From assembly GCA_029246505.1 (NCBI GenBank), contig JAQWNC010000005.1, positions 1-64,000 on the forward strand: a stretch of 64,000 nt of DNA, written 5' to 3'. Every line of letters starts with the position of its first letter. Position 1 is the stretch's first letter. Source of the DNA: Arenicellaceae bacterium. GTDB lineage: Bacteria; Pseudomonadota; Gammaproteobacteria; Arenicellales; Arenicellaceae. The notes under the pieces were generated by a model. It saw only the letters and a list, made by a program, of their open reading frames with translations. It was not told the origin of the DNA and searched no databases. Of this stretch, positions 1 through 64,000 are shown in pieces. The position numbers and the translations under genes were made by a program.

Positions 1-590
1 ACTACCCGAGCCTTGGGAGTCCCTTATCGGAGTGGTCGGAGCACGGAAGTTTGTAGCTGGCCCGGGAATTGGTATTCGTGCGCAGAGGATATCTGACTAG
101 TATTTAACCTGATTCATGAAATAGATCGCGGCTTCTGGAGACATATAGGTTTCCGCTTATTGGATCATATGTCGCTATACCCAAAACGCGAGTCACATTC
201 TCATGATGTCCATCTTTGGATTATTGGCAATCATCCGGTGAAATTATTGAACTGCAAAAGCTAGATAATTACGACGCATATTATTATTCCCACCATTCAC
301 GATTTCACCCACTACCGATCCTACGTATTAAATTTGATAACAGGGAATCCACCTGGTTTCATATAGACCTTACCCTGCCAGTGCGGTACTAAAGGCCTTA
401 AAAAGGGTTAAATTGAATACTTTTCAAAGCGGGGAATTTAATAACACACTGTGTATTCGTTCCAGATGTGCTGCTGGTTTGTTGCAACGTGCGTACCCCG
501 ATTGAACCTTAACGGTTATTGGCGTTCGTTGGCCCCGATAAAACCTATGGCAAGCACTCGGACCGACAGAAGGATAGGGCCTTCTATATT
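1..590. other. gene-poor rearranged segment at the left edge
   Basis: No complete gene is supported here. Frame 2 is open from the left edge to a TAG at 98-100, with a protein-like C-terminal stretch (…PWESLIGVVGARKF…), so it may be the tail of a gene lying outside the window. A second frame is open from 97 to about 262 and reads …DRGFWRHIGFRLLDH… before running into the copied PepSY segment at 247. The PepSY copy is in a third frame. Three adjacent pieces in different frames suggest a junction of rearranged fragments rather than one gene. I cannot identify the first two pieces. Confidence 0.35.
247..372 (+). pseudogene. inverted partial copy of the PepSY gene
   Basis: These 126 bases match the reverse complement of 3262-3387, inside the PepSY membrane-protein gene, with three substitutions by eye. 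One change is silent (Arg), and two alter residues (Asp to Asn, Asn to Thr). The copy keeps the reading frame of the parent for about 42 residues, then loses similarity at 373 and reaches a stop at about 390-392. It has no start codon or membrane segments of its own, so it is a fragment. The two copies lie about 3 kb apart in opposite orientation and could recombine to invert the DNA between them. Confidence 0.85.
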
Positions 591-1853
591 TTAATTTTTC
601 CGCCGACCTAAAATCATGGTTGTACACGCCAAAACATTTTTTTGAGCCGTGGAAAGTGTTGTCACGAAGTCTTTCTCGATTAATTCGTGAGCATTTGTGG
701 CTAAATCTCTCAGACTTAGGTCTAGAAATCGTTCTTTAGTTTCCAGATCAAGATCACTCGCCCAACTCGAGATAATCCAGTTCAGAGTAAATAGTGGCTC
801 GCCACTAATTGGCACTCCGCTCTCAAGAATCTCCACGTCTTGAGCGAAAAGGTTTTGCAGCCCCATCGAGGTCATATTGTAGTAGTGGTGTGGGTACGCA
901 TGCAGTGGCTGAAGAAATGGGGTGCTACAATAGAGCGTTCCACCGGGTTTAAGTACGCGAGATATCTCTTTTGCGCATAAAAACGGATCTTTGACGTGCT
1001 CTAGTACAGAAAATGAAAATGCCGCATCGAAGCACGCATCCTTAAAAGGAAGAGTCTCACCTACCCCTAACACATCTGTAGTAGGGTAATCTACGATTTC
1101 ATAATTCACAACATTATTATATTCAACAAAGGGGAAACCCGCGCCGCAATCCAAAATTAGGCCATCTTTATATTTCCCTATTAACGCCAATGCCAAAGGA
1201 TCGTGGCCTCGAGTGGAGATATTATCTGTCTCGGTTATATTGAACTTCGTTCTTAACTGTTCAGACAAAAAATCGAATTTTCTCCCCTTTCTCGGGAACA
1301 CTTTCCCGCACTCACGACAAACCACCTCTTCCACGGTAAGCTCAATAGAATCGAAAGCTGATGAGCACTCCGGGCAAGCAAGCACAGAGCTTATTTTTAA
1401 TAATTTCTCAGCTCTTTGCTTGGCTTGCTTCACCTCATCCGTGTCCAATTCTAGCTGGGTTGCGATGTCGAACAACTTTCTCGGGTCTTCGTTCTTAAAT
1501 GTTTTTTCAAATTTTTCAAATTTTTCAAATTTTTCAAATTTGCTAAGCTCGAACATCTTATTTGGATTCAATCGGACTCGGATTTCCACTTTGCTATCAA
1601 GGGTCTCGCAGTTTCCAATCAACTCGTTTCCGATGAGGTCTGCCATCGCCCCGATTCCAATAAACCCTGTCACATAATTCGCGTCAGGGAATACGCTACT
1701 AACATCCGGCCTATCGTGTAGCGTCGCAGGTCGCGAACCGAACGTAACTTGGTTCACACATTTTTCGCTGGTTATCCAACCACGCACCTTAAAATGATTC
1801 GATCCAGGGTAATGGGAAGGTTCGTCAAAATTATAGTTTATTAACTCACTCAC
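591..1853 (-). CDS. class I SAM-dependent methyltransferase with zinc-ribbon-like segment
   Basis: A 420-residue protein starting at GTG. Residues 1-100 form a domain of the type seen in surface-glycan enzymes (VRGWITSEK, then DRPDVSSVFPD). A Lys-Phe-Glu repeat follows at about 105-117. Cysteines 160, 163, 179 and 182 (CPEC and CREC) look like a Trm112-type zinc ribbon. The methyltransferase core has motif I at about 232-240 (LILDCGAGF), an acidic stretch, then FSVLEHVKDP and LKPGG. Methylation of a sugar or lipid during surface polysaccharide synthesis is plausible, but the substrate is unknown. No glycan genes adjoin it; neighbours are a DUF6152-like gene and the left-edge fragments. The family call is firm, the role is inference. 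Confidence 0.8.
   Translation of the reverse strand: MSELINYNFDEPSHYPGSNHFKVRGWITSEKCVNQVTFGSRPATLHDRPDVSSVFPDANYVTGFIGIGAMADLIGNELIGNCETLDSKVEIRVRLNPNKMFELSKFEKFEKFEKFEKTFKNEDPRKLFDIATQLELDTDEVKQAKQRAEKLLKISSVLACPECSSAFDSIELTVEEVVCRECGKVFPRKGRKFDFLSEQLRTKFNITETDNISTRGHDPLALALIGKYKDGLILDCGAGFPFVEYNNVVNYEIVDYPTTDVLGVGETLPFKDACFDAAFSFSVLEHVKDPFLCAKEISRVLKPGGTLYCSTPFLQPLHAYPHHYYNMTSMGLQNLFAQDVEILESGVPISGEPLFTLNWIISSWASDLDLETKERFLDLSLRDLATNAHELIEKDFVTTLSTAQKNVLACTTMILGRRKN
1502..1541. repeat. 9-bp tandem repeat inside the methyltransferase gene
   Basis: The unit TTCAAATTT is repeated about four times with the central C at 1508, 1517, 1526 and 1535. On the coding strand it encodes repeated Lys-Phe-Glu. 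The unit is a multiple of three, so copy-number change would alter linker length without breaking the frame. Confidence 0.9.
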
Positions 1854-2042
1854 AAATTCAGCCTATATACGTTCAGTAAGCTCAAAGTATAGTCCTATTA
1901 AGTTTAGTTTTTTAAAGAGAATCCATAAAACCTATTCCAGTCGTGGAAACGAACTAAAAAGTTGATACATTTCGGTTTCACCTTACTGTATGGGTACAAA
2001 TATCTTAGATTGGCCGATTGCTACCTGCACTAGTATTTAAGT

Positions 2043-2072
2043 GAATGACCGCTTTGGGCAATTAGCCGTCAG
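2043..2072. repeat. palindromic element, copy 1 (degenerate)
   Basis: Reads AATGACCGCTTTGGGCAATT and continues AGCCGTCAGT. It is an imperfect inverted repeat whose sequence closely parallels the perfect palindrome at 2627-2656, so the two appear to belong to one small intergenic repeat family flanking the DUF6152-like gene. Confidence 0.55.
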
Positions 2073-2105
2073 TCGAGCTTGGCGATAAACCCACGCATTG
2101 ATTAA

Positions 2106-2483
2106 CTATTGACGCTGGTTAATTTTATCTCGTACCACCAACTCTCCCTTTTCTCCCTTGATCGCGCTTAACATCATTACCGTTGAACCGTTGCAGGCAG
2201 GAAATCCGACAATAGTCGCTGTATCACCTAACTTCACAAAGTCTTTGTCATAACCTGATCTTTCCCAGCGTCGGGGTACTAAGCTTTCAATCTCCCATAC
2301 TTCATCGCTACCAATTTCGAGAGCGACCGTGATTGCCATTAAAATATGAGGTTGCCTGTAATCATATCGAGTAATGACACCGGTTCGTTCAATTTTGGTA
2401 TTAATATCAAACGCCGAAAAAGAATGATGGGCGTATGCGAATGAAGGAGTTAGCAAAACAAACGTTATCGTCAAAAAACGCAT
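2106..2483 (-). CDS. DUF6152-like secreted protein
   Basis: The product starts MRFLTITFVLLTPSFAYA, a good signal peptide, followed by HHSFSAFD, a motif typical of the small periplasmic DUF6152 family. About 125 residues from this start. The frame stays open upstream to a TTG at 2555, with ATG codons at 2537 and 2525; none of the starts has a clear ribosome site, so the start is uncertain. A Cys sits in the FPACNGS segment near the C-terminus. The family has no established function; members often have a His-His pair right after the signal peptide, which could bind metal. It lies downstream of the PepSY and TonB receptor genes on the same strand, but more than 500 bases away. Confidence 0.7.
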   Translation of the reverse strand: MRFLTITFVLLTPSFAYAHHSFSAFDINTKIERTGVITRYDYRQPHILMAITVALEIGSDEVWEIESLVPRRWERSGYDKDFVKLGDTATIVGFPACNGSTVMMLSAIKGEKGELVVRDKINQRQ

Positions 2484-3043
2484 TAATGACGTATGTATAG
2501 GAAGTCGACAAAAATTTGGATTCATTATTTTTAGCATTTTATAAGTTATATTCAAAGGTTGTGACCGATGCTACCAGCTGCGATTATTCAAATTGTGTGC
2601 AAACCGTGGAATTTGGAAGAAAATGGAATGACTGCTTTGGGTAATAAGCAGTCATTCAGGTTTTTGATTTTCACCCAAACGGGTGAAGACATACCTCGCA
2701 TATTAAGGGATTACTTAAAAAATAGGGGGTATATTTGGGGGTATATTGATAATTTGTATATAATAAAAATACAATTAATCAACGATTTATAAGGTTAATT
2801 CAAGTCCGGCCCCGGACACCTTTATATGTTGAACGTCGATGTTCCGTCAGCATGTACAGCGACGAGTACGGGGAAATCAGCTGCTAGTCTGTTTTACAGC
2901 TACTGACGGTCCCGTCCGAGCTGAGAGTCATCAGCGAGCTATTAGGTAGGAGAGCCTGAGAGAAGAGCGAGTTGTCTAGCCTTACTTCTAGGTGCAGTCC
3001 TTGACCATCAGTTTGAGAGTCTAACGATAGGAATTTGGAGCTA
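2484..3043. other. intergenic stretch with palindromes, no supported gene
   Basis: Contains the perfect palindrome at 2627-2656 and a short GTCCGG-CC-CCGGAC palindrome at 2805-2818, followed by T-rich DNA. Two short frames (2568-2792 on plus, 2884-3072 on minus) are open but have no recognisable family; the second starts at TTG and overlaps the end of the PepSY gene. Confidence 0.5.
2627..2656. repeat. palindromic element, copy 2 (perfect hairpin)
   Basis: AATGACTGCTT at 2627-2637 pairs exactly with AAGCAGTCATT at 2646-2656 around the 8-base loop TGGGTAAT. It shares its core (GCTTTGGG, then AAT) with the copy at 2043-2072. No T-run follows, so it is not a classical terminator. It resembles short mobile palindromic repeats found between genes in many proteobacteria. 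Confidence 0.75.
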
Positions 3044-4543
3044 TCAAGATATTGATTTATAGAATCTTCCAATTCGTCGCCAAGATATGATCGCGGATGT
3101 AATAGAAAAAGCCATTCCTAAACCGCAAAGCATTATAACTACGACGTCCCAGATCGGTCGATTGTAAATCAAAGACGTGAAATCTAGGCTGTGAAAACCA
3201 TTAAACAACCATCTCTGAACCCGGTTCGCTAAAGTCATTCGTCCCAGTACTTGACCGGATTTAAGGTCTATATGAAACCAGTTGGATTCCCTGTCATCAA
3301 ATTTAATCCGTAGGATCGGTAGTGGGTGAAATCGTGAATGGTGGGAATAATAATATGCGTCGTAATTATCTAGCTTTTGCAGTTCAACAATATTACTCAT
3401 AGGAATTAGTCTAGTTACCGTTTCCTCTACTTTAAGCTCAATATTTAGTGTAGTAGTTAGGGATGAGCTTACACGCACATCACCGGGAGCATCGTGCATG
3501 GCGACATAAGATTCGTTATCAAGCCTGTGCCAGACTATTTGCTTTACATCCTGATTTTCTGGTCGCGCTAGTAGCTGCTGGATTTCTGTTTCTTTAGAAA
3601 ATGCTACACCCAGCTCGGAAGAACTCCCCGAATATTGGTAGCGGCTAACTTGTCGTCTAAAGCTGGTATCAGAGTCGAATAGACCCCATGGTGCCATAGA
3701 CATAAGACCACTAAACATATATGTAAGTAAAAAAACCAGGCTCATTAACCCAACTATATGATGATATTTAACCATTCCCTTATAGGGAGTGATGTCTTTA
3801 CCTCTATAAGGGTGTTTGAATCGAAGTCGTATTATTCCGATTATCGCGCCTGTAATTACAGATACTAATCCAATTAGCGACAAGACTATAATTACATTCC
3901 CCCAAATATTGGAATGCTTTCGAAGTTGAAGTGGGTATATCCAATGTATATTGGAGCCCAACCAATTCCAGAATCTTTCCCTGCGGGTAGTATCGAGCAC
4001 TACCTGACCAGTTCGTGAAGACACATAAAGATTAGTGCCAGCGGCGTCCTCTATTGAAATTAAATGTAGTGGGCGATGTGTACTTAAACTACTTGAAATA
4101 CTCCATTGATCCATTTCAAGTAGTTCTTTAAATTCCCCTGAAATTGGCTCGCTAACCTGATGCTGATTTCGATAAAACGAACGGGCAGATTCAACCGCTA
4201 ATTCAGGCGAAACTTGTTCAATAAATTCACCACTATCTGCATACATGACTGCGTGCTGCAATCTACTTTGCCCTTGCAGATAAACCGGTCGGTCGGCGAT
4301 ATTCGTCAGAATTAGCTGATCAACGGCCGCGCCCAAATTCGATTGTACAAGCAAATCTGAAGGCGAATAAGTAATTCGATCGTGAGCGAGCTTACTAGTA
4401 CCCGCGTATCGCTCTTCAAGGGTGAGTTCGGGATACCCGATATACATCATTACCACGCCACTGAAAAACCACATGATAAACAGCAGACACATGAATATTC
4501 CCAACCAGCGGTGGCTTAGATACAGAGCGGTTTTTAATTTCAT
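3044..4543 (-). CDS. PepSY-associated transmembrane protein
   Basis: A 499-residue inner-membrane protein. It opens with KLKTALYLSHRWLGIFMCLL, the usual first helix with its histidine, then a periplasmic PepSY-like region. A second helix pair lies at about 212-240 (NVIIVLSLIGLVSVITGAII), a third at about 262-285 with a conserved His (HHIVGLMSLVFL), and the last near 465-490. The family accompanies TonB-dependent receptors and is thought to act as a membrane reductase or accessory in iron-siderophore uptake; this is family knowledge. It lies 97 bases downstream of the TonB receptor on the same strand, so the two are probably co-transcribed. Residues 386-427 or so are duplicated at 247-372. Confidence 0.85.
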   Translation of the reverse strand: MKLKTALYLSHRWLGIFMCLLFIMWFFSGVVMMYIGYPELTLEERYAGTSKLAHDRITYSPSDLLVQSNLGAAVDQLILTNIADRPVYLQGQSRLQHAVMYADSGEFIEQVSPELAVESARSFYRNQHQVSEPISGEFKELLEMDQWSISSSLSTHRPLHLISIEDAAGTNLYVSSRTGQVVLDTTRRERFWNWLGSNIHWIYPLQLRKHSNIWGNVIIVLSLIGLVSVITGAIIGIIRLRFKHPYRGKDITPYKGMVKYHHIVGLMSLVFLLTYMFSGLMSMAPWGLFDSDTSFRRQVSRYQYSGSSSELGVAFSKETEIQQLLARPENQDVKQIVWHRLDNESYVAMHDAPGDVRVSSSLTTTLNIELKVEETVTRLIPMSNIVELQKLDNYDAYYYSHHSRFHPLPILRIKFDDRESNWFHIDLKSGQVLGRMTLANRVQRWLFNGFHSLDFTSLIYNRPIWDVVVIMLCGLGMAFSITSAIISWRRIGRFYKSIS

Positions 4544-4640
4544 AAAATTTTAACTAGCGCGGAAAGTCCTGTTAGCCGCGTTAGCCGCTTTATCAGCCAA
4601 CCGAAAGAACCAATAGTACAGGAATAATTTTTGGTCTTAA

Positions 4641-6737
4641 TTAGAAATTATAGTCAGCTGTAAGGCTAAATGTGCGAGGTTTTCCGACCAACCAGGTTGA
4701 GGAATAGTAGGCAGCTGAAGCGTATAGCTCGTCAAATAAGTTGTCAGCGCGCACCGTCAATGCCAGTTTATCATTGACGTTCCAGCGAGCAGATGCATCA
4801 ACAACCGTATAAGATGGAATAGGTATTCTAGGATGAAAACGTTCGCCGACATAGCGAGCATCGGCTACTACTTGTAAATTATTCATAGCGGACCACGCTA
4901 ATCCAATATTCACAGTCTCTTCAGGCACGTAAACTGGCGTTATACCTGTATCGGTTTCAGCATTTAGGATGCTAGCGTTTCCATATATTCTAAAATTAGG
5001 GCCAGTTTCTAGACTAAAACCCAGCTCTAAGCCCAGCGAAGATTGCTCAGGGATCGTGATTAGGTCATCCGGGTTTGAAGAATCTGGATCGTCTTCCACC
5101 AGATTATTCTTAACAATATCGAATAGCGCGAGGTTCCACTGTAGCCGGCCATCCATTATCTGCTGTTTAATTCCAAACTCGATCTGCTCACTTTTTATAA
5201 AATCTGATTCACGATTTGAAGCCGTGGCCGTGACGATGCTATTACTTGGGTGCGTCGCACCAGTAGCATACTGTGCATAAAGCGCAGTGTTTTGATTGAA
5301 ATCATACACTAGACCGACTCGTCCAGTGAGCGCATCAACTGATTGATTAATTGGCTCACGCCCAAACCGAACATAAAGGGTATCAACATTCTCGTGACGC
5401 AGCCCCCCAACGATGGCTAGTTGTTCTGTTATTTTGAGTTGGCTTTCGCCAAACAATGCGCGTTGATCAACATCCGACACATTATCTAATGCCACACTTG
5501 CGCCTGTTAGGCTTCTTAGGGTACCTGCAAAGAAATTAGTAGGGTCTACGGTATCAAAATCAGAACCCCAATCGAGAGGATTTGAATTGGCTGGTCCAAA
5601 GTTACTTGGACGAGCAAACGATATATCATTTACTTCAAACCCAAGAGAAGCTTTCAAAGCTTTACCGGCAATCGAATCATCAAAAATAAAATTACTGCGG
5701 AAACCATCGTGATCCATGTCATGACCAATAACCAATGGATCAAATCGATCGATCAAACCGGTTGTTGAATCGAAACTATAAAACTCCGCATTTTTCCAAA
5801 ATCGTTCGGTTTCCAAATGAAATACTTCTGCACGCATTGCCACCGCATCAGAAATCACCCAATCGGCTCTCACACGTAATGCTGAATCTTCATAGCGATT
5901 TTCGGCATCACCAACGTTAAAGTTTGCATTTTTAGCCTGCAGCATAAAGTCGCCGTTCACGACCGGTATACCAAAATACTTCATTGGAGATTGATCACCA
6001 TAGTCATAGCGGGCTGATATTGAAAGAGTTTCGTCCACATTCCAAAGCAATGCTAAAGAAAGCATTTCAGTCTTACTTTCACTGTTCGCTATCCAGTTAT
6101 CTGATTGGCTATTACTATAATTCAAACGATAAGCTACTTTTTCTGTTATCCCACCAGTTAGATCTACCGCACCAGAAACGGTATCGTTTTCACCTACCGT
6201 TAGGCGAGCCTGATAAGCTTCTTCTTGTTGAGGTGTCTTGGGAATCACGTTTATCGCACCGCCGATGCCTCCTTCACCGTAAAGAACCGACGATGGGCCT
6301 TTCAATATTTCGATCCGCTCTATACCCCAGATATCAAATGGAAATGTGTTAGTGCCTGCGGCTGTATAGTAATTCGTTCCATCAAATAATTTAGTGACTG
6401 ATCCTTGCCCACGAAACCCTCGCGCAGAGATACTTTGCCCTCCGTTTCCTGGAGTGGCCTCACTAGTAAACCCTGCACTTCGAGTTACTGCTTCCAACAC
6501 ACTGGAATCGATTCTGCTGCGAATGCTATCCCCGCTAATTATCTCCAACGTGGCTGGAGTTTCCATTACGGTAAGACCTAGCCTACTACCAGTGGAACTA
6601 TTTGAATTAAGCTGTTGACCGAATACTGATATTTCTTCGATTATTTCATTATTTCCATTCTGCGCGTATACTTTTATCGTAAATGAAGTACAGAAAAAAA
6701 TGATGGAAGTCACTATTATGGAGCTAATTTTATACAT
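4641..6737 (-). CDS. TonB-dependent siderophore-type outer-membrane receptor
   Basis: A 698-residue protein with a signal peptide (about 1-25, ending VYAQ) and a TonB-box-like segment (EEISVFGQQ). The plug domain (about 45-165) carries ARGFRGQG, GIERIEILKGPSSVLYG and GGAINVIPK. A 22-strand-type barrel ends in aromatic-rich TADYNF with terminal Phe, the signal recognised by the Bam complex. It imports a ferric siderophore or similar large ligand using TonB energy; the ligand cannot be read from sequence. The downstream PepSY gene supports an iron role. A Fur-box-like sequence and a perfect inverted repeat lie just upstream. Confidence 0.93.
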   Translation of the reverse strand: MYKISSIIVTSIIFFCTSFTIKVYAQNGNNEIIEEISVFGQQLNSNSSTGSRLGLTVMETPATLEIISGDSIRSRIDSSVLEAVTRSAGFTSEATPGNGGQSISARGFRGQGSVTKLFDGTNYYTAAGTNTFPFDIWGIERIEILKGPSSVLYGEGGIGGAINVIPKTPQQEEAYQARLTVGENDTVSGAVDLTGGITEKVAYRLNYSNSQSDNWIANSESKTEMLSLALLWNVDETLSISARYDYGDQSPMKYFGIPVVNGDFMLQAKNANFNVGDAENRYEDSALRVRADWVISDAVAMRAEVFHLETERFWKNAEFYSFDSTTGLIDRFDPLVIGHDMDHDGFRSNFIFDDSIAGKALKASLGFEVNDISFARPSNFGPANSNPLDWGSDFDTVDPTNFFAGTLRSLTGASVALDNVSDVDQRALFGESQLKITEQLAIVGGLRHENVDTLYVRFGREPINQSVDALTGRVGLVYDFNQNTALYAQYATGATHPSNSIVTATASNRESDFIKSEQIEFGIKQQIMDGRLQWNLALFDIVKNNLVEDDPDSSNPDDLITIPEQSSLGLELGFSLETGPNFRIYGNASILNAETDTGITPVYVPEETVNIGLAWSAMNNLQVVADARYVGERFHPRIPIPSYTVVDASARWNVNDKLALTVRADNLFDELYASAAYYSSTWLVGKPRTFSLTADYNF

Positions 6738-6767
6738 GTTTAAAAATATATTCTAATAAATTTGGAA

Positions 6768-6782
6768 AGGTAATCATTAACT
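6768..6782. promoter_or_regulatory. possible Fur box upstream of the TonB receptor
   Basis: AGGTAATCATTAACT matches the core of the Fur 7-1-7 pattern (TGATAATcATTATCA) at about 10 of 14 informative positions. It sits about 30 bases before the receptor start, where a Fur repressor could block transcription when iron is plentiful. The match is partial. Confidence 0.4.
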
Positions 6783-6829
6783 CATCAATATTAATAATCA
6801 AGCGTATACCCCTATATATAAACGGTTTC

Positions 6830-6857
6830 GAAACGTTAACGGATTCGTTAACGTTTC
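6830..6857. promoter_or_regulatory. perfect 12-bp inverted repeat, likely operator
   Basis: GAAACGTTAACG (6830-6841) and CGTTAACGTTTC (6846-6857) are exact inverted copies with a 4-base spacer. A smaller palindrome GTTTCGAAAC overlaps its left end. It lies between the divergent TonB receptor and the anchored protein gene. No T-run follows, so a protein-binding site is more likely than a terminator. Confidence 0.6.
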
Positions 6858-6990
6858 CATTATCTTGGGTCACTAAGCTCGCGGCTATTAAAAATACTAT
6901 CAGCACATTCGCCTCTTTGAGAGGCTAGAACATAGATTTAATAGATCGTTTCGGTGTAAGATTTTGGCGTGGTGCTACTAGCGGGTAGTT

Positions 6991-7671
6991 TTGCGTTTGC
7001 TAGTTAGTAATAAATATATTTTATTGTCTGTTTGCAACATTACGGAGTTTGTCATCGATAAAAGTAAAATTAATTCGTCTGTACTTGGATATGGAACACT
7101 TGCAGCTGTGATTATCGGTGTAATCGCTAGTGCAGTATTGTTTAGTGACCGAGACGATGTAGCTTTAGAACCATTGAACAATATAACTATGGATGGTTTA
7201 GCGATATCGGTCGCAACTCTTGAGCAACTAAAGTTCCGTATAGTGGACTACAGTAAACTCGGCGTAGTACATGATGAATCAGGGCTTTTAACTCCGGGTA
7301 TGGATGGAGAAAATATAGTTCATACGAATAAAGCACTAAAAACAGAAACAGTTACCGTAGCTTTAGCATTGGGTGGGCGAACAGAAATTAAAGTAGTTAT
7401 GCAGGCCAGCGATGCGATTGTTTTTGAATGGAAGGCGTCTACTGAGACCTATTACGACTATCACGCCCACCAACCTGGAGACGTGCAGGTAGAGGGTTAC
7501 TTTACTCGTTACGCAGAAGGTGAGGCTTCGGTGGATCGCGGAGTGATGGTTGCACCATATACTGGTGAGCACGGCTGGTACTTTATGAACCTCAACCAAG
7601 GCCCAGTTGAAATCGAGCTAACTATTAGCGGTTACTATGACAAGATCGTTACTTACGATTTAGGTGGCTAA
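6991..7671 (+). CDS. membrane-anchored periplasmic protein of unknown function
   Basis: A protein of up to 226 residues with one N-terminal membrane helix (about 33-52, LGYGTLAAVIIGVIASAVLF) and a C-terminal beta-rich domain containing YDYHAHQPGD and GEHGWYFMNLNQGPVEIEL. Similar single-helix proteins are annotated only as transmembrane anchor proteins, and no function is established. The start is unclear. The frame opens at a TTG (6991) without a ribosome site, while the only good ribosome site, GGAG at 7044-7047, is followed at 6 bases by an in-frame ATC (7054), a very rare start. It is divergent from the TonB receptor. Confidence 0.65.
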   Translation: MRLLVSNKYILLSVCNITEFVIDKSKINSSVLGYGTLAAVIIGVIASAVLFSDRDDVALEPLNNITMDGLAISVATLEQLKFRIVDYSKLGVVHDESGLLTPGMDGENIVHTNKALKTETVTVALALGGRTEIKVVMQASDAIVFEWKASTETYYDYHAHQPGDVQVEGYFTRYAEGEASVDRGVMVAPYTGEHGWYFMNLNQGPVEIELTISGYYDKIVTYDLGG

Positions 7672-7800
7672 CAGAGGGTTAAGTAATTATTATCCTTTGA
7701 TTTTAGTCCTTTTACTTTCGCATCAGTAAGCATTTTTGTTGGTATATTTAGATTAGCTTCCAAAATATACCCGCAAAATGATGGTATAACAATGATAACG

Positions 7801-7871
7801 TAGTACTCACTGGCATACATCAACTTAAAAATAAGTATATTCTATGCGGTTATTAGTACTCGCTGGCATCC
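7801..7871. repeat. pair of 18-bp direct repeats beside tRNA-Leu
   Basis: TAGTACTCACTGGCATAC at 7801-7818 and TAGTACTCGCTGGCATCC at 7854-7871 differ at two positions and are spaced 53 bases start to start. They end 15 bases before the 3' end of tRNA-Leu. The region 7672-7886 is otherwise without features. Confidence 0.6.
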
Positions 7872-7886
7872 GTGCAAACTAAAAAA

Positions 7887-7973
7887 TGGTACCGAGGGCC
7901 GGACTCGAACCGGCACAGTGTTACCACCGGGGGATTTTGAATCCCCTGCGTCTACCAATTTCGCCACCCCGGC
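7887..7973 (-). tRNA. tRNA-Leu (anticodon CAA)
   Basis: Reading the minus strand, the gene starts GCCGGGGTGGCGAAATTGG and ends with an encoded CCA. The acceptor stem pairs GCCGGGG with CCTCGGT, with two G-T pairs. The anticodon stem GGGGA/TCCCC encloses TTCAAAA, giving CAA. The long variable arm is typical of leucine tRNA. The 3' end faces the accessory region on its left, the usual orientation for an integration site. Confidence 0.96.
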
Positions 7974-8185
7974 ACGCGCCTGGAGTATATATCTAGGAAC
8001 TGAATTCATCTAGGCCTATTTATAAATTTTCTGGCTGAGAGATTCAGGTGACAGTTACACCCGATGACACTCTTGAAATTGGTTGTAATAATGGCCACAC
8101 TTTAATTTCATTGATGGATTGGAAATTCATATGTGGGCGAGTATGCTCGGCCCCCGTTAACTTTCCTAACTCGGCCAGCGGCTAT

Positions 8186-9235
8186 ATGCGCGTTTCTGAT
8201 TTTCAATACGAACTGCCTGATGAGCTTATTGCTCAGCATCCACTAGAAGAGAGAACAGCCTCCCGAATGATGGTGTTAGATCGCGATGTGCATACAATAG
8301 ATGAATCACCGTTTAGCGTGTTTGTCGATTACTTGCGGGCTGGGGATGTGCTGGTGATGAATAACACAAGGGTGATTCCAGCGCGTTTATACGGCAGAAA
8401 AACAAGCGGTGGAAAGATTGAGATTCTATTGGAGCGCATCATTGACGAGCGTTCACTGCTGGCTCAGGTTCGCGTAAGTAAAAAACCGAAAGCTGGTACT
8501 AAATTGTTAATAGATAATTCTGTAGGTGACGAATATTTGGAAGTTTTGGGGCGCCAGGGTGAGTTTTTTGAGTTAGGCATACACAATGTCACGAATATAG
8601 ATAAGTGGCTCGCAAGAGTAGGTCACTTACCTTTGCCGCCATATATTCAAAGGTCTGATCATGAATATGATAACCCGGTTGATAAGGAGCGTTATCAAAC
8701 CGTATATGCGGAGCATGTGGGTGCCGTAGCAGCGCCAACCGCCGGGCTACATTTTGATCAACCGCTGTTGGCAGCAATTAGGGCTAGGGGAGTGAGTATT
8801 GAATATGTGACCTTGCATGTTGGTGCGGGCACTTTTCAGCCGGTACGGGTTGATAATATTGGTGATCACCAGATGCATTATGAACGTTTTGAGGTTAGTG
8901 CGGAGGTGGCATCGTCGGTTAATAAGGCAAAGAAAAGTGGTGGGCGCGTAATCGCGGTAGGAACGACCAGTGTGCGGGCGCTTGAGAGTGCTGCGAATCT
9001 TTCAACCGACGATGAATTAGTTGCTTGTACAGGGGATACCAATATTTTTATTACGCCTGGTTACGAGTTTTGTACAATTGATACTTTGCTTACCAATTTT
9101 CATTTGCCGGGGTCAACACTAATGATGTTAGTCAGTGCATTTGCCGGCTACGACTTTACTATGCAAGCCTATAAAAAAGCAGTGCAGAACAAATTCCGTT
9201 TTTTTTCATTTGGTGATGCAATGCTAATTACCTGA
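8186..9235 (+). CDS. queA: S-adenosylmethionine:tRNA ribosyltransferase-isomerase
   Basis: Transfers and isomerises the ribosyl part of SAM to 7-aminomethyl-7-deazaguanine in tRNA, making epoxyqueuosine in the wobble base. The frame extends upstream to 8048, but the ATG at 8186 gives the family N-terminus ([19 protein letters not shown]) and 349 residues, close to the E. coli length of 356. Family blocks include [33 protein letters not shown] and [22 protein letters not shown]. It lies 22 bases before tgt, which makes the preceding step, so they form a queuosine operon continuing towards yajC-secDF. Confidence 0.97.
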
Positions 9236-9248
9236 CTTGGGTGTATAA

Positions 9249-10358
<1,110 letters not shown>

Positions 10359-10384
10359 AGTGCTGTGGCATAATACTCGACCTT

Positions 10385-10415
10385 AAAAACTTCGTGGTTC
10401 ACGAAGTTTGTTTTT
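10385..10415 (+). terminator. hairpin plus T-run between tgt and yajC
   Basis: AAACTTCGTG (10387-10396) pairs perfectly with CACGAAGTTT (10400-10409) around GTT, followed by GTTTTTG. This has the form of an intrinsic terminator. It may terminate or attenuate queA-tgt transcription before yajC-secD-secF. Confidence 0.75.
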
Positions 10416-10445
10416 GACTTAATTTTATACTTTAAGGAATTACTA

Positions 10446-10781
10446 ATGAATTTTTTTATTTCTGATGCTATAGCCCAAACCGCTGGTGGGGCGACCGGTG
10501 ATGCAGCAGGTTGGATGCAATTTTTGCCAATGGTTATCCTATTTGTGATTTTCTATTTTCTTTTGATTCGTCCGCAGCAGAAACGAGCCAAAGAACATAA
10601 GCAAATGATTACGGGTTTAAGTAAGGGCGATGAAGTGGTTACCAACGGTGGAATACTTGGCAAGATTACTGACGTCGGTGAAAACTTCATGACCGTTGAG
10701 ATTGCGACCGGAACTCACGTGAAGGTACAAAAAAGTCTGGTTCAATCTATGATGCCTAAAGGCACTATTAAAGGATCATAG
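10446..10781 (+). CDS. yajC: Sec translocon accessory protein YajC
   Basis: A 111-residue single-pass inner-membrane protein that associates with SecD and SecF. The membrane helix is at about 25-45 (FLPMVILFVIFYFLLIRPQQKR), directly followed by the conserved RPQQKR and a cytoplasmic domain with GDEVVTNGGILGKI. AAGGA lies 7 bases upstream of the ATG. It precedes secD by about 400 bases, a wider gap than usual, and that gap holds a broken small reading frame. Confidence 0.96.
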   Translation: MNFFISDAIAQTAGGATGDAAGWMQFLPMVILFVIFYFLLIRPQQKRAKEHKQMITGLSKGDEVVTNGGILGKITDVGENFMTVEIATGTHVKVQKSLVQSMMPKGTIKGS

Positions 10782-10897
10782 GGTTCTGCGAATAGCAGTC
10801 ATGGCTACTATTCGCTTAGATAGTTTACCCGCTAATTAATATAGGGTTTAAGGCAAAACTTGATATTTATCTTTTGGTTAACAATTAGTCTTAATAG

Positions 10898-11179
10898 ATG
10901 TTTGCTTCAAATGATGCTGTCCAGCAAAGCTTAACGCGCGGGGTGCTGGTTCTTTCGGCGATAATGGTGGTTGGTCCGGAGTTAGCTTGTAGTAGTCGGT
11001 ACTTATATACCGCAGCGCAAGATAACTAGCGATAGACCTTTTTGCGATTGCTACCGTCAGAGCAAAGTGTATGTGTGGAAGGCTTGGATGAGTCTTACGA
11101 TAGTTATAAACGGCAAAGTAGAGGAGGTAACGGACAAATAGCTCGAAGTATAGAGCAAAGTCTGTTTTCGGAACGGTAG
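10898..11179 (+). pseudogene. interrupted small reading frame between yajC and secD
   Basis: One frame reads from ATG 10898 through a hydrophobic segment (VLVLSAIMVVGPELACSS) to TAG at 11027-11029. It meets a second TAG at 11033-11035, then stays open through a polar stretch (LPSEQSVCVEGLDESYDSYK and GQIARSIEQSLFSER) to a TAG at 11177-11179. That last stop directly abuts the secD ATG at 11180. The shared frame on both sides of the stops, and the exact junction with secD, suggest a formerly single small envelope protein of about 93 codons now broken. It could instead be chance, or two tiny genes. I do not recognise a family. Confidence 0.4.
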
Positions 11180-13063
11180 ATGAACCAAAATCCTATTTGG
11201 AAATACTTAGTGTTGGTGCTAATTGTAGTGCCAGCGTTTCTATATGCATTACCTAATGTCTATGGAGAGGATCCTGGTATACAGATTGCCGGTGTGCGCG
11301 GTGCTGAAGTAACACAATCTACACTTAGTTTAGTAACTAACCTGGTTCGTGATGCAGGTATGGAGCCTGTAGCGACTTCGCTAGATAATACTGGAATTCG
11401 CCTACGGTTCGCAGACACATCAGAACAACTTAAAGCGCGTGAATTAATCACCAGCAACCTTGGTGCAGGCTATACAGTCGCTTTGGGGTTAATGCCTGCA
11501 ATGCCTGATTGGTTAGCTAATCTGGGTGCGGTACCCATGTATCTGGGGCTTGATTTGCGTGGTGGTGTGCATTTTCTAATGCAAGTAGATATACCCTCAG
11601 CTCAAGAAAGGGCCAAGGCAAGTTATGTTGACGATATTAGGACCTTGCTGCGAGAGGAAAATATACGCCACCGAGGCGTTCGATTACAGGCCGACGGTTC
11701 GATATTGATTAAGTTTCGAGATATTGGAACTCGTGATCTGGGTTACGATCAAATCGTAAGGAATTATATCGAGCTGTCTGGAGTACCTAATGATGAAGCT
11801 GAATTTCCGGAACTACTGTTAACTGTTAGTGAGGCAAGACTTAAAGAGGTTGGTGATTTCGCGCTGCAGCAAAATATAACAGCATTGCGAAGTCGAATTG
11901 ACGAATTGGGTGTTTCTGAACCAGTAATACAGCGACAGGGAGCGGACCGAATTGTGGTGCAGTTGCCTGGCGTACAAGACACTGCGCGTGCAAAGGATAT
12001 ATTGGGGCGCACAGCTACGCTGGAAGTAATGCTAGTGGATGAAGATAACGATATAAGCTCCAGTATTAGAAGTGTTGCTCCGGCGGGATCAAAAATATAT
12101 CGGTTTCGTGATGGCCAGCCAATACTACTGAAAAAGCAAATGATCTACTCCGGTGAAAATATTATTGATGCAGGTAGCGGCTTTAATAATCTTACGGGTG
12201 GGGCTATTGTTAATCTGACTCTGGATTCCAAAGGTAGTGCTATTAATCGCCGTATTACTGGAGAAAATATTGGTAACCGAATGGCGATTCTGTATGTCGA
12301 AAACCAACGTGAAGCTAAACTCGATGCCGCGGGAAATTCTGTATTAGACGAGCAGGGAAATGAAATTTTTATTGCCAAGCGTATAGAAGAGGTTATTACG
12401 GCGCCGGTTATCCGTGATCAGTTGGGCAAGCGTTTTCAGATATCCGGTTTAGAAAGCAATGCCGAGGCGCAGGATTTGGCTTTATTGCTTAGGGCGGGTT
12501 CCCTAGCCACCCCGGTGTTTATAATAGAAGAACGTACTGTTGGCCCGAGTCTCGGTAAAGAGAACATCGAGAAGGGATTTAAGTCAGTAGTCGGTGGCTT
12601 AATAGCGGTGCTGATATTTATGACTTTGTATTATCGGGTATTTGGATTGGTGGCTTGTACGGCATTAACTCTAAATCTGGTGATAATTGTTGCTGTTTTA
12701 TCCTTGTTTCAGGCCACGTTAACTTTGCCGGGCGTAGCGGGTATGGTATTAACTGTGGGTATGGCGGTTGATGCAAATGTGTTGATTTTTGAACGTATTA
12801 GAGAAGAGTTACGTGCCATTTCTGGGCCACAGGTTAGTATACATAGGGGATACGAGCAGGCTTTTTCTACCATTATTGATGCAAATGTAACAACCCTGAT
12901 AGCGGCACTGGTGTTGTTTAATTTTGGTACTGGCCCGATTAAAGGTTTTGCAATCACCTTAAGTATCGGTATTTTGACATCGATGGTTACAGCAATCTTC
13001 GTAACCCGTATTTTAGTGAATTTGATTTACGGTAAGCGCCGGGTCGAAAACCTAGCTATTTAA
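11180..13063 (+). CDS. secD: protein translocase subunit SecD
   Basis: Works with SecF to drive late steps of protein export using the proton gradient. The 627-residue protein has an N-terminal membrane helix (about 8-27), a large periplasmic region with LGLDLRGGVHFLMQVD, and five C-terminal helices with SLGKENIEKG, GMAVDANVLIFERIREE and GPIKGFAITLSIGILTSM. E. coli SecD is 615 residues. secF follows after 10 bases. Confidence 0.98.
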   Translation: MNQNPIWKYLVLVLIVVPAFLYALPNVYGEDPGIQIAGVRGAEVTQSTLSLVTNLVRDAGMEPVATSLDNTGIRLRFADTSEQLKARELITSNLGAGYTVALGLMPAMPDWLANLGAVPMYLGLDLRGGVHFLMQVDIPSAQERAKASYVDDIRTLLREENIRHRGVRLQADGSILIKFRDIGTRDLGYDQIVRNYIELSGVPNDEAEFPELLLTVSEARLKEVGDFALQQNITALRSRIDELGVSEPVIQRQGADRIVVQLPGVQDTARAKDILGRTATLEVMLVDEDNDISSSIRSVAPAGSKIYRFRDGQPILLKKQMIYSGENIIDAGSGFNNLTGGAIVNLTLDSKGSAINRRITGENIGNRMAILYVENQREAKLDAAGNSVLDEQGNEIFIAKRIEEVITAPVIRDQLGKRFQISGLESNAEAQDLALLLRAGSLATPVFIIEERTVGPSLGKENIEKGFKSVVGGLIAVLIFMTLYYRVFGLVACTALTLNLVIIVAVLSLFQATLTLPGVAGMVLTVGMAVDANVLIFERIREELRAISGPQVSIHRGYEQAFSTIIDANVTTLIAALVLFNFGTGPIKGFAITLSIGILTSMVTAIFVTRILVNLIYGKRRVENLAI

Positions 13064-13073
13064 TCCATTTAAT

Positions 13074-14087
13074 ATGCAAATACTTAATAAAGAGACCCAA
13101 ATACCCTTCCTATCGTGGCGTTTAATCGGCGCGATACTATCAGTGGTATTAATAGCGTCTAGCATATCTTCATTGATGGCTCGTGGATTGTTGCTAGGCC
13201 TTGATTTTACCGGTGGGACTTTGGTTGAACTTCAATACCAAAGTAGTGTGGATATTAGTGACGTTCGCCAAACACTTGCTGAGGTTGGCTACGGTGATTC
13301 GGTGGTTCAATACTTTGGTACTGCCAGGGACGTAATGGTGCGAGTGCCGTTGAGTGGGGAAACACAGGATGCAGAATTCAGTACCCGATTAGTGGAAGCT
13401 TTACGTGTACCATTTTCCGAAGTCGGTTTAAGTTCGACTGGCGTTACTGGTAAACAGCAATGTTCAGTAGAAGGCTCGATAGCTATTTGTGAGGTGCAAT
13501 TGCAGCGAGTAGAATTCGTTGGGCCTCAATTTGGTGCAGAACTGCTGGATAAAGGTTTGTCAGCCTTGATGTGGGCGTTGGGCGGGATTTTGATATACGT
13601 GATGTTTCGTTTTGAATGGCGTTTCGCATTAGCCTCGGTGATCGCTTTAATACATGATGTATTGATAACGCTAGGCTTTTTTTCAATTTTTGGAGTCGAA
13701 TTTTCACTGCCAGTGTTAGCGGCGTTACTCGCGGTTATTGGTTATTCCCTCAATGATACGATCGTAGTTTTTGATCGAATTAGAGAAAATTTTCGAACTT
13801 TGATGGAAGCTAGTACAGAGCAAGTTATTGAGCGGGCCATCAATCAAACTTTACCGCGTACGATTTTGACCTCGGTTACGACCATGTTAGTGCTGCTGTC
13901 ACTGTACTTTTATGGCGGTGAAGTGCTAGCTGGTTTTTCTCTTGCGATGATCATCGGGGTGATAATCGGTACTTATTCTTCGGTGTTCATAGCCAGTCCT
14001 GCCGTTTACTCGCTGGGGGTATCTCGTGAAGATCTATTGCCCCCAGACAAAGATGATAAAACTGTGGAAGGTGAATTGTTGCCGTGA
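13074..14087 (+). CDS. secF: protein translocase subunit SecF
   Basis: Partner of SecD in the export motor. The 337 residues hold an N-terminal helix, LGLDFTGGTLVELQY at about 43-57, and a five-helix C-terminal block with SLNDTIVVFDRIREN and the family segment NQTLPRTILTS. Expected length is about 320. It is immediately downstream of secD and presumably co-transcribed; glyA follows after 84 bases and may have its own promoter. Confidence 0.98.
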   Translation: MQILNKETQIPFLSWRLIGAILSVVLIASSISSLMARGLLLGLDFTGGTLVELQYQSSVDISDVRQTLAEVGYGDSVVQYFGTARDVMVRVPLSGETQDAEFSTRLVEALRVPFSEVGLSSTGVTGKQQCSVEGSIAICEVQLQRVEFVGPQFGAELLDKGLSALMWALGGILIYVMFRFEWRFALASVIALIHDVLITLGFFSIFGVEFSLPVLAALLAVIGYSLNDTIVVFDRIRENFRTLMEASTEQVIERAINQTLPRTILTSVTTMLVLLSLYFYGGEVLAGFSLAMIIGVIIGTYSSVFIASPAVYSLGVSREDLLPPDKDDKTVEGELLP

Positions 14088-14171
14088 TCGGTATCCGTTA
14101 ATTTTTCAGGTCGCCCTTAAGCCAAGCTTGTAACCAATGATTTCTATAACATCCTCGAGATTAGAACTAAA

Positions 14172-15428
14172 ATGTTTGATCCTGATAAAAGTATTGATGA
14201 ATTTGATCCTGAATTATCGGCTGCGCTAAAAGCTGAGGATATTAGGCAAGAGGAGCATATTGAACTGATAGCCTCAGAGAACTATGCCAGTCCCCTAGTG
14301 ATGGCTGCACAAGGCTCAAAGATGACTAACAAGTATGCAGAGGGCTATCCAGGCAAGCGATATTACGGTGGATGTGAAAATGTCGATGTGGCCGAGCATT
14401 TAGCCATTGAGCGCGCCAAACAATTATTTTCGGCCGATTACGCCAATGTTCAACCGCATTCCGGTTCTCAAGCGAATGGTGCGGTTTACCTCGCTTGTAT
14501 GAAGCCAGGGGAAACTGTGCTTGGTATGAGTTTAGCGCATGGTGGTCATCTGACTCACGGAGCCAAGGCTAACTTTTCAGGTTCAGTGTATAACGCAGTT
14601 CAATATGGGCTGAACGAAAGTACTGGTGAGATTGACTATGAGCAAGTTGATCGTCTGGCGCATGAACATAAGCCAACGATGATAGTCGCTGGCTTTAGCG
14701 CCTATTCCCGTTTTGTGGACTGGCAGAGATTCAGGGATATTTCTGATGCTGTTGGTGCATATTTTATGGCCGATATGGCGCACGTGGCAGGCTTGGTCGC
14801 CGCGGGTATTTATCCCAGCCCAGTCAATATTGCGGATGTTACAACCACTACAACGCATAAAACACTTCGTGGCCCGCGTGGTGGGCTTATTTTGGCAAAG
14901 TCAAATCCCGATTTAGAAAAAAGGTTTAATTCTCGTGTGTTTCCAGGATCCCAAGGTGGTCCTTTAATGCATATTATTGCTGCAAAAGCGGTTGCCTTTA
15001 AGGAGGCGTTGAGCCCCGATTTTAACGTCTATCAACAAAAAGTGCTGGATAACTCTCGAGCATTGGTTAAGGGGTTAATTGGTCGGGGGCTTGATGTGGT
15101 TTCGGGAGGCACCGATAACCATCTGTGCTTGATCGATTTATCTGCAAAAAGCCTCACCGGAAAAGATGTTGAAGCTGCACTCCATGCGGCTAATATTACG
15201 ACAAATAAAAATGCGGTGCCGAATGATCCTCAAAGCCCATTTGTGACCAGTGGTATCAGAGTTGGAACGCCTGCGATTACTACTAGGGGTTTTGGTTTGG
15301 CTGAAATGACCCTGCTTGCTGGCTGGATATCCGACATAGTTGATAACATGGGGGATGACAGTGTAAGTACAAGGGTGAAGCAAGAGGTTCTCGATACCTG
15401 TGCACGGTTTCCGGTCTATTCGAGTTAA
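14172..15428 (+). CDS. glyA: serine hydroxymethyltransferase
   Basis: Pyridoxal-phosphate enzyme that converts serine and tetrahydrofolate to glycine and methylene-tetrahydrofolate, the main source of one-carbon units. At 418 residues it matches the family. The PLP-binding lysine is K230 in [38 protein letters not shown] and ADMAHVAGL are conserved. It lies upstream of nrdR, as in many gammaproteobacteria. Confidence 0.98.
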
Positions 15429-15558
15429 ATGTGCGCGCTATCGGCCAGAAATACTTACCTAGCCTTGCTAGTCATTTATTAAGGGTTTTCTGAAAAACGT
15501 GTAAAATCAAATACTACGGATGTTATTCGCCTGCCCACTAGTATAACGGGAGATTCAT

Positions 15559-16053
15559 ATGCATTGTCCATTTTGCCAGTTTCATGACACCAGAGTCATT
15601 GATTCGCGTCTAGTTGATGATGGAGATACGGTGCGCCGCCGCCGTGAGTGCGAATCTTGTTCTGAACGCTTCACTACGATGGAGAATGCCAGCTTAAAGT
15701 TGCCCTATATTGTTAAAAATAATGGTCAGCGAGAACAGTTTGATGAGATAAAGATACGCCGGGGTGTTGATCGAGCATTGGAAAAACGTCCTGTCGGCGC
15801 AGATCAAATCGACTCAATGATGCATAGAATTAGGAATATTATACTGAAGAGCGGTGAACGTGAGATTCGTTCCGTTCAATTGGGCGAATTAATTATATTT
15901 GAGCTCCGTAAGCTCGATAAAGTAGCTTATGTTCGGTTTGCATCAGTATATAGATCATTCGAAGATGTAGATCAATTCAGAGAGGAAATTCAACGATTGA
16001 AAAAACGTGCCTCGGATCGCAGTGGATTACGCAAAGCCAAAAAGAAAATATGA
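15559..16053 (+). CDS. nrdR: transcriptional repressor NrdR
   Basis: Represses ribonucleotide reductase genes when dATP is abundant. The 164-residue protein has an N-terminal zinc ribbon (C3, C6, C31, C34) and an ATP-cone domain from about residue 48 (LPYIVKNNGQREQFD). Its stop overlaps the ribD start by four bases (ATGA), so translation is likely coupled. The order nrdR-ribD-ribE-ribB(A)-ribH-nusB is widely conserved. Confidence 0.98.
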   Translation: MHCPFCQFHDTRVIDSRLVDDGDTVRRRRECESCSERFTTMENASLKLPYIVKNNGQREQFDEIKIRRGVDRALEKRPVGADQIDSMMHRIRNIILKSGEREIRSVQLGELIIFELRKLDKVAYVRFASVYRSFEDVDQFREEIQRLKKRASDRSGLRKAKKKI

Positions 16054-17180
16054 CGTTCAGCTCGGCAGACGAAAATTATATGGCGAGCGCCATTGATCTT
16101 TCGCGGCTTGGCGAGGGTGATACTCACCCAAATCCATGTGTAGGTTGCGTGGTGGTGCATGAGGGTAAAATTGTTGGCGAAGGCTACCATTCGCGCGCGG
16201 GAGAAGCTCATGCTGAAATATTAGCGCTTGCACAAGCTGCCGATAAAGCTCGTGGCGCAACAATGTATATAAATTTGGAGCCATGTTGTCATCAAGGTCG
16301 CACACCACCATGCACGGACACAATCGCTCGGGCGGGAATTGAGCGCGTGGTATGTGCAATGGAGGATCCAAATCCAATGGTATCAGGTGGGGGGTTCGAT
16401 GTACTTCGAACCGCTGGAGTAGACGTGGAGTTTGGCTTATTGGAATCTGAGGCGCGCTGGCTGAATCGAGGGTTTATTACACGAATGTTGAGTGGTCGTC
16501 CTTGGGTGGCGTTGAAAATTGGTGCAACATTGGATGGTCGTACCGCTACCGAGAGTGGTGAAAGTCAATGGATTACAGGGCTGGAGGCTCGAGAAGACGT
16601 TCATAAACAGCGTGCTCGTTATTCAGCAATTATGACTGGTAGCGGTACGGTAGCAGCTGATGACCCACAAATGACCGTTCGCTTGGTGGCTACCGAGAAA
16701 CAGCCATTACGTGTCGTGTTAGATACCAACTTACGAATCGCTAGTGATGCTCAAATTATCGGTGATGATGGGAATATTTTAATACTGACTGGTAGTGAAG
16801 ATGATAAAAAGCGCGTTGTTTTGGAAGCGAAAGGGGCCGAAATAGTGTCTTTACCAATTGACACCAATAATGGTGGCGGAATAGATTTGCAGTCCGTGCT
16901 TGAAGAATTAGGACTGCGCGATCATAACGATGTGTTTGTCGAGTGTGGGGGGAAATTGGCCGGTTCTTTATTGGAGCATGGTCTGGTCGATGAATTATTA
17001 GTCTATTACGCGCCCAGCGTTTTAGGTGGAAGCGCGCGTGGAATGTTTGATACGCAAACGGTTGAGAAGCTGATTGATCGCCCGCAGTTTCGATTTCACG
17101 ATGTAATTCAGATCGGTGATGATGTGCGAGCTCGAGCGGTATATCCACCGTCGATGGAAATAATTGGTTGTGGGGTTTGA
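16050..17180 (+). CDS. ribD: bifunctional riboflavin deaminase/reductase RibD
   Basis: Catalyses the second and third steps of riboflavin synthesis: deamination of the pyrimidine, then NADPH-dependent reduction of the ribosyl chain. The N-terminal deaminase has its zinc site at HAE (54-56) and PCCHQGRTPPC (78-88). The reductase begins at about 150 (RPWVALKIGATLDGR, then SGESQWITG). 376 residues, standard length. It overlaps nrdR and sits 3 bases before ribE. Confidence 0.97.
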   Translation: MTFSSADENYMASAIDLSRLGEGDTHPNPCVGCVVVHEGKIVGEGYHSRAGEAHAEILALAQAADKARGATMYINLEPCCHQGRTPPCTDTIARAGIERVVCAMEDPNPMVSGGGFDVLRTAGVDVEFGLLESEARWLNRGFITRMLSGRPWVALKIGATLDGRTATESGESQWITGLEAREDVHKQRARYSAIMTGSGTVAADDPQMTVRLVATEKQPLRVVLDTNLRIASDAQIIGDDGNILILTGSEDDKKRVVLEAKGAEIVSLPIDTNNGGGIDLQSVLEELGLRDHNDVFVECGGKLAGSLLEHGLVDELLVYYAPSVLGGSARGMFDTQTVEKLIDRPQFRFHDVIQIGDDVRARAVYPPSMEIIGCGV

Positions 17181-17183
17181 TCC

Positions 17184-17822
17184 ATGTTTACCGGGTTAAT
17201 AGCAGCTACCGGCGAAGTTAAGGAAGCCCTTGCCAACGCAGGGGATATGCAGTTGCTTATCGAGGCATCCGAGCTTGCAGATAATGGTATCGCCATCGGC
17301 GATAGTATTTCAGTTAACGGTGTGTGTTTAACCGTTATTGAGCAAATAGGTAATACACTGCGTTTTGATGTATCTAGAGAATCCTTAGTGCATACATTAA
17401 TCGGAGATTGGGAGCAGGGCACTATGGTGAATTTGGAATTGGCACTTACCCCGGAAACTCGCCTAGGTGGTCATTTTGTATCTGGCCATGTTGATGGCAT
17501 AGCAACCCTGAAGAAATTGGATAAAGATGCGAGATCGTGGCGATTATTGTTTGAGGCGCCGGCTATATTAGCCAAATATATTGCTCGAAAAGGTTCGGTT
17601 ACGCTGGATGGGATAAGCTTGACAGTAAATTCCGTGGAAGGCCGGAAGTTTGATGTGAATATTGTGCCTCACACATGGCATGAGACTAATCTAGAGAATA
17701 AGAGTATCGGTGATACAGTTCATATAGAAGTTGATCTGATTGCTCGATATTTAGAGCGCTTATTAACTGCATCGGAACCTCCTATTACTACAGAACTTTT
17801 ATCAAAAAATGGATTTGTGTAG
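17184..17822 (+). CDS. ribE: riboflavin synthase, alpha subunit
   Basis: Dismutates two 6,7-dimethyl-8-ribityllumazine molecules to riboflavin. The 212-residue protein has the duplicated lumazine-binding fold: MFTGLIAATGEV at the N-terminus, SVNGVCLTV in repeat 1, and SVTLDGISLTVN in repeat 2. It is in the rib operon between ribD and the ribB-type gene. Confidence 0.97.
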   Translation: MFTGLIAATGEVKEALANAGDMQLLIEASELADNGIAIGDSISVNGVCLTVIEQIGNTLRFDVSRESLVHTLIGDWEQGTMVNLELALTPETRLGGHFVSGHVDGIATLKKLDKDARSWRLLFEAPAILAKYIARKGSVTLDGISLTVNSVEGRKFDVNIVPHTWHETNLENKSIGDTVHIEVDLIARYLERLLTASEPPITTELLSKNGFV

Positions 17823-17893
17823 ATGCTGTCTTGTGGCCTATTTTTAACCCTTGATTGGCGTATTTAAACTGCATTGTAACAAATAGAAATTAT

Positions 17894-19012
17894 ATGGGTC
17901 ACAATACTATCGAAGAAGTTCTCGAGGATTATCGTCAAGGTAAGATGGTAATTTTTACTGACGATGAGAATCGTGAGAACGAAGGTGATCTTATGATGGC
18001 CGCAGATGCAGTAGACGCCGAGGCAATCAATTTTATGGCGCGTTTTGGACGCGGTTTGATTTGTTTGACATTGACTGAAGATCGTTGTAAAAAACTCGGT
18101 TTACCCTTAATGGTAGGAAATAATGGGGCCAGATTTTCAACTAATTTTACCGTCTCTATTGAGGCTGCAGCAGGCGTAACGACGGGCATTTCAGCAGCAG
18201 ATCGAGCAACTACCGTCCTTGCTGCTGTCGATCAAAATGCCGTGCCGGAAAGTATAGTTACGCCAGGACACATTTTTCCGATTATGGCGCATTCGGGTGG
18301 AGTACTAAATCGAGCGGGCCACACTGAAGCTGGCGTCGACTTGGCGCGCTTAGCAGGTAGGGATCATTCCAGTGTGATATGCGAAATATTAAACGATGAT
18401 GGCACCATGGCACGGATGCCGGATCTGGAAAGGTTTGCCGAAGAACATCATCTTAAATTATGCTCAATAGCAGAGTTAATTCGCTATCGTATGCTGCATG
18501 AACCTAGCGTAGAACGAGTTCATGAAACTTATTTGGATACAGCATTAGGCGGAGCGGTTAATGGCCCGGTCCGAACTGTTGTGTTTAACGATAAGGAACG
18601 TGAAGAGACGCATATTGCAATGGTGATAGGTGAGATTGATCCAGTGGAGGTAGTGCCGGTGAGGGTGCATGTCGAATCTGATTTGGTTGCATCAATCCTG
18701 GCTCTTCAGGGTAAGGATATATGGAGCCCTGACAAGATACTAAAGTTTTTTGAAAAACAAGGTTCGGGTGTACTGGTCATTCTACGATATGATCAAACAG
18801 ATATTGAGATTCTTAAAGAGCTGGAAGATTCCACTACCGAGTTAAAAAATCCTAGTACTGGTGATAAACATTTACGTTTATTGGGTACTGGTAGTCAGAT
18901 TCTCGCAAATTTGGGTGTGCGCAAGATGCGTGTTTTGGGCAAGCCTTTGAAAGTTCATGGTTTGAGTGGATTTGAATTAGAGATAGTAGATTACATAACT
19001 GATATTGTCTGA
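17894..19012 (+). CDS. ribB: DHBP synthase with degenerate GTP cyclohydrolase II-like domain
   Basis: The N-terminal half is 3,4-dihydroxy-2-butanone 4-phosphate synthase (TDDENRENEGDLMMAAD, then HIFPIMAHSGGVLNRAGHTEA). The C-terminal half, from about residue 205, aligns in position with GTP cyclohydrolase II but lacks the zinc motif with three cysteines (the C…RCDCG block); its equivalent region reads DLVASILALQG. So it should make the four-carbon precursor but not start from GTP. Such hybrids have been called RibBX. The ATG at 17894 is preferred over the upstream TTG-type opening at 17855, because MGHNTIEEVLEDYRQG is the family N-terminus. A separate ribA is expected elsewhere. Confidence 0.92.
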   Translation: MGHNTIEEVLEDYRQGKMVIFTDDENRENEGDLMMAADAVDAEAINFMARFGRGLICLTLTEDRCKKLGLPLMVGNNGARFSTNFTVSIEAAAGVTTGISAADRATTVLAAVDQNAVPESIVTPGHIFPIMAHSGGVLNRAGHTEAGVDLARLAGRDHSSVICEILNDDGTMARMPDLERFAEEHHLKLCSIAELIRYRMLHEPSVERVHETYLDTALGGAVNGPVRTVVFNDKEREETHIAMVIGEIDPVEVVPVRVHVESDLVASILALQGKDIWSPDKILKFFEKQGSGVLVILRYDQTDIEILKELEDSTTELKNPSTGDKHLRLLGTGSQILANLGVRKMRVLGKPLKVHGLSGFELEIVDYITDIV

Positions 19013-19097
19013 TTACACACTTGTAGAAGTGTATCCTTAGTAACAAATAGTAATTTTAATAGCCTAGCTCAAGAGAGCAGTTAAAGAGTAAGACCAG

Positions 19098-19568
19098 ATG
19101 GCACATAAAGAATTAGAAGGTGGTTTAAACGGAAGTGGGCTTCGACTAGCAATAGTTTGTGGAAGGTTTAACAGTTTTATAGTTGATAGCTTACTTTCTG
19201 GGGCAATCGAGACATTGGTTCGGCATGGCGTTCCTGAAAATGCCATTACCCTAGCTAAAGTGCCTGGTGCATTTGAGATCCCTGTAACCGTTAAAGCTTT
19301 AGCAGAAAGCGGTGAGTTCGACGGGGTGTTGGCAATTGGCGCTGTTATCCGAGGTGGTACACCGCATTTCGAATATGTAGCGGGAGAATGTGTGAAAGGT
19401 ATTGGTTCAGTGGCACTGGCTACCGGTATTCCTGTTGGATTTGGAGTGCTTACTGTAGATAGTGTTGAGCAGGCGATTGAAAGGGCGGGTACCAAGGCTG
19501 GGAATAAGGGTGCGGAGGCTGCGGAAGCAGTGCTGGAAACGGCAAATCTGTTAAAACTGATTAAGTGA
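19098..19568 (+). CDS. ribH: 6,7-dimethyl-8-ribityllumazine synthase
   Basis: Condenses the pyrimidine and four-carbon precursors to lumazine, usually as a 60-subunit or pentameric shell. 156 residues. [25 protein letters not shown] and [17 protein letters not shown] are present, the last with the catalytic histidine. It follows the ribB-type gene by 85 bases and precedes nusB, the usual arrangement. Confidence 0.97.
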
Positions 19569-19634
19569 TCCTAATGCCTAAATATCGATATAGGTGTATA
19601 AATATGGTTGGGGTTAGCAAGTATAGAGTAATGC

Positions 19635-20081
19635 ATGGTTAAGCGAGCGCTAGATTCTCAAGCCAAGGGCGGCACGCTTGGCCCGAGACATAAAGCACGC
19701 AGGACGGCGGTACAGGCGCTCTATCAATGGGATATAACAGAACAGTCAGCTGATGTTATACGTGATCACTTCATAGAAACAGAGGGTAGCAAAGGGGTTG
19801 ATACCACCTATTTGGCAATGCTGATTTCTGAAGTGCCTCAATATTGTGATGAGTTGGAAAAGGCGTTGACACCGTTTTTAGATCGAACTTTTATTTCATT
19901 GGATCCGATCGAGCGGGCAATACTGCGGATTGGCAGTTATGAATTACTATACCAATTGGAAGTTCCGCCAAAAGCAGTGATTAATGAGGCGATAGAGCTC
20001 GCCAAGGTATTTGGCGCGGAACATAGTTTTCGCTATGTTAATGTGGTTCTGGATAAGCTGGCGGCCTCGAGCCGAGGCTAA
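19635..20081 (+). CDS. nusB: transcription antitermination protein NusB
   Basis: Binds boxA RNA with NusE (ribosomal protein S10) to keep RNA polymerase processive on rRNA operons. The 148-residue all-helical protein has RRTAVQALYQWD near the N-terminus, ILRIGSYELLY, and VINEAIELAKVFG…FRYVNVVLDKLA at the C-terminus. The ATG at 19635 gives a short basic extension of about 18 residues. Confidence 0.96.
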   Translation: MVKRALDSQAKGGTLGPRHKARRTAVQALYQWDITEQSADVIRDHFIETEGSKGVDTTYLAMLISEVPQYCDELEKALTPFLDRTFISLDPIERAILRIGSYELLYQLEVPPKAVINEAIELAKVFGAEHSFRYVNVVLDKLAASSRG

Positions 20082-20104
20082 TCAAATACTGTTTCAGTTC
20101 GTGG

Positions 20105-21082
20105 ATGGATGAATTCGATTTAATTCACCAGTATTTTAAGTATCCTTCCGGGCAAAATTCGAAAGTCGAAATTGGAGTAGGAGATGATGCCGCTGTTCTG
20201 ACGGTAGCTGCAGGACAATCTCTCGTTGTCTGTGCCGACACAATGGTCAGTGGAGTCCATTTCTTCCCGGCTACGCTGCCGTCTAATCTAGGGTATAAAC
20301 TCGCGATGGTCAATTTAAGCGACCTGGCTGCTATGGGGGCTAAACCTATTTGGGCAACGTTATGTTTAACACTGCCCGAGCCAGATGAGACTTGGTTGGA
20401 GTCATTCTCAAACGGCCTATATGAGGCATTAGACAGTTATGATGTAGCGTTAGTTGGTGGCGATACGACTAAAGGCCCTATGACGCTTACCTTACAATTG
20501 GGCGGTGAACTCGAAGTTGGACAGGCTATAAAGCGTAGCGGTGCCAGATTAGGAGATTCCGTATGGGTAAGTGGAGAGTTAGGTGTCGCAGCCTATGCCC
20601 TGAGTTTGCTAGGTGATAACAATTCTGGAGACGTTATTGAGACAGCGAAGTTAGATGGGCTGCAGGAATATTTGGAGCGCCCAGAGGCTCGAATTGACCT
20701 TGGTTTGGCGCTAGTTGGTATCGCATCCTCTTGTATTGATGTGTCTGATGGCTTGTTCGCTGATGCAGCCCATATTTGTCAGGCAAGTAAAGTTGGTATC
20801 GATCTGAAATTAGACTGTTTGCCTCTGCATCCAAGTGTGGTTGAACATATAGCGCCTGAGAAAGCCTTGGATTGTGCAGTGACCGGAGGTGATGACTACG
20901 AATTATTATTCACTGTAGGCCCCGATAAACAACAGGTTTTGTTCGAAATATCTAGCCGATTAGGGATTAGCGTTACCAAGATAGGTAGTGTCACGAATAC
21001 GGGACTAGTACGTTGTTTTAATGATAATGTTGATGTTAGCGCCGAATATGCAGGCAAGTCGGGATTCATCCACTTTACTTAA
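20105..21082 (+). CDS. thiL: thiamine-monophosphate kinase
   Basis: Phosphorylates thiamine monophosphate to the active cofactor thiamine pyrophosphate. 325 residues of the AIR-synthase/ThiL fold: IGVGDDAAVL near 26-35 for metal and ATP, LSDLAAMGAKP, LVGGDTTKG, CIDVSDGLFADAAHI and TGGDDYELLFTV. It lies 23 bases after nusB, the classical order, and is probably in the same transcript. Confidence 0.97.
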   Translation: MDEFDLIHQYFKYPSGQNSKVEIGVGDDAAVLTVAAGQSLVVCADTMVSGVHFFPATLPSNLGYKLAMVNLSDLAAMGAKPIWATLCLTLPEPDETWLESFSNGLYEALDSYDVALVGGDTTKGPMTLTLQLGGELEVGQAIKRSGARLGDSVWVSGELGVAAYALSLLGDNNSGDVIETAKLDGLQEYLERPEARIDLGLALVGIASSCIDVSDGLFADAAHICQASKVGIDLKLDCLPLHPSVVEHIAPEKALDCAVTGGDDYELLFTVGPDKQQVLFEISSRLGISVTKIGSVTNTGLVRCFNDNVDVSAEYAGKSGFIHFT

Positions 21083-21242
21083 GTTTGGGTTCGTTCTATT
21101 CAAATAATACATTGAAGAGGCTTATCAGTAGCGACCCCTGCGATACCCTTAAAAGTAACTGGTGTTGGCCATGATCTATTGATCAAGTATCCGAAGCTAT
21201 CCTGGTATCTAATAGTGTTGCGGGGTATCAAAATCTGAAGTT

Positions 21243-21734
21243 ATGAAAGACGTTCACCATACCGCCATTGCGGCTAAGTTTAATTTACGGAATCCAGTGC
21301 ATTTTATCGCACTCGGATTTGGTAGCGGGCTGCTAAAGCCGGCACCCGGAACTTGGGGTACTTTGGCTGGGGTTCCCATATATATTGGGCTAAGTTCATT
21401 TTCTTTAATCACTTACTTAATCGTAACAGCGTTTGCCTTTTTGATCGGTATTTGGTTTTGTGATATTACTTGCAGGGATGCAGGTGTGCATGACCATGGA
21501 GCCATCGTCTGGGATGAAATCGTTGGGTTGTTAATAACGATGGCTTTTGTACCATTTGCCTGGTCAAATTTGGTGTTAGGGTTTTTACTATTTCGCTTAT
21601 TCGATATTCTTAAACCCTGGCCGATTCGTGTATTGGATCGGCAAGTTGGCGGTGGTTTTGGCGTAATGGTTGATGATGTGCTAGCTGGGGTATTTGCTGG
21701 CACTATATTATTTCTGGTGCCTTTTTGGAGATGA
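21243..21734 (+). CDS. pgpA: phosphatidylglycerophosphatase A
   Basis: Dephosphorylates phosphatidylglycerophosphate to phosphatidylglycerol in the inner membrane. 163 residues with several membrane helices and the family blocks GFGSGLLKPAPGTWGTL, HDHGAIVWDEIVG and RLFDILKPWPIR. It follows thiL after 160 bases and precedes ampD by 6. Confidence 0.96.
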   Translation: MKDVHHTAIAAKFNLRNPVHFIALGFGSGLLKPAPGTWGTLAGVPIYIGLSSFSLITYLIVTAFAFLIGIWFCDITCRDAGVHDHGAIVWDEIVGLLITMAFVPFAWSNLVLGFLLFRLFDILKPWPIRVLDRQVGGGFGVMVDDVLAGVFAGTILFLVPFWR

Positions 21735-21740
21735 GCTTGA

Positions 21741-22301
21741 ATGATAGCTGATTTATTTCTTAAGGACGGTTGGATTCAAGGTGTGGAACATGTGCCTTCT
21801 GATAATTATGATGAACGCCCAACTGGTGAGGTGCCTGAACTGTTGGTTATTCATTGTATAAGCCTTCCACCCGGGGAATATGGAGGCAGTGAAGTTTGTG
21901 ATTTCTTTCAAAATCAATTGGATTACTCTGCGCACCCGTATTTTAACGAAATACAGCATTTGCAGGTTTCATCTCATTTTTTAATTGAGCGTAAAGGCCG
22001 TGTAGTGCAGTTTGTTAGCACGGAACAAAGAGCTTGGCATGCAGGAGAGTCGGCGTATCACGGAAGGGCTACGGTAAATAATTTTTCAATAGGAATAGAG
22101 CTTGAAGGAATGGATGGTGATGTTTTTGAGCGCGAGCAATACACATCATTAGCAAAACTATCCCGAACACTTATGAGGGCTTACCCAAAAATCGGCACTA
22201 GTTCAATCACGGGGCATAGTGATATCGCACCAGGCCGTAAAACAGATCCAGGCCCAGGATTCGATTGGGCTCTCTACAAACGATTTATAAGTAACTCTTG
22301 A
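21741..22301 (+). CDS. ampD: 1,6-anhydro-N-acetylmuramyl-L-alanine amidase
   Basis: Cytoplasmic zinc amidase that cleaves the peptide from recycled anhydro-muropeptides and thereby keeps the beta-lactamase inducer low in species with ampC-ampR. 186 residues. Zinc ligands are visible as the His in LLVIHCISLPPG, the His in TGHSDIAPGRKTDPGPGF and the Asp in that motif. It has no signal peptide, consistent with AmpD rather than a secreted AmiD-type enzyme. Confidence 0.95.
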   Translation: MIADLFLKDGWIQGVEHVPSDNYDERPTGEVPELLVIHCISLPPGEYGGSEVCDFFQNQLDYSAHPYFNEIQHLQVSSHFLIERKGRVVQFVSTEQRAWHAGESAYHGRATVNNFSIGIELEGMDGDVFEREQYTSLAKLSRTLMRAYPKIGTSSITGHSDIAPGRKTDPGPGFDWALYKRFISNS

Positions 22302-22403
22302 TGGAAGCTTGAATTTTACTTGAATAAACCCATCTATTACTCTAGCTGTGGCTATTTGGGTCTAGTCCCTAATACAGAACAATAACGGTATTGATTTTAA
22401 TTT

Positions 22404-22853
22404 ATGCAATTTGATGAACTACAAAGTTGGGTAGAAGACAGTTTCCCTGAAGCGCAGGGTAAGGCAGGAAACTGGCTCATTGACGATGGTGAATTAACAG
22501 TTCAGATTCTGGCTGATCCGAGCTTTGGCCGGATGCGAATTATTATATCGCTAAATAAAATTAGTGAAGTTGATCCATCTATTTATTCACGGTTATTGCA
22601 AGCAAATTTTGAAAGTAGGCTTGATGCGCGTTATGCGATAAGTAATGGGTATATCTGGAGTGTGTTTATTCACCCTTTAGAATCGCTTAACGAGGACTTG
22701 TTAGATTCGGGGTATTTACAAACCCTGACAGCGGCACAAACATTTGGTACCAGCTATACTTCTGGGGTAGCAAGCTTTGGTAAAGGTTCCGACCCCGCAG
22801 CTGCTGAATTTGCCATGTTGCAAGAACTTAAACGGACTAACCGACTGATGTAA
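22404..22853 (+). CDS. CesT/YbjN-like small protein
   Basis: A 149-residue acidic protein with a mixed alpha-beta pattern resembling the Tir-chaperone (CesT) fold: FDELQSWVEDSF, a beta-rich middle (MRIIISLNKISEV) and LLQANFESRLDARYAISNGYIWSVFIHP. No type III secretion genes are nearby, so an actual secretion-chaperone role is not supported. It converges on lexA with only 8 bases between the stops. Confidence 0.6.
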   Translation: MQFDELQSWVEDSFPEAQGKAGNWLIDDGELTVQILADPSFGRMRIIISLNKISEVDPSIYSRLLQANFESRLDARYAISNGYIWSVFIHPLESLNEDLLDSGYLQTLTAAQTFGTSYTSGVASFGKGSDPAAAEFAMLQELKRTNRLM

Positions 22854-22861
22854 TTGCTCAG

Positions 22862-23662
22862 CTAGTGAATGGTGTTTCGTATAACTCCAACTGCGATACC
22901 TTCTATGGCAAACTCTTGATGTTCAAGATCAACGACAATTGGTTCATAAGCGGGATTTTCCGCAATTAACTCGATGGTTTTACTTTGTTCGTTTTCTCGT
23001 TTAAAGCGCTTAACCGTAACGTCGGTGTCAAGGCGCGCAACCACAACCTGATTATTTTCGGCTATAACGGCACTTTTTACGGCTAAAATATCTCCATCCA
23101 TAATGCCGATATCTTGCATACTATCGCCACGAACGCGCAATAGATAGTCAGGTGTCCGAGAAAATACGCTTGTGTCGATATTGATATGTGACTCAATATT
23201 GCCAGTTGCAAGAATGGGCTCACCTGCGGCTACGGAGCCAACTATAGGTAATTGTTCGAATTCATTAATAGCTACTTTGGTGAACGGCACAACATTATTT
23301 TTGCCGGTACCTTGTGTGTTATTTCTATTGTTTCTTGTAGAACTGAAATGAGTAGAACTAACATTGGAACTTAGATGAGGTTTGTTAGATGCATGGCCTA
23401 TCACTTGTACTGGTTCAATTTTTCTGAAATTTGGCACCTTTTTAGGTTTATTAGTGATTAATTGTATTCCTCTCGATGTGCCACTTTTAAGGATGATTTC
23501 CCCTTTTTTAGCGAGCGCTTTTAAATGGTCTTCTGCAGCGTTAGCTGAACGAAAACCGAAGTAATTTGCTATTTCAATACGAGTAGGTGGCGCGCCAGTT
23601 TCGGTGATTGCTTGCTGAATGAAATCGAGTATTTCTGTTTGCCGTTTGGTTAACTCTTTCAT
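22862..23662 (-). CDS. lexA: LexA repressor with extended linker
   Basis: Represses SOS genes and cleaves itself when RecA filaments form on damaged DNA. The winged-helix DNA-binding domain is at residues 1-70, with the serine peptidase fold from about 135. The cleavage pair is A146-G147 (VGSVAAGEP), the nucleophile S181 (GDSMQD) and the lysine K218, with the same Ser-Lys spacing of 37 as E. coli. It has 266 residues rather than about 202. The extra residues form an Asn/Ser/Thr-rich, probably disordered linker at about 72-130. A LexA box lies upstream. Confidence 0.97.
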   Translation of the reverse strand: MKELTKRQTEILDFIQQAITETGAPPTRIEIANYFGFRSANAAEDHLKALAKKGEIILKSGTSRGIQLITNKPKKVPNFRKIEPVQVIGHASNKPHLSSNVSSTHFSSTRNNRNNTQGTGKNNVVPFTKVAINEFEQLPIVGSVAAGEPILATGNIESHINIDTSVFSRTPDYLLRVRGDSMQDIGIMDGDILAVKSAVIAENNQVVVARLDTDVTVKRFKRENEQSKTIELIAENPAYEPIVVDLEHQEFAIEGIAVGVIRNTIH

Positions 23663-23711
23663 GTTGACGCGTATCCTTGGCTAAGAAAGCAGCCTATACC
23701 CTAACATAATA

Positions 23712-23727
23712 CTGGGTATATAAACAG
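23712..23727. promoter_or_regulatory. LexA (SOS) box
   Basis: CTGGGTATATAAACAG fits the CTG-N10-CAG operator with an AT-rich centre. It lies 50 bases upstream of the lexA start, as expected for autoregulation. Confidence 0.85.
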
Positions 23728-23817
23728 TACATTATTGACGAGGCTGATGGCTTCCCTATGTGGGATCTTTTCTCGCATACAATCAACTGAATAAGCTAGG
23801 AAGGGGTGTTTAGATAT

Positions 23818-24039
23818 TTAAGTACGGTTGCGGTATATAATGCGACCTTTGGTAAGGTCATACGGTGTCAACTGCACTGTTACCGTGTCCCCGCGCAGTA
23901 TTCGTATATAGTTTTTGCGCATTTTTCCTGAAATATGTGCATTTACTACGTGACCATTTTCGAGTTCAACCCGAAATTGGGTGTTGGGAAGTGCGTCTAC
24001 GACGGTCCCTTCCATTTCAATTTGATCTTCTTTTGGCAC
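23818..24039 (-). CDS. infA: translation initiation factor IF-1
   Basis: 73-residue OB-fold protein that occupies the ribosomal A site during initiation. [22 protein letters not shown] and [14 protein letters not shown] are the family sequence, and the length is exactly typical. It sits next to bpt and aat, a common proteobacterial neighbourhood. Confidence 0.98.
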
Positions 24040-24185
24040 TCACACTCTCTATTTATGTCTTATTTTAGCGGGCGTATGATGCACCATACGTGCCGAGCAG
24101 TAAAGGGGGAAAGGACTTGGCTTATCAGGTACCGTTCGGGATTAGAATTTGGGTGGTGGACCGCTTGTAATTACCACGAGTAGTT

Positions 24186-24908
24186 TTAGGATGCCGGATT
24201 TTTTATTTGGATCCAACGTTGGTTTAAATAGAATTCCAGCGGTGCGAAGCGTGTTTTGTAATTCATTTTTTCAGATTCTTCAATCCAATAGCCCAAATAC
24301 ACATAATCTAATTCTTTAGATTTTACTTCTTTAATCATTTCTAAAATTGCGAAGGTACCCAGACTTCTGGTGTACATGTCAGGGTCAAAAAAAGTGTAGG
24401 CAGCTGACACGCCATCATCCAACCGGTCGATAACACTTACAGCGATTAGTTTATTGTCGAGGTAAAAACAGTTGAACCACGTGTCTGTATTTTTCGACAT
24501 TAGAAACTCTCGATAACGCTGTGGATCGTCATCACACATGGAGCTTTCAGGGTGTCTGGACTTTTGGTACTTCAAGTAGAGTTTAAAGTGCTCAGCATCA
24601 TAATAAGCATTCGTTCGTTCGACCACTATGTCGTGGTTTTTCTTCAACACCCTACGTTGGCTTCGGTTGGGTCGGAAAACCTTAACTGGGATGCGTACAG
24701 ATACACATGACTTACAGTTATCACAATGCGGGCGATAAATCATATTGCCGCTGCGGCGAAAGCCATTGCGGGTAAGTTGGCTGATCGACGCTAGTGAATG
24801 CGAGTATTCCGGGTCAACTACGAGCGAAGTGGAATTGCGCGCTTCCAGATAGGGGCATGGTTCTGGGATGGTCAGATATAGGCTTATTTTTGAAACGCGT
24901 TTGTTCAT
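24186..24908 (-). CDS. bpt: aspartate/glutamate leucyltransferase (arginyl-transferase family)
   Basis: Adds leucine from Leu-tRNA to proteins with N-terminal Asp or Glu, marking them for degradation through ClpS and ClpAP. 240 residues. The cysteine cluster CPY (about 18), PHCDNCKSC near 60-68 and later blocks NRSQRRVLKKN and LDYVYLGYWIEES are family features. The gene lies 24 bases after aat on the same strand, so two N-degron enzymes are co-transcribed. Confidence 0.94.
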   Translation of the reverse strand: MNKRVSKISLYLTIPEPCPYLEARNSTSLVVDPEYSHSLASISQLTRNGFRRSGNMIYRPHCDNCKSCVSVRIPVKVFRPNRSQRRVLKKNHDIVVERTNAYYDAEHFKLYLKYQKSRHPESSMCDDDPQRYREFLMSKNTDTWFNCFYLDNKLIAVSVIDRLDDGVSAAYTFFDPDMYTRSLGTFAILEMIKEVKSKELDYVYLGYWIEESEKMNYKTRFAPLEFYLNQRWIQIKNPAS

Positions 24909-24932
24909 TCTACGTTTGTATAATTATTACTT

Positions 24933-25634
24933 TTATAGGTTAAGCCGATTAGGCCATGTAAGCCACGCAGTCTGATCAGTTGGGATTGCTGCTGCCTGTT
25001 CGAGCCTGCAAAGATAGTCATCTCTAGCGAGCTCTCTGGCTCCCATACTAAGCAGATGTGGTGAGCTAACTTGGCAATCAATCAACTCGAAGCCCGCTTC
25101 AGACAATTGTTTGCAAACGCTTACCAATACGAGTTTCGACGCGTTACCTATGGCGCTGAACATACTCTCTCCGAAGAATACTTTTCCAACACTGACACCA
25201 TATAGTCCTCCAACCAGCTGGTTTTCCTGCCATACCTCAATAGAATGAGCATGTTGATTTTCAAATAGGCGCTTATATGCAGACTTCATTTCTCCAGTTA
25301 TCCATGTGCCTGGCTCTCTCTGTTGAGCCCTGCTTTGAGCGCAGCCTTCAAGTACTCCTTCAAAATCCTGATCGCAGCTTAGGGTTAATTTAGTCTGACG
25401 AATAAAGCGTCTCAGACTTCTACTTATATGAATATCTTCCGGAAATATTACTGTCCGAGGATCTGGCGACCACCACAAAATAGGTTGGTCTTCGTTAAAC
25501 CAGGGGAAGATCCCACTGCGGTAGGCTTCAAGCAGCGTGTGGGATTCAAGGTTACCTCCAGCAGCCAACAGACCATCAGCTCCAGCTAGTCTTGGGTCGG
25601 GAAATCCTAAATGCTTAGAGGAATATGCTTTCAC
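24933..25634 (-). CDS. aat: leucyl/phenylalanyl-tRNA--protein transferase
   Basis: Adds Leu or Phe to proteins with N-terminal Arg or Lys, the other bacterial N-degron route. 233 residues starting at GTG. GLLAAGGNLE, AYRSGIFPWF, ILWWSPDPR and GGLYGVSVGKVFFGESMFS are the family signature. It precedes bpt and infA. No clpA or clpS is seen in the window. Confidence 0.97.
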   Translation of the reverse strand: MKAYSSKHLGFPDPRLAGADGLLAAGGNLESHTLLEAYRSGIFPWFNEDQPILWWSPDPRTVIFPEDIHISRSLRRFIRQTKLTLSCDQDFEGVLEGCAQSRAQQREPGTWITGEMKSAYKRLFENQHAHSIEVWQENQLVGGLYGVSVGKVFFGESMFSAIGNASKLVLVSVCKQLSEAGFELIDCQVSSPHLLSMGARELARDDYLCRLEQAAAIPTDQTAWLTWPNRLNL

Positions 25635-25679
25635 AAGTTCTATTTAGCACTCATGCGATTAAGTACATCGTATATTACC

Positions 25680-26834
25680 CTATTTATCCTTGTCCGCGCG
25701 AAACGGAGAATGTGCGCCGAGTTGTTCAGTATATCGATCTATGTGGCTATTTTCTTCTTTAGTATATTGCTCAACGGCGCTCATAAAACGTGGATCATTT
25801 AACCAATGGTAAGAGTATGTTTTTATCGGTAAGAGGCCCCGAGCCAGTTTGTGCTCACCTTGGGCGCCAGCCTCGAATAACTTTAATCCATTATTTATAC
25901 AATGTTCAATGGGTTGATAATAACAAGTTTCAAAATGTAAGCTGTGGTAATCGTTGTTCGCTCCCCAGTAACGTCCGTACAAGGCGCTGTCACCTATGTA
26001 AAATAACCCACCTGCTAAAAAGACGTTTTCGCACTTAGCAAATAGAAATAATACTGACTCAGGCATGTCGCTTGTAATCCGCTCGAAAAATTCTCGATTT
26101 AAGTATTGTTGGGCACCATATCTCTGGATAGTTCGTGTATAAAAGTTGAACATTTCATCTGTATGTTGTGCTTCTATTTGATCATTACTTATGGCGATGT
26201 ATTTTATGCCTGCATCAGTAATTCGCCGGCGTTCACGCCGAATATTTTTGCGTTTCTTATGTGACATATCGGTTAGAAAATCATTGAAACTTTCGTAATT
26301 CTTATTGCGCCAGTGAAATTGTGACCCGCTACGCCGCGTGATCTCGGCATGGGATAAAAAACTATTGTCTTGTTCGGTGGTAAATAGCCAATGAACAGAT
26401 GAAACATTTAGGTCATCGGCAAGTTTAAACACCTTATCTAAAAGCACTTGACGAATTTCCTGACTATCGTATGTACCAGGTTTGACGATTAATCTGGCGC
26501 CATTAACCGGTGTAAAAGGGATCGCACATAGTAGTTTTGGGTAGTATTTGAGCCCTGCACGGTTGTAGGCCTCAGCCCACGCCCAATCGAATACATATTC
26601 ACCATGTGAGTGATCTTTCAAATAAAACGGCATGATACCCACGATATTTTGTTTTTTCGTGCCGCTGTAAACTACAATATGCTGAGGCAACCATCCTGTT
26701 TTTTGGCCGACACAACCACTTTCTTCCAACGCACCAAGAAAAGCGTGCCGAGTGAATGGGTGAGCAGTTCCTGCACAGGCATCCCAAGCGGTGGCGTCTA
26801 TGGACGAGATGTTCTCAATTACTTCGGCGAACAT
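25680..26834 (-). CDS. FemAB-like GNAT acyltransferase
   Basis: A 384-residue cytoplasmic protein of the family annotated as peptidoglycan biosynthesis/recognition GNAT enzymes (PF04339). Typical blocks: AWDACAGTAHPFTRHAFLGALEESGCV, MSHKKRKNIRRERRR, AGGLFYIGDSALYGRYWGA and FETCYYQPIEHCI. The real substrate is not established for the family. Its start lies 104 bases from the divergent nadE start. Confidence 0.85.
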   Translation of the reverse strand: MFAEVIENISSIDATAWDACAGTAHPFTRHAFLGALEESGCVGQKTGWLPQHIVVYSGTKKQNIVGIMPFYLKDHSHGEYVFDWAWAEAYNRAGLKYYPKLLCAIPFTPVNGARLIVKPGTYDSQEIRQVLLDKVFKLADDLNVSSVHWLFTTEQDNSFLSHAEITRRSGSQFHWRNKNYESFNDFLTDMSHKKRKNIRRERRRITDAGIKYIAISNDQIEAQHTDEMFNFYTRTIQRYGAQQYLNREFFERITSDMPESVLFLFAKCENVFLAGGLFYIGDSALYGRYWGANNDYHSLHFETCYYQPIEHCINNGLKLFEAGAQGEHKLARGLLPIKTYSYHWLNDPRFMSAVEQYTKEENSHIDRYTEQLGAHSPFRADKDK

Positions 26835-26938
26835 CGCAAAATCTCCGTGAAGGATGGCTGCAGTTAAGATACATTTGCAGTCTCAATCTTACCAACACCA
26901 TTGGCTATTGCCAGCAAACTAACGAATTTTCAAAACAT

Positions 26939-28585
26939 ATGCTTTTACCAAAAATTGCTTTAGCGCAAATTAATACGCTGGTCGGTGGCGTAAATCAGAA
27001 TGTAGAGAAAATCATAGCGTTTGCCAGTAAGGCTAAGGAGCAGTTAAGTGCTGATTTAGTGGTGTTTCCAGAACTTGCCATAACCGGTTATCCGCCAGAA
27101 GACTTATTACTTAGGCCGAGTTTTCTTGAGTTATCAGATCAAGGTATTGAGCAACTACTGGAACTATCGAATCAGGTAGCGCTATTGCTGGGTGCTCCAC
27201 GAACTAGCGAAGACGGCCTACATAATTGTGCGTTGTTACTTGCAAATGGCGAAATTCAGGCGCAGTACAGTAAGTACGAGTTACCAAATTATAGTGTGTT
27301 TGATGAAAAACGGTATTTCTTGGCGGGTAGCAAACCTTGTGTGTTTGAGTTGGCCGGCGTGAATATTGGTATTACGATTTGCGAAGATATCTGGAAGGAA
27401 TGTGCTGTAGAAGCGTCGGTAGACGCCGGAGCACAGTTAGTAATCAATATAAACTCGTCTCCGTTTCACGCGGGCAAGGTTGCGGAGCGTTACCATTTGG
27501 TTGCGAATAAAGCACGAAAACTAAATTGTCCGATAATTTACGTCAATCAGGTGGGTGGGCAAGATGAACTGTTATTTGATGGGGGTAGTTTTTGTGTAAA
27601 TGCCGATGGCGCTCTGATGCAACGATGCGAGTGTTTCAGCGAGCAGTTAGATTTTGTTCAAGTAACCCAGTCGCAAGATAGCAATACTTCGTTTGCACTA
27701 GATGCTGGCACAGTAGCCGCAGAGCTCGATGAACACGCAAGTATTTATCAGGCATTGGTCATGGGAGTACGGGATTATGTAGAGAAAAACGGGTTTCCTG
27801 GCGTCATAATAGGATTGTCTGGTGGAATTGACTCTGCCCTTACCGCCGCTATAGCTACTGATGCTCTTGGTTCAGACCGGGTTGCAGTTGTGATGATGCC
27901 ATTTTACTATACCTCAAAGATGAGTATGGAAGATGCTGAGTCTGAAGCTAAAGCTTTGGATATCGAATACCATGTGGTTCCTATTGAGCCGATGTATAAG
28001 GCGTTTATGCAAGAGTTAACGCCATTATTTGATGATGTGAGTAGCGATGTTACTGAGCAAAATATTCAGGCACGTTGCCGCGGTGTATTGCTGATGGCGC
28101 TATCAAATAAGAATGGTTATATGGTGCTAACTACTGGCAACAAAAGCGAAATGGCAGTCGGTTACGCGACGCTTTACGGGGATATGGTTGGTGGATACTC
28201 GGCGATAAAGGATGTGCCTAAAATGATGGTCTATGAGTTAGCCAAATATCGAAATAGTATTTCTCAAGCGATTCCTGAGCGCATCATTACCAGACCCCCG
28301 AGTGCCGAGTTGGCTCCTGATCAAATCGATGAGGATAGCCTTCCTCCATATGAAGTATTGGATGCCATTCTCGAACTATACATTGAGGATGATGTTTCTC
28401 CGCGGTTGATCGTGGAGCAAGGTTTTGCTGAGGATACGGTCTATCGAGTAGTGAATATGGTCGATCGCAACGAATACAAGCGACGTCAAGCAGCACCTGG
28501 GGTGAGAATCTCACGGCGTGCATTTGGAAGAGATCGACGCTACCCTATCACCTCTGGATTCAAAAAAATCTTACCTGGAAGCTAA
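26939..28585 (+). CDS. nadE: glutamine-dependent NAD+ synthase
   Basis: Amidates nicotinic acid adenine dinucleotide to NAD using glutamine nitrogen. The N-terminal nitrilase-fold glutaminase shows the Glu-Lys-Cys triad in VFPELAITGYPPEDLL, KYELPNYSVFDEKRYF and ITICEDIW. The C-terminal synthetase has the pyrophosphate loop GLSGGIDSAL at about 285-294. The frame extends upstream to 26756, but the ATG at 26939 gives MLLPKIALAQINTLVGG, the family N-terminus, and 548 residues. Confidence 0.97.
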   Translation: MLLPKIALAQINTLVGGVNQNVEKIIAFASKAKEQLSADLVVFPELAITGYPPEDLLLRPSFLELSDQGIEQLLELSNQVALLLGAPRTSEDGLHNCALLLANGEIQAQYSKYELPNYSVFDEKRYFLAGSKPCVFELAGVNIGITICEDIWKECAVEASVDAGAQLVININSSPFHAGKVAERYHLVANKARKLNCPIIYVNQVGGQDELLFDGGSFCVNADGALMQRCECFSEQLDFVQVTQSQDSNTSFALDAGTVAAELDEHASIYQALVMGVRDYVEKNGFPGVIIGLSGGIDSALTAAIATDALGSDRVAVVMMPFYYTSKMSMEDAESEAKALDIEYHVVPIEPMYKAFMQELTPLFDDVSSDVTEQNIQARCRGVLLMALSNKNGYMVLTTGNKSEMAVGYATLYGDMVGGYSAIKDVPKMMVYELAKYRNSISQAIPERIITRPPSAELAPDQIDEDSLPPYEVLDAILELYIEDDVSPRLIVEQGFAEDTVYRVVNMVDRNEYKRRQAAPGVRISRRAFGRDRRYPITSGFKKILPGS

Positions 28586-28629
28586 TCTGGGAACTCGCAT
28601 TGGAGGTACAAACCGACGCCTAATTGGGC

Positions 28630-29760
28630 CTATTCTGGTTTGCTAGGGTCTTCTTTCGTGAAGACATTTCGAATGGATTGGAAAAACCCGGCTTTTTTTA
28701 TAGCGCTATTATCAGTATCATTTTGAGTAGTAGTTTCCGTACCATCTCGATTTCCAACGTCTGCAGGCTGCGAAGTAGAATCAATCATTGATGCTGAATT
28801 AGTTTGGTTTTCAGCAGGTGCGGCAGCGATAAGCGCTTGATTACCCATTGTACTAGCTGTTTCTTGTTGCCGGTCAGCCGGGTTAGTCAATGTTTCCGAC
28901 GTAACTTTTTGATTTAAGTTGGGTGTGCGATTTCGGCGAAGTAGCCGAGAGAAAAAGCCAGGATTAGCAATATCTGAATCACTTTGACTGAGGTATTCGC
29001 TAGCTGGGAAGTTTTCTCTTAAAACCATGCGAGAATCGGCTGCTAGATCACTCATTCCCATTCTTGTGTAAGTTGCAATCATTATACCTAGGGCATCTTC
29101 AACGGCAGCGGTCTGCTGGTAGTCCTCAATAACCGTTCGACAGCGGTTTAGCGCTGCTACATAAGCTTCTCGAGAAAGATAGTATTGAGCTACGCTAACT
29201 TCGTAACGCGCAAGCTCATTTAGCAAATAAGCCATACGTTGATTTGCATCTGCAACATACCGGCTATTCGGATAACGATCTATCATTTCCTTAAACGCCA
29301 AGTATGAGTCCTTAAGCGGCTTAATATCTTGTTGGTGAGTGTCTCCGCCTTTAGTTAGTCGTTCCAGCATCGACCGTTCTTCATCAAACGAAACCAGGCC
29401 TTTTAAGTAATAAGCATAGTCAATATTTATGTGTGTCGGGTTAGTATTCACAAATTGATCAGCTGCTGAGACCGCTGCCTCGACATTATTGGCCTTATAA
29501 TGTGCATAAATAAGTTCTAATTGCGCCTGCTCTGCAAAACGACCATAGGGAAAACGACCTGCAAGCGATTGATAAAGTAAGATAGCACGACGATAATCGT
29601 TATCATCCAAGGCAGCTTTAGCGTTGTCATAGAACTGTTGATCAGTCCATGAATCTGCATTGCGAAGACTGGCCGCATCGTTACCAGCGCAGGCCATCAG
29701 TATCAGTGGTAGTGCGCAGATTAAAACGAATTTGGTAAGGATAGAGTTTTGTGTTTTCAT
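28630..29760 (-). CDS. bamD: outer-membrane assembly lipoprotein BamD, with long C-terminal tail
   Basis: Essential lipoprotein of the Bam complex that inserts beta-barrel proteins. The signal peptide ends in LMAC with C24 as the lipid-modified residue. TPR repeats follow (about 40-260), including QLELIYAHYKAN and MIDRYPNSRYVADANQRM. It has 376 residues against about 245 in E. coli. The extra C-terminal 100 residues are low-complexity and rich in Gln, Asn, Ser and Thr. It converges with nadE and is divergent from rluD, the standard order. Confidence 0.95.
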   Translation of the reverse strand: MKTQNSILTKFVLICALPLILMACAGNDAASLRNADSWTDQQFYDNAKAALDDNDYRRAILLYQSLAGRFPYGRFAEQAQLELIYAHYKANNVEAAVSAADQFVNTNPTHINIDYAYYLKGLVSFDEERSMLERLTKGGDTHQQDIKPLKDSYLAFKEMIDRYPNSRYVADANQRMAYLLNELARYEVSVAQYYLSREAYVAALNRCRTVIEDYQQTAAVEDALGIMIATYTRMGMSDLAADSRMVLRENFPASEYLSQSDSDIANPGFFSRLLRRNRTPNLNQKVTSETLTNPADRQQETASTMGNQALIAAAPAENQTNSASMIDSTSQPADVGNRDGTETTTQNDTDNSAIKKAGFFQSIRNVFTKEDPSKPE

Positions 29761-29863
29761 AGCCCGTTAAGTTGCGGGGATAACTTGTCCGAAGGATAAC
29801 CTGAATTGGTTATTTACGAAACTGAATCACAAGAGTATTAACGAACGGTATGGTAGATCAATA

Positions 29864-30802
29864 GTGAGTGCGACCCGCATAATTATCCCTGAGTCAGCTT
29901 CAGGAGAACGCTTAGATAAAGTGTTGTCTGGTTTAGTTGATACTTGTTCCAGAGGTCGAATTCAGACGCTGATTGAGCAGGGTCTAGTTACTCTGGACGA
30001 GGAGTTACCCCGCATACGCGAGAAAGTTTATGGCGGAGAAGTCGTTGAATTGCTGATTCCTAACAATATAGTGCTCAGTGATGAAGCGGAAGCTATGGTG
30101 CTGGATATTATTCATGAGGATGAAGATTGCCTGGTTCTGAATAAACCGGTCGGGCTTGTAGTGCATCCTGGTGCTGGCAATATGACTGGCACTTTGATGA
30201 ATGGGTTATTAGCACATTCCCAAGCACTGGCATCGATGCCCCGAGCCGGCATTGTGCATCGATTGGACAAAGACACATCTGGCTTGATGATGGTTGCTAA
30301 AACCGAGCAAAGTCGATTGGTTTTGGTGGGGCAGTTGTCGCAACATAAAGTTCACCGAGAGTACGTCGCGCTGGTTCGTGGTCGAGTTATAGCGGGTGGT
30401 ACGATAGACGAACCGATAGCTAGAGACCGGAATAATCGTATCCGAATGGCGGTTCATCCTTCTGGTAAAAAGGCTATTACTCACTATTCGGTTGAGGAGC
30501 GTTTTGATCGCCATACCTTACTTAACGTGAGGTTAGAGACTGGCCGGACACATCAAATACGCGTTCATTTGAGCCATCTTGGTTGGCCGTTAGTGGGCGA
30601 TCGCGTATATGCAGGACGGAAAACTTCAGTTGCAGGAATTAGCGAAGCCATGCGTGGGCATTTACAGCAATTTGGCCGACAAGCATTACATGCGAGAAAA
30701 CTGGCGTTTAAACACCCAGTTTCGGGCTCTGATTTAACCTTCTCTTGTCCGCTAGCTGATGATTTTCAGTCTTTACTTAAACGACTTAGGGCAGCTATCT
30801 AG
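29864..30802 (+). CDS. rluD: 23S rRNA pseudouridine synthase RluD
   Basis: Makes pseudouridines in helix 69 of 23S rRNA (positions 1911, 1915 and 1917 in E. coli). 312 residues, GTG start. An S4-type RNA-binding domain lies at about 12-75; the catalytic Asp is in GIVHRLDKDTSGLMMVAKT at about 132-150. TGRTHQIRVHLSHLGWPLVGD is also typical. It is divergent from bamD and followed by pgeF, as in E. coli. Confidence 0.95.
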   Translation: MSATRIIIPESASGERLDKVLSGLVDTCSRGRIQTLIEQGLVTLDEELPRIREKVYGGEVVELLIPNNIVLSDEAEAMVLDIIHEDEDCLVLNKPVGLVVHPGAGNMTGTLMNGLLAHSQALASMPRAGIVHRLDKDTSGLMMVAKTEQSRLVLVGQLSQHKVHREYVALVRGRVIAGGTIDEPIARDRNNRIRMAVHPSGKKAITHYSVEERFDRHTLLNVRLETGRTHQIRVHLSHLGWPLVGDRVYAGRKTSVAGISEAMRGHLQQFGRQALHARKLAFKHPVSGSDLTFSCPLADDFQSLLKRLRAAI

Positions 30803-30849
30803 TTGTGCGGACAAGCAAGAATTAGGGTAACTGCAATTCAGGAAACTAA

Positions 30850-31626
30850 GTGAACCAGGAAAGAAATAATTTGGTAGGTAAGTCGACTGAGGCCACATCA
30901 ATCGAGTTTAGTTATCTGATGCCAGGTTGGCGAGCGCCAGGTAATGTCCATGCGCTGACTACAACACGAAATGGCGGGTATAGTCAGTCAGGTACTGCCT
31001 CATTGAATTTAGGAATGAATACTTCTGATTCGGTTGAGTTAGTGAAACGTAATCGTGACTATTTGCGTAAAGCATTAGCGCTTGATAGTGAACCCGTTTG
31101 GTTGAAGCAAGTACATGGTGCTGATTTGATATCGCTTCCCAGTCAATTAAATTTGCCCGTAGCAGACGGAGCTATTACTGATCAAAGCAGGCAAATATGC
31201 GCAATACTAACTGCCGATTGTTTGCCTTTATTTATCTGTGATCGATTTGGCAAGCAGGTGTCTTTATTGCACGTCGGTTGGCGTGGGCTAGCGGCGGGTA
31301 TCGTAGAGAAGGGCGTCGGCCGATTTGAGGCTTTGCCAGCTGATTTAATTGCGTGGGCAGGCCCGGGGATTAGTCAGTTAAATTTTGAAATTGGTGCAGA
31401 AGTACGTGAGCAATTAGGTGGGTCAGATGATTATTACCGGGCATCTGAACGAGAAGGGTACTGGTATGCAGATTTATATTCTTTAGTTGGAGATCGATTC
31501 AATGCAGTTGGAGTAAATGAATACGGTTGGGATACCAAATGTACATTCAAGGATGGAAAATCTTTTTATTCTTATCGTAGAGATCACGATTGCGGGCGTA
31601 TGGCGTCGTTAATATGGAAGAGCTGA
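30850..31626 (+). CDS. pgeF: peptidoglycan editing factor PgeF (YfiH/laccase-domain family)
   Basis: 258 residues, GTG start with AGGAA upstream. Conserved metal-site blocks are WLKQVHGADL, TADCLPLFI and LHVGWRGLAAGIVEKG. In E. coli this protein prevents wrong amino acids from persisting in peptidoglycan precursors, and family members also have purine nucleoside phosphorylase activity. It sits 48 bases after rluD and converges with nadC. Confidence 0.93.
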   Translation: MNQERNNLVGKSTEATSIEFSYLMPGWRAPGNVHALTTTRNGGYSQSGTASLNLGMNTSDSVELVKRNRDYLRKALALDSEPVWLKQVHGADLISLPSQLNLPVADGAITDQSRQICAILTADCLPLFICDRFGKQVSLLHVGWRGLAAGIVEKGVGRFEALPADLIAWAGPGISQLNFEIGAEVREQLGGSDDYYRASEREGYWYADLYSLVGDRFNAVGVNEYGWDTKCTFKDGKSFYSYRRDHDCGRMASLIWKS

Positions 31627-31661
31627 AATAACTGAGCGTCAATCGGGTTTTATAACTTCTT

Positions 31662-32513
31662 TTAATAATCGAAAAGCAGCGATAAATCGAGTGCCTTTAA
31701 ATTTTTGATAATTGCGCTGGTAGATATAAAATTCACCCCGGTGGCAGCTATCTCTGCAATGTTTTCTAACGTTACGTTACCAGATGCTTCAAGTTCAATT
31801 CGCCCCGCGACTATTGCTACGGCCTCACGCATTGCTTCGACGGTAAAATCGTCAAGCAATACACGGGTAATTGGTGTGTTAAGGGCTCGTTCAAGCTCCT
31901 TAATTGTTTCGACTTCTATTCCTACTAATGCGTTTTTCGGTGCTGTACTTATAGCTAAATCTACAACTTCTTCAAGGGTATTTCCACTGCGTAAGTGATT
32001 TTCTTTGATGAGAATTCCATCGTATAGTCCAATTCTATGATTGGTACCGCCACCACACAATACCGCATACTTTTGTGCATTGCGTAAACCTGGAATGGTT
32101 TTACGTGTGTCCAGTAGACTCGTTTTATAGGGCTTTAATTTTTCGGTATAAGTCTTGGTAACGCTGGCTGTGCCAGATAAAGTTTGCAGTATGTTGAGTA
32201 CGCAGCGCTCGGCAGTGAGGATAGATCGAGCCGAACCACTAATTGTGCATAGGTGATCGTTAGCTTGAACCGAATCCGAATCAGAAAAATGCCAATCTAT
32301 TTCAATCGAGCGATCTACCTGTGCAAATACTTCATTGGCAAAACTCATGCCGCATAAAACGCCGGCTTCTCGGCTAATAATTTTGCCAACCACTGTCTCT
32401 GTTGGTACCAGGGCAGCCGTTAAATCGCCATCACCAATATCTTCAGCAAGATAAATGGAAACGAGGTTTCTAATTTCTTCGGCGTGAGTTACCGGGTAAT
32501 TGCTTAGGTCCAT
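31662..32513 (-). CDS. nadC: nicotinate-nucleotide pyrophosphorylase (quinolinate phosphoribosyltransferase)
   Basis: Converts quinolinate and PRPP to nicotinate mononucleotide in NAD synthesis. 283 residues: AEDIGDGDLTAALV, LDTRKTIPGLRNAQKYAV, GGGTNHRIGLYDGILIKENH and the C-terminal barrel with LEASGNVTLENI. NadE, the last step of the same pathway, is encoded about 3 kb away. Confidence 0.97.
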   Translation of the reverse strand: MDLSNYPVTHAEEIRNLVSIYLAEDIGDGDLTAALVPTETVVGKIISREAGVLCGMSFANEVFAQVDRSIEIDWHFSDSDSVQANDHLCTISGSARSILTAERCVLNILQTLSGTASVTKTYTEKLKPYKTSLLDTRKTIPGLRNAQKYAVLCGGGTNHRIGLYDGILIKENHLRSGNTLEEVVDLAISTAPKNALVGIEVETIKELERALNTPITRVLLDDFTVEAMREAVAIVAGRIELEASGNVTLENIAEIAATGVNFISTSAIIKNLKALDLSLLFDY

Positions 32514-32679
32514 GGTTTTGGCAATAAATAAGTCTAATCCAAGTTAGTTTAACGGCCTTGTGTCATACAGGAAAGTAACATTGAGTCAAAATAGCACAAG
32601 CTATTAAAATATCTAGCAAGCTAGCAATTAAAGCGATTTAAAGTCAGAATTGAGGGAATACCAACCATGATAAAAAAGT

Positions 32680-34239
32680 ATGTCTAAAGAGACTCTCTGG
32701 AGTTTAACTGCAAACAATCTGCGCAGATTCGAATCGAATATTGCCTGGACCCGCCGTTTGCCGAAAGGTAAGAAAGAGCATTTTACTTACCGTCAAATTT
32801 TATTGGCAGCAGGTAATTTCGCGGCCATTCTTAGGGATCAAGGTATTGGGGAGAATGGCCGAGTAGGCATTCTCGCTGCTAACGGTCCAGAATGGGGTAT
32901 TGCTGCGTTTGCGGCATGGAAACTGGGGGCTATTCTGGCTCCTTTGCATTCGGGTAATAGCGATGAGGAGCTTCGTGGTCAAAATAAAGCGTTAAAAACG
33001 GATATCGTTCTATATGCGGGTGATGCACGAGGATTACCCAAATCATTTGAAATACAATGTGATTTTTGTGCTGAAAGCGCAGCTTCTGAATTGGTGTTAG
33101 AACAGCAATACGCGCTTGATAATGTCGCGCTGCATATCACTACTTCAGGTAGTACCGGAAACCCAAGAGTGGTTGTGCTATCTCACGACAATATAATATC
33201 CAACGTGCGTGGTGTGGACACCATGGATTTAAAAGTTGATGGTTCAGATAAGTTTCTGTCTTTACTACCATTGTCCCATTGTATGGAGCTGACCGCAGGC
33301 CTAATATTGCCGCTATGCCATGGTTCAACGATTGTGTTGCCGCGGGTGTTGGCGGCTAACGAGATCCTTGAGTCCTTAGTGGATGACAAAATATCAATAC
33401 TGATCGCGGTGCCACGATTGTTTCGAAATATAAAACAAGGTATTGAGAAAAAAGTTGAAGCAGGTGGATGGCCAATGGCGTTGTATTTGACAGTGTTGCG
33501 TTTCAGTCCGCTATTCCTGAAACATTTTTTGAATAAACCTTTACGTAAAAAAATTGCACCAGCGATGAAGGTTTGGGCCAGTGGCGGTTCTCGGCTCGAC
33601 CCTGAGATCGCAATGTTTTATCGCCAGATTGGTTTTCCTATGCGTCAGGGTTATGGATTAACCGAATGCTCCCCATTGGTTGCGTTGCAGTACGGTTGGG
33701 ATAAAGTTTTGGATGGCGTAGGTAAGCCATTTGCCGGCATGGGTTGTGACATACGTAATCCTGCAGCGAACGGGTCTGGTGAATTGTGGGTGTCTGGACC
33801 AAATGTGATGCTTGGCTATCTCGATGATGATCCTGATAACCCATCGATAATTGATGGCTGGTTTAATACCGGCGATATTGCAAAATGGGTATCTGGGAGA
33901 ATAGTGTTGACCGGCCGTAGCAAACGATTAATCGTTACTGAGGCTGGTAAGAACGTGTATCCGGAAGACTTAGAAGTGTTGTTGGAGCGAGATCCCGCGG
34001 TAGCGGAGGCGGGCATAGTGGAAGTGGATGTGCGAGCTGCAGCTGTATTGGCGATTGAGGATGAAAACCGAGTGGAAGTAGCCCGAGAGGTGATCAAGTC
34101 GTACAACGTTCGGGTATCAAGCCATAATCAAATTGTTCGATTTGCGGTGGTTGCGCAATTGCCTCGAACACCCTTGGGCAAAATCGCATTGGCACAGTTG
34201 CCACAGGTGTTTTCTGAAAACGAAGTTGAATCTCACTAA
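32680..34239 (+). CDS. AMP-binding acyl-CoA/acyl-ACP synthetase
   Basis: 519-residue adenylate-forming enzyme that activates a carboxylic acid, most likely a fatty acid. The ATP-binding loop is ITTSGSTGNPRVVVLSHDN, with GYGLTECSPLVA, a GDIAKWVSGRIVLTGRSKRLIV hinge and a C-terminal lysine region (TPLGKIAL). It lies 23 bases before a PlsC-type acyltransferase. In E. coli Aas both activities sit in one protein, so this pair looks like a split version that re-acylates lysophospholipid, though ordinary fatty-acid activation is also possible. Confidence 0.85.
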   Translation: MSKETLWSLTANNLRRFESNIAWTRRLPKGKKEHFTYRQILLAAGNFAAILRDQGIGENGRVGILAANGPEWGIAAFAAWKLGAILAPLHSGNSDEELRGQNKALKTDIVLYAGDARGLPKSFEIQCDFCAESAASELVLEQQYALDNVALHITTSGSTGNPRVVVLSHDNIISNVRGVDTMDLKVDGSDKFLSLLPLSHCMELTAGLILPLCHGSTIVLPRVLAANEILESLVDDKISILIAVPRLFRNIKQGIEKKVEAGGWPMALYLTVLRFSPLFLKHFLNKPLRKKIAPAMKVWASGGSRLDPEIAMFYRQIGFPMRQGYGLTECSPLVALQYGWDKVLDGVGKPFAGMGCDIRNPAANGSGELWVSGPNVMLGYLDDDPDNPSIIDGWFNTGDIAKWVSGRIVLTGRSKRLIVTEAGKNVYPEDLEVLLERDPAVAEAGIVEVDVRAAAVLAIEDENRVEVAREVIKSYNVRVSSHNQIVRFAVVAQLPRTPLGKIALAQLPQVFSENEVESH

Positions 34240-34262
34240 GACTTTAAGTAGCTGGCGTTAAT

Positions 34263-34937
34263 ATGCTCTGGTTAGTTATTCCCCTTGTGTTGTTAGTGAT
34301 TGTGCTGATTTTGCTTTTTATAGGAAACAGGGCACGGTGCGCAGATTGGGGTAGTTGGGCGTTTAATGGATTCAGCGGATTAAATCGATTGTTTTGTATT
34401 CGGTACCACAGAATGCCGAATCAAAAGGTAGTTTTTCCGAAGAACAACGGCGCGCTATTGGCCGGCAATCACCTTTCTGGCCTTGATGGGTTTTTGCTTC
34501 AGGCGGTCTCCTCACGTCCTGTCCGGTTTATGATTGCCAAGGAAGAGATAGAACGTTTTGGTCTTCGATGGCTATTCAGGGAAGCTCGCGTTATTCCGGT
34601 GGATCGTAATGCCAGACCAGATCAAGCGTTTAGAGCCGCGCTCCAGGCGCTCAAACAAGGTGAGGTCATCGGAATGTTTCCTCAGGGGAAGATTGGTAGA
34701 GCGGGTTCGCTAAAACGCGGATTGACTAAGCTGGCGGAATTGGCGGAAGTCGATATTTATCCTGTGTATCTAGATAATATCCAAGGTGAAGGTGAAATTG
34801 TCGCTTCGATTTATAAACGCAGTGAATCTATAACTGTTGAGATCGGGCAGCCAGTAAAGGTGACGGCCGAAAGTTCAGAGGCGGCCTTAGAGGAGCTGAC
34901 AAAATTTCTAGTTAGACCCAAGCATAGAGCGGAATAA
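34263..34937 (+). CDS. PlsC-type 1-acylglycerol-3-phosphate acyltransferase
   Basis: 224 residues with an N-terminal membrane helix (LVIPLVLLVIVLILLFIG). The catalytic HX4D motif appears as NHLSGLDG and the acceptor-binding motif as FPQGKIGR, a variant of FPEGT. It transfers a fatty acyl group to a lysophospholipid or lysophosphatidate. Immediate proximity to the acyl-activating enzyme suggests the two work in series. Confidence 0.88.
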   Translation: MLWLVIPLVLLVIVLILLFIGNRARCADWGSWAFNGFSGLNRLFCIRYHRMPNQKVVFPKNNGALLAGNHLSGLDGFLLQAVSSRPVRFMIAKEEIERFGLRWLFREARVIPVDRNARPDQAFRAALQALKQGEVIGMFPQGKIGRAGSLKRGLTKLAELAEVDIYPVYLDNIQGEGEIVASIYKRSESITVEIGQPVKVTAESSEAALEELTKFLVRPKHRAE

Positions 34938-35059
34938 ACAGGGTAATACTTGTGCGTTACAGATAGTACCTGTTCACTCCCCCCGAAATTGGTCCACACC
35001 CGCGCTTTTGCGATCTTGTTTGTGGTGATTTTTACTTTGCACGCCTACTATTTTTATAC

Positions 35060-35088
35060 CTTGAAGTAGCTAAATTTCACACCCATCT
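35060..35088 (+). promoter_or_regulatory. sigma-32 (heat-shock) promoter of clpB
   Basis: CTTGAAG (35060-35066) and ACCCATCT (35081-35088) are separated by 14 bases, close to the sigma-32 pattern CTTGAAA-N13/14-CCCCATNT. The clpB start is 38 bases downstream. Confidence 0.8.
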
Positions 35089-35125
35089 ATATTGGTAGAT
35101 AAAGTATTAATGTAGGTGATTTTCG

Positions 35126-37717
35126 ATGCGTACAGACAAATTAACAGCAAAATTTCAGATGGCCTTGGCAGATGCTCAAAGCCTTGCAGTGGGACGTGAC
35201 CATCAATTTATTGAGCCTCTGCATGTGCTGTCAGCCTTGTTAGACCAGCAAGGCGGGAGTATTCGTCATTTGTTGGTTAATGCAGGTGTGAATACTAACC
35301 AACTAAGTTCTCGTGTTGCTGAAACACTGGGGCATCTCGCACAAGTTCAGGATCAGGATGGTGATCTGCATCTATCAAATGACACTACCCGGTTGTTAAA
35401 TCGTTGCGATAAAATCTCGCAAGATAGAAAAGACAGTTATATCTCCAGTGAATTGTTTCTATTGGCGGCGATGGACGATAAAAAGTCGATTGGCCGGGTA
35501 CTGTCTGAGTGCGGTGGTACAAATGATGCCATTGAAGCTGCCATTGAGAAAATGCGTGGCGGTGAGACTGTAGATGATCCGAATGCAGAAGAGCACAGAC
35601 AGGCGCTTGAAAAATACACCATAGATCTTACCGAGCGAGCTGAGCAAGGAAAAATTGATCCAATTATTGGCAGAGACGACGAAGTTCGGCGTACGATTCA
35701 GGTACTACAACGCCGTACCAAAAATAATCCTGTTTTGATCGGAGAAGCAGGTGTCGGCAAAACTGCAATTGTTGAAGGTTTGGCGCAGCGCATTGTAAAT
35801 GGCGAGGTACCTGAAGGGATAAGAGGTAAGCGCGTGTTATCTCTGGATTTGGGCGCGCTGATCGCAGGAGCAAAATTTCGGGGCGAATTTGAAGAGCGAT
35901 TGAAGGCTGTTTTAAATGATCTTTCGAAAGCAGAAGGTCAGGTTATTCTGTTTATTGATGAGCTTCATACGATGGTTGGGGCAGGTAAGGCAGATGGTGC
36001 TATGGATGCGGGGAATATGCTTAAACCTGCATTGGCCAGAGGTGAGTTGCATTGTGTGGGTGCAACAACTTTGGATGAATACCGCCAATATATTGAAAAG
36101 GACGCAGCATTAGAGCGTAGGTTTCAGAAAGTGCTAGTTGGCGAGCCCAGTGTTGAGGATACCGTCGCTATATTGCGTGGTATCAAGGAGAAGTACGAGG
36201 TTCATCATGGGGTGGAGATAACCGATCCGGCGATTGTAGCTGCCGCTACCTTGTCGCATCGTTATATTACAGATCGAAATTTGCCTGATAAAGCGATAGA
36301 TCTAGTCGACGAGGCTGCCAGCCGAATACGGATGGAGATTGATTCCAAACCGGAGGTAATGGATAAGTTAGAGCGCCGAGTTATTCAGCTTAAAATGCAA
36401 CGCGAGGCCCTTAAGAAGGAGTCGGATAAAGCATCTGTAAAACGTCTGGAAACGCTTGAGGAAGAAATAACCAAACTTGATGCTGAATATGCAGACTTTG
36501 AGGAAGTATGGAACGCTGAGAAAGCCAAAGTTCAAGGTAGTCAGTCTGTCAAGGAATCGCTCGATAGAGCTCGACAAGAGCTTAAAACCGCCACAAGAGC
36601 GGGTGATTTGGCGCGAATGTCAGAGCTGCAATATGGTCAGATTCCGGAATTAGAGAAACAACTATCTTCCAGTGCTGGGCAAGATGTAAGTGATAACCAG
36701 CTACTGAGAAATAATGTTACTGAAACTGAAATTGCTGAAGTTGTAGCGGCCTGGACAGGGATACCAGTAGCAAAAATGCTGGAAGGTGAGCGTGACAAAT
36801 TAATCCATATGGAAGCGGCGCTTGCTGCCCGTGTAATTGGGCAAAAGGAAGCAATTTGTGCCGTATCCAATGCTATTCGACGATCAAGAGCGGGCCTTGC
36901 CGATCCATCCAAACCTTCGGGTTCTTTTCTCTTTTTGGGCCCTACTGGTGTTGGGAAAACTGAACTTACCAAAGCGCTAGCCAGTTTTATGTTTGATAGC
37001 GATGATGCCATGGTGCGCATAGATATGAGTGAGTTTATGGAAAAACATTCAGTGGCTCGATTGGTTGGTGCACCTCCAGGGTATGTTGGCTACGAAGAAG
37101 GAGGGACTCTGACCGAGGCAGTGCGGCGACGACCATATTCGGTCATTCTTTTGGACGAAGTAGAAAAAGCACACCCTGATGTTTTTAATATTTTGCTGCA
37201 GGTGCTTGATGATGGGCGATTAACAGATGGTCAGGGGAGAACAGTAGATTTTCGAAATACTGTGATCGTAATGACCTCTAATTTGGGCTCTGATCGAATA
37301 CAAGAAATGCACGCCGAGTCTGAATATGCTGCGATGAAGTCGGCTGTACTCGACGTGGTAAGTTCTCACTTTCGGCCTGAGTTTATAAATCGAATAGATG
37401 ATTTAATCGTTTTCCATCCATTAGAAATGGAACATGTGGCAGCGATCGCTCAAATACAAATTACCTTACTAGCTTCTCGATTAACAGAGCAAGGGGTATC
37501 GCTTGAATTAGCCGATGGTGTTCTGGCCAAGCTAGCGGAGATAGGCTTTGATCCGGTGTACGGTGCGAGGCCGTTGAAAAGAGCTATTCAGCAAGAACTA
37601 GAAAATCCTTTGGCTCAACTTTTGCTGGGTGGAGAGCTTGAGGCTAGTTCTGTCGTCGAGGTTACGCTTGATTCAGGTGCGGATGGTGCCTTTGGTTTTA
37701 CTTCAAAACCGGCGTAA
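35126..37717 (+). CDS. clpB: protein disaggregase ClpB
   Basis: Hexameric AAA+ chaperone that pulls proteins out of aggregates together with DnaK. 863 residues: N-terminal Clp-N repeats (1-150), first ATPase with Walker [10 protein letters not shown] (about 206-214) and Walker B LFIDELH, a coiled-coil middle domain (about 405-530), and second ATPase with GPTGVGKTE (about 606-614). There is no IGF/L ClpP-docking loop, as expected for ClpB. A sigma-32-like promoter lies just upstream. Confidence 0.98.
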
Positions 37718-37805
37718 GGTCATCTTAAAATATTGATGGAAAATTCTGGAATATGTATTGTGGAGTAGTCCGCCGTAAACTATATGAGCTAGTTATCTTA
37801 GCTAG

Positions 37806-38576
37806 CTATTTGGATAAAAACTTGGCAAATATTTCTTTGGCTTCTGAAGACCTGAGTCGATTAAAGAAGGTTTCGGCTTCTCTTAGCATTTGTGCGCGCA
37901 ATATTGGTTTGTCTACAGACATAAGCTTCAAACTTTCACGCATAGCCTCAGGGGGTTTTTGCGCCAGTCTGATAGCGTAATCTGCCGCGGTTTTGTTGAG
38001 CTGCTTTAGTGGTACGACTTTATTTGCAATACCAAGTATAACGGCTTCCTCCGCTGTAACTGGCTCTCCAGCAAGCAGGATTTCTACTGCTTTTCGGCGA
38101 CCGACTAATTGTGGGAGGAGGATTGAGGAACCGGCTTCAGGCACCAAGCCAAGATCAAGAAAGGGTGTTTTTAAATGACTACCTTCGGCCACTAAAACGT
38201 AGTCGCAGTGCAAAGTAAGAGTAAGGCCAACCCCTATAGCGTGACCATGGATCGCGGCGATTAATGGTTTAGTGTTTTCAAGAATCGCAAATAAAAATTT
38301 CATCACAGGGAAATCTTCTATCGTGCCTAGAGACTCCTTTACGCCATAACTGGCAAAATCTGCGATATCATTTCCAGCAGTAAAGTTATCTCCTGCGCCA
38401 TTTATCAGTATGACGCTTACAGCATCGTTCTCTTGAGCGCCACAGATTTCGTCTGCTAAATGCTGATACATGCTGAATGTTAGTGCGTTTAGCTTACTAG
38501 GCCGGTTTAGCGTTAAGCGCAAGACTCCAGAGTTCAATGCGCATACGATGTTGCTGTCAGTAGCTGCGTCGGTCAT
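37806..38576 (-). CDS. enoyl-CoA hydratase/isomerase family protein
   Basis: 256-residue crotonase-fold protein. The oxyanion-hole segments are NDFTAGNDIADF (as GDNFTAGNDIADF) and AIHGHAIGVGLTL, and a catalytic-type Glu is in LGLVPEAGSS. It probably hydrates or isomerises an enoyl-CoA in beta-oxidation, given fadE immediately upstream on the same strand (26 bases). The exact substrate and hydratase versus isomerase activity cannot be read. Confidence 0.88.
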   Translation of the reverse strand: MTDAATDSNIVCALNSGVLRLTLNRPSKLNALTFSMYQHLADEICGAQENDAVSVILINGAGDNFTAGNDIADFASYGVKESLGTIEDFPVMKFLFAILENTKPLIAAIHGHAIGVGLTLTLHCDYVLVAEGSHLKTPFLDLGLVPEAGSSILLPQLVGRRKAVEILLAGEPVTAEEAVILGIANKVVPLKQLNKTAADYAIRLAQKPPEAMRESLKLMSVDKPILRAQMLREAETFFNRLRSSEAKEIFAKFLSK

Positions 38577-38602
38577 CTTATCGCTTATATCTAGATATTA
38601 GG

Positions 38603-41083
38603 CTAGGCCGTTGATTGTATTGTCGAGCCGGGGCTGACTTCGCGAACCAACTCACTAGGGTCAAAATCATCAACATTGATTACGCTCATTAGATTTTTGT
38701 CAAAGTCACGCAGTTGCTTGCTTTCCAGTTTTGATATTATGCCAGCTTTACTGGCCGCTTCTATTAAAGCTAGACCTCGCACTTTAGGGATATTACCGGC
38801 TTTTATTGCGGCTCGCATGCGATCAAAAAGTTGATCTACCGCTAGACTTTCTATAAATACCGAATTTGCGTGGCCTAAAGGGTTGGTCGTTATGTCTTCT
38901 TTGAATACGCAACGACTTAGTTCCTGCCGAGCATTTGAGTCTCTGGTCATGAGTTTTACGATATCTTTTACATTTCTATCGCTGGGTGCGTTAAAGCGCG
39001 CACCTAAAGGAAATACCAGTGCCTTCAGTTTTATCGCAATTAGTTTATTTGGGTAGTTCTGTAAAGCTCCGAGCATGGCCGTTTGGTACTCGTGCAGTAG
39101 ATGATCCAACGACCAAGTGACCAGTGGTAACTCTTCTGTTGGGCAACCACGATTTTCATGATGTTTTAGCACCATGCTACTAAGGTATAAACTACTTAAG
39201 CAGTCGCCCAGTCGCGCAGATAGCATCTCCCTAAACTTTAATTTCGCCTGCAGCGTTAGCATGCTGGCATCTGCTACTAATGCGAACGCACTGCTGAGTC
39301 GGTCTAGATGTTGATAATAATGTGAAACGGGCGATGTGGTTGGTTTGGCCACAAAGCGAGAACCCGTCACTCCCATCACTAGAGCCCTAGCGGCATTGGT
39401 TAGCGTAAAGCCCACATGTTTAAAGAACACTTCGTCAAATTCTTCGATGGTCTCTTCATCGGTTTCCATATTGGCCAATTCCATTTCTCGAAGTACGTAA
39501 GGATGACTGCGGGTGGCACCCTGACCAAATATCATGAAGTTTCTTGTCATGATATTTGCGCCTTCAACGGTAATCGCGATAGGTATAGAACTATAGGCAT
39601 CAGCTACATAATTTTTATCTCCACGCATGATTGCTTTTCCACCATGAATATCCATCGCATCAATTGTCGATTGGCGGGCCATTTCAGTGCAGTGATATTT
39701 TAATATTGCTGAAGGCACACTGGGCTTTTCTCCCATGACTAATGATTGAGCGGTATGGAGTCTGGCAGCATTAACTATATATGCGCTGCCGCAAATCCGA
39801 GCTAGTGGTTTCTGAACACCTTCAAACTTCTTGATTGGAATGCCAAACTGTTTACGCAGCGAAGCATACGCAGTAGTGCCCAACATCATTTGTTGGGTAC
39901 ACGCGTTGCTGCCACTTGGCAAGGTCACACAACGACCCACTGAAAGGCAATTAACCAGCATTCGCCACCCTTTGCCGGCATTATCCACGCCACCGATAAT
40001 GTTCTCTAAGGGTATAAAAACATCCTTGCCGAGTATCGGCCCATTTAAAAAGGTTTCACCAATGGGTAAGTGCCGTCGACCTATGCTAACTCCTTTTGTT
40101 TTTCTAGGAATAAGCGCGCAGGTGATTCCGTAGTCATCAAATTCCCCAATTAAATGATCGGGATCTTTTAACTTAAACGCTAAACCTATTAATGTCGCTA
40201 CTGGCGAGAGAGTGATATAGCGCTTATTAAAATTAATTTTAATGCCCAGAACCGTTTTGCTTTTGTATTTACCTTTACAAACTATGCCTATGTCCGGGAG
40301 TGATGTGGCATCGGACCCAGCAAGTGGGCCAGTCAAAGCAAAACAGGGGAGTTCCTGTCCTTTTGCGAGTCTTGGAAGATAATGATCACGTTGTTCTTGT
40401 GTGCCATATTTGATCAGTAGTTCACCTGGACCAAGTGAATTTGGAACGCCAATATAATTTCCAATACATGCACCCGTGCTTCCAAGAAAACTAAGAATTT
40501 CAGTTTGAGCTACTTCACTGAAATCCAGGCCACCGTACTTTTTAGGAATGATCATTCCTAAAAACCCCTTTTTATGAATGAAGTCGGTAATTTCTTTTGG
40601 AATTACTGAGGTGTTGTGATTTATATCCCAACGATCGACCATGCGGCATAACTCGTGTACTGGTCCATCAATGAAGGCTTGCTCTTCTTCAGTCAACGTA
40701 GGCAGTGGGTTAGATAATAGTTTTTTCCAATTAGGTTTTCCCGAGAACAGGTCGCCGTCCCACCAGACCGTACCTGCATCTATAGCTTCCCGCTCGGTTT
40801 CGGATAAATCCGGAAGAATTTTCTTATACCAGGTATATAACGGTTTGCTTATGTGGGATTGGCGAACTGAGCTAATCGAAAGTATCCCCAATACTGCGGT
40901 AGTCAGTATTAACACCAGTAAAAGCCATCCTGCGACTCCGGTAGCTATGGACAGCACAGTGAATATCCCAAAAGCGATAGCCGCGGTTAATAAAGGTACT
41001 GAAAGATAGGCTAAAACAGTTTCTAGAATTATGGCAGCTAAAAGAAATAGTAACGTTAACATTGCGAACCCTCCAAGGCCCAT
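38603..41083 (-). CDS. fadE: acyl-CoA dehydrogenase FadE
   Basis: First step of fatty-acid beta-oxidation: FAD-dependent oxidation of acyl-CoA to trans-2-enoyl-CoA. 826 residues, close to E. coli FadE (814). N-terminal membrane segments (about 6-70), the dehydrogenase core (YGTQEQRDHYLPRLAKG, CFALTGPLAGSDA, VEGANIMTRNFMIFGQGA) and a C-terminal DUF1974-type domain. It is divergent from a TetR-type regulator and shares its direction with the downstream hydratase. Confidence 0.95.
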   Translation of the reverse strand: MGLGGFAMLTLLFLLAAIILETVLAYLSVPLLTAAIAFGIFTVLSIATGVAGWLLLVLILTTAVLGILSISSVRQSHISKPLYTWYKKILPDLSETEREAIDAGTVWWDGDLFSGKPNWKKLLSNPLPTLTEEEQAFIDGPVHELCRMVDRWDINHNTSVIPKEITDFIHKKGFLGMIIPKKYGGLDFSEVAQTEILSFLGSTGACIGNYIGVPNSLGPGELLIKYGTQEQRDHYLPRLAKGQELPCFALTGPLAGSDATSLPDIGIVCKGKYKSKTVLGIKINFNKRYITLSPVATLIGLAFKLKDPDHLIGEFDDYGITCALIPRKTKGVSIGRRHLPIGETFLNGPILGKDVFIPLENIIGGVDNAGKGWRMLVNCLSVGRCVTLPSGSNACTQQMMLGTTAYASLRKQFGIPIKKFEGVQKPLARICGSAYIVNAARLHTAQSLVMGEKPSVPSAILKYHCTEMARQSTIDAMDIHGGKAIMRGDKNYVADAYSSIPIAITVEGANIMTRNFMIFGQGATRSHPYVLREMELANMETDEETIEEFDEVFFKHVGFTLTNAARALVMGVTGSRFVAKPTTSPVSHYYQHLDRLSSAFALVADASMLTLQAKLKFREMLSARLGDCLSSLYLSSMVLKHHENRGCPTEELPLVTWSLDHLLHEYQTAMLGALQNYPNKLIAIKLKALVFPLGARFNAPSDRNVKDIVKLMTRDSNARQELSRCVFKEDITTNPLGHANSVFIESLAVDQLFDRMRAAIKAGNIPKVRGLALIEAASKAGIISKLESKQLRDFDKNLMSVINVDDFDPSELVREVSPGSTIQSTA

Positions 41084-41123
41084 GCCTATGTGTAAGCGCG
41101 ATCTTAGTTATAAAGTTAAAAAA

Positions 41124-41135
41124 GAGCGAACGCTC
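41124..41135. promoter_or_regulatory. palindrome GAGCG-AA-CGCTC in the fadE/TetR gap
   Basis: Perfect 5-bp arms with a 2-base spacer, in the 184-base gap between divergent fadE and the TetR-type gene. It is a candidate operator for that regulator; short palindromes of this kind also occur by chance. Confidence 0.45.
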
Positions 41136-41267
41136 GTAATTACTGATATAGTATTGCGCAATCGTGCATATAACAAGTGGCAAATTGTTTAAAATGATAA
41201 TTTACAGGTGGTTGACCAATTGCCAATCAGGAAGGTCTAGCCTTAGTTACTTTCGAGTAGGGTTATT

Positions 41268-42059
41268 TTGAATTCTGCCGCGCATTTGATCAACCAAGAA
41301 GCAAGCGAAGGAACCCTTCCTAATTCCATGGGCTCTTTGCTTTGCAAGCAACTTGAGATAAGAATTGACTCCTATGAGCAATTCTTACAGGTTTTCCCTT
41401 ACTCTGGGGATGCTATTTACCAGCTAATATTTGAACTATGTGGAAGTTCGATTAAGACCAAAAAACAACGTTTTGCAGTTGCCAATTTAAAAAGCATTTT
41501 TGAGGCGACATTTAAGATTTGTTCTCAAAGTAGCTTTCACGCAATGTCTCTACGTAATCTTTGCGACGCCACCGGAATTAGTATGGGTGGGCTATATTCT
41601 TGTATCAAGGGTAAGTACCAGTTGCTGTTACTAGTGAAAGAACTGGTGAGATTTCTAAGTGATGAAATGCATTGTGCAGCTCTGCAAATTGAGTCACCAA
41701 GCGAACGATTGGAATGGTTTATTCGTAACAATATTTATATGACAACGCTGCTGCAACCGTGGTTTTTTTTCTTGTACGTAGAAACTCATAGTCTTGAAGG
41801 GCCGGACCAGTTAGATTCAAAGGAGATCGAATTGGATACGATAAACCGAGTTGAAAAAATTCTTGAACAAGGTATTTGTAAGGGTGAGTTCAATGTTAAT
41901 GATACCGCCACCGTAGCAACCATTTTTTTTTCAATGGAACAGGAATGGTATATGAAGCCGTGGAAATATCGTGGGCTAGGTGTCGGCGTTGATCAATATG
42001 TGGAGACACTACTTGAGACTAGTCATACGTTAATCCACGGTACGACTCAGCCTGTATAG
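41268..42059 (+). CDS. TetR-family transcriptional regulator
   Basis: 263 residues. The helix-turn-helix is at about 88-115 (SLRNLCDATGISMGGLYSCIKGKYQLL), placed unusually far from the N-terminus because about 65 residues precede the usual domain. The ligand-binding half follows. The TTG at 41268 has AGTAGGG at a suitable distance; the next ATG (41328) lacks one. Position opposite fadE suggests that it controls fadE and senses an acyl-CoA or similar, which is inference. Confidence 0.85.
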   Translation: MNSAAHLINQEASEGTLPNSMGSLLCKQLEIRIDSYEQFLQVFPYSGDAIYQLIFELCGSSIKTKKQRFAVANLKSIFEATFKICSQSSFHAMSLRNLCDATGISMGGLYSCIKGKYQLLLLVKELVRFLSDEMHCAALQIESPSERLEWFIRNNIYMTTLLQPWFFFLYVETHSLEGPDQLDSKEIELDTINRVEKILEQGICKGEFNVNDTATVATIFFSMEQEWYMKPWKYRGLGVGVDQYVETLLETSHTLIHGTTQPV

Positions 42060-42080
42060 GCTCTATTGACAGAGATTTTA

Positions 42081-42380
42081 ATGTTAGGCAAACCAATAGT
42101 GGAATGGGTACGTGAATATGGAGCAGGCCATCAACATCCTTTTAACCGGTTAATGCATACTTGGGGAATACCAATGATTGTGGTTTCAGTACCACTTTTT
42201 GGCTTGGGTTTTGTTGAACCTCTCGTTTTTTGGTTAGCGGGATCGCTATTTATAACAGGTTGGATATTACAGTTTGTTGGCCATTGGTTTGAGGGGACGG
42301 CACCAGAATTTCTTAAGGATTGGCGATTTTTATTTGTCGGACTGCGCTGGTGGGTTGAAAAAATCAGGGGTAGGGCGTAG
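42081..42380 (+). CDS. Mpo1-like (DUF962) membrane protein
   Basis: About 99 residues with two to three membrane segments. The family signature is EWVREYGAGHQHPFNRLMHTWGIPMI and FVGHWFEGTAPEF, with conserved histidines that in yeast Mpo1 bind iron for alpha-oxidation of 2-hydroxy fatty acids. Bacterial members are poorly studied. A TTG at 42066 is an alternative start. Only 21 bases from the TetR gene, in the fatty-acid block, so a lipid role is plausible. Confidence 0.8.
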   Translation: MLGKPIVEWVREYGAGHQHPFNRLMHTWGIPMIVVSVPLFGLGFVEPLVFWLAGSLFITGWILQFVGHWFEGTAPEFLKDWRFLFVGLRWWVEKIRGRA

Positions 42381-42533
42381 ATAAAATAACAGGTTACAAG
42401 ATCGATCCCGGAATGACCGATCGTACTTTTCGGCTATAATTGCGCAACATCGTTCTTTATGTAGAGAAAAACCCTACATTTTAATTTGTTTGAATCCATC
42501 TGTTGCCTCAAACCACTGCCATGTAGATTTAAG

Positions 42534-42817
42534 ATGAACTACCAACCGATGCATTACCCTCGAATCATTGACGAGGATTAAGCTTCAATTCTTGATGGCG
42601 AATTGATTTAGTACCCAGCGTTAAGCGAAAAAGTATTTTACTTGAATGAGTCCTCCAAACTGGTTTGGGATTTATGCACTGGACAAATAACGGTTAAAAA
42701 ATCACCGATTTTTTAACCAGTGCGTATCCTGATGCGAAAATTTCAAGCGATGTGCACAGCGTACTCGATAACCTTTACGACGGCGGCGCAATGAAATTTA
42801 GTGCCTCTCCGGCATAA
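42534..42817 (+). pseudogene. PqqD-like protein, decayed
   Basis: The reading frame begins MNYQPMHYPRIIDED and is broken by TAA (42579-42581) and TAG (42609-42611). It continues ILDGELI…YPALSEKVFYLNESSKLVWDLCTGQITV and shifts frame at a run of six A (42695-42700). Adding one A restores ITDFLTSAYPDAKISSDV, then LDNLYDGGAMKF, to a stop at 42815-42817. The order of motifs (DGE, LN-x-S-x-x-LVWDL, later D…LDNLYDGG) matches PqqD-type peptide chaperones, which deliver peptides to radical-SAM or similar enzymes. No intact partner enzyme is nearby. The remaining gap (42381-42533 and 42818-43097) shows no other gene. Confidence 0.7.
42692..42718. repeat. 12-bp perfect inverted repeat inside the PqqD-like pseudogene
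   Basis: GGTTAAAAAATC (42692-42703) and GATTTTTTAACC (42707-42718) pair exactly around ACC. The frameshift lies in its A-run. Confidence 0.85.
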
Positions 42818-43097
42818 GCCGAATCACTTCTATTGACTTCATGGGGCTAAAGTCCGGAGTGAATTTTTAAACTACTATAATTGTTAGTATAGAGCTAGAC
42901 CTGATTGGGTCGGAGAAGTTCATTGAGAACGAATATTATTTGTCTGACAATGTTACTCAAGCTGTTCTTTATCTATTTTCTTTGGGTCTGCGCAATTTGC
43001 TCCAGATAGTAAATAGTGGTTGAACAGGTTTATCCTAATTAACGTCAATTTAGACTAAGTAATATATAATCGTATTGGGAGTAAAACCGATTAAACA

Positions 43098-43658
43098 ATG
43101 GCATCTCTTAAAGACCAATTATTAAAGACTGGATTAACCGACAAGCATTCGGTTAAAAAAACTCGCAATCGAAATGTGCCTAAACTAGCAAAAAAAGTTA
43201 GAGGGACAGTGCAGTCGAAAAGCGAGAAGTTGGTCGAGCAGGCGCGTCGCGATAAGGTGGCTCGAGACTCTGAACTTAATCGGGAGCGCCAGTCTGAAGC
43301 CGAAATGAAAGCGCAACACGCTCAAATTAAGCAGCTGATCGATACTAGCAAAATTGATAGAGCCGATGGTGAGCTTGCCTATAACTTTGTGATTGATGGG
43401 AAAGTTTTAACTATCTATGTGACTGGTGAGCAGCAAAATCAGCTTGCTCGAGATCAAATATTGGTAGTGATTAAGGGAGAGAATCAAGGGAGTCAGCAAT
43501 TTGAGTTAGTGCCAAAAGTGGTAGCTGAAAAAATCGCACAACGTGATGCGAGCTACGTCGTACTCAATGAATTCAATAGTGAATCAAAGCAGAGCATTTC
43601 TGGACCAGATGGCGATCCTTATGCCGATTATCAGATACCTGATGATTTGACTTGGTAA
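43098..43658 (+). CDS. DUF2058 family protein
   Basis: 186 residues, starting MASLKDQLLKTGLTDKHSVKK, the family N-terminus. A highly charged coiled-coil-like segment (about 20-85) is followed by a small folded domain with AYNFVIDGKVLTIYV. The family is common in gammaproteobacteria (E. coli YaiL-type) and has no established function. It converges on fadH. Confidence 0.88.
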   Translation: MASLKDQLLKTGLTDKHSVKKTRNRNVPKLAKKVRGTVQSKSEKLVEQARRDKVARDSELNRERQSEAEMKAQHAQIKQLIDTSKIDRADGELAYNFVIDGKVLTIYVTGEQQNQLARDQILVVIKGENQGSQQFELVPKVVAEKIAQRDASYVVLNEFNSESKQSISGPDGDPYADYQIPDDLTW

Positions 43659-43673
43659 ATTACGTTACAGCAT

Positions 43674-45692
43674 TTACAGGCTGGCAGCTAGCCGAGTGCC
43701 TTGATCAATTGCCCATTTTGCATCCAATTCGGTGGCAAGACTAGCACCACCGATAATATCGATTTGATGAGAAGTGCTTTTTAGATCTTCGTACAGATGA
43801 CGATTCGATAATTGTCCTGCGCAAATAACAATATTGTCTACTTTCAGCAGCTGAGTTTTTCCATCAGCTTTGAAGTGTAAGCCTTGGTCATCTATTTTTT
43901 GGTAGTCAACTCCGGATATGAAGTTGACGCCCTCGCGCTTTAAAGAGGAACGATGAATCCAGCCGGTTGTTTTACCCAACTTGCTTCCAGGTTTGCTTGA
44001 TTTTCGTTGTAACAGGTAGATTTGTTTACCATTAGGTTCAAAGTGTGGTTTTGTAAGTCCCCCTGGATGATTTAGCGCCTTGTCGATTCCCCAATAATCT
44101 AACCACTTATCTCGATTAAGTGTATACGAATGCTCTTTGTGGCAAAGGAATTCGGCAACGTCAAAGCCAATGCCGCCCGCGCCTATTATTGCAATTCGTG
44201 GGCCAATATTTTGTGAGCGATTTAAAGCTTGCCGATACGACAATACCATCGGGTGGTCTATACCGGGGATTTGGGGTGTTCGACCAACAACGCCGGTGGC
44301 CATAATAATGTGATCATATTGGTGTTTGCCTAGGTGATCCGGTGTGGCTGTAGTGTTTAGTTTAACCTTCACACCTTCTTTTTTGAGCATGGTGGTGTAG
44401 TAACGCAAAGATTCTAAAAACTCTTCCTTACCGGGTATTTTACTGGCGAGTTTGAACTGTCCACCTATCTCTGGGCTAGTTTCGTAAAGAGTAACCGAGT
44501 GACCCCGTTGCGCTGCGGTTATAGCGCATGAAAGACCAGCCGGGCCGGCACCAATAACTGCTAACTTTTTGGGTTGTATTGCTTTGCTAATTGTAAGTTG
44601 GGTTTCATGACAAGCTCTGGGGTTGAGTAAACAGCTTGCAATCTGGTTGTTAAAGGTATGGTCCAGGCAGGCTTGATTACACGCAATGCAGGTATTTATT
44701 TCGTCGCTGCGCTGTTGCTCGGCTTTAAGGATAAAATCTGGGTCAGCCAAAAGCGGGCGGGCCATTGAAACTAGGTCTGCGCAGCCATCAGCTAAAATAC
44801 TTTCTGCGATTTCTGGTGTATTTACTCGGTTACTTGTAACCAGAGGGATATTTACTTCACCCATCATACGTTGGGTAACCCAGGAGAAGGCCCCGCGCGG
44901 CACCGAAGTTGCGATCGTCGGTATACGTGCTTCGTGCCATCCTATGCCAGTATTAATGATGTCTGCACCAGCGGTTTCAATCGCTTTTGCTAGCTGCACT
45001 ACAGTGGCCCAATCGCTTCCGTCATCAATCAGGTCTAACATGGATAGGCGATACATAATAATAAAGTCACCGCCAACTTTGGCACGGCTGCGTTTTACAA
45101 TTCCAGTAGCGAAGCGCTCTGCCTCACTCAGAGCCCATTGGTCTGTGCGTTGGTTGGTTCTAGCAACCAAAAACTGGTTTATCAAATATCCCTCTGAACC
45201 CATGATTTCCACTCCGTCGTAACCTGCTTTAGAAGCAAGTACGGCGGCATTCACAAATTGTTCGATGGTTCGTTCTATGCCCCCTTCAGATAGAGCTGAC
45301 GGTTTGAATGGGCTGATTGGGGATTTAATTCCAGATGGTGCAACGACAAAGGGCTGGTATCCGTAACGCCCTGCATGCAGTATTTGTAAGAGTATCTTTC
45401 CATCTTCTCGATGTACTGCATCCGTGATGATCCGATGTTTTTTGGAGTGGCTAAGCCGACTCATACTTGCTGCAAAGGGTTTAAGCTGGCCCCGAAAATT
45501 TGGTGAAAATCCACCGGTAACCATTAGGCCAATGCCGCCCGCAGCTCGTTCAGAGTAAAAGGCGGCGAGCCTTTCAAATCCACCACGTTTTTCTTCTAGC
45601 CCAGTGTGCATAGAACCCATAATCGCGCGATTCTTGAGGGTGGTTTTACCTATTTTTAGAGGTGAAAGCAGGTTTGGGTATAGTGGATGCAT
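43674..45692 (-). CDS. fadH: 2,4-dienoyl-CoA reductase (NADPH)
   Basis: Needed for beta-oxidation of unsaturated fatty acids with even-position double bonds. 672 residues in three domains: an FMN-binding TIM barrel (1-360), a 4Fe-4S site with cysteines in CIACNQACLDHTF and CLLNPRAC (about 335-360), and an FAD/NADPH domain (AVIGAGPAGLSCAI, then IIGAGGIGFDVAEFL). It is divergent from a broken TetR gene, with an 18-bp palindrome between them. Confidence 0.95.
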   Translation of the reverse strand: MHPLYPNLLSPLKIGKTTLKNRAIMGSMHTGLEEKRGGFERLAAFYSERAAGGIGLMVTGGFSPNFRGQLKPFAASMSRLSHSKKHRIITDAVHREDGKILLQILHAGRYGYQPFVVAPSGIKSPISPFKPSALSEGGIERTIEQFVNAAVLASKAGYDGVEIMGSEGYLINQFLVARTNQRTDQWALSEAERFATGIVKRSRAKVGGDFIIMYRLSMLDLIDDGSDWATVVQLAKAIETAGADIINTGIGWHEARIPTIATSVPRGAFSWVTQRMMGEVNIPLVTSNRVNTPEIAESILADGCADLVSMARPLLADPDFILKAEQQRSDEINTCIACNQACLDHTFNNQIASCLLNPRACHETQLTISKAIQPKKLAVIGAGPAGLSCAITAAQRGHSVTLYETSPEIGGQFKLASKIPGKEEFLESLRYYTTMLKKEGVKVKLNTTATPDHLGKHQYDHIIMATGVVGRTPQIPGIDHPMVLSYRQALNRSQNIGPRIAIIGAGGIGFDVAEFLCHKEHSYTLNRDKWLDYWGIDKALNHPGGLTKPHFEPNGKQIYLLQRKSSKPGSKLGKTTGWIHRSSLKREGVNFISGVDYQKIDDQGLHFKADGKTQLLKVDNIVICAGQLSNRHLYEDLKSTSHQIDIIGGASLATELDAKWAIDQGTRLAASL

Positions 45693-45804
45693 ACTTTAAA
45701 TATTTGTGGTTTCGGTTCTGTTAGCTTTGCCAGTCGGCAAAGATTGATGAGAATTATAGGCTGTTTTCCAATAAGATTCAGATATGTAGCCCTATAGTGT
45801 AGCC

Positions 45805-45822
45805 AAAACTATTAATAGTTTT
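45805..45822. promoter_or_regulatory. 18-bp perfect palindrome between fadH and a TetR pseudogene
   Basis: AAAACTATTAATAGTTTT is self-complementary over all 18 bases. Its place in the 165-base gap between divergent fadH and a TetR-type gene is typical of an operator serving both. Confidence 0.6.
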
Positions 45823-45857
45823 TTTGTAGTTGTCTAGTTACGAAGGTATGGTTTGAT

Positions 45858-46443
45858 TTGATGGTCAAGAAAGAGACATATCACCACGGAAACTTGGGCC
45901 AAACTCTCATTGAAGAGGCGCATCGATTGATTGGTGAAGTTAGATTGAATCAGCTACCCATGCGAAAACTTGCAGAAACTGCCGGAGTGTCCCGAACGGC
46001 CGCCTACCAGTACTTTAGAGATAAGCGAGCTTTACTAACAGCGATTGCGCAAGATGGTTTTGATCAACTTAAGGAGCAAAGCAGCCTTATAGATGGTGGT
46101 TTGCCGGCACATGAAAAAATGGTACAACGTTGTTAGTTATATTTGAATTAACCTTTCGCGATCCGCTCTATACTAGTTGATGTACGGCAAGAATATTTGG
46201 GGTGAGGGTAAATTGAATACCAGTTTGGAGGGTAAAGCTTCACAAATGTTTAAGAACTATTGTGAGTTTTATGCCCAATTGCTTGCCGCCAATGAAGTCC
46301 AGTTAGTTAAAAAGCCTACCATCACTACTAGAATACACTGGGCTACGCTACACGGTTTGGCTCGTTTATACGTTGACGGAGTTATTAAAGTAAAATCAAA
46401 TGTCTATAAGTTGCGGTTGATATCGGAGACATGCAAACGTTAG
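45858..46443 (+). pseudogene. TetR-family regulator broken by two frameshifts
   Basis: Three consecutive pieces in different frames make one TetR protein. The helix-turn-helix piece (YHHGNLGQTLIEEA, MRKLAETAGVSRTAAYQYFRDK) ends at TAG 46134. A middle piece then reads VIFELTFRDPLYTS. The C-terminal piece from 46177 reads MYGKNIWGEGK, then IHWATLHGLARLYVDGVI, the WHG-type ligand domain. Each junction (near 46128 and 46172-46179) is short by one base. It likely regulated fadH. Sequencing error is the main alternative, since no extra stop codons are seen inside the pieces. Confidence 0.8.
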
Positions 46444-46570
46444 GTATCACAGTTACATAATTATTAAGTAATTGGTTTTAGTGCACTTCCACTGATGATG
46501 AGTTCATACTTACGCGTAGGTGGGTAGGTTCTATTTGAAATTTCAGAAAAACTAGATAATTACTACCAAC

Positions 46571-48199
46571 ATGATAAAAAGTTTGATGATGGACGATAGC
46601 TTAATGATAAGCGGCATACTGCGGCATGCAGAGTCGATTTATCCTGGGCAGGAAATAGTTACACGTTTGGTTGCAGGTGAAATTCACCGCTATACTTATC
46701 AACAATTGGGTGAGCGGACGAGAAAGCTTGCAAATGCTTTGCTTGAGGCTGGTATTAACGTTGGAGATACCGTTACGACTATTGCCTGGAATACACACCG
46801 TCATCTAGAGGCATACTACGCTGTATCGGGTATTGGTGCAGTATTGCACACGCTTAATCCGCGCTTACATCCAGATCAAGTATCTTTTATTCTCGGTGAA
46901 GTTAAGCCGAAAATAGTCCTAGTTGATACCACGTTTATTCCGTTAATCGAAGCAAACTTGGAAGTCTTCAAGTCGGTTGAAAAAGTCGTTGTGCTCGCGA
47001 CACAACAGGAGTTGCCCGATCTCCCCGCACCCCCTGAATTAGACCTATTAGTGTATGAAGAATGGATAGCAAGCTATTCAGTCGAGTATGAATGGCCGGT
47101 TTTTGACGAGCTTGCAGCCGCAGCTATGTGCTATACCTCGGGTACTACAGGATACCCTAAAGGTGTTGTATTTAGCCATCGATCAACAGTTTTGCATGCG
47201 ATGGGGCTAGGCTCTGCAAATGGGCCAGGAGTCAGCGAAAATAGCTGCATATTGCCTATTGTTCCAATGTTTCATGTGTGCGCATGGGGTGTTCCATATG
47301 CTGCTTTAATGGCAGGGAGTAAATTGGTTTTACCCGGCGCCGGTATGGACGGTAAGTCACTCACCGAGTTGTTAGTTGCAGAGGACGTTACTTTAACGCT
47401 TGGTGTGCCAACTGTATTGCAGGGGGTAATTGACTACTGTCGCCAGAAAAATATAAATACTCCTAGGCTTGAAACGGCGGTCCTCGGGGGTTCGGCTGCC
47501 TCAATAAAACTTATCAAGGATACCGATGAAGTGCTGGGTGCTTTTTTATTGCATGCTTGGGGAATGACTGAATTATCGCCTGTTGGCTTGGCAAACTTTT
47601 TGACAAATCCAGAGCTTGAACTCTCAAAGGAAGCTCAATTTTTAATTCAGCTGAAGCAGGGCTTGCCACCATTTGGGATCGAATTACAGATTTGGGATGA
47701 ATCCGGCAAAGTTCTTATCGGGAACCCGGTTGAACGCGGGCGGTTAATGGTTCGCGGTCCTTGGGTTGCCAGTTCGTATTTCGGTATTTCAGATAGTACA
47801 AGTTGGGAGGATGGATGGTTTAATACCGGAGATATTGCTATTCGTGATGAGGATGGCCGATATCAACTGGTTGATAGAGCCAAGGATATTATCAAGTCCG
47901 GTGGTGAGTGGATTTCATCGATCGATATTGAAAATACTGCCTCGTCTAGCCCATTAATCGTCGCATGTGCAGTGGTTGGGGTGGCGCATCCAAAATGGGG
48001 GGAGCGGCCACTGATGGTTGTGGTGCCAACCGATGAACAGTGCAGTGAATCTAAGATCAAAGATTATCTCGAAGATAAAATAGCCAAGTGGTGGATGCCT
48101 GATAAGATAGTGTTTGTTGAAAGTTTGCCACTCACGGCGACAGCGAAAGTTTCAAAACTAACTCTCAGAAATCAATATAGCGATGTCTATCAATCCTGA
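46571..48199 (+). CDS. fatty-acid--CoA ligase family (AMP-binding)
   Basis: 542 residues. The ATP loop is CYTSGTTGYPKGVVFSHRS, with AWGMTELSPVGLANF, GWFNTGDIAIRDEDGRYQLVDRAKDIIKSGGEWIS and the C-terminal lysine in LTATAKVSKLTL. It resembles medium/long-chain or methylmercaptopropionate-type ligases; substrate is unknown. ATGs at 46586 and 46589 are alternative starts. It lies next to fadH and the TetR pseudogene, supporting fatty-acid activation. Confidence 0.9.
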   Translation: MIKSLMMDDSLMISGILRHAESIYPGQEIVTRLVAGEIHRYTYQQLGERTRKLANALLEAGINVGDTVTTIAWNTHRHLEAYYAVSGIGAVLHTLNPRLHPDQVSFILGEVKPKIVLVDTTFIPLIEANLEVFKSVEKVVVLATQQELPDLPAPPELDLLVYEEWIASYSVEYEWPVFDELAAAAMCYTSGTTGYPKGVVFSHRSTVLHAMGLGSANGPGVSENSCILPIVPMFHVCAWGVPYAALMAGSKLVLPGAGMDGKSLTELLVAEDVTLTLGVPTVLQGVIDYCRQKNINTPRLETAVLGGSAASIKLIKDTDEVLGAFLLHAWGMTELSPVGLANFLTNPELELSKEAQFLIQLKQGLPPFGIELQIWDESGKVLIGNPVERGRLMVRGPWVASSYFGISDSTSWEDGWFNTGDIAIRDEDGRYQLVDRAKDIIKSGGEWISSIDIENTASSSPLIVACAVVGVAHPKWGERPLMVVVPTDEQCSESKIKDYLEDKIAKWWMPDKIVFVESLPLTATAKVSKLTLRNQYSDVYQS

Positions 48200-48304
48200 T
48201 CATTGGTGACTTAATTACTATATTTTGGTTGCTGATTTGGCGACAATCAACTGAATGCGCGATAATTTAATTTCCAAGCGCTATTTAGTAGCGATAAATA
48301 AAAT

Positions 48305-49408
48305 ATGAAAGCGATGATTCTTGCTGCGGGTAAAGGAACCCGCGTACGACCGTTAACTTATGAAATGCCTAAACCGATGATTCCCATTATGGGCAAGCCG
48401 GTCATGGAGTACTTGATTGAAGACCTAGCTCGACATGGATTTGACGACATCATGATTAATGTGAGTCATTTGCCAGAAAAAATTGAAAATTATTTTGGCA
48501 ATGGTCAGCGTTTGGGAGTGAATATTGGTTACTCTTTTGAAGGCTATATTCACGATGGTGAAACCCATTCGACCGCATTTGGGTCTGGGGGTGGGTTAAA
48601 GCGTATACAGGATTTTTCTGGATTTTTCGACGATACTTTCCTGGTGGTGTGTGGTGATGCATTGATCGATTTGGACCTTACTACTGCATTGCGCAAACAC
48701 TGGCAGTCGGGCGCGGTCGCGAGCGTATGTACGCTTGAAGTACCGATTGAGCAAGTGCCAAGTTATGGAGTTGTGGTATGTGACAAAGAGTCGCGAATTA
48801 TTTCGTTTCAGGAAAAGCCAACCGTCAAAGACGCAAAATCCAATTTGGTGAATACCGGTATTTATATATTCGAACCAGAAGTGCTTGATTTAATTCCTTC
48901 GGATAAAAATTACGATATTGGTAGTGAGCTATTTCCTAAGCTAGTCGAGCTAAATTTGCCATTTTATGCGATCAATATCCCATTTACCTGGATCGACATT
49001 GGCCAGATCCAGGACTACTGGGATGCTAACCAGCAGCTTATGAGTGGCGCACTTAGAGATGTTCCGATGCCCGGCAAAGAGGTTAAGCCAGGTGTCTGGA
49101 CAGGTATTAATGTAAGTGTGGATTGGGACAAAGTAGATATTCAAGGGCCGGTTTATATAGGCAGTAGTTCACGTGTTGAAGCGGGAGCTACTATTGTTGG
49201 GCCAACCTGGATCGGTAACGGGTGTCATGTTCGTGCGGGAGCTCATTTGCTGCGTAGTATAATTTTCGAATACACACGAATTGGCAAAGACTCAGTAATT
49301 AAGGATTCGGTTGCTTTTGGTCGTTTTTGCGTTGACCGACAAGGGAATACCACTGAGGCCGATGATTTGAACATCGATTGGGTATCTGATGCGCGAGTTA
49401 AAGGTTAG
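48305..49408 (+). CDS. sugar-phosphate nucleotidyltransferase
   Basis: 367 residues. The N-terminal nucleotidyltransferase domain carries KAMILAAGKGTRVRPLTYEMPKPMIPI and LVVCGDALIDLDL; the C-terminal left-handed beta-helix (from about 255) has GPVYIGSSSRVEAGA and GPTWIGNGCHVRAGA. It joins NTP to a sugar phosphate, probably mannose- or glucose-1-phosphate; the sugar cannot be told from sequence. No other glycan genes adjoin it. It converges with htpG. Confidence 0.88.
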   Translation: MKAMILAAGKGTRVRPLTYEMPKPMIPIMGKPVMEYLIEDLARHGFDDIMINVSHLPEKIENYFGNGQRLGVNIGYSFEGYIHDGETHSTAFGSGGGLKRIQDFSGFFDDTFLVVCGDALIDLDLTTALRKHWQSGAVASVCTLEVPIEQVPSYGVVVCDKESRIISFQEKPTVKDAKSNLVNTGIYIFEPEVLDLIPSDKNYDIGSELFPKLVELNLPFYAINIPFTWIDIGQIQDYWDANQQLMSGALRDVPMPGKEVKPGVWTGINVSVDWDKVDIQGPVYIGSSSRVEAGATIVGPTWIGNGCHVRAGAHLLRSIIFEYTRIGKDSVIKDSVAFGRFCVDRQGNTTEADDLNIDWVSDARVKG

Positions 49409-49503
49409 CAACTCTGATTAGCTAGGCGGTTAAGCTCTAATAGAGGAGTTTGACTTCTAAAGGTTAGGGCTGGTAGTAATAACCTCTAGCTATTTCGTCA
49501 ATC

Positions 49504-51339
49504 TTATTTGGATAGTAGGCGATTTACTCGTTTAACATATCCCGCAGGATCAGCTATTGGAGCCCCCTCGCTTAGTGCCGCTTGATCGAATAGAACTTGC
49601 GCCCAATCTTCGAAGTCTTTCTTGCGAGGGTTAAGATTCTTGATCAGTTCGTGACCTGGGTTGATTTCCAGAATTGGTTTACTGGTTGGAGCATCCTGAC
49701 CAGCTGCCTTAAGTATTCGCTCCAGGTTTGCGCCCATGTCATTCTCATCGGCAACCAGACAAGCGGGTGAATCAGTAAGGCGATTGGTGAATCGCACTTC
49801 TTTAACTTTATCTTCCAGAACTTTACCGAATTTTTTTAGTACTGGCTTCAGTTCTTTTTCCTGGTCTTTTGACTCACTATCTTCTTCATCTTTTAAATTG
49901 TCCAGTTCGCCTTTCGCGACGGACTGAAGAGTTTTCTCTTTGTATTCGGTTAAATTGCTAACTACCCACTCATCAATGGGATGACCCATCAATAACACCT
50001 CAATCCCTTTCTTCTTGAAAATCTCTAGATGTGGCGAACCAGCAGCAGCAGCTGGAGTATCTGCGCTTACATAGTAGATAGTAGTTTGGTCTTCAGGCAT
50101 GCGAGAAATGTAGTCGTCCAGCGAACTTGACTCGCCTTCAACGTCGTCGTGTGTTGTTGCGTAACGCAGGATTTCTGCAATGGCTTCGCGGTTGGCCATA
50201 TCTTCCACCACGCCTTCTTTTAGAACTGTGCCAAACTCTTTCCAGAAGGCGGTGAAAGTCTCAGGCTCATCTTTTGCGAGGCGTTTAATTTCGGTCAGTA
50301 CACGCTTAATAATCCCGGCTTTTATTTTTTCGATATCACGATTGTGTTGAAGTACTTCTCGCGACACATTTAGCGGTAGGTCATTACAATCAACAATTCC
50401 GCGCACAAAACGTAGGTAAGACGGTAAGAGCTGCTCGGCGTCGTCCAAAATAAAAACACGGCGAACGTAAAGTTTAAGCCCGCGACTCTGCTCTCTATTC
50501 CATAGGTCAAATGGAGCCTTTGACGGTATGAATAGTAACGAGGTGTACTCAAGGTTTCCTTCAACCTTGTGATGCAAGGTCGAGAAAGGAGTTTCTGTGT
50601 CGTAGCTTAGGCTTTGATAAAAGTTCTCGTACTCTTCCTTGCTGATTTCATTTTTAGCGCGCGCCCACAATGCGGTGGCACTGTTGACGGTTTCATACTC
50701 TTCTTCAGCCTTCATTTTAATTGGAAGGTCAATATGATCTGAGTATTTACTGATTATGCTGCGTAAACGGTAATCTTCTAAAAATTCATCTTCATCTTTT
50801 TTCAGATGTAGAGTGATAGATGTACCTGCCCGTTCACGAGGGGCATCTTCTAAGGTGTATGCGCCTTTTCCTGATGACTTCCACTGAGTGCCTGCATCAT
50901 CATCATCACCAGCTTTACGCGAAACCAAAGTAACTTCATGGGCAACCATAAACACTGAATAGAAACCTACACCAAACTGGCCGATTAGATTACTGTCTGT
51001 TTTTTCATCTCCGCTAAGCGCTTCAACAAATTTTTTCGTGCCGGAACGTGCAATGGTGCCGATATTTTCGACAACCTCTTCACGATTCATTCCAATACCA
51101 TTGTCGCTTAATGTGAGAGTGCGGGCCTCTTTATCTATATCAATCGAAATGGCTAACTCATTTTCGCCTAGTAATGTTTCATCGGTAACCGCTTGAAACC
51201 GAAGTTTGTCAATTGCATCTGACGAGTTCGATATTAGCTCTCGTAGGAAGATTTCTTTTTGGCTGTACAAAGAATGAACCATTAAATCCATTAATTGATC
51301 GATTTCTGTCTCAAAATTATGTGTTTCGATTTTGCTCAT
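49504..51339 (-). CDS. htpG: chaperone protein HtpG (Hsp90)
   Basis: ATP-dependent dimeric chaperone, 611 residues. The GHKL ATPase domain has ELISNSSDAIDKLR, DNGIGMNREE and IGQFGVGFYSVFMVA. The middle domain has DLPLNVSREVLQ, and the C-terminal dimerisation domain carries LEINPGHELI. A sigma-32-like sequence lies about 60-85 bases upstream. Confidence 0.98.
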   Translation of the reverse strand: MSKIETHNFETEIDQLMDLMVHSLYSQKEIFLRELISNSSDAIDKLRFQAVTDETLLGENELAISIDIDKEARTLTLSDNGIGMNREEVVENIGTIARSGTKKFVEALSGDEKTDSNLIGQFGVGFYSVFMVAHEVTLVSRKAGDDDDAGTQWKSSGKGAYTLEDAPRERAGTSITLHLKKDEDEFLEDYRLRSIISKYSDHIDLPIKMKAEEEYETVNSATALWARAKNEISKEEYENFYQSLSYDTETPFSTLHHKVEGNLEYTSLLFIPSKAPFDLWNREQSRGLKLYVRRVFILDDAEQLLPSYLRFVRGIVDCNDLPLNVSREVLQHNRDIEKIKAGIIKRVLTEIKRLAKDEPETFTAFWKEFGTVLKEGVVEDMANREAIAEILRYATTHDDVEGESSSLDDYISRMPEDQTTIYYVSADTPAAAAGSPHLEIFKKKGIEVLLMGHPIDEWVVSNLTEYKEKTLQSVAKGELDNLKDEEDSESKDQEKELKPVLKKFGKVLEDKVKEVRFTNRLTDSPACLVADENDMGANLERILKAAGQDAPTSKPILEINPGHELIKNLNPRKKDFEDWAQVLFDQAALSEGAPIADPAGYVKRVNRLLSK

Positions 51340-51396
51340 AGTGGTTTTGCTCTCAATGGGATGTTGAATTTTAAAGCCGGTCTACTATGCAAGAGT

Positions 51397-51425
51397 ATGT
51401 GAGGATGAGGGAGGCAAATTTCAAG
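51397..51425 (-). promoter_or_regulatory. possible sigma-32 promoter of htpG
   Basis: On the minus strand CTTGAAA (51425-51419) is a perfect -35 match. After 14 bases comes CCTCACAT, a moderate match to CCCCATNT. htpG starts about 58 bases further on. Confidence 0.5.
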
Positions 51426-51482
51426 TATTTTTGGTCTGCCTTTTAGACTTTAATTTGGTTGAGAAAATGGGCTTAAGTAGCG

Positions 51483-51511
51483 TTGACCTCTTATGGGTGT
51501 ATGCGTATAGT
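51483..51511 (+). promoter_or_regulatory. sigma-70 promoter of the tRNA cluster
   Basis: TTGACC (51483-51488) and TATAGT (51506-51511) are separated by exactly 17 bases and followed by the GC-rich stretch CGCGTTCCCG, the kind of discriminator found at stringently controlled stable-RNA promoters. tRNA-Pro starts 68 bases downstream. Confidence 0.8.
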
Positions 51512-51578
51512 CGCGTTCCCGAAACTTGCTGCTTAACGAATTTGTTTGTGGTTCCGGGTGAAGCTGGATATCCGGTAT

Positions 51579-51655
51579 CGGGGTGTAGCGCAGTCTGGTA
51601 GCGCACCTGGTTTGGGACCAGGGTGTCGGGAGTTCGAATCTCTCCACCCCGACCA
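51579..51655 (+). tRNA. tRNA-Pro (anticodon TGG)
   Basis: Starts CGGGGTGTAGCGCAG and ends CCCCGACCA with encoded CCA. The anticodon loop TTTGGGA gives TGG. First of five tRNAs in a cluster upstream of tig. Confidence 0.96.
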
Positions 51656-51723
51656 TTTTCTTTGCCTCATTTTAATGTTTGGCTGATGGTAGAATTTAGC
51701 TGATAGAGTCAAAAGTTGGTTGA

Positions 51724-51800
51724 GCGCCCGTAGCTCAACCGGATAGAGCAACGGCCTTCTAAGCCGTAGGTTACAGGTTCGAGTCCTGTCGGGCGCGCCA
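51724..51800 (+). tRNA. tRNA-Arg (anticodon TCT)
   Basis: Starts GCGCCCGTAGCTCAACC and ends GGGCGCGCCA. The anticodon loop CTTCTAA gives TCT, reading AGA and AGG. Confidence 0.96.
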
Positions 51801-51824
51801 GTTAAATACGTTTTGTCAGGATAT

Positions 51825-51901
51825 GGTGATCGTAGCTCAGTTGGTAGAGCCCCGGATTGTGATTCCGGTCGTCGTGGGTTCGAGTCCCATCGGTCACCCC
51901 A
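51825..51901 (+). tRNA. tRNA-His (anticodon GTG)
   Basis: Starts GGTGATCGTAGCTCAG and ends GGTCACCCCA. The anticodon is GTG. The extra 5' G (position -1) needed by histidyl-tRNA synthetase is encoded and pairs with C73. Confidence 0.95.
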
Positions 51902-51936
51902 CTTGTTTAAGAGTAATTGAGTAAGAAGTTTTATGT

Positions 51937-52007
<71 letters not shown>

Positions 52008-52012
<5 letters not shown>

Positions 52013-52037
52013 TACTCGCTAAACTGCGAGTATGGTG
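52008..52037 (+). other. hairpin overlapping the tRNA-Lys 3' end
   Basis: CACCATACTCGC (52008-52019) pairs with GCGAGTATGGTG (52026-52037), 12 bp with a 6-base loop. The left arm includes the encoded CCA end of tRNA-Lys. No T-run follows, so it is not a clear terminator; it may act as an RNA-processing or stability element. Confidence 0.65.
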
Positions 52038-52119
52038 CAGATAGGTGATAAGTAGCAGTCGCATTGCGACAATGTAGTAACAAGTAATTAGGAATTGCAA
52101 ATACCACACAAGATTTAAT

Positions 52120-52204
<85 letters not shown>

Positions 52205-52327
52205 ATTTTGTGTGTTTTTACAAGCGATACGTTTGTATCAAAGTTTAATAATAATGTGAGTGATAGGTGATTGCGGCTATACGATTCCGTTGTTATTGAC
52301 TGACCCAACTAAAATAAGCGAACTAAA

Positions 52328-53626
52328 ATGCAAGTAAAAGTAGAGAAAAAAGGTGCTATCGGTCGGGTAATGAACATTACTGTTCCTGCCGATCGTCTGG
52401 AAGGTGAAATTAAGTCGCGTCTCCAAGCCATGATTAAAAACGTTAAAATTCCTGGGTTTCGTCCTGGTAAGGCACCTTTTGCGGTGGTTGAAGCCAAGTA
52501 TCGCGCGGATATAGTAGAAGAAGTCTCTGGTAATATAGTTGAATCAAGCTTGCGGGAAGCACTTGAGTCTAAAGAGCTTCGCATGGCAGTGCAGCCAGAG
52601 CTTGATATTCAGCCTTACGATAATGAGGTGGGGTTAACCTACACTGCGTCTTTCGATGTGCATCCCCAGATTAAAAAGTTAGACCTTGCTGGTGTTAAGT
52701 TGAAAGTGCCAGCGGCTGATATCGGCGCAACCGATATTGATAAAACGATTGAAACTATGCGTAAGCAGCATATAGAGTGGCAAGAAGTAAGTAAGGAGTT
52801 AGTAGTTGGTGACCGATTGATAATGGACTTTGTTGGTTCGCTCGATGGTGAAGAGTTTGAAGGTGGGACTGCTGAAGATTTCACCCTTGTTGCGGGTGAG
52901 GGCCAATTGCTTGAAGATTTTGAGAAGGGCGTTGTTGGTATGAAAGCTGGGGATAAGAAAACGATAAAAGTAAAGTTCCCAAAAGACTATGGTGCTGAAA
53001 ATCTCGCGGGTAAAAAAGCAGAATTCGCCATTATTGCGAAATCTGTAAGTGAAAGTAAATTGCCAAAGATTGATGATGAGTTTGCAAAACTATTTGGTGT
53101 TACCGAGGGTGGTATCGCTGGATTAAGGAAAGAAGTAAAAAATAACCTTGACCGTGAAATGAGCACAAAGCTAAGGACGATTACCAAGGAGAAGGTATTC
53201 GAAGCGATTCATGCCCAAAATAAGATTGAGCTGCCAGGTAAAATGGTCGAACAAGAGATTGATAGTTTAATTGAGCGGCAAAGTGATTATGCCAAGAACA
53301 TGGCGGGTGGCGTAGATTTACCTGCCCCAGACCGCGAATCTCAACGTGAAGAGGCAGAGCGTAGAGTTGCCTTGGGACTGATCATGATGGAACTTGTTCA
53401 CGAGAAGAATATTAAGGTTGATGGCGAACGAGTGCGTGCCCGGGTAGAAGAGATGAGTTCAGGCTACGAAAAGCCGGAAGAATTTGTTAATTGGTATTAT
53501 GCTGACAAGCAACGCTTATCTCAGGTGGAGTCGGTTATTCTGGAAGAACAGGTGGTAGAGCATTTGATCGAGAGTGCTAAAACTTCAGAAGAAAAAGTTG
53601 GTTTTGATGAGTTAATGTATGGGTAA
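52328..53626 (+). CDS. tig: trigger factor
   Basis: Ribosome-bound chaperone and prolyl isomerase that meets nascent chains first. 432 residues: ribosome-binding domain with the signature GFRPGKAP (about 43-50), FKBP domain (about 155-240, with GDRLIMDFVGSLDGEEFEGG), and the helical C-terminal domain. It heads the conserved series tig-clpP-clpX-lon-hupB. Confidence 0.98.
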   Translation: MQVKVEKKGAIGRVMNITVPADRLEGEIKSRLQAMIKNVKIPGFRPGKAPFAVVEAKYRADIVEEVSGNIVESSLREALESKELRMAVQPELDIQPYDNEVGLTYTASFDVHPQIKKLDLAGVKLKVPAADIGATDIDKTIETMRKQHIEWQEVSKELVVGDRLIMDFVGSLDGEEFEGGTAEDFTLVAGEGQLLEDFEKGVVGMKAGDKKTIKVKFPKDYGAENLAGKKAEFAIIAKSVSESKLPKIDDEFAKLFGVTEGGIAGLRKEVKNNLDREMSTKLRTITKEKVFEAIHAQNKIELPGKMVEQEIDSLIERQSDYAKNMAGGVDLPAPDRESQREEAERRVALGLIMMELVHEKNIKVDGERVRARVEEMSSGYEKPEEFVNWYYADKQRLSQVESVILEEQVVEHLIESAKTSEEKVGFDELMYG

Positions 53627-53681
53627 TAGCCACGGGCCTGTTTATATGTGTCGCTACGCGGCACCACTCACTTAATATTTT

Positions 53682-53710
53682 AAAAAGCCCTGCTTCGGTG
53701 GGGCTTTTTT
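53682..53710 (+). terminator. intrinsic terminator of tig
   Basis: AAAAAGCCC and GGGGCTTTTTT form a stem with loop around TGCTTCGGT, followed by T-rich DNA, 56 bases after the tig stop. Confidence 0.88.
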
Positions 53711-53857
53711 CGTTTATCATTGGGCTTCGTATTTGTAAAAATATACTTTAATCCCCACGTTATAGTTCGTGGGTTTGAATCTGGCCTTTGAAGCCATGTT
53801 TGTATGACACTAATTATTTAAAAAGCGATAAATATTACAGCAGCGCTCGGAGAAAGA

Positions 53858-54511
53858 ATGTCCACTAATTATCCATATTTCACAAATCCTGGTTTAGAAA
53901 CCACCTCGAAAGCATCGATAACTAACACGGGCCTTGTCCCTATGGTGGTTGAAACTAACGGCCGAGGTGAACGTGCATTTGATATTTATTCTCGATTACT
54001 AAAAGAGCGCGTAATTTTTTTGGTTGGGCCGGTCGAAGACTATATGGCTAATATTGTGGTCGCTCAGTTGCTATACCTCGAATCTGAAAACCCGGATAAA
54101 GATATCCATTTGTATATTAATAGCCCCGGTGGTGCTGTGACCGCAGGAATGGCGATTTACGATACGATGCAGTTTATAAAACCTGACGTAAGCACTGTAT
54201 GTATTGGGCAATCCGCTAGCATGGGGGCATTGCTATTGTGTGGTGGTGCGTCAGATAAGCGGCATGCATTACCGCACGCACGTATTATGATTCATCAGCC
54301 GTTGGGCGGTTTTCAGGGGCAGGCCACCGATATTGATATTCATGCACGTGAAATTTTGCGGGTGCGAGAAGAATTGAATACCGTCCTATCCCGGCATTCG
54401 GGGAAGGATATGAAGAAAATCCAAAAAGATACTGAACGTGATAACTTTATGACAGCAGAAGAGGCTAAGGCATACGGGATCATTGATTCTGTGATTGAAC
54501 ATCGTGATTAG
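53858..54511 (+). CDS. clpP: ATP-dependent Clp protease proteolytic subunit
   Basis: Tetradecameric serine protease chamber fed by ClpX or ClpA. 217 residues. Catalytic residues are Ser121 (GQSASMGA), His146 (MIHQPLGG) and Asp195 (TERDNFM). The first residues form a propeptide that is normally removed. clpX follows after 228 bases. Confidence 0.98.
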
Positions 54512-54739
54512 AGCTGGTTATAGGCGATACTATGAAAAATCATACTTTTACGACGTTTTATAGTCTTCTATAAGATCGATTAGATTGGCTTAAAAGGTTT
54601 AGAAAATGTTTGATAAAGATGCTATAACATCATGCTTATAAAGCATATTCTTGATAATTATCTGTTAGTTAGATATCAATTTGCTATTCGATATGGTGAT
54701 TCTATTTACAACCCCGAAGAAAATTTATGAATTTAAAAT

Positions 54740-56005
54740 ATGACTTCTAAGGAAGACGACGGAAAAAGCGATAAGTTACTGTATTGCTCCTTTTGCGGTA
54801 AAAGCCAGCATGAGGTGCGTAAGCTCATCGCTGGGCCATCAGTATTTATCTGTGACGAGTGTGTAGAACTCTGCGACGATATTATCCGCGAGGAGATTCA
54901 AGAAGGTGAAGAAGACGATAGCCAAGAAGACGGCTTTCCAATCCCTTCAAAAATTCACGCTGGTTTGGATGATTATGTGGTTGGTCAGGCCAAGGCCAAG
55001 AAAGTATTGTCTGTCGCGGTGTATAACCATTATAAGCGGATTGAACAGGGTGCGGCTTCTGAAGTTGATATTGCCAAAAGCAACATTATGCTCATTGGGC
55101 CCACCGGTTCAGGTAAAACCCTACTGGCTGAAACATTGGCGCGGCAGTTAAATGTGCCATTTACGATGACTGATGCCACTACTTTGACTGAAGCGGGCTA
55201 CGTGGGGGAGGATGTTGAAAATATAATCCAAAAGCTGCTACAGAAGTGTGATTTCGACATCGAACGCGCTCAGGTAGGGATTGTTTATATTGATGAAATT
55301 GATAAGATTTCTCGTAAATCAGATAATCCATCGATTACCCGAGATGTATCAGGTGAAGGTGTGCAGCAGGCCTTACTTAAGTTGATCGAGGGCACCGTGG
55401 CATCGATTCCACCACAGGGTGGTAGAAAACATCCACAGCAAGAGTTTCTGCAGGTGGATACCCGCAACATTTTATTTATTTGTGGGGGTGCATTTTCTGG
55501 CCTTGATGAAATAATAAGAGAGCGCTCCGAAAAGAGTGGCATCGGATTTGGTGCTACTGTGCATAGTAAGGATGATCAAAAACTAATCGGTGAACTTCTA
55601 CGCAATTTGGAGCCTGAGGATTTGATTAAGTATGGCTTGATCCCTGAGTTTGTCGGTCGTCTGCCTATAGTTGCGAGTTTAGAGGAACTAGATGAGGACG
55701 CGCTGATTCAGATTTTGACCGAGCCCAAGAACGCCCTATTGAAGCAATATAAGCTTTTGTTTGAGTATGATGAAGTTGAGTTGGAAATTCGTGACGACGC
55801 ATTACGAGCAATTGCTAAAAAAGCATTGGCTCGCAAGACCGGTGCTCGAGGTCTACGGTCTATTCTTGAAAACGCTTTGCTGGACACAATGTATGAGTTA
55901 CCCAATTTAGAGAATGTACAAAAAATTACAGTCGATGACAGCGTAATACTGGAAGGTTCCAAGCCGCTGTTATTGTACGAAGAATCTGACAAAGCTCAGG
56001 CATGA
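54740..56005 (+). CDS. clpX: ATP-dependent Clp protease ATP-binding subunit ClpX
   Basis: AAA+ unfoldase that recognises substrates and feeds ClpP. 421 residues: zinc-binding domain (C16, C19, C38, C41), Walker A GPTGSGKT (120-127), Walker [11 protein letters not shown], and the IGF ClpP-docking loop region ([10 protein letters not shown]). Confidence 0.98.
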
Positions 56006-56074
56006 CGAATTTATTTTTGTGTTAGACCTTAATATAGCAAACCGATTTTATTAGGCTTATTTAGGGGCGTTCAG

Positions 56075-56103
56075 CTTGAATTGTTGAATTCTGATCGCCA
56101 TAA
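56075..56103 (+). promoter_or_regulatory. possible sigma-32 promoter of lon
   Basis: CTTGAAT (56075-56081) and CGCCATAA (56096-56103) are 14 bases apart, similar to the clpB promoter. It leaves a leader of about 125 bases before the lon ATG. Confidence 0.6.
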
Positions 56104-56236
56104 ATAGTCTTATCGACTCATCGGTAATTTATCATGCTTACTGTAGGTTCAAGATCAGGCTTATGGAATAGGGGTTAGAGTTCACGTGTAACCGTTTTTC
56201 TTATCATCAACATTGTTAAAAAGTAAGAGATTATAA

Positions 56237-58654
56237 ATGACTGACGAAGAAACCCCAGAGGTTCCCGGTAACGTTCCTGTGCTTCCACTGCGTGATGTAG
56301 TGGTATTTCCGCATATGGTTATTCCTTTGTTTGTAGGCCGTGAAAAGTCGATTCAAGCACTCGAAAAGGCAATGTCTAGCGGGAAGCATATCTTGTTACT
56401 AGCACAGCAAGATGCTTCAGAAGATGACCCTAGTGTCGAACATATATATCGGGTCGGTACACTGGCCAGCGTATTGCAAATGCTTAAGCTGCCTGACGGA
56501 ACGGTCAAGGTTTTGGTTGAAGGTGAGCGCCGCGTCTTAGTTGAATCTTTTGATGAGTCCGAAAGCTATCTTGCGGCGATGATTGTCGAGCCCAAAGTAG
56601 TGCCAGTCGATGAGAAGGAGGCTGACGTTTTAATGCGAACCGTAATGTATGAGTTTGAGCAGTACGTCAAACTAAGCAGCAAGGTGCCTCCTGAGATTTT
56701 GACTTCTTTGAATAGCATCGATGAGCCAGGACGGCTGGCAGATACCATCGCGGCACACTTGAATCTAAAGATTAATGAAAAGCAGGAGATTCTGGAAGTT
56801 GTGGACCCGCAGGCCAGGTTAGAGCAAATAATGGGCGTTATGGAAGGCGAGTTAGATCTTCTACAGGTAGAAAAACGAATTCGTGGCCGCGTTAAAAAAC
56901 AAATGGAGAAAAGCCAGCGAGAATACTACTTAAATGAACAGATGAAGGCGATTCAGCGTGAATTAGGTGATATGGAAGACGCCCCTAACGAGCTTGATGA
57001 ACTTGTTCAGAAGGTAGAGGGATCCGGCATGTCCTCTGAGGCCAAGGACAAAGCTGATAATGAACTTAAGAAATTGAAAATGATGTCACCTATGTCTGCT
57101 GAGGCTACGGTGGTAAGAAATTATATAGATTGGCTAGTGCAACTGCCGTGGAAAAAACGTACAAGGGTGCGCAAGGATATAGAGGTAGCTCAAACAATAT
57201 TGGATGAAGACCATTATGGACTGGAAAAAGTCAAAGAGCGTATTCTTGAGTATTTGGCTGTGCAGCAAAGAATGAATAAAGTTAAAGGTCCTATTCTTTG
57301 TTTGGTTGGCCCGCCTGGAGTAGGTAAAACATCTTTGGGTAAATCGATTGCCCGAGCAACCAATCGCAAGTTTTTACGTATGTCATTGGGTGGAGTTCGT
57401 GATGAGGCAGAGATTCGAGGACATAGGCGTACTTACATTGGATCAATGCCGGGTAAGGTTGTGCAGAATATGTCGAAAGCAAAAGTGCGTAATCCACTTT
57501 TTCTTTTGGATGAGATCGATAAAATGTCGACAGATTATAGGGGTGACCCATCTTCGGCGTTGTTGGAGGTTTTAGATCCGGAACAAAACCATACGTTTGG
57601 AGATCATTATCTTGAGGTTGATTACGATCTATCAGAAGTGATGTTTGTAGCCACTGCAAATAGTTTAAATGTTCCGGAAGCGTTACTCGATCGTATGGAA
57701 GTTATTCGGTTGGCAGGTTATACCGAAGACGAAAAAATGAATATTGCCGAGCGTTATTTGGTTCCAAAGCAGCTTGAGAATAATGGGTTGAAAGTTTCCG
57801 AGCTTACTATTGATAGTGGTGCTCTTACTGATATTGTCCGCTTTTTTACGCGTGAAGCGGGTGTTAGAAGCATGGAGCGCGAAGTCGCCAAAATTTGTCG
57901 TAAAGTTGCAAAAGAGCTTTTGTTGGATAAAAGGCTAAAGAGTGTAGATGTTACCTCTGAGAATATTGAAAAGTACCTGGGTGTTAAGAAATTTAGCTTT
58001 GGTGTTAAAGATGAGCAGAATCGGGTTGGCCAGGTGACCGGCTTAGCCTGGACGTCTGTTGGCGGCGAGTTGTTGACTATTGAAGCCGCAGTACTGCCGG
58101 GGAAAGGCAAGATCATATCAACCGGTAAACTTGGTGAGGTAATGCAAGAGTCGATTCAAGCTGCGATGACCGTTGTCCGCAGCCGCAGTTCTATCTACGG
58201 TTTCGATGAGGAATATTTTATTAAGAATGACTGTCATGTGCATGTGCCAGAAGGTGCGACGCCAAAAGACGGGCCTAGTGCTGGTGTTGCCATGTGTACA
58301 GCGTTAATTTCCGCAATAACAGGAACACCTGTTAAAGCGGAAGTCGCAATGACCGGTGAAATAACCCTGCGCGGCGAAGTGTTGCCGATTGGTGGTTTAA
58401 AGGAAAAGTTACTTGCGGCTCATCGTGGCGGTATAACTACGGTACTAATACCAAAAGAGAACGAGAAAGATTTAGTGGAGATCCCGGATAATGTTATTGG
58501 CGGGCTAACTATCAAACCTGTCCGCTGGATTGATGAAGTGCTGGAGATTGTACTCGATGGCACACCGAAAGGTGTGCTGAGTTCTAGTGCAAAATCAAAA
58601 GCCGACAATGGTAAGGATGCAGCAAAAAGGGCGGGTAATATCGTCCAGCATTAG
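56237..58654 (+). CDS. lon: ATP-dependent protease Lon
   Basis: Homohexameric AAA+ serine protease that degrades misfolded and regulatory proteins. 805 residues: N-terminal substrate domain (PVLPLRDVVVFPHMVIPLFVGR), Walker A GPPGVGKT at about 356-363, and the Ser-Lys protease dyad S681 (DGPSAGVAM) and K724 (GGLKEK). The short tail after about 780 is low-complexity. It lies upstream of hupB as usual. Confidence 0.98.
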   Translation: MTDEETPEVPGNVPVLPLRDVVVFPHMVIPLFVGREKSIQALEKAMSSGKHILLLAQQDASEDDPSVEHIYRVGTLASVLQMLKLPDGTVKVLVEGERRVLVESFDESESYLAAMIVEPKVVPVDEKEADVLMRTVMYEFEQYVKLSSKVPPEILTSLNSIDEPGRLADTIAAHLNLKINEKQEILEVVDPQARLEQIMGVMEGELDLLQVEKRIRGRVKKQMEKSQREYYLNEQMKAIQRELGDMEDAPNELDELVQKVEGSGMSSEAKDKADNELKKLKMMSPMSAEATVVRNYIDWLVQLPWKKRTRVRKDIEVAQTILDEDHYGLEKVKERILEYLAVQQRMNKVKGPILCLVGPPGVGKTSLGKSIARATNRKFLRMSLGGVRDEAEIRGHRRTYIGSMPGKVVQNMSKAKVRNPLFLLDEIDKMSTDYRGDPSSALLEVLDPEQNHTFGDHYLEVDYDLSEVMFVATANSLNVPEALLDRMEVIRLAGYTEDEKMNIAERYLVPKQLENNGLKVSELTIDSGALTDIVRFFTREAGVRSMEREVAKICRKVAKELLLDKRLKSVDVTSENIEKYLGVKKFSFGVKDEQNRVGQVTGLAWTSVGGELLTIEAAVLPGKGKIISTGKLGEVMQESIQAAMTVVRSRSSIYGFDEEYFIKNDCHVHVPEGATPKDGPSAGVAMCTALISAITGTPVKAEVAMTGEITLRGEVLPIGGLKEKLLAAHRGGITTVLIPKENEKDLVEIPDNVIGGLTIKPVRWIDEVLEIVLDGTPKGVLSSSAKSKADNGKDAAKRAGNIVQH

Positions 58655-59131
58655 CTAGGGATGTTGGCAACAGTACGAGGCCAATTTTATTTGGTTAACG
58701 TGGTGGCAAGCGTTTTTTAATACAACTATCTTCGTTATCGCTCAAGAACCAGCGCCTTTAACGGTATAAAATAAATAATCAGGATAGTGATCCGGATCGT
58801 TAATTTCTACGTATTAGTTTTGACGTATTATAGTAGGGCATAGATTGGCATTTAATATAAACTGATGTTTTGTTGAGCCAATGCTCATAAACCGACAACT
58901 GTCAAGGGGATAAGGGCATAAAAATTTACTTTATTTTGCATTTAGACATTGTATTTTTACCGAAGAAGTAACGATAATACAGGTTGGTGTTACCCACGTT
59001 CTATTCACCTAGCAGGAAGCTCTGAGAGTACAGATAAATCTTAGGGTAAAGATTTAGCATAATATAGATTGCAGCATAACTAATATGTTTGCTTTCTAAA
59101 ATAATCTTATAAAAACAGGAGAAATACTCAC
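58655..59131. other. long AT-rich gap between lon and hupB
   Basis: No gene, tRNA or clear terminator is visible in these 477 bases. It presumably holds the hupB promoter and leader; AGGAGA lies 9 bases before the hupB ATG. Confidence 0.5.
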
Positions 59132-59404
59132 ATGAACAAATCTGAACTAATTGACCTTATTGCTAGTAAGGCAGCCATATCTAAAGTTGATGCAGCACAA
59201 GCATTAGATGCTGTGACTGATGGAGTTACTGGAGCTCTTATGTCGGGTGACAGTGTAACGCTTGTAGGTTTTGGCACATTCAGTGTTAGCAGCCGTAGCG
59301 CTCGGACTGGTCGTAATCCACGAACTGGTGCAGCGATTCAAATTGCAGCTTCAAAAAATGCCAAATTCAAAGCTGGTAAAGCGCTTAAGGATTCACTAAA
59401 CTAG
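59132..59404 (+). CDS. hupB: DNA-binding protein HU (beta type)
   Basis: 90-residue nucleoid protein that bends [17 protein letters not shown] and [24 protein letters not shown] are the family sequence, with the DNA-contacting arm and Pro in RNPRTG. Its place between lon and ppiD favours the beta paralogue. Confidence 0.97.
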
Positions 59405-59419
59405 CGCGCTTTCGCGGCT

Positions 59420-59446
59420 ATGGCCTTATCGGAAGGCTATTTTTTA
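59420..59446 (+). terminator. terminator after hupB
   Basis: ATGGCCTT and AAGGCTAT form an 8-bp stem (one G-T pair) with loop ATCGG, followed by TTTTTATT. tRNA-Val starts 17 bases later, so the tRNAs would need read-through or a promoter overlapping the hupB end. Confidence 0.75.
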
Positions 59447-59462
59447 TTGTAAGGTTAATTAT

Positions 59463-59538
59463 GGGTGCTTAGCTCAGTTGGGAGAGCATCGCCCTTACAA
59501 GGCGAGGGTCGGGGGTTCAAGTCCCTCAGCACCCACCA
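59463..59538 (+). tRNA. tRNA-Val (anticodon TAC)
   Basis: Starts GGGTGCTTAGCTCAG and ends AGCACCCACCA. The anticodon loop CTTACAA gives TAC. Confidence 0.96.
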
Positions 59539-59575
59539 ATTTTTTGAGCCCGCCTTACAGTGGGCTGACTCAGTT

Positions 59576-59652
59576 GGAGCGGTAGTTCAGTTGGTTAGAA
59601 TACCGGCCTGTCACGCCGGTGGTCGCGGGTTCGAGTCCCGTCCGCTCCGCCA
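59576..59652 (+). tRNA. tRNA-Asp (anticodon GTC)
   Basis: Starts GGAGCGGTAGTTCAG and ends CCGCTCCGCCA. The anticodon loop CTGTCAC gives GTC. As a GUN tRNA it is a substrate of Tgt and QueA encoded in this window. Confidence 0.96.
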
Positions 59653-59744
59653 CCGAGATAATGAAAAGGGTGAGTTGCTCAAAAGTAGCTCACTTTTTTT
59701 AATTTATAAATTTTGGTCAATAGAAATTACTTGAGAGCTATAAT

Positions 59745-61652
59745 ATGTTAAACGTTATAAGAAGTCGGGCCGCAGGTTTTGGCGCTTGGATTATTGCGTT
59801 AATTATCATGATTCCTATGGCACTATGGGGGATTAACGATTATGTTGCTGTTGATCCGGACCCTCCAGTTGCGGAGATTAATGGGCAAACGCTTTCACAA
59901 GCAATGTTCAGGAACGCTCTTGACGCGCAAAGGCGAAATATAAGAACTCAGCTTGGGGCAACTGCCGATGTTTCCTACTTAGATTCTGCAGAGTTTCAAA
60001 GGGGAGTGTTAGACAGCATGATCAATGAGCTTGTGGTCCAAGACCAGGTTGAGCAGCAAGGATATCGGTTGGGGGATAAGGAGCTGGCAGATCTTTTGCG
60101 CGAGCAGGAAATTTTTCAGTTGGACGGTGCCTTTAGCCAAGAAGCTTACGATACTTATCTTGTTAGCCAGGGCCAGTTTTCCAAGCAGCGATTTGAAGAA
60201 ACTATCCGTAAACGATCGCTTTTAAGACAATATACAGCGGGTTATGAAGAATCGTCGTTTGTTCTCCCTGGTGAGATGCGTCGATTGCTTTCTTATCAAG
60301 CAGAAAAAAGATCAATTGCTATTGCTACATTTGAAAATGCAGTTTATGTAGATCAGATTGAGCCAAGTGAGCAAGACCTTGAAGAGTATTATCAGGCAAA
60401 TCTGGACAGCTTTTTCGAACCCGAAAAGATAACAGTCGAGTATGTACGCTTGGCCGTTGAAGATTACACTGACGATGTTGAGGTTAGCGAAGAAGAGATT
60501 CTAGCGGGGTACGAGGCTCAACAAGAGCAGTTACGCAGCGGTGAAACACGAAGCACTCAACATATACTGATTGCTGTGGCGGAAGATGCAAGTGTCGCCG
60601 ACCAAGAAGCTGCCAATAGCAAAATACTCGATATTCAGGACCGCTTGGCTGCCGGCGTAGATTTTGGTGAGCTGGCATCCGAACATTCAGATGATCCAGG
60701 TTCAGCGGCTAATTCTGGAGATCTGGGTTTTATTCAAAAAGGACAAATGGTTGGGCCATTTGAAGAAGTTGCATATGCCCTGGAAGTAGGTGTCGTATCC
60801 GAGCCAGTTAGAACACGTTTTGGTTTACATCTTGTGAAAGTTGCAGAAATAAACGCATCGGTAGTTCCTCCTTTGGAAGAAGTGCGTGAGGGTATTCTGG
60901 CTGATCTTCAGCGGGTTGAGGCAACTAACCGTTATGTTGAGCAGGTCGAGAACTTGCGAAATTTGGTTTTCGAACAACCAGATGCATTGGATGGAGTGGC
61001 AGCTGAGCTTGGGGTTGACACTACGATCAGCGATTGGTTTTCACGTGATGCTGGTGAAGGGGTCGCGAGTAATGCCCAGCTTCGCGCTATCGCCTTTGCT
61101 GAAGATGTATATGAGCTTGCGATGAATAGTGATGTGATCGATTTGGGGAATGATGTGGCCGTTGCAATCCGTTTAGTTGAATCGGAACCAGCCGCACCTA
61201 GACCTTTGGGCGAAGTTCAAGATGTGGTTAAAAGTGCTGTGATTAACCAGGCTGCCAGTGATTTGGCAGCAGCTAGCGCAGAACAAGCCCTAATGGAACT
61301 GCAAGAGGCTGGGGATTGGATATCGATGACCGAAAACGCTGACTATAATTTCGAAGCATATAATGTTTCGAGAATTGACACCATTCGAATTGTTGATAAT
61401 GAAGTGCTTTCCATGGTTTTTGCGCTGGATGATTCAGGTGTTGGTGGTTTTCATCAAGTCTTTCTTACCGATGGTGTAGCTTTAGTATATTTGAACGGAA
61501 TTGAGAAAGTGTCGCCAGACACAGTCGAGGTCGAGCTTCAAGATAGCGTGCGAAGGATAATTCGATCACGGTCTGGTCAGGGTGCTGTCGCAGGAGTTAT
61601 AGCTAGCGCTCGCGGTCAATCGAAGCTGATAATTAATGAGGATATGTTGTAA
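59745..61652 (+). CDS. ppiD: periplasmic folding chaperone PpiD
   Basis: Inner-membrane-anchored chaperone near the Sec translocon. 635 residues: one N-terminal helix (about 12-30, GAWIIALIIMIPMALWGIN), a SurA-like N-domain, a parvulin domain (about 265-365, STQHILIAVAEDAS, GDLGFIQKGQMVGPFEEVAYAL, RTRFGLHLVKV) and a C-terminal domain. It is at the standard place after hupB. Confidence 0.95.
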   Translation: MLNVIRSRAAGFGAWIIALIIMIPMALWGINDYVAVDPDPPVAEINGQTLSQAMFRNALDAQRRNIRTQLGATADVSYLDSAEFQRGVLDSMINELVVQDQVEQQGYRLGDKELADLLREQEIFQLDGAFSQEAYDTYLVSQGQFSKQRFEETIRKRSLLRQYTAGYEESSFVLPGEMRRLLSYQAEKRSIAIATFENAVYVDQIEPSEQDLEEYYQANLDSFFEPEKITVEYVRLAVEDYTDDVEVSEEEILAGYEAQQEQLRSGETRSTQHILIAVAEDASVADQEAANSKILDIQDRLAAGVDFGELASEHSDDPGSAANSGDLGFIQKGQMVGPFEEVAYALEVGVVSEPVRTRFGLHLVKVAEINASVVPPLEEVREGILADLQRVEATNRYVEQVENLRNLVFEQPDALDGVAAELGVDTTISDWFSRDAGEGVASNAQLRAIAFAEDVYELAMNSDVIDLGNDVAVAIRLVESEPAAPRPLGEVQDVVKSAVINQAASDLAAASAEQALMELQEAGDWISMTENADYNFEAYNVSRIDTIRIVDNEVLSMVFALDDSGVGGFHQVFLTDGVALVYLNGIEKVSPDTVEVELQDSVRRIIRSRSGQGAVAGVIASARGQSKLIINEDML

Positions 61653-61872
61653 CGATTACCTGCTCGGCGATGGCGATATCATATTTTTTGGTTCCTGTTT
61701 TTGTTACTCATAATAGTTAATCCTTAACAATTAAGAATGTAATTAAGTGATTGTAGGGTCAATGGTATTTGAATATTGATCTTATTGGTTGTGGTTTTCT
61801 ATGAGTCTGTGTGCAGGCTTCCTACAGCGTGTTATGTCATTTTAGATTTATTAGCAGAGCGGAAGAATTATT

Positions 61873-63417
61873 ATGATTATTGGTGTTCCTAAAGAGTTGC
61901 ATAAAGGTGAAAAGCGAGTCGCAACGACTCCCGAAGTTGTAGGCCATCTGCAAAAGTTAGGGTTTGAGGTGATCGTTGAAACTGGCGCGGGAAAAGCAGC
62001 CCGGTTTTTAGATTCAGCTTATAAAGATGCTGGTGTTGGTATCGTTAAAAATGCATCTGAAATTTGGCTTAAGGCCGATATTGTACTTAAGGTGCGCTCG
62101 CCCGAAGAGAAAGAAATGGCTGCTGTTCGCAAGGGACAAACGCTTATAAGCTTTATCCAACCTGCGCAAAATCAAGCTTTGATGACGGCCTTGTCAGAAC
62201 GCGGGGCTACGGTGATGGCCATGGAAAGCGTGCCACGTATTTCCCGAGCACAAAAAATGGATGCTTTAAGTTCGATGGCTAATATTGCCGGGTATCGAGC
62301 TGTTGTGGAAGCTGCTCAGCACTTTGGGCGCTTTTTTACCGGCCAAATTACTGCTGCTGGAAAAATCCCGCCGGCCAAAGTGTTGGTTATTGGCGCTGGT
62401 GTGGCTGGTCTGTCTGCGATAGGCGCAGCATCTAGTATGGGCGCGATTGTAAGAGCTTTTGATACTCGTCCTGAGGTGAAAGATCAGGTTGAAAGTTTAG
62501 GTGGTGAATTCCTAATGTTGGACTTTGAAGATGAAGGTGGCAGTGGCATAGGTGGCTATGCAAAGACCATGAGCGATGAATTTATTGCTACTGAAATGGC
62601 ATGTTTTCGTGAGCAGGCAAAAGAAGTTGATATTGTTATTACTACCGCACTGATACCGGGGCGACCTGCCCCAGAATTGTGGATGGAGGACATGGTCAAG
62701 TCCATGCAAGAGGGTAGTGTAATTGTGGATTTAGCTGCTGAAAATGGCGGTAATTGCAAACTAACTAAGGCAGATAAGGTTATTCAAAAACATGGTGTGA
62801 CTATTATTGGTTATACCGATATGCCGAGCAGGTTACCGACCCAAGCCAGTCAGTTGTACGCGACCAACTTACGACATTTACTGACTGATCTATGTCCGGA
62901 GAAAGATGGCAATATAATCGTAAATATGGAGGATGAAGTTATTCGAGGCACTACGGTAATCAATTCCGGGGAAATTACCTGGCCGCCGCCACCACCAAAA
63001 TTATCGGCTGCGCCGACTAAACCTGCGCCTGCACCCGCAGCGGTAGTGAAAGTAGTGGTGGAGGAAAAGCCAACAAACGTTGTTATGTCCTGGCTACCGG
63101 CAGCAATTGGTGTGGTAGCTATGCTTGGCTTGGGCTCTGTTGCTCCTGCTTCCTTTATGTCTCATTTTACTGTTTTTGTCCTTGCCTGTTTTATCGGCTA
63201 TATGGTTATTTGGAATGTTAAGCCAGCGTTACATACCCCATTGATGAGTGTGACTAACGCGATTAGTAGCATTATAGTTATTGGGGCTTTATTACAGATT
63301 TCGTCAGATAGCGGTTGGATTGTTTTTCTGTCTGCGTTGGCTGTACTTATTACCAGCATAAATATTTTTGGCGGATTTGCCGTTACCCAGCGAATGCTGG
63401 CAATGTTTCGTAGGTAG
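61873..63417 (+). CDS. pntA: NAD(P) transhydrogenase subunit alpha
   Basis: Proton-pumping transhydrogenase that makes NADPH from NADH. 514 residues: NAD-binding domain I ([38 protein letters not shown]) then a Pro/Ala-rich linker (about 375-395) and three to four membrane helices, so alpha1 and alpha2 are fused as in E. coli. pntB starts 9 bases downstream. Confidence 0.97.
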
Positions 63418-63426
63418 GGGGCGAAA

Positions 63427-64000
63427 ATGTCGGAAGGATTAATAAATATGGCTTATATAGGGGCCACTGTACTATTCATATTGGCGCTGAGTGGTTTAAG
63501 CAATCAGGAAACTGCTCGTCGTGGTAATTTTTACGGCATGCTGGGCATGGGCCTCGCTTTATTTGCAACTATCTTTGGTGTGGTTCAGGATAACTACGTC
63601 GTCATGCTACTTGGTCTAATCGTTGGTGGCGGAATTGGTTGGGTTTTGGCCAAGCGCGTTGATATGACTCAAATGCCCGAACTGGTGGCTATATTGCACA
63701 GTTTGGTTGGTTTGGCTGCCGTGCTCGTTGGTTATGCAACATTTGCAGATCATGAAATTGGTTTTACCGGTGTTGAAAAGACCATTCATGATGTAGAGGT
63801 GTATCTTGGTGTGTTGATCGGTGCGTTGACTTTTTCTGGGTCAGTAATTGCGTTCCTAAAACTGAGTGGAAGAGTCGGGGGCAAGCCGCTTTTGTTGCCG
63901 GCCAGGCATTGGCTCAATTTGGTGTTGTTAGTTTTGGCTATTTACTTTGGGAATATGTTTATCGACCAATCTGCCAATGGTGATGGTACGTTACCTCTGA
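63427..64000 (+). CDS. pntB: NAD(P) transhydrogenase subunit beta (5' part)
   Basis: Runs off the right edge; the first 191 residues are present. It starts MSEGLINMAYIGATVLFILALSGLS and has the conserved membrane segments RRGNFYGMLGMGLALFATI, GGGIGWVLAKRVDMTQMPELVAILHSLVGLAAVL and a following GFTGVEKTIHDVEVYLGVLIGALTF. The NADP-binding domain III lies outside the window. Confidence 0.95.
   Translation, partial: MSEGLINMAYIGATVLFILALSGLSNQETARRGNFYGMLGMGLALFATIFGVVQDNYVVMLLGLIVGGGIGWVLAKRVDMTQMPELVAILHSLVGLAAVLVGYATFADHEIGFTGVEKTIHDVEVYLGVLIGALTFSGSVIAFLKLSGRVGGKPLLLPARHWLNLVLLVLAIYFGNMFIDQSANGDGTLPL

Follow-up and report, generated by a model that had tools for sequence, protein, structure and literature searches.

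A probable relic of a PqqD, kinase and nucleotidyltransferase cassette in a genome of the Arenicellaceae

The window analysed here, a stretch of 64,000 nucleotides (positions 1 to 64,000 of contig JAQWNC010000005.1) from the draft genome of an Arenicellaceae bacterium (G000), carries at 42534-42817 what is almost certainly a pseudogene of the PqqD family. We read this relic, with a probability of roughly 0.7, as the dead free-standing RRE of a cassette of NTP_transf_5, PqqD and HprK-like kinase genes that related genera have kept. Taken alone, a pseudogene would be ordinary. Domains of the PqqD type often occur with no known precursor and are then difficult to interpret, and here the relatives carry a motif that points to a testable candidate substrate. 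The relic, its lesions and its neighbours, together with a second wreck elsewhere in G000, are as follows (positions are those of the window unless a contig is named).

41268..42059, + strand: TetR-type regulator, intact, upstream of the relic (Pfam TetR_C_24, over cut-off).
42066..42380, + strand: Mpo1-like gene, intact, upstream (Pfam PF06127).
42534..42817, + strand: PqqD-type (RRE) pseudogene of ~94 codons (Pfam PqqD match of the read-through, and our own profile in two frames).
42579..42581, + strand: first in-frame stop, TAA (sequence and script).
42609..42611, + strand: second in-frame stop, TAG (sequence and script).
42690..42712, + strand: zone where the similarity switches frame (profile matches in two frames end and begin here, and the relic's two tblastn pieces overlap).
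43098..43658, + strand: DUF2058 gene, intact, downstream (Pfam PF09831).
Contig C20 of G000, about 30958-31598 (L115:8959-9599), - strand: wreck of an HprK-like kinase in at least two frames (TIGR04352, three-frame reading).

The broken frame starts at the ATG at 42534, the PqqD similarity switches frame near 42698, and it ends at the TAA at 42815-42817, giving a read-through of 94 positions when X stands for each of the two stops and for the junction of the frames. With two stops and a frame change, the relic lacks the open reading frame of a PqqD/RRE domain. Against Pfam PF05402 (PqqD) the read-through scores 34.9 bits (E 2e-8; cut-off 23.4). Taken singly, the middle piece falls under the cut-off (18.5 bits, E 0.0026) and the last piece has no match. 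Our own profile, built from 20 PqqDs of relatives, gives the relic 31.7 bits in the first of two frames and 6.1 bits in the second, compared with -1.1 bits at the runner-up place in the window and 2.6 bits for the best of 20 first-order Markov windows used as control. Aligned with 18 relatives, the relic retains all four invariant columns (N38, W45, L47 and P66) and 6 of the 11 columns conserved to at least 80%, and the top PDB match to the PqqD profile with the relic included is 9x8z, a 'PqqD family protein' (E 8.4e-8). The preliminary description, made from the letters alone, had proposed a PqqD-type pseudogene broken by two in-frame stops and a single-base loss and amounting to about 94 residues, a normal PqqD length. 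The profile search bears out the family, both stops and a frame change are confirmed, and the length agrees with that of intact PqqDs in relatives (~90-105 aa).

Breaks of this kind might be errors of sequencing or assembly in a gene that is intact in the organism, as could be argued from the draft state of the genome (30 contigs) and from the survival of conserved residues between the lesions. However, 284 bases between genes that are fully open hold three separate lesions, of which two are substitution-type stops, and a pseudogene is therefore far likelier than sequencing error; moreover, another gene from a system of this kind is also broken and NTP_transf_5 is absent from the genome (both described below). 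We consider such errors very improbable. Still harder to credit is a gene that remains functional through stop readthrough and frameshifting: the conserved residues largely retained between the lesions would be in keeping with it, but the ribosome would need to get past two different stop codons and a frame change, in a genome where no other part of the cassette is intact.

Intact counterparts of the relic lie in a recurrent cassette. Across 60 related genomes, which with G000 make up a comparison set of 61, the relic matches 43 places; the best 20 of the 43 are PqqD genes at 31-41% identity, and a kinase or nucleotidyltransferase match lies nearby in 20/20 of them. In the sister genera g2 and g3 of the same family a relic match is present in 14 of 19 genomes, and every one of these PqqD places (14/14) has an NTP_transf_5 (PF14907) match as well as an HprK_rel_A (TIGR04352) match within 2.5 kb. 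When all 43 places are considered, both partners are found within this distance in 22 and either one in 30. Altogether 29 PqqD places, in 23 of the 61 genomes, have both partners within 2.5 kb, as discrete RRE, HprK-like kinase and NTP transferase genes. The search among relatives that the preliminary description had called for, with radical-SAM, kinase or precursor-peptide genes as possible neighbours, thus finds the kinase, and in addition a nucleotidyltransferase; inspection by eye showed no radical SAM gene directly next to the relatives' cassettes. The usual order in ORF maps is nucleotidyltransferase (~371 aa), PqqD (~95 aa) and kinase (~280 aa), the nucleotidyltransferase coming last in G002, and in several members of the family the cassette adjoins genes that by eye resemble mutY, yggX and trmB. 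Five of the relatives' kinases score 73-110 bits against TIGR04352, under its cut-off of 200, and this is still their best-matching named kinase family, while one cassette PqqD scores 21.3 bits against TIGR04353 (cut-off 35); the cassette members scanned thus lie below the thresholds of the HPr-rel-A system (kinase >200, PqqD >35 bits). For the relic itself TIGR04353 gives no match listed at E <= 10.

On these comparisons the origin of the relic in such a cassette is quite probable. Another PqqD context (a lone PqqD gene, a fusion of PqqD with a glycosyltransferase, a lasso peptide cluster or PQQ synthesis) is unlikely as its source, at something like one chance in six. Among NCBIfam models it is indeed the PQQ-type PqqD TIGR03859 that matches the relic best (31.4 bits), no cassette remnant lies beside it, and PqqD is found fused to other enzymes in this order. 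Yet the relic is under the TIGR03859 cut-off of 46, as are two intact cassette PqqDs (42.4 and 39.3 bits), and its nearest relatives are cassette genes, in 14/14 places within the family and with a partner match near each of the best 20 places. Inspection by eye of the ORFs surrounding the relic showed no pqq genes.

The relic sits between the Mpo1-like gene (42066-42380) and the DUF2058 gene (43098-43658), and in the interval 41000-44000 the matches listed by relaxed tblastn and those of kinase profiles were only noise as regards remnants of a kinase or nucleotidyltransferase, as was the complete tblastn output for either at relaxed settings over the whole window. DUF2058 and the intact PqqD cassette are on different contigs in 11/11 family genomes that have both. 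Matches to DUF2058 were obtained in 23 of 61 genomes and to the TetR neighbour in 12 of 21; the sole genome of the same genus (88% complete) has a match to neither. Because the relatives carry their cassette elsewhere and no remnant lies beside the relic, it could derive from a lone PqqD gene, and it is not shown that a cassette was ever present at the relic's own site. The earlier proposal that this lineage once carried a modified-peptide or similar system at this place is supported for the former existence of a system of that type; its 'here' is not supported, given the empty interval and the separate contigs. Compared with a named genome collection, the Mpo1-like neighbour matched 37 loci, the best at 57% identity, with no close relative among the 37; its closest named relatives (53-57%; L078-L081) come from metagenome bins assigned to KSB1, Flavobacteriales, Planctomycetota and Rhodobacteraceae; so odd a mix suggests transfer or mislabelled bins.

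What is left of the system in G000 points to a cassette that has died in this genome. The genome, at 97.5% completeness, gives no NTP_transf_5 (PF14907) match in the genome profile search and no PF05402 match at E <= 0.001, and so no match to an intact PqqD; the PF05402 scan probably misses the relic because the breaks split its signal. HprK_rel_A matches are confined to C20:30988-31550(-), where two pieces lie in two frames, with E 6.1e-9 and 7.3e-6 against NCBIfam TIGR04352, and no Pfam kinase family matches either piece. The first piece scores almost alike with a profile of cassette kinases and one of other HprK-like kinases (29.2 vs 29.0 bits), and the second favours the cassette type (10.7 vs -3.2 bits). 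By these scores the C20 wreck is a dead HprK-like kinase, not clearly of the cassette type. Profiles detect no PqqD remnant next to it, and derivation of both wrecks from one cassette is not shown. The relic had been described as having no partner, which is accurate for its locus and, given the broken kinase on C20, perhaps not for the genome as a whole. In the same-genus genome G001 there are two PqqD matches inside long frames, one of them (L182:4711-6594) with PhyH and glycosyltransferase domains, and no kinase and no NTP_transf_5 match.

Proteins that might be substrates of the cassette were seen near the PqqD gene in three relatives (L018, L022 and L025), where basic residues and a hydrophobic run lead into W-x-K-P-x6-LPAHAQ. 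A degenerate DNA pattern for W-x-K-P-x6-LPAHAQ, allowing up to 1 mismatch and checked on the three known sites, yielded 97 sites in 29 of the 61 genomes (L142-L171 included) and none in the reversed control. The motif is present in 29 of the 38 genomes with a PF05402 match and in 0/23 without (Fisher P 8e-10), and at genus level in 11/13 with PqqD vs 0/10 without (P 7e-5), a count that answers shared ancestry only in part, related genomes being non-independent samples. It occurs in 20 of the 23 genomes with the full trio within 2.5 kb, compared with 9 of the 38 others (P 1e-6), and 9 of the 97 sites are within 5 kb of a PqqD place where 1.05 would be expected from rough genome sizes (P 2e-6). 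The candidate substrates number up to 12 per genome, reach ~500 aa and are encoded mostly away from the cassette.

Residues were counted at 42 distinct sites, which do not cover all 97 and take in a few variants. Trp and Pro, both part of the search expression, are present in 42/42, and so is V, I or L two past the Pro, which is not part of it; RR is found within 45 residues upstream in 39/42. At position +3 past the presumed AxA cut, outside the search pattern, the residue is Ser in 33 sites and Thr in 9, and conservation ends there. The resulting signal consensus is RR...W-x-K-P-[VIL]-[VIL]-...-LPAHA/Q-T-S (the slash marks the presumed cut), with Trp at -15 and Ser/Thr at +3. We give an even chance to the view that this is just a Tat signal of the usual kind, specific to the lineage and ending in an AxA signal-peptidase site, that it has nothing to do with PqqD, and that the association arises from shared ancestry and genome size: the RR in 39/42 sites is of that type, the TIGR01409 Tat signal was detected in 1 of 3 proteins scanned, related genomes are not independent and some genomes have the motif without the full trio. 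However, a Tat signal or an AxA site has no need for the W, the P, the L-P-x-H-A or the Ser/Thr at +3, and all of these are conserved here; the motif is, moreover, confined to genera with PqqD (11/13 vs 0/10), and its co-location with PqqD is above expectation.

Motif and cassette do not correspond one to one, since nine genomes carry the motif but lack the full trio. In G046, G049, G053, G057 and G060 PqqD lies beside one partner, in some cases at a contig end; in G008 and G012 the nucleotidyltransferase is the only partner of PqqD, in G028 the kinase match that accompanies PqqD is weak, and in G001 PqqD is present only inside long frames. The trio is present with no motif at 1 mismatch in G002, in G023, which has a 2-mismatch variant, and in G034, where a PqqD-kinase fusion adjoins a protein with Y-T-P-P-A-M, of the YxxP type. 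A relaxed search (3 mismatches) of the 32 site-less genomes gave one match in each of 5, compared with matches in 7/32 for the reversed control; those in G013 and G023 (2 mismatches) we take as true variants, that in G039 (3 mismatches) is perhaps another, and the other two look like chance. G000 has no LPAHAQ motif site even when 3 mismatches are allowed, which is what a joint loss of machine and substrates would predict. The same-genus genome G001 has one LPAHAQ protein, a W-N-Q-P variant (L178, G001:C136:4410-4457).

Two further arrangements were noted in the relatives. PqqD-HprK fusions at L181:1559-3065 and L135:354-2108 lie beside a small protein in which Y-T-P-P-A-M follows a basic and hydrophobic stretch, and such proteins are perhaps a second leader class. 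PqqD fused to a glycosyltransferase or to a PIG-L deacetylase is found beside LPAHAQ-type genes at L174:3177-9480, L177:2-2899, L176:2671-9600 and L172:4154-6340; the PqqD at L174:5387-7531 is seen by our own profile only, and the Pfam PqqD match in L172 is under the cut-off. Searches of the open-access literature for the 'LPAHAQ' motif and for HPr-rel-A terms found nothing.

Outside the order the motif is almost absent. A class sample of 276 genomes, 273 of them outside the earlier set, contains it in 1/273 (G233), a genome with two sub-cut-off HprK_rel_A kinases in which an LPAHAQ gene is followed by a PqqD-glycosyltransferase fusion. Among class genomes with an over-cut-off HprK_rel_A match the motif is found in 0/27, and among those with a strong sub-cut-off match (E <= 1e-16) in 1/8. 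By these two counts the motif is no general companion of HprK_rel_A kinases and is a speciality of this order.

If the relic belonged to such a cassette, its ancestor would have been an adaptor holding the leader end of a precursor, as RREs do; the kinase would phosphorylate the precursor so held, and the nucleotidyltransferase would modify it further. With less assurance, W-x-K-P-x-[VIL] may be the adaptor's grip inside the signal peptide, the cut after AHA may be signal-peptidase-like, and the Ser/Thr three past the cut may be the phosphate acceptor. That the exported LPAHAQ proteins are the precursors of the cassette is a tentative proposal from the motif counts, to which we give somewhat less than an even chance. 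With similar reserve we suggest that an LPP-like set (see below), in places with PqqD-fused glycosyltransferases, could act on a whole class of Tat-type exported proteins, not on a small peptide, and modify their new N-terminus, with further groups added to that phosphate, and that the relic could be the tombstone of a lost system of this kind. In that event this lineage, on a reading that falls a little short of even odds, may have lost the adaptor, the kinase and the nucleotidyltransferase together with the tagged proteins. Within the order the N-terminal motif is found only in genomes with a PqqD match, and its WxxP and its +3 Ser/Thr match the grip and the acceptor described for LPPs; if the proposal is true, RRE-guided modification reaches beyond small peptides to an exported protein class. 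The wrecks in G000 are a natural test by joint loss.

The closest known parallel is with the linear polyphosphorylated peptides (LPPs), whose clusters are described as encoding LppB (an RRE), LppK (an HprK-like kinase), LppN (an NTP transferase) and LppS (an SpI-like peptidase), and which are called restricted to Bacillota (PMC13381572). The LPP leader motif, according to the same account, partly resembles [Y/W]xxPx[L/V/I/F/A], and Tyr occupies position -16 and Ser position +3 relative to the cut; Ser3 of the core is phosphorylated, LppK is inactive on S3T, and the precursors, of 35-200 aa, are encoded within the cluster (PMC13381572). More generally, RREs of certain groups, including PqqD and lasso types, are reported to bind a W/Y/LxxP/L/I sequence (PMC12710340). 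The relatives of the relic share with LPPs the set of RRE, HprK-like kinase and NTP transferase, and their candidate leaders share the [Y/W]xxPx[L/V/I] sequence and an acceptor-type residue at +3 after a signal-peptidase-like cut. Unlike the LPP precursors as described, however, the candidates of this order have a twin-arginine-type signal, reach ~500 aa, are scattered over the genome and lie outside Bacillota; the 9 Thr at +3 among 42 sites fit the reported inactivity of LppK on S3T poorly, and inspection by eye showed neither an SpI nor an MsbA-type gene next to the relatives' cassettes.

Paeninodin-like lasso clusters, as presented in PMC7533575 and PMC13381572, have the same B1/PqqD, HPr kinase and nucleotidyltransferase and WxxP leaders, but neither the macrolactam cyclase (C) nor the B2 peptidase was recognised by eye beside the cassettes. 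The HPr-rel-A system of NCBIfam (TIGR04352 kinase, TIGR04353 PqqD) differs in that the relatives' proteins scanned (five kinases, one PqqD) are under its cut-offs and that the class genomes with over-cut-off kinases are without the LPAHAQ motif (0/27). RRE-glycosyltransferase fusions are described in PMC7470986, and similar fusions adjoin LPAHAQ-type genes in several of our genomes; the section of that paper devoted to these fusions names no LPAHAQ-type precursor. On this evidence, which is that of sequence comparison, the intact system of this order would be new with respect to LPPs in the bacteria that host it, in how large, how numerous and how scattered its putative substrates are, and in their Tat-type signal.
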